Below, piece after piece: positions 1 through 13,442 of a stretch of DNA of 13,442 bases. The notes beneath the pieces are model-generated. The model was given only the letters and a program-made list of their open reading frames with translations. It was not told the origin of the DNA and ran no database searches. This DNA comes from CAVPRW01 sp046727435 [NCBI: bacterium] (GTDB lineage Bacteria > Tectomicrobia > Entotheonellia > J063), in contig JBKPCR010000443.1 of assembly GCA_046727435.1 (NCBI GenBank), positions 1 to 13,442 on the forward strand, given 5' to 3'. How positions within the stretch are numbered: position 1 is the first letter of the stretch; each line of letters starts with the position of its first letter. Made by a program: the position numbers and the translations under genes.

Positions 1-1619
1 CGTCTTGTTTGCTTGCCAATCTCATCAACCATCTTGCTGAACAGTCGAAAGCGGTTGCCGCCGATGTCATATCCATTGATATAAAGAGCTATCAAAAAGC
101 CCAGCAGCTGCGGGTTACGGGATGCGATGGAGGCGGTTCGCGAACGAGCTAGCATCTTCAAAAAGGTACTGCACATGTCCTGAGCCTGGTCTGAATCGGT
201 TGGATACACCAGGTTGAAAATAGCTTCCGCTAATTCACTGACATCAGATGATCCAAGCGGTAGGAGTTCGCCGTGTTCCCATCCGTCAAACCAAGCCGGA
301 TTGTGTCCGACCGGACGAGTTGTTAAGACGACTCGCCGGTCCGGATGCGCAAGTGCCCAACTTCTGAGTCTGTCCGCAACGTGAGAGCGGTTTGGATCTG
401 TTTCATCTAACCCATCGGCTAACAGGCAGGACGCATTCCGGAGCACGTTATAGAGTGTCTCGGATACATGGGGGAAACCTTCCGAGGCAACGGCCAATAT
501 GGCTTCATCAAGGGTTTCCCCTCTACTCATCCGCAAGGCCAGGGCTCGAAGGGAAACTCGTAAGACCACCTGTCCCCTGGTGGACCATGTATGCGCTAAC
601 CACCGTAACAGAGTGCTTTTCCCTGAGCCCGGACCTCCGACTATCACCAATAATTGCTGGTTGCGCGCCGCCTTCTCAATATCGAGTGCATCCGATCCCA
701 GCGTGTTATCGGCGAGACGATACCATTCATGGTAATTCAGAATCTGGTCGGTTATGGAGCTGGAATCGCCCACCCGTTCTTTGGAGGCCATGGTGCGGAG
801 ACGAACCCATGCCTTAGATATCGGGAGTGTAACATCCAGACTCGGAATCACGATTTTTGCGTTCACTCTGGTGCACCATTCTGTGAATGCCTGGCGGAGC
901 ACCAGCTGATTCGTTGTGGCCACTGATAACGGAATGGGGGCCTGTTTGAGCATCTTTGCAAGGCCGGAGGCGTCGCAATTCCCCCTAAGTTTGATGAGAT
1001 CGAGGCCATCAGCGACGAGGACAGTTCTCGCTGCCCCAGCCATTTGAGGGTCGGCAATCACCTTCCTCAGTGTCGCGAGAGTTTCTTCTTCGCCTGGTGA
1101 TCCAGGATCAAGGTCTCGAATCACAATGCGGATGCGCGAACAGATAGACAAATCCTTAAATCCAGCATCCTGCAGGCGTTTGCAGAAATCTTCGACGATC
1201 TCATGTAATTCATCTGCGATGCCTTGACCGACTTGTATAATGCCATCCTTCAAATACACGCGGATCGGCCTGCTCGCATCCGTGGTCGTGAGGAGAACTC
1301 CATAAATGTCAGGGGCCGTGCTGACCACTTGGGCGAGAGCCAACAGCGCATGCCATAGGTCATAGCCTCTTTTGAGGCCACGCTTGGCCTGAAGCTCGAT
1401 CTTTGCACCACTGCGCAGCGTGATTTGAAGGTCATCTCCTCCTCTTCCTGTCTCCACACGGACGGAGACAGGTACTCGGTCGCACCCTGTCTCCAGCCAA
1501 TTCAAACCCTCTTCGGCCAGAATCTTGGCGGATACCAAGGCATAGGCCTCGGCCTGATAATCGTAGCCGCCACCGCCGGCACTTCCTCCGAATGGGTTCC
1601 TTCGTTTCTCAAGATTCAT
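1..1619 (-). CDS. NACHT-family NTPase with N-terminal nuclease-like domain (Avs/bNACHT-type), 3' end outside window
   Basis: I translated this frame by hand: it is open from ATG 1619 to the window edge, giving 539 codons with no stop. An in-frame TAG at 1635-1637 lies just upstream of the ATG. Residues 15-80 look like a PD-(D/E)xK nuclease core: a GGYDYQ motif (17-22), an acidic pair D62-D63, then IELQAK (74-79) as the Q-x-K arm, as in Mrr/Cap4-like nucleases. Residues 324-510 are a NACHT ATPase: Walker A GGPGSGKST (328-336), Walker B LLADGLDE (399-406) with the NACHT-type small residue and second acid, a sensor-like VVLTTRP (430-436), and an NPQLL motif (502-506) typical of the post-ATPase winged-helix region. 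The C-terminal sensor, often TPR or other repeats, would lie beyond the left edge. By family knowledge such proteins sense phage products and switch on nuclease activity. The NACHT call is firm; the nuclease and antiviral role are inferred. Confidence 0.85.
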   Translation of the reverse strand, partial: MNLEKRRNPFGGSAGGGGYDYQAEAYALVSAKILAEEGLNWLETGCDRVPVSVRVETGRGGDDLQITLRSGAKIELQAKRGLKRGYDLWHALLALAQVVSTAPDIYGVLLTTTDASRPIRVYLKDGIIQVGQGIADELHEIVEDFCKRLQDAGFKDLSICSRIRIVIRDLDPGSPGEEETLATLRKVIADPQMAGAARTVLVADGLDLIKLRGNCDASGLAKMLKQAPIPLSVATTNQLVLRQAFTEWCTRVNAKIVIPSLDVTLPISKAWVRLRTMASKERVGDSSSITDQILNYHEWYRLADNTLGSDALDIEKAARNQQLLVIVGGPGSGKSTLLRWLAHTWSTRGQVVLRVSLRALALRMSRGETLDEAILAVASEGFPHVSETLYNVLRNASCLLADGLDETDPNRSHVADRLRSWALAHPDRRVVLTTRPVGHNPAWFDGWEHGELLPLGSSDVSELAEAIFNLVYPTDSDQAQDMCSTFLKMLARSRTASIASRNPQLLGFLIALYINGYDIGGNRFRLFSKMVDEIGKQTR

Positions 1620-1635
1620 GGTTGGCTTCGCAGGC

Positions 1636-1648
1636 TATAACTGTTATA
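1636..1648. promoter_or_regulatory. Perfect 13-bp AT-rich palindrome upstream of the NACHT gene
   Basis: TATAAC-T-GTTATA is a perfect inverted repeat with a one-base centre, 17-29 bases upstream of the NACHT ATG. On the minus strand it contains TATAAC and TTATAG, either of which could act as a -10 element, so it may be an operator overlapping a promoter. An overlapping shorter repeat (CTGTT at 1641-1645, AACAG at 1651-1655) occupies the same spot. The function is inferred from position and symmetry only. Confidence 0.4.
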
Positions 1649-1675
1649 CAAACAGAATATTCCGCTGTCGGTCAT

Positions 1676-2224
1676 TTAACCCCTTGGCCCGCGGGTTGGG
1701 TCCGGAATGTAAGTCCCCACCTGCAGGGATTGCAAGACGTCATCCCAAACTGGGGTAAAGCGCCCCGCGTCGTCCGCCCAGTAATCAAACGTTAGCAGCA
1801 CCTGGATATTACCGCCAATGCCAATCGCCATACGCCCATAGGCCTGGCGGAATTCCTGCGGGTCGATGAAGTTGCCCTCCAGCCACACCAGGTGCAAGTC
1901 GGGGCGCTGAATGGAGACAACGTCCATGGTCGGTGTCAGGCCGCGGGGATCTTGCTCGATGACCTGACGCAACATGTCCGCCAGCGGGGCACCGCTCCAG
2001 TCGACGGCGGGCAAGCGCTGATATGAAACCGCTAGCCGGCAGTCGTCATTAGGAGGCTGACGGTCGTGGAACTGGAAGCAATCGGCTGTCGGTTCCATAA
2101 TCCAATGCATAGGAAAGTCAAAGCGCACGGCCCCTTTGTCGGCTACAAAGATACGGCAGCCGGGCCGTGCCGTCCATCCATGCATGTCCTTCAACTTCAG
2201 CGTCTTCTTTTTCCATTTGGCCAT
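1676..2224 (-). CDS. Hypothetical protein of 182 aa in defence-like island
   Basis: I do not recognise the family. I chose the ATG at 2224, which gives an N-terminus MAKWKKKTLKLKD, over the longer open frame reaching 2308, whose extra residues look like translated leader. The product is soluble, with no signal peptide or membrane segment. It has a basic start (residues 3-12), then a run rich in aromatic and acidic residues (CRIFVADKGAVRFDFP near 24-39, DWSGAPL near 77-83, LLTFDYWADDAGRF near 146-159). The regular alternation and compositional complexity look like a real protein. No catalytic motif stands out. It lies 144 bp downstream of the HepT-like gene and 56 bp upstream of the NACHT gene on the same strand, so it may be transcribed with either. 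An accessory, antitoxin or sensor role is possible but unsupported by the sequence. Confidence 0.65.
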   Translation of the reverse strand: MAKWKKKTLKLKDMHGWTARPGCRIFVADKGAVRFDFPMHWIMEPTADCFQFHDRQPPNDDCRLAVSYQRLPAVDWSGAPLADMLRQVIEQDPRGLTPTMDVVSIQRPDLHLVWLEGNFIDPQEFRQAYGRMAIGIGGNIQVLLTFDYWADDAGRFTPVWDDVLQSLQVGTYIPDPTRGPRG

Positions 2225-2310
2225 GGCGGTGGTCCCGATGTGGTCTCCCCTTGAGATATTCTCGTGGGAGCAGCTCGATTGATCTGGACGAATAAGCTTC
2301 CTGGACATTC

Positions 2311-2327
2311 CCCTTTCGTGAAAAGGG
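2311..2327. repeat. Small inverted repeat between hepT-like and hypothetical genes
   Basis: CCCTTT (2311-2316) and AAAGGG (2322-2327) form a 6-bp stem with a 5-base loop. No T-run follows on either strand, so it is not a convincing intrinsic terminator. It could be a weak pause or processing site in the 144-bp gap between the two genes. Confidence 0.3.
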
Positions 2328-2368
2328 ACTGGGGCAGGACGGCCCGCGTGTACTTTTTTGATAAACCA

Positions 2369-2716
2369 TTACGATTTTTTCTCTCTCTGGATGATGGATT
2401 CAATCTCGTGCCGGAGCGTTGGCATCTTGGTGGTCACGACATCCCAGACAATGTCATAATCCACTCCCAGATAGTTGTGGATCAGGCGGTCACGCATCCC
2501 CGCCATTGCTCGCCATTCGATGTGATGATACTTTCCCCTAAAGTCATCAGGTATCAGCTTCGTTGCTTCTCCAATGATGTCCAAACTGCGAACAAAAGCA
2601 TGCTTCAGTGTTTCATCCCGTGAAAACTCGGCTTTGGTCACTCCGTTGGCGCAATCCATCAAGTACTGGGTCTCATTGAGGATGTGCTGTAGGAACCCCA
2701 GCATCGAACGTGACAT
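2369..2716 (-). CDS. hepT: HepT-like RNase toxin (HEPN/DUF86) of a type VII toxin-antitoxin pair
   Basis: This is a 115-residue, mostly helical protein. RDRLIHNY (75-82) is the family's RX4HXY catalytic motif (R75, H80, Y82), characteristic of HEPN ribonucleases of the HepT/DUF86 group. The start (MSRSMLGFLQHILNE) and the segment RSLDIIGEATKLIP (43-56) fit the family, as does the length. I chose ATG 2716 because a GAGG ribosome-binding site ends about six bases upstream; 2704 is an alternative. The start lies inside the end of the upstream MntA-like gene (44-nt overlap), implying translational coupling. By family knowledge HepT cleaves RNA and is silenced when MntA adds AMP to the motif tyrosine, here Y82. 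Confidence 0.92.
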   Translation of the reverse strand: MSRSMLGFLQHILNETQYLMDCANGVTKAEFSRDETLKHAFVRSLDIIGEATKLIPDDFRGKYHHIEWRAMAGMRDRLIHNYLGVDYDIVWDVVTTKMPTLRHEIESIIQREKKS

Positions 2717-3008
2717 ATTCGACCTCGGACAAAATGTACGGGCCAAGATACGGGCTAAGGGACTTAGGAGTCACCAGTTCCACGGGCCTATCAAAAAGGG
2801 CTTCCAGAAAGAAGGCGAGTTCCATGAAGTTATCAAATGTCTTGCACCCAAGCATAAAGTCAACTAACAGGTCGACGTCGCTGTCCATTGTTGGGTGCCC
2901 ATGTCGAAAAGAGCCAAATAGCCCGAGCCGTTGGACGCCCAAGGCGCTGATGTGCGCGTGATGGCCTTGTAACAGAGCCATGATGTGTTCTTTTGTTTGA
3001 ACAGCCAT
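2673..3008 (-). CDS. mntA: MntA-like nucleotidyltransferase antitoxin
   Basis: This 111-residue minimal nucleotidyltransferase carries the signature GS-x10-D-x-D: G32 S33, then D44 V45 D46. The third catalytic acid is probably E77 in RPVELVT (74-80). These residues bind two Mg2+ ions and ATP in the MNT fold. The antitoxin lies upstream of and overlaps its toxin partner, as in many type VII MntA-HepT modules, where MntA adenylylates the HepT tyrosine. The start at ATG 3008 is supported by AGAGGA about eight bases upstream; longer open frames upstream lack a comparable site and do not resemble the family. A strong promoter lies about 170 bases upstream, leaving an unusually long leader. Confidence 0.92.
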   Translation of the reverse strand: MAVQTKEHIMALLQGHHAHISALGVQRLGLFGSFRHGHPTMDSDVDLLVDFMLGCKTFDNFMELAFFLEALFDRPVELVTPKSLSPYLGPYILSEVEYVTFDAGVPTAHPQ

Positions 3009-3178
3009 GGAGTTTTTCCTCTGCGATGTCTTGTGAATTCCTGCGTAGTTCCTCGCATGTCCCGCATACTCCAAGCCCGGATGTCCGCCTTTGGGAGAAG
3101 GTGTTTTCAATCATGTTGGAGCAACGATGGGAATAGTCAAGTAGCTCTTCGCTTCACGCCGTCGAATGTTTTGGCACC

Positions 3179-3207
3179 AGTATAGTCCCGAGAGCGATAT
3201 GAGACAA
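3179..3207 (-). promoter_or_regulatory. Sigma70-type promoter for the mntA-hepT transcript
   Basis: On the minus strand, TTGTCT (-35, plus-strand 3202-3207) and TATACT (-10, plus-strand 3179-3184) are separated by exactly 17 bases (3185-3201). The -10 matches the consensus at five of six positions. Transcription would start near 3171 and run into mntA at 3008. Confidence 0.65.
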
Positions 3208-3352
3208 GCGAAGCGACTTGCGGCTTGTGAGACCAAACGCGCCTCGAAACTTCATCATATTCTTTCCGCAGGCGCACCACGCAGCCGTAGGGGATGCTCT
3301 CCTGAGTTTTCCAAGTGTTTGTCACTCTTGATGAAGCGGTAATCCTGGAACG

Positions 3353-3381
3353 TTGACAGGCCTTCCAAATCCCCATACACT
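3353..3381 (+). promoter_or_regulatory. Sigma70-type promoter for the questin-oxidase-like gene
   Basis: A perfect -35 TTGACA (3353-3358) is followed, after exactly 17 bases, by TACACT (3376-3381), a good -10. Predicted initiation is near 3388, giving a leader of about 50 bases that ends in a GAAGGAGA ribosome-binding site just before ATG 3437. Confidence 0.7.
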
Positions 3382-3436
3382 CACACCCATATTTCCTTTA
3401 CGGCCCGCTGCCTGAGACCAAAGAAGGAGAATTATC

Positions 3437-4474
3437 ATGGCTACGACCATCGACGAAGCACTGGACATCATCCACCGCACCGGCCCGGATTTGGTCGGTG
3501 GTAATTCCAACCATGGTCCCATGGTCGCCGAGGTCCTGTTGACCCTGGGTCGCCCCGGCTCGGTGATGCCCTGGATTGAGGGGTATAAGAACCGCTTCCA
3601 GGACCGACCGCAGCCAGACACCCCCATCTCCCCCAGGAGCTGGCATGAAGCCCTCGGCGACAGAAGCCGTAGCGCTGATTGGGTAGCCTTCTTCGACCAC
3701 GAACTAGCAGAGAAGCCCTGGCAGTCGGTGCTGCAGGCGTGGGTGCCACACCTGGCCCCCGGACTCATGGCCGCCGCGACCCATGGGCTCATCCGCACAG
3801 GCCACGCGGTCCGCAGTCTGGCGGCGGGGGAAACGCCACAGCGACTGCACGAGTTAGCCGAGGGGCTAGGCTACTGGGGCGCCCGCTATCAGGAAATGCC
3901 AGGGAGACCATCAGGCAGTCAAATTGGACACTCACCCAGAGAGGCGGTCCAGTTTGTGGGACGCGTCCACAGTGGCGATTTCGATCCACGTGGAGCGATC
4001 GTGCAGCAACTCAAAGGTCTGGAAGAACACCCGGAATTTGCCGCTGCGATCGATCTGGTGGACACCACGAGCGACCTTTCGCGGTATATCTCAGAGATCA
4101 CCGAGACCTTCGCGGGGATCTATCTTGCCAACCCGACGGGGTTGATCGCCTTTGTGCATGCAGTCACCGCCCCCAGCGCGCTCCGGCTGTTGGCATCCTA
4201 TCTCACCGATGCCGATGCTCGGCTAGCCGCGCGATACGCCTGGCAGGCGTGCGCTGGCATCTACGCCTGGTATTCGACGACACCACCTCTATCACCCTCG
4301 GGCTTCATGCCACCCACAGAAGCCCCCGAAACCTTGATTGACCGCGCAGTGGCCGCTGGCGGCGCGCACACCATCAAGTTCACCGAGGCATGCCTGCGAG
4401 AATATGCATTGAATCCTCAACCGGTATACTTGGTTGCGGCCCGAGACGCCGCCGAACGCGTGGGGCGAGTGTAG
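3437..4474 (+). CDS. Questin oxidase-like family protein (DUF4243 type)
   Basis: The protein has 345 residues, the usual length for bacterial members of this family. Recognisable blocks are SNHGPM (24-29), a W-x-E-AL-GD segment (69-75), WVPHLAPGLMAAATHG (102-117) followed by IRTGHAVRSL, YWGARYQEMPG (146-156), FVHAVTAPSALRLL (239-252) and HTIKFTEACLREY (311-323). The histidines in these blocks (H26, H116, H123, H241, H311) are conserved by memory of the family and could bind a metal or cofactor. Fungal relatives (GedK, AflY) cleave the anthraquinone ring of questin or act in aflatoxin assembly by a Baeyer-Villiger-like oxidation without a classic flavin motif. The bacterial substrate is unknown. 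The start has a strong GAAGGAGA site. The gene is alone on its strand and converges, with a 25-bp gap, on the glycosyltransferase gene. Confidence 0.85.
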   Translation: MATTIDEALDIIHRTGPDLVGGNSNHGPMVAEVLLTLGRPGSVMPWIEGYKNRFQDRPQPDTPISPRSWHEALGDRSRSADWVAFFDHELAEKPWQSVLQAWVPHLAPGLMAAATHGLIRTGHAVRSLAAGETPQRLHELAEGLGYWGARYQEMPGRPSGSQIGHSPREAVQFVGRVHSGDFDPRGAIVQQLKGLEEHPEFAAAIDLVDTTSDLSRYISEITETFAGIYLANPTGLIAFVHAVTAPSALRLLASYLTDADARLAARYAWQACAGIYAWYSTTPPLSPSGFMPPTEAPETLIDRAVAAGGAHTIKFTEACLREYALNPQPVYLVAARDAAERVGRV

Positions 4475-4499
4475 GGAAACCATTTTTTCGCGCATACTC

Positions 4500-5759
4500 T
4501 TAGCGGGCCAGGTACGCCTCGATGGCGTCGCAGACCTGCTGGTCTCCCGCCTCGGCCTGGACCATGCGCCCCACCTCCGCCGCACGCTGGGCATAGCGCG
4601 GCTCCGCCAGTAAGGCCCGGAGGTGTGTGGCCACCTGTGTTGCCGCGTAGTGCTTGGGGAACAGCGTGCGGGCCACCCCGAGCTTCACCACCCGCAAGGC
4701 GTTATCCGGCTGGTCATAGGCGTAGGGAACGACGAGCATGGGGCGCCCCGCTCGGAGCGCTTGGGCTGTGGTGCCGATGCCTCCCTGGTGGATAATGGCT
4801 TGTGCCCTGGGGAAGAGATCACCATGCGGGGCATAGGGCACCGCCAGCACGCCTTCGGGCAGCGGCTCTGGGAGGTGATTCTGAGGGTCTGTACCGACCA
4901 GGAGCACGGCCCGACACCCCAGTCGTCGCGTGGCCTCGACGCTCTCCTGATAGAAGGACCCCGCTGTACTGACAACGGCGCTGCCGAGCGTGAACACCAG
5001 TGGAGGTGGCCCGGTATCGAGGAACTGCGCCACCTGTGGCGGCAAATGGTTAAATTCGTCATGGAAGACAAACCCCGTGACCTGGGTGTGCGGCGGCCAG
5101 TCCGGCTGGGGGACGGCCAGCACGCGGGAGAACAGAGCAAGCGTGAGCTCCGGCGAGAACTGCCCCTCGTAGGCGGGGTCCCCCCGTGTCGGCAGCCCGA
5201 GTTCGGCCCGCAGCTGGCGAATGGGCTTTGTCCATGGGCGCGTTATCCACTTCATCACGTGCATAAGTGCACGGCTCACGCCTGGTCTCATCCGGTATAG
5301 CCATGCCAGCCAGGGGAGAGGCGGGAAGACCGGTAAGTCGTACACCGAGAAGAAGGACATGGGGGCCAGCACCGTGGACGCCCAGGGAATCTGATGTCGC
5401 TCAGCGACGAGGGGGCCAGCGAAGGTGATGGGATGTGTCACCAACAGGTCGGCCCCGTATGCCGCGGCAGTGAGATCGGCATAAGTGTGCCGCAGATGGG
5501 GGAGGAGGCACTCCCTAATGAGGATCTCAGGGCCGCGCCTCGGCTCCATGATGCGGCGGATCATGGCACGATCCTCAAGGTCGATATCGGGCCGGACCGG
5601 ACAGAAGGCGACTCCCTCCCCCTCGATGAGCGGGCGGTAGTATGCAGATGTAGCGAAGATGGCATCGTGGCCACGCCGCGTTAGCCGCCGGGCAAGAGCG
5701 AGATAGGGATAGATGTCCCCGAGCGAGCCGAAGCTCGTGATGACGATGCGCTTCCCCAT
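4500..5759 (-). CDS. GT1-family (MGT/UGT-like) glycosyltransferase
   Basis: This 419-residue GT-B fold enzyme starts with VITSFGSLGDIYPYLALARRL (residues 6-26), the acceptor-domain entry typical of macrolide and sterol glycosyltransferases. The C-terminal donor domain contains TLGS (257-260), the HQGGIGTT stretch (324-331) and RPMLVVPYAYDQPDNA (339-354), with the DQ-x-x-NA end of the nucleotide-sugar motif. By family knowledge it moves a sugar from a UDP- or TDP-sugar to a small lipophilic acceptor in the cytoplasm. ATG 5759 has GAGG seven bases upstream. It lies 63 bp downstream of the P450 gene on the same strand, so a P450 product is a plausible acceptor. Donor and acceptor cannot be read from the sequence. 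Confidence 0.92.
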   Translation of the reverse strand: MGKRIVITSFGSLGDIYPYLALARRLTRRGHDAIFATSAYYRPLIEGEGVAFCPVRPDIDLEDRAMIRRIMEPRRGPEILIRECLLPHLRHTYADLTAAAYGADLLVTHPITFAGPLVAERHQIPWASTVLAPMSFFSVYDLPVFPPLPWLAWLYRMRPGVSRALMHVMKWITRPWTKPIRQLRAELGLPTRGDPAYEGQFSPELTLALFSRVLAVPQPDWPPHTQVTGFVFHDEFNHLPPQVAQFLDTGPPPLVFTLGSAVVSTAGSFYQESVEATRRLGCRAVLLVGTDPQNHLPEPLPEGVLAVPYAPHGDLFPRAQAIIHQGGIGTTAQALRAGRPMLVVPYAYDQPDNALRVVKLGVARTLFPKHYAATQVATHLRALLAEPRYAQRAAEVGRMVQAEAGDQQVCDAIEAYLAR

Positions 5760-5822
5760 GCAAGACCTCGTGAGGTGTCGGCTAGCCCTATGGGGAGACC
5801 AGGTTGGCCTGGCTGACGTGGC

Positions 5823-7217
5823 TCACCTGGCGCCTACGGATGTCGGCGTGTGGCGTTCGAGGCGCAAGCGCAATGTATCACTCGGCCGCGTCCCGAACTT
5901 TGGATCCCGTCGTATCGGTTGCTTCACGAGCAACTGTGGTCGCCATCGCTGTGCAATGGTGGCTAGTATCAGCGTACCCTCCATCGTCGCGAAGCCCTCC
6001 CCGATACACACGCGCGGCCCGCCACCAAACGGGAAGTAGCAGTAGCGCGGACGGCTGGAACGTACCTCGGGAGCCCAGCGATCAGGGTCGAACACGTCGG
6101 GATTCGGGTAGAAGCGGGGATCGCGGTGCATGACATACTGACTCATGATGACGATACCGCCCTTGGGGATCACATACTCGCCCACCGGGTGATCTTCCAG
6201 GGCACGTCGGAAGACCATCGCCGCCACCGGGTAGAGTCGGAGTGCCTCAGCGAAGACACCGCCCGTGTAAGGGAGGCGGGGCAGGTCATCCAGCGTGGGC
6301 GGGCGGTCGCCGAGCACCTCATCGACCTCGGCGTGTAAGCGCCGCTGCGCTTCGGGGTGTTGCGCCAGGAGATGCCAGCTCCACGTAAGGGCATTCGCCG
6401 TGGTCTCGTGTCCGGCCAGGAAGATGGTCACGACCTCGTCGCGAATCTGTCGATCTGTCAGCCCCTGCCCGTCGCCCTCGGCATCCTGCGCTAACAGCAA
6501 CATGGAGAGCAAGTCCCCATGGTCGACCCCGGAGGCCCGACGCTCGTGCAGCATGCGGTAGACACGTGCATCCAGCCGCTGGCGTGTGGCGATGAAGCGG
6601 CGCGCGGATGGTAGCGGCAAACGCTCCATGAACGGCGCGATGAAAAAGGTGAGAGGCCCAAACAGTGCCCCCCCTGCGTCGATAAACCCGCGCACATCGT
6701 CGGCCGCGTCGCCATCTGTCGCCCCGAACATCGTCTCGCCGACAACACCGAGCGTCAACCGCCTCATCTCAGAACGGATCGCCATCACTGCTCCGTCGTG
6801 CTGACGGTCGCGCCACCGCTGCGCGTGCTCGACCATCGTTGCAGCGTATGCCGGCAGCCGGTCGCGGTGGAAGGCGGGCTGTACTAGTCGCCGCTGCCGA
6901 CGGTGCGCCTCCCCCTGGGCGCTGAGAAGGCCCTCCCCGGTGAGGCTCTTAGCGGCCTCGAAGGCAAGGCCGGTAAACCGGCGGTGATAGGTGACCAACA
7001 CATCTCTGATGTAGTCCGGGTGGTTCAGGAGATAGAGATGCTTGCGGCCAAGAGTACTGTGCGTGATGTCACCGTGCTCTTGTGCGACACTCGTCAAGAG
7101 GCCGAGTGAATCGCGGCGGAAGGCCAGCAGGAGCGCGCCCGGATAGCGGCTCCGTGGGCCGGGTGGATAGGCAGTCGGGGGCCTCTTACCCCATAAGACA
7201 GACAATGTGCGTTGCAT
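5823..7217 (-). CDS. Cytochrome P450 monooxygenase
   Basis: This 464-residue soluble bacterial P450 has every hallmark: the C-helix HRRQRR stretch (105-110), the I-helix oxygen-activation motif AGHETT (268-273), the K-helix ExxR as EALR (324-327), the PERF-like FDPDRW (376-381), and the haem loop FPFGGGPRVCIG (395-406) with axial ligand C404. It has no membrane anchor. By similarity of motifs it is closer to the CYP110/CYP3-4-like bacterial group than to CYP107. I chose ATG 7217 because a GAGGCGG site sits just upstream; a TTG at 7232 also extends the frame. No ferredoxin or reductase gene is seen in the window, so electron donors must come from elsewhere. It lies between the hydroxy acid oxidase and glycosyltransferase genes. 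Confidence 0.97.
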   Translation of the reverse strand: MQRTLSVLWGKRPPTAYPPGPRSRYPGALLLAFRRDSLGLLTSVAQEHGDITHSTLGRKHLYLLNHPDYIRDVLVTYHRRFTGLAFEAAKSLTGEGLLSAQGEAHRRQRRLVQPAFHRDRLPAYAATMVEHAQRWRDRQHDGAVMAIRSEMRRLTLGVVGETMFGATDGDAADDVRGFIDAGGALFGPLTFFIAPFMERLPLPSARRFIATRQRLDARVYRMLHERRASGVDHGDLLSMLLLAQDAEGDGQGLTDRQIRDEVVTIFLAGHETTANALTWSWHLLAQHPEAQRRLHAEVDEVLGDRPPTLDDLPRLPYTGGVFAEALRLYPVAAMVFRRALEDHPVGEYVIPKGGIVIMSQYVMHRDPRFYPNPDVFDPDRWAPEVRSSRPRYCYFPFGGGPRVCIGEGFATMEGTLILATIAQRWRPQLLVKQPIRRDPKFGTRPSDTLRLRLERHTPTSVGAR

Positions 7218-7243
7218 GATACCGCCTCGCAATTACGATATGT

Positions 7244-7264
7244 GAGTAACCTAATCGGGTACTC
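7244..7264. promoter_or_regulatory. Imperfect palindrome upstream of the P450 gene, possible operator
   Basis: GAGTAACC (7244-7251) and GGGTACTC (7257-7264) are inverted repeats around a 5-base centre with a single mismatched pair. The site ends 27 bases from the P450 ATG. Size and symmetry suit a dimeric regulator such as a TetR- or GntR-type protein, but no regulator gene is present in the window. Confidence 0.4.
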
Positions 7265-7287
7265 TCGACGCATCACCTGTCCGCTCG

Positions 7288-7313
7288 GACTCCGGATACC
7301 TAGCTCTGGAGTC
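7288..7313. repeat. Stem-loop in the gap between hydroxy acid oxidase and P450 genes
   Basis: GACTCC (7288-7293) pairs with GGAGTC (7308-7313), with a possible additional G-U pair inside and a loop of about 12 bases. A second short hairpin (TGAGG-AAA-CCTCA, 7335-7347) lies beside it. Neither is followed by a T-run, so they may be processing or attenuation structures rather than terminators. Confidence 0.3.
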
Positions 7314-7381
7314 GTGAGTCGGTCGTGGAGACGTTGAGGAAACCTCAGCCATGGGCTCGCCTGGCTCCACTTCGGCCAGCT

Positions 7382-8506
7382 CTATAATTGCGGGAACCGT
7401 AGGCCCTGGGGTGGGTGCAGCACGGACAGGAGCGGCGACATCGTTCCGAGCAGGCTGATGTCGATGCTCTGAATCGTGGGGCGCCCACACATGCCCATAG
7501 CCATCTCCAACTCGTCCCGGAGCATCTGCAGGACGGCCCGCAGGCCCGGTTCGCCATCCACGGCCAGCCCCCAGAACAGCGGCCGCCCGATGAGGACAGC
7601 TCTAGCCCCCAGCGCCAGCGCTTTGAGCACGTCGGTGCCACGCCGGATGCCACCATCCAGGTAGACCTCGATCCGCCCATCGACCGCCTCGACGACCTCG
7701 GGTAGCACTTCAACGCTGGCAAAGGTAGTATCCAGTTGACGGGCCCCATGATTGGAGACGATAACACCTTTCACGCCATGCTCGGCGCAGAGCCGGCCGT
7801 CCTCTCCCGTCATGATACCCTTGACCACCAACGGCAACGGTGTGTTGGCGGCGAGCCAGTCCAGGTACGGCCAGGTGGCTGAACGGTCGATCAGCCGATT
7901 GGTCCCGCGCGGCGCATCAGAGCTGGTGTTCCAGGACCCTTCCTCAACCTCCAGCCCAGCATAGTTCGGTGATGGCGCGTTGGAATAGTTATTGCGAATA
8001 TTGCGCTCACGCTTGGCGCGTACCGTCGAGTCCAGGGTCAGACACAGGGCACTATACCCGGCATCCTGGGCGCGCTGGGCCATCATCTTGCTCAGACCTC
8101 GGTCGCGGTAGAGATATTGCTGGAACCAGATCGGACCCGTCGCCGCCTTGGCCACCTCTTCCAGCGTGTAGCTCGACCCCGAGCTGAGAAGCATCACCGT
8201 TCCCATCGCCCCTGCCGCTCTGGCTGTGGCCAACTCGCCCTCCCGATGGGCTCTGCCGTGATTGCCCGCGGGGTCCAACAGGATGGGAAACGCGACCGGG
8301 TGTCCCAACACAGTGGTCGACAAATTCGGCTGGCTGATATCGACGAGCATGCGTGGGCGCAACATAATGGCGTCAAAGACCGCACGCGTCCGCTTCAGGG
8401 TGATCTCATCGGTGGCGCCGCCGGCGATAAAATCGTACTCCGGCTTGGGTAACCGCTCGTGGGCGAGCGCCTCGTACTCATAGATGTTGACTGGTTCCCC
8501 GCTCAT
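7382..8506 (-). CDS. FMN-dependent alpha-hydroxy acid oxidase/dehydrogenase
   Basis: This 374-residue (beta/alpha)8-barrel flavoenzyme belongs to the glycolate oxidase / lactate 2-monooxygenase / mandelate dehydrogenase family. Visible signatures are YDFIAGGATDEITL (24-37), WFQQY (127-131), LTLD (156-159), LVVKG with the FMN-binding K229, the active-site block SNHGARQLD (251-259) with catalytic H253 and substrate-binding R256, and the phosphate-binding DGGIRRGTDVLKAL (284-297). There is no signal or membrane segment, so it is probably cytoplasmic. It would oxidise a 2-hydroxy acid to a 2-oxo acid, passing electrons to oxygen or a carrier. The sequence LLDPAGNHG (76-84) replaces the common APTA-type loop, so the substrate may be atypical. 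ATG 8506 has an AGGAGGGG site upstream. It is first in a minus-strand series with the P450 and glycosyltransferase genes, after a 164-bp gap. Confidence 0.93.
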   Translation of the reverse strand: MSGEPVNIYEYEALAHERLPKPEYDFIAGGATDEITLKRTRAVFDAIMLRPRMLVDISQPNLSTTVLGHPVAFPILLDPAGNHGRAHREGELATARAAGAMGTVMLLSSGSSYTLEEVAKAATGPIWFQQYLYRDRGLSKMMAQRAQDAGYSALCLTLDSTVRAKRERNIRNNYSNAPSPNYAGLEVEEGSWNTSSDAPRGTNRLIDRSATWPYLDWLAANTPLPLVVKGIMTGEDGRLCAEHGVKGVIVSNHGARQLDTTFASVEVLPEVVEAVDGRIEVYLDGGIRRGTDVLKALALGARAVLIGRPLFWGLAVDGEPGLRAVLQMLRDELEMAMGMCGRPTIQSIDISLLGTMSPLLSVLHPPQGLRFPQL

Positions 8507-8682
8507 CGTCGTCTCCCCTCCTGCATCCACACACTGGTATATGCCGCATACTGAGCATGCCTCGACTCTTCTCTCAGTGCTCCTCTATCGCACCTGAGGA
8601 GCCGTGTAGGACGCTCAGACGAACCCTTGACCGCAGCCATGGCCACTTCTGTGGTAGCATATTCGCTGCCGCAAGTAAACAG

Positions 8683-8749
8683 TTACCCTACAGCAGGGGT
8701 AATGGCCCACCCCTGTTGTGCCCCACACCGGGCGATTTCCGAAGTGGGG
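8683..8749. repeat. Cluster of nested inverted repeats in the divergent regulatory region
   Basis: Three repeats overlap or adjoin. TTACCC (8683-8688) pairs with GGGTAA (8697-8702). A 10-bp stem with one G-T pair is formed by 8691-8700 and 8709-8718, and is mutually exclusive with the first. CCCCAC (8721-8726) pairs with GTGGGG (8744-8749). No T-tract follows. They are candidate operator sites or alternative RNA structures. Confidence 0.4.
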
Positions 8750-8860
8750 TTGTTCTGCGACGGATGATGCCACGGGTTTCGCGGTTGTCAGGCCGGCGCA
8801 GGCCGTGCACATCGGCTGACTCGAACAACGCTGCCAAAAGCCTCATGGCACTGAGATACA

Positions 8861-8889
8861 TTGACAGAGCCGTCTACGACTCGGATAAT
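8861..8889 (+). promoter_or_regulatory. Sigma70-type promoter for the LLM oxidoreductase transcript
   Basis: A perfect -35 TTGACA (8861-8866) is followed after 17 bases by GATAAT (8884-8889), five of six matches to the -10 consensus. Predicted initiation is near 8896, about 95 bases before ATG 8992. The transcript could continue into the GrdE/GrdB-like genes. Confidence 0.7.
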
Positions 8890-8991
8890 ACACCAGCCCA
8901 GAGGAGGTCTGGGGTGCGGAGACTCCACAGAATCACGCCGCAATGAGGCTGTCATACGGCAGTGGTCAGGAAGCAACGAGAGGAAGCGAGT

Positions 8992-9846
8992 ATGGAATTC
9001 GGGGCAGCAATCTTCTTTACAGACTATACCATGGGGCCGGTTGAGCTTGGACGCGCGCTCGAGGAGCGTGGCTTCGAATCACTCTGGGCCCCTGAGCACT
9101 CGCACATCCCGCTGTCGCGTCAGTCGCCGTTTCCGCAGGGCGGCGATCTGCCGAAGAAGTACTACGATGTGATGGACCCGTTCGTGACGCTGGCGGCTGC
9201 CGCGGCTGCGACGACGCGGCTGAAAGTGGGCACGGGCATCTGCCTGGTCGTTCAGCGTGATCCGATCCAGACGGCAAAGCAGGTCGCCAGTCTCGACCAG
9301 ATCTCGGGGGGCCGCTTTTTGTTTGGCATAGGCGCCGGCTGGAACGCGGAGGAGATGGCCGATCATGGGACCGTTTTCGCGTCGCGGTTCAAGCTCATGC
9401 GGGAGCGGGTCGAGGCCATGAAGGCGATCTGGACGCAGACCAAACCCGAGTACCACGGTGAGCTCGTCTCATTTCCGCCGATGATGACGTGGCCGAAGCC
9501 GGTGCAGAAGCCCCACCCACCGGTGATCGTTGGCGGCGCCTATCCCTACGGAGCACGCCGCGCGATCGCCTATGGCGACGGCTGGGTGCCACACGCCCGC
9601 CGTCCAGCCTACGGCGACGTGCTCAATCTTTTACCCGACTTCAAGAAGATGGCGACGGCAGCCGGGCGTGACCCCGCAACTATCCCGATCACGATCTTCG
9701 GCGTGGCCGAGGACCTGGACCTGATCAAGCGCTACCGCGATGCCGGTGTGGCCCGGCTGGTCTTCAACCTGCCACCGGCTCAGGCCGACGAAGTGCTGCC
9801 GCTTCTTGACCGCTGTGCGCGGCTGATGCAGCAGACGCACGCCTGA
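8992..9846 (+). CDS. LLM-class F420- or FMN-dependent oxidoreductase
   Basis: This 284-residue luciferase-like monooxygenase-family barrel is of the short Rv2161c-like F420 type. Signatures are the N-terminal GRALEERGFESLWAPEHSHIP (20-40), RLKVGTGICLVVQRDPIQTAKQVASLDQISGGRFLFGIGAGWNAEEM (76-122), the R-x-EAMKAIW stretch (139-147) and KPHPPVIVGG (173-182). The GAGWN block and the RDP-TAKQVA-LD block are diagnostic. By family knowledge it transfers hydride between F420H2 or FMNH2 and a small organic substrate; which cofactor cannot be told here. GAGAGGAAG just upstream supports ATG 8992; the frame also extends to 8962 without a better site. It lies 191 bp upstream of the GrdE-like gene on the same strand, so it may take part in the same pathway. 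Confidence 0.93.
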   Translation: MEFGAAIFFTDYTMGPVELGRALEERGFESLWAPEHSHIPLSRQSPFPQGGDLPKKYYDVMDPFVTLAAAAAATTRLKVGTGICLVVQRDPIQTAKQVASLDQISGGRFLFGIGAGWNAEEMADHGTVFASRFKLMRERVEAMKAIWTQTKPEYHGELVSFPPMMTWPKPVQKPHPPVIVGGAYPYGARRAIAYGDGWVPHARRPAYGDVLNLLPDFKKMATAAGRDPATIPITIFGVAEDLDLIKRYRDAGVARLVFNLPPAQADEVLPLLDRCARLMQQTHA

Positions 9847-10000
9847 CCGTACGCCCCGATGTCTGGGAGTTGTCGTCGAGAGCCCACGCTATGCCCGTGC
9901 TGCTCCACGGCCGCCGCTCTGCGCTGTCTCATGCGACGCTGCCCAGTGCAGGCGCTGGGGGGCAAGCGGCGTCGACGGTGTCAATAGTCAAGGTAGAAAG

Positions 10001-10024
10001 GGCACCCCAGTACCATAGGGTGCC
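10001..10024 (+). promoter_or_regulatory. 7-bp stem-loop just upstream of the GrdE-like start
   Basis: GGCACCC (10001-10007) and GGGTGCC (10018-10024) form a perfect 7-bp stem with a 10-base loop, ending 13 bases before ATG 10038. It is too close to be a terminator for the previous gene and has no T-run. It could control access to the ribosome-binding site or be a DNA operator. Confidence 0.35.
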
Positions 10025-10037
10025 AGTGGTGAAGGCT

Positions 10038-11300
10038 ATGCGTTTGACCCTTGCTTACCACCCGGTCACTGATATACGCTTCGGCGCCACCACACAGTTG
10101 CAAGGCACTACTCTTGAGATCTCCGAGGCAGCCTTGCGTCAGTATCTCTTGAAAGATCGCCGGCTCCAGCGCGTGGACTTGGCCATCGTGCACCCAGGTG
10201 AAGCCTGTCGCTTTGGCGTGGTGTTTGACATCGTGGAACCACGGGCCAAGGAACCAGATGCCAGCCCTGATTTTCCAGGCATTTTAGGTCCGATTGCCAG
10301 GGTTGGACAGGGGATCACCCATGTCTTGCAGGGGGCAGCGGTCACCGTCCTGGATGCGGCAGCGCCTGTCGCCGGAGGCCAGATGGTTGAGATGAGCGGT
10401 GACGCCGGGAAGGCCTGCCCCTATGCGGCTTTGGCACATCTGGTCGTCGTCCCGCATGTCGTCCCAGGGCTGGAACGACCTCGGGCGCTGCATGCGCTAC
10501 GCCTCGCGAGCGTGAAGACAGCCGTTTATCTGGGACATACGGCTATGCGCCATACCGCAGCCAACAGCGCAGTTTTTGAAAGCCTGGGGCCAGTCGAGGC
10601 CAGCCGCCCGGGGCTCCCGCGCCTCGCCTACATTGGTCAGATTCATTCGCGGCAACGGGTGGCCGAGGTTGACGAACAAATCCTCTATGGCGCCAACACT
10701 GCAGGCATGGCACCAGTACTGCTGCACCCTAACGAATGGCTGGACGGCGCGCTTGTCACCAGCTATTTTAACCGTGCGGTGGAGACCTATTTTTACCAGA
10801 ATCACCCGGTGATCATCGAACTCTACCGCTGGCATCGCGAGGGCAAAATCACGCTGGTTGGGACCATTGCCACCATGGCCGGTTCTGATAACGACGATCG
10901 CACCAGAAACGCTATGCTGGCAGCCCATCAGGCGAAATGGAGTCTGGCGGCTGAGGGTATCATTCTAACCAAGTACGGGGGCGGAGCGCCGCACGCCGAT
11001 ATGGCGTTAACGGCGAAGCTGTGTGAGGAGCTTGGTATGCGCACGGCGGTGCAGGCATCCGATATGTCCCAGGACCGCCGGGCCGAGTCAGCGCTGCTGT
11101 TCAATGATGCTGAGGTCGATGCGATTGTGTACGTCGGGGGCAATGACACGCGCTGGACCGTTCCGGCGGTCCCACGGGTGATTGCTGGCACTCCTGAGGC
11201 GGCAGTGGCACTGCAGGCCGCCCAAGTGCTCGACGCCGGGAGGCTCTGTGGCGTGACCAACCAACAGGGGGCTTCCCATCTGCGCGCCTTTGTGCATTAA
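10038..11300 (+). CDS. GrdE-like protein, component B proprotein-type subunit of a glycine/sarcosine/betaine reductase family enzyme
   Basis: The protein has 420 residues, close to clostridial GrdE. It aligns from memory along its length: MRLTLAYHPVTDIRFG (1-16), RRLQRVDLAIVHPGE (41-55), IVEPRAK (65-71), PNEWLDGALVTSY (231-243), NHPVIIELYRWH (255-266), AAEGIILTKYGGGAPHADM (304-322). In GrdE a cysteine near residue 242 becomes a pyruvoyl group when the chain is cut. Here no cysteine exists between 237 and 260; Thr241-Ser242 occupies the place. Either serine is the precursor or the protein has no pyruvoyl. I chose ATG 10038 because family proteins begin here; the open frame continues upstream to 9870. 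GAAGG lies just two bases away, a tight spacing. It is followed by the GrdB-like gene after 75 bp, its expected partner. Confidence 0.9.
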   Translation: MRLTLAYHPVTDIRFGATTQLQGTTLEISEAALRQYLLKDRRLQRVDLAIVHPGEACRFGVVFDIVEPRAKEPDASPDFPGILGPIARVGQGITHVLQGAAVTVLDAAAPVAGGQMVEMSGDAGKACPYAALAHLVVVPHVVPGLERPRALHALRLASVKTAVYLGHTAMRHTAANSAVFESLGPVEASRPGLPRLAYIGQIHSRQRVAEVDEQILYGANTAGMAPVLLHPNEWLDGALVTSYFNRAVETYFYQNHPVIIELYRWHREGKITLVGTIATMAGSDNDDRTRNAMLAAHQAKWSLAAEGIILTKYGGGAPHADMALTAKLCEELGMRTAVQASDMSQDRRAESALLFNDAEVDAIVYVGGNDTRWTVPAVPRVIAGTPEAAVALQAAQVLDAGRLCGVTNQQGASHLRAFVH

Positions 11301-11316
11301 TGGTAACCATCGAGGT

Positions 11317-11334
11317 GCCAGCCGAAGGGCTGGC
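11317..11334 (+). repeat. Intercistronic hairpin between GrdE-like and GrdB-like genes
   Basis: GCCAGCC (11317-11323) and GGCTGGC (11328-11334) form a perfect 7-bp GC-rich stem closed by a GAAG tetraloop, 16 bases after the GrdE-like stop. There is no T-tract, so read-through is expected. It may protect or separate the two parts of the mRNA, or tune the ratio of the subunits. Confidence 0.45.
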
Positions 11335-11375
11335 CCCGGAGCAGTGTTAGGGAGGCTGTGCAAGGAGGTCTCATC

Positions 11376-12662
11376 ATGCGTATCGTATACTATCTGAACC
11401 AGTTCTTTGGCGGACAAGGGGGAGAGGAAGCGGCGCACCTGGCCCCGCACATCCAGGATGGAGCCGTTGGCCCAGGACGCCTGTTAGAGCAGGTCCTGGG
11501 AGCCGGGGCACAGGTCGTGCGGACCATCGTTGTGGGTGACAACTATGCCGCCGAACATGTCGAGAGCCTGAGTGCCGTGGCGGTGCAAGAAGTCCAACAG
11601 TGCCAGGCCGACCTGTTCGTGGCTGGACCGTGTTTTGAAGCCGGGCGCTACGGTATGGCGGCGGGGGCCCTGTGCAAGGCCGTTAAAGCCGCGCTCGGGG
11701 TCCCGGTGATCACCGCTATGGCAGTCGAAAACCCTGGTGTGGATATGTATCGCTCGGATATCTATATCGTTGATTCCGGCGCCCAGGTCCAGGCCATGCG
11801 GGATATCCTGAGCACCATGGCGCGTCTCGCCTGGAAGCTTATCAACAATCAGGCCATCGGTCGGCCAGGCGAGGAAGGCTACATTCCACAGGGGATTTTG
11901 CGAGACGATTTTGTCGAGCCCAGCGCTGCCGAACGCCTGGTGGCCATGGTGTATGCCAAGACCACCGGACAGCCCTTTGAGTCCGAGTTCACGCCGCCAA
12001 CGTTCTCACCGGTTCCGGCCCCAGCCCCCGTTCTGGACCTCTCCAAGGCCAGAGTGGCTCTGGTCACGGATGGCGGTCTGGTTCCCAAAGGCAATCCGGA
12101 TAAGATTTCCCCCTATGCCGCCACCAACTGGGGCTCCTACGACATCGCTGGCCTCGATGACCTGCACGGGGAGGACTACGAAGTCTCGCACCGCGGCTAT
12201 GACACCCGCTATGTAGAGCAGGACCCGGACCGGCTGGTGCCGGTGGATGTGCTGCGTGAGCTCGAAAAAGCCGGGGTGGTTGGCAAGTTGCATGACTGTT
12301 TTGTCTCGACGTCGGGGCTCGCCAACCCGATCGCCAATAGTCGCCGTCTAGGGCGGGAGATTGCCGAGAAGCTCAAAGCTGAAGGGGTGGAGGCCGTGAT
12401 TCTCACCTCCACGTGAGGCACTAGTACTCGCAGCGGTGCTGCGATCACGACTGAGCTCGAAAAGGCCGGTATTCCCGTCGTCCAGGTCACCTCGGTCATG
12501 CCAGTGGCCAAGATGGTCGGCTCCAACCGCATTGTGCAGGGCGGTGGCATTGTGCACGTGCTTGGTGATCCCGATCTACCCCAGGAAGAAGAAAAGAAGC
12601 TGCGGCACGATATCCTCAAACGCGCCTTTGACGCCCTACAGCACACCGCCGACAATGGCTGA
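11376..12662 (+). CDS. GrdB-like selenoprotein B of the glycine/betaine/sarcosine/D-proline reductase family, UGA decoded as selenocysteine
   Basis: The full product is 428 residues with selenocysteine at 347 (TGA 12414-12416), ending at TGA 12660. Without recoding it would stop after 346. The N-terminus YYLNQFFGGQGGEE (5-18), GDNYAAE (54-60), FVAGPCFEAGRYG (81-93), ENPGVDMY (118-125) and the late VPKGNPDKIS stretch match GrdB. The Sec context ILTST-Sec-GTSTRSGA matches the family motif TST-U-GT, and the frame after it continues with ELEKAGIPVV, GSNRIV and LGDP blocks as in GrdB. Canonical GrdB has Cys at Sec+3 and Sec+6; here both are Ser. By family knowledge the Sec attacks a substrate amine, bound with a pyruvoyl on GrdE, and releases it reductively. 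The start has a strong AAGGAGG site (11362-11368), eight bases before ATG 11376. It is co-transcribed with GrdE-like upstream and the thioredoxin-fold gene downstream. The substrate is unknown. Confidence 0.95.
12412..12449 (+). promoter_or_regulatory. Bacterial SECIS element directing selenocysteine insertion
   Basis: TCGCAGC (12428-12434) and GCTGCGA (12438-12444) form a perfect 7-bp stem with the three-base loop GGT. Counting the U of UGA as 1, the loop G and U are at 23 and 24, the same numbering recalled for the SelB-contacting bases of the E. coli fdhF element. A second pairing, CGTGA (12412-12416, containing the UGA) with TCACG (12445-12449), could place the UGA at the base of the structure, with an 11-base bulge on the 5' side only. 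The upper stem is convincing; the lower one may be chance. SelB is expected to bind the loop and deliver Sec-tRNA. Confidence 0.85.
12414..12416 (+). other. In-frame UGA read as selenocysteine (Sec347)
   Basis: The TGA is in frame with both the upstream ATG (11376) and the downstream 81 family-like codons, and falls where GrdB carries its catalytic Sec. Automatic gene callers would end the gene here. Confidence 0.93.
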
Positions 12663-12672
12663 AAGAGAGCCT

Positions 12673-13442
12673 ATGTTCCGCTTTTCTCCGCGCCCTAACC
12701 GGGCACATCTGGTCAAGTGGCGGCCATGGGGTACCGAGGCCTTCCAGGAGGCGCAGCAGGAGGATAAACCGCTGGTCCTGTGGCTCACGGCCTTCTGGTG
12801 CGGCTATTGCCAGCGCATGGACGATACGACCCTGTCGAACGATGAGGTCATCGCGCTCCTCAATGCCTTCTTCGTGCCCATTCGCGTTGAGGAGTCGCAG
12901 CGCCCGGATGTCGATCTGCGCTACAACCAGAATGGCTGGCCTACCATTGCCTTTCTGACCCCAGCCGGCGATGACATCCTACGGGTCAATTATCTAGCTC
13001 CGGAGCCGTTTATTAGTCTCTTAGTCAGGCTGGTGGACGCCTACCAGCGCGATAAAACCACGATTCTGGAGACGGCGGCTCGCAACCGTAGCGAAGCCCA
13101 GCAGCGCAAAGCCAACGCGGCGCCGGCACCTCTGGGGGCACCGATTGTGGCCGAGATCGCTGGCATGCTGGAAGGACTTGCTGACCATGTGCACGGCGGC
13201 TACGGCACGCAAGCGAAATTCCTGCATACGGAAGCCAACGATTTCTTGCTCTACCTCTCTGGCGTCAGCGACGACAGGACGTATCTCGACCACGTGGCGT
13301 GCACCCTGGAGAAGATGCGGGAAAGCCGCACCTTCGACCACAAGGATGGTGGTTTCTTCCGTTACTCGTCACGCGCTGACTGGCGTGAGCCGCACCCGGA
13401 AAAACTCCTCGACGATCAGGCTGGGCTCTTACGCAATTACCT
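12673..13442 (+). CDS. DUF255/YyaL-like thioredoxin-domain protein, 3' end outside window
   Basis: 256 codons are visible and open to the right edge; family members run to several hundred residues. Residues 15-100 form a thioredoxin fold with WRPWGTEAFQEAQQEDKP (16-33), the redox motif WCGYC (C43, C46) and a cis-proline NGWPT (P90). Residues 165-256 begin the (alpha/alpha)6 barrel of this family: GLADHVHGGYG (168-178), DHKDGGFFRYS (222-232) and PHPEKLLDDQA (240-250). There is no signal peptide, so it is probably cytoplasmic. It starts 10 bp after the GrdB-like stop. ATG 12673 (MFRFSPRPNRAH) is preferred because family members begin this way; ATG 12655 overlaps the previous stop and is an alternative. 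Its place in the operon suggests a thiol-disulfide partner for the Sec protein, which is inference. Confidence 0.9.
   Translation, partial: MFRFSPRPNRAHLVKWRPWGTEAFQEAQQEDKPLVLWLTAFWCGYCQRMDDTTLSNDEVIALLNAFFVPIRVEESQRPDVDLRYNQNGWPTIAFLTPAGDDILRVNYLAPEPFISLLVRLVDAYQRDKTTILETAARNRSEAQQRKANAAPAPLGAPIVAEIAGMLEGLADHVHGGYGTQAKFLHTEANDFLLYLSGVSDDRTYLDHVACTLEKMRESRTFDHKDGGFFRYSSRADWREPHPEKLLDDQAGLLRNY

What the first reader, a model, noticed from the sequence alone, without database searches (positions are those of the whole stretch)
11376..12662. Selenocysteine-containing GrdB-like protein hidden by an in-frame UGA, with SECIS hairpin
An in-frame TGA at 12414 falls at the catalytic Sec of the GrdB family, the downstream 81 codons continue the family sequence to a normal stop, and a perfect 7-bp hairpin with a GGU loop follows at the distance expected for a bacterial SECIS. 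A standard caller gives a truncated 346-residue protein and leaves the last 246 bases unannotated. Selenoprotein B outside the clostridial amino-acid fermenters is poorly understood.
Basis: partly seen in the sequence, partly recalled or inferred. Interest (0 to 1): 0.85.

Follow-up and report, generated by a model that had tools for sequence, protein, structure and literature searches.

The report
Variant glycine-reductase-type selenium protein
A gene that looks broken by a stop signal most likely makes a selenium-containing enzyme subunit of a known family, but it belongs to an unstudied branch with an altered active site and a thioredoxin-like neighbour gene.

Summary
Observation confirmed. 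Window 11376-12662 encodes a 428-residue selenoprotein B (GrdB family) with selenocysteine at UGA 12414-12416. TIGR01918 matches residues 2-423 at 485.8 bits, cut-off 65.45. UGA occupies the same column in 44 of 44 rows compared. Codons behind it are under purifying selection. The hairpin 12428-12444 is a compensated SECIS: 43 of 44 rows keep six Watson-Crick pairs; synonymous recoding gives at most 3 such rows. The window's genome is not held; of eight genomes carrying the same clade, 7 have tRNA-Sec and 7 SelB over cut-off.

So it is an ordinary hidden selenoprotein of a known family. Less ordinary is its branch: one clade, support 100/100, with UxxSxxS instead of UxxCxxC, a GrdE-like partner without the pyruvoyl Cys (9 of 9 rows), and a DUF255 thioredoxin-like gene nearby at 8 of 10 loci. 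Published fluoroacetate FarEB shares both Cys losses. Most likely role: a substrate-specific B component feeding GrdA/GrdC, for a substrate that needs no Schiff base. The substrate is unknown.

The parts
11376..12662 (+). GrdB-like selenoprotein B, 428 aa, Sec at residue 347; end includes stop TGA
12414..12416 (+). in-frame UGA read as selenocysteine
   Evidence: 44 of 44 rows have TGA at this column; UGA is an ordinary stop for other window ORFs
12428..12444 (+). SECIS hairpin, 7 bp, loop GGU
11362..11368 (+). AAGGAGG, Shine-Dalgarno-like, 7 bases before the ATG
   Evidence: read from the sequence
10038..11300 (+). GrdE-like alpha subunit, 420 aa; no Cys at the pyruvoyl column; start set by homologues (MELTL.., MQLTL..)
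   Evidence: PF09338 246 bits
12673..13442 (+). DUF255/thioredoxin-like protein (WCGYC), runs off the window end
   Evidence: PF03190 85.7 bits, PF13899 55.6 bits; linked in clade relatives
8989..9846 (+). luciferase-like (LLM) F420-type oxidoreductase upstream; whether it belongs to the cluster is open
   Evidence: TIGR03619 263.1 bits; a luciferase-like gene also lies near the pair in L100

Best explanation
Shown by sequence evidence: 11376-12662 is a selenoprotein of the GrdB family whose UGA 12414 is read as selenocysteine through a SECIS hairpin just behind it. Inferred: with the GrdE-like subunit (10038-11300) it forms a substrate-specific B component of a glycine-reductase-type complex. 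The Sec selenolate displaces a leaving group from the alpha carbon of a small acid, and the resulting selenoether is passed to GrdA and GrdC to give an acyl phosphate. Because the partner lacks the pyruvoyl-forming Cys, the substrate is more likely one activated without a Schiff base (as for betaine or fluoroacetate) than a primary amine such as glycine. Because both Cys of UxxCxxC are Ser, re-reduction of an oxidised Sec probably depends on an outside thiol; the linked DUF255 thioredoxin-like protein is the candidate (speculative).
For: TIGR01918 485.8 bits over 2-423 of 431. UGA column 44 of 44. Selection behind the UGA. SECIS compensation and slid-partner control: 263 of 264 Watson-Crick cells in register, at most 111 when slid. 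SxxS clade of 8 rows, 100/100. In G001 the clade's GrdE is the only PF09338 match of the genome, and the pair lies on the same contig within 3 kb of a GrdA with one TGA and of GrdC. Of the 8 clade genomes: GrdA in 7, GrdC match in 8, over cut-off in 7, tRNA-Sec over gathering in 7, SelB over cut-off in 7. Thioredoxin-like orthologue of 51% identity or more in 7 of 8 clade genomes and 0 of 13 others.
Against: No genome for the window, so its own Sec machinery, GrdA and GrdC are untested; no GrdA hit in the window (one valid query). In G001 GrdA and GrdC are on the opposite strand to the pair, so not in one operon with it; in G412, G415, G416, G417 and G419 they are on other contigs than the clade pair. 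In G001 the thioredoxin-like gene is not linked and the best match is 42%; the G003:C284 locus has none within the stretch fetched. Lack of the pyruvoyl Cys is not special to the clade: by my reading, 30 of 46 GrdE rows lack the N-C pair. Substrate, leaving group and product are not indicated by any test.
Confidence: 0.65

Rival explanations
1. It is a selenoprotein reductase that works without GrdA/GrdC, like D-proline reductase: the selenoether is resolved directly by a thiol, here the linked DUF255 thioredoxin-like protein, and no acyl phosphate is made.
For: Thioredoxin-like gene near the pair at 8 of 10 clade loci, orthologue in 7 of 8 clade genomes versus 0 of 13 others; in five clade genomes the pair is on another contig than grdA; G418 has no GrdA match. 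[quoted passage not shown]
Against: GrdA present in 7 of 8 clade genomes; in G001 the pair is near GrdA and GrdC, and its GrdE is the only PF09338 match. PrdB equivalog score 92.1, cut-off 300.
Confidence: 0.22
2. The UGA is a true stop; the protein is a 346-residue truncated enzyme or a decaying pseudogene (a B component without UxxCxxC was called a likely pseudogene in PMC6778437).
For: Below-gathering SECIS_4 score; unremarkable fold energy; loss of UxxCxxC; PMC6778437 passages.
Against: UGTSTRSG in 8 of 8 clade rows, selection behind the UGA about as strong as before it, SECIS compensation, a good Shine-Dalgarno-like site.
Confidence: 0.03
3. UGA is reassigned genome-wide (for example to Trp).
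For: One in-frame UGA is read through.
Against: UGA ends the P450, the LLM, the 2673-3110 ORF and this gene itself; the position is the family's Sec column.
Confidence: 0.01

Closest known systems
Selenoprotein B family, TIGR01918 / PF07355 (GrdB, GrdF, GrdH)
   Same: Full-length homology, Sec at the same column, T-U-G and R-x-G around it invariant in 31 rows, GrdE-like gene directly upstream
   Different: UxxSxxS instead of UxxCxxC; below the cut-offs of GrdB (435.5/602.2), GrdF (485.6/800) and GrdH (441.1/775)
Fluoroacetate reductase FarEB of Cloacibacillus porcorum (PMC10838667, results section read)
   Same: FarB lacks the CxxC behind Sec and FarE lacks the two Cys for the pyruvoyl group, as reported there
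   Different: FarE equivalog score 153.5, cut-off 675; no radical-SAM or transporter match among the ten window ORFs scanned, though relative L100 has an MFS gene near the pair; FarB letters were not at hand, so kinship was not tested
Betaine reductase GrdH/GrdI
   Same: GrdI-type partners L075 and L077 also lack the N-C pair
   Different: Those GrdH rows keep UxxCxxC and lie on a separate branch
Rfam SECIS_4 (RF01990)
   Same: Same place, stem and loop; three canonical grdB loci given reach 51.1-64.2 bits
   Different: Window 15.9 bits; inner stem CGCAGC/GCTGCG instead of CGTTGC/GCAACG. Seven clade loci given list none, but a match of 15.9 bits would not have been listed in a search of that size

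Membership tests
Selenoprotein B family (TIGR01918) | Whole-protein score over the curated cut-off | tested here: met
   485.8 bits, cut-off 65.45
Selenoprotein B family (TIGR01918) | UGA/Sec at the conserved column | tested here: met
   44 of 44 rows
Selenoprotein B family (TIGR01918) | UxxCxxC behind Sec (described for grdBFH in PMC6778437, passages) | tested here: not met
   UGTSTRSG; 23 of 44 rows have UxxCxxC, so the motif is not universal in the family and its lack does not exclude membership
Glycine reductase GrdB (TIGR01917 equivalog) | Score over equivalog cut-off | tested here: not met
   435.5 of 602.2
Glycine/sarcosine-type GrdE/GrdG partner | Internal N-C for the pyruvoyl group | tested here: not met
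   0 of 9 clade rows; 16 of all 46 rows have it
Fluoroacetate reductase FarEB | FarE equivalog cut-off | tested here: not met
   153.5 of 675
Fluoroacetate reductase FarEB | Defluorination of fluoroacetate | not testable with these tools
   needs an enzyme assay
Bacterial SECIS | Conserved hairpin shortly behind the UGA with compensatory changes | tested here: met
Rfam SECIS_4 | Gathering score 38 | tested here: not met
   15.9 bits
Sec-decoding organism | selA, selB, selC, selD in the same genome | tested here: inconclusive
   Window's genome not held. Clade genomes: tRNA-Sec 7 of 8, SelB 7 of 8, SelA 2 of 2 tried; SelD not tested

The most novel reading that the evidence does not exclude
The clade is a new substrate class of B component: a selenol-dependent reductive cleavage system for a non-amine alpha-substituted acid, in uncultured Chloroflexota and a Nitrospinota-labelled phylum, in which Ser has replaced both protective Cys and a dedicated DUF255 thioredoxin-like protein reduces the Sec. 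Its SECIS changed in step with the Cys-to-Ser change and with a Thr-to-Ala change in the protein.
Probability: 0.35. Interest if true: 0.6.

Novelty: new variant of a known kind. Interest (0 to 1): 0.4.

Why it matters
Gene calling by the standard code truncates such proteins, and Rfam SECIS_4 stays below its threshold on the window. The clade marks a B component with an unknown substrate, in lineages that I do not know (recall) as amino-acid fermenters, and gives a natural test of whether the UxxCxxC cysteines are needed: here, as reported for FarB, they are absent in conserved genes.

Tried and rejected
Own-genome test of selABCD: impossible, no genome held. PF07355 for the part behind the UGA: the model ends there. 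Solved relatives: none by sequence (the profile search gave one match at E 0.93 to a designed protein). An AlphaFold model of the window protein with 24 rows (mean pLDDT 90.6) gave no convincing PDB match (TM-score by query length at most 0.24 in the 50 rows shown of 1515), so no mechanism was drawn from it. Viral contigs: no relative. True stop, pseudogene and UGA-reassignment readings rejected; two of its three queries (GrdA from L038 and GrdC from L119) were read on the wrong strand by me and say nothing; only the GrdA query from L106 counts. Rows left out of the 44: local hits at 35% identity or less, hits ending at or before query residue 400 (among them L042, a full-length relative whose local hit ended at 398; one search shows one TGA in it), duplicates, and fragments without the Sec column (L050, L086/L024, L105). 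L129 was found later and is not in the 44.

Full report
Observation. Reading 11376-12662 with UGA as Sec gives 428 residues and a terminal TGA. The ORF list stops at 12416. Pfam PF07355 matches residues 1-346 at 437.6 bits and ends there because the model is 347 positions long. TIGR01918, the selenoprotein B model of NCBIfam, matches residues 2-423 with its positions 1-422 of 431 at 485.8 bits against a cut-off of 65.45; the protein is below the cut-offs of the glycine, sarcosine and betaine models.

Is the UGA Sec? Forty-four distinct rows, from the window, the phyla of G001 (Dehalococcoidia by record title) and G004 (Nitrospinota by record title), Photobacterium, a Lachnospiraceae MAG and three Firmicute plasmid records, all have TGA at this column. 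In the 400-genome sample of the phylum of G001, 16 of 16 matches that span the column at 36% identity or more contain one TGA; among the more distant, partial matches (34% or less) several that span the column have no in-frame stop, so non-Sec cousins exist further off; at most four candidates a genome were scored there (my count). In the 18 genomes of the phylum of G004 it is 17 of 17 at 39% or more (my count). Against seven clade relatives, pN is 0.19-0.30 and pS 0.66-0.74 behind the UGA, and 0.26-0.28 and 0.67-0.81 before it; pS is near saturation. UGA is an ordinary stop for other ORFs of the window.

SECIS. Energy alone is not unusual (z -0.66). Comparison is decisive. Six inner pairs are Watson-Crick in 263 of 264 cells, 43 of 44 rows full; pair 17-27 (bases counted from the U of UGA as 0) is T-A in 30 and C-G in 14 rows, pair 18-26 T-A in 28 and A-T in 16. 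Random synonymous recoding gives 0.3 full rows on average and 3 at most in 2000 runs. Sliding the partner by 1-3 bases leaves at most 111 cells and no full row. The rows are related (12 are Photobacterium), so the counts are not independent. The change from the Cys codon TGC to the Ser codon AGC flips one pair and is matched by GCA to GCT; CGT to CGC goes with Thr to Ala. Three canonical grdB loci match Rfam SECIS_4 at 51.1-64.2 bits (3 of 3 given); the window gets 15.9. Seven clade loci list none, but so weak a match would not have been listed in a search of that size.

Clade. Eight rows share UGTSTRSG and form one clade with support 100/100; motif counts in the 44 rows are UxxCxxC 23, UxxSxxS 8, UxxGxxS 8, other 5. 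A ninth piece, L129 of G003, has the same motif. GrdE-like partners of the clade are 52-67% identical to the window's, all others 37% or less. In the column where clostridial GrdE/GrdG rows read GNC, 9 of 9 clade rows lack Cys; by my reading 16 of 46 rows have the N-C pair, so its lack is common in the family. C. difficile GrdE carries a Cys-derived pyruvoyl (PMC9908766, passages).

Neighbourhood. The DUF255/thioredoxin-like gene with WCGYC starts 10 bases behind the stop of GrdB in the window. In G412, G415, G416, G418 and G419 an orthologue lies upstream of GrdE; in G417 the same order is seen on contig C44, with another ORF between GrdE and GrdB; in G003 the end of a GrdB with the same motif is followed by the orthologue on contig C33, as in the window. 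It is not near the pair in G001 or at G003:C284, in the stretches fetched. That is 8 of 10 clade loci, if the G003 pieces C111 and C33 are one locus, which is not shown. By genome, an orthologue of at least 51% identity (N-terminal 256 residues) is in 7 of 8 clade carriers and in 0 of 13 other genomes examined; those have 32-36% relatives or none (G002). Near the pair in L100 lie FAA-hydrolase, AMP-binding, MFS, luciferase-like, 2-hydroxyacid-dehydrogenase, MmgE/PrpD and hydantoinase-type genes; they suggest catabolism of a small acid but do not name it.

Machinery. The window's genome is not held. In the eight carriers (G001, G003, G412, G415-G419): GrdA with one TGA in 7 (none in G418), GrdC match in 8, 7 over cut-off, tRNA-Sec over gathering in 7 (not G415), SelB over cut-off in 7 (G415 207.8 bits, starting at a contig edge), SelA in G001 and G003 (not tried in the other six). 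SelD was not tested. Weak matches to tRNA-Sec and SelB ring in all 14 control genomes, so only those over the cut-off count. The genomes are drafts in many contigs, so absences mean little.

Literature. UxxCxxC is described for grdBFH, and a copy without it was called a likely pseudogene (PMC6778437, passages). FarB lacks the CxxC and FarE the two Cys (PMC10838667, results section), so both losses are already in print for a strongly induced operon. The carboxymethyl selenoether and its transfer to proteins A and C are described there and in PMC10298544 (passages); PMC13188914 (passages) describes the three components. I saw no paper on this clade or on a GrdEB-thioredoxin cluster in the listings shown (20 of 201; 12 of 21; 4 of 4; 10 of 44); these cover open-licence papers only.

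Verdict. A correct, well made observation of an ordinary kind of hidden selenoprotein; the variant clade with its linked thioredoxin-like gene is the part worth keeping.

Noticed in passing
G002 (L002, L019 and other loci): One Chloroflexi MAG has 18 PF09338 (GrdE-like) matches but no GrdA match and only a partial GrdC: many B components without a found A component.
   Followed up: partly
L003 1585-1672 (-): tRNA-Sec gene about 3.3 kb before the Photobacterium grdB, so selC and a grd gene lie close together.
   Followed up: no
window 2369-3110 (-): Two overlapping short ORFs that look like a HEPN and nucleotidyltransferase (MNT) pair, a toxin-antitoxin type; recognised from memory, not tested.
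   Followed up: no
window 3-1619 (-): NACHT-domain NTPase (PF05729, 46.6 bits) running off the window start, possibly a defence protein.
   Followed up: no
window 3437-4474 (+): Questin-oxidase-like protein (PF14027, 52.8 bits) near P450, glycosyltransferase and FMN-dehydrogenase genes.
   Followed up: no
L092-L098, L047: A second GrdB branch has UxxGxxS (8 rows); its SECIS stem is CGCAGC/GCTGCG or the half-way form CGTAGC/GCTACG.
   Followed up: partly
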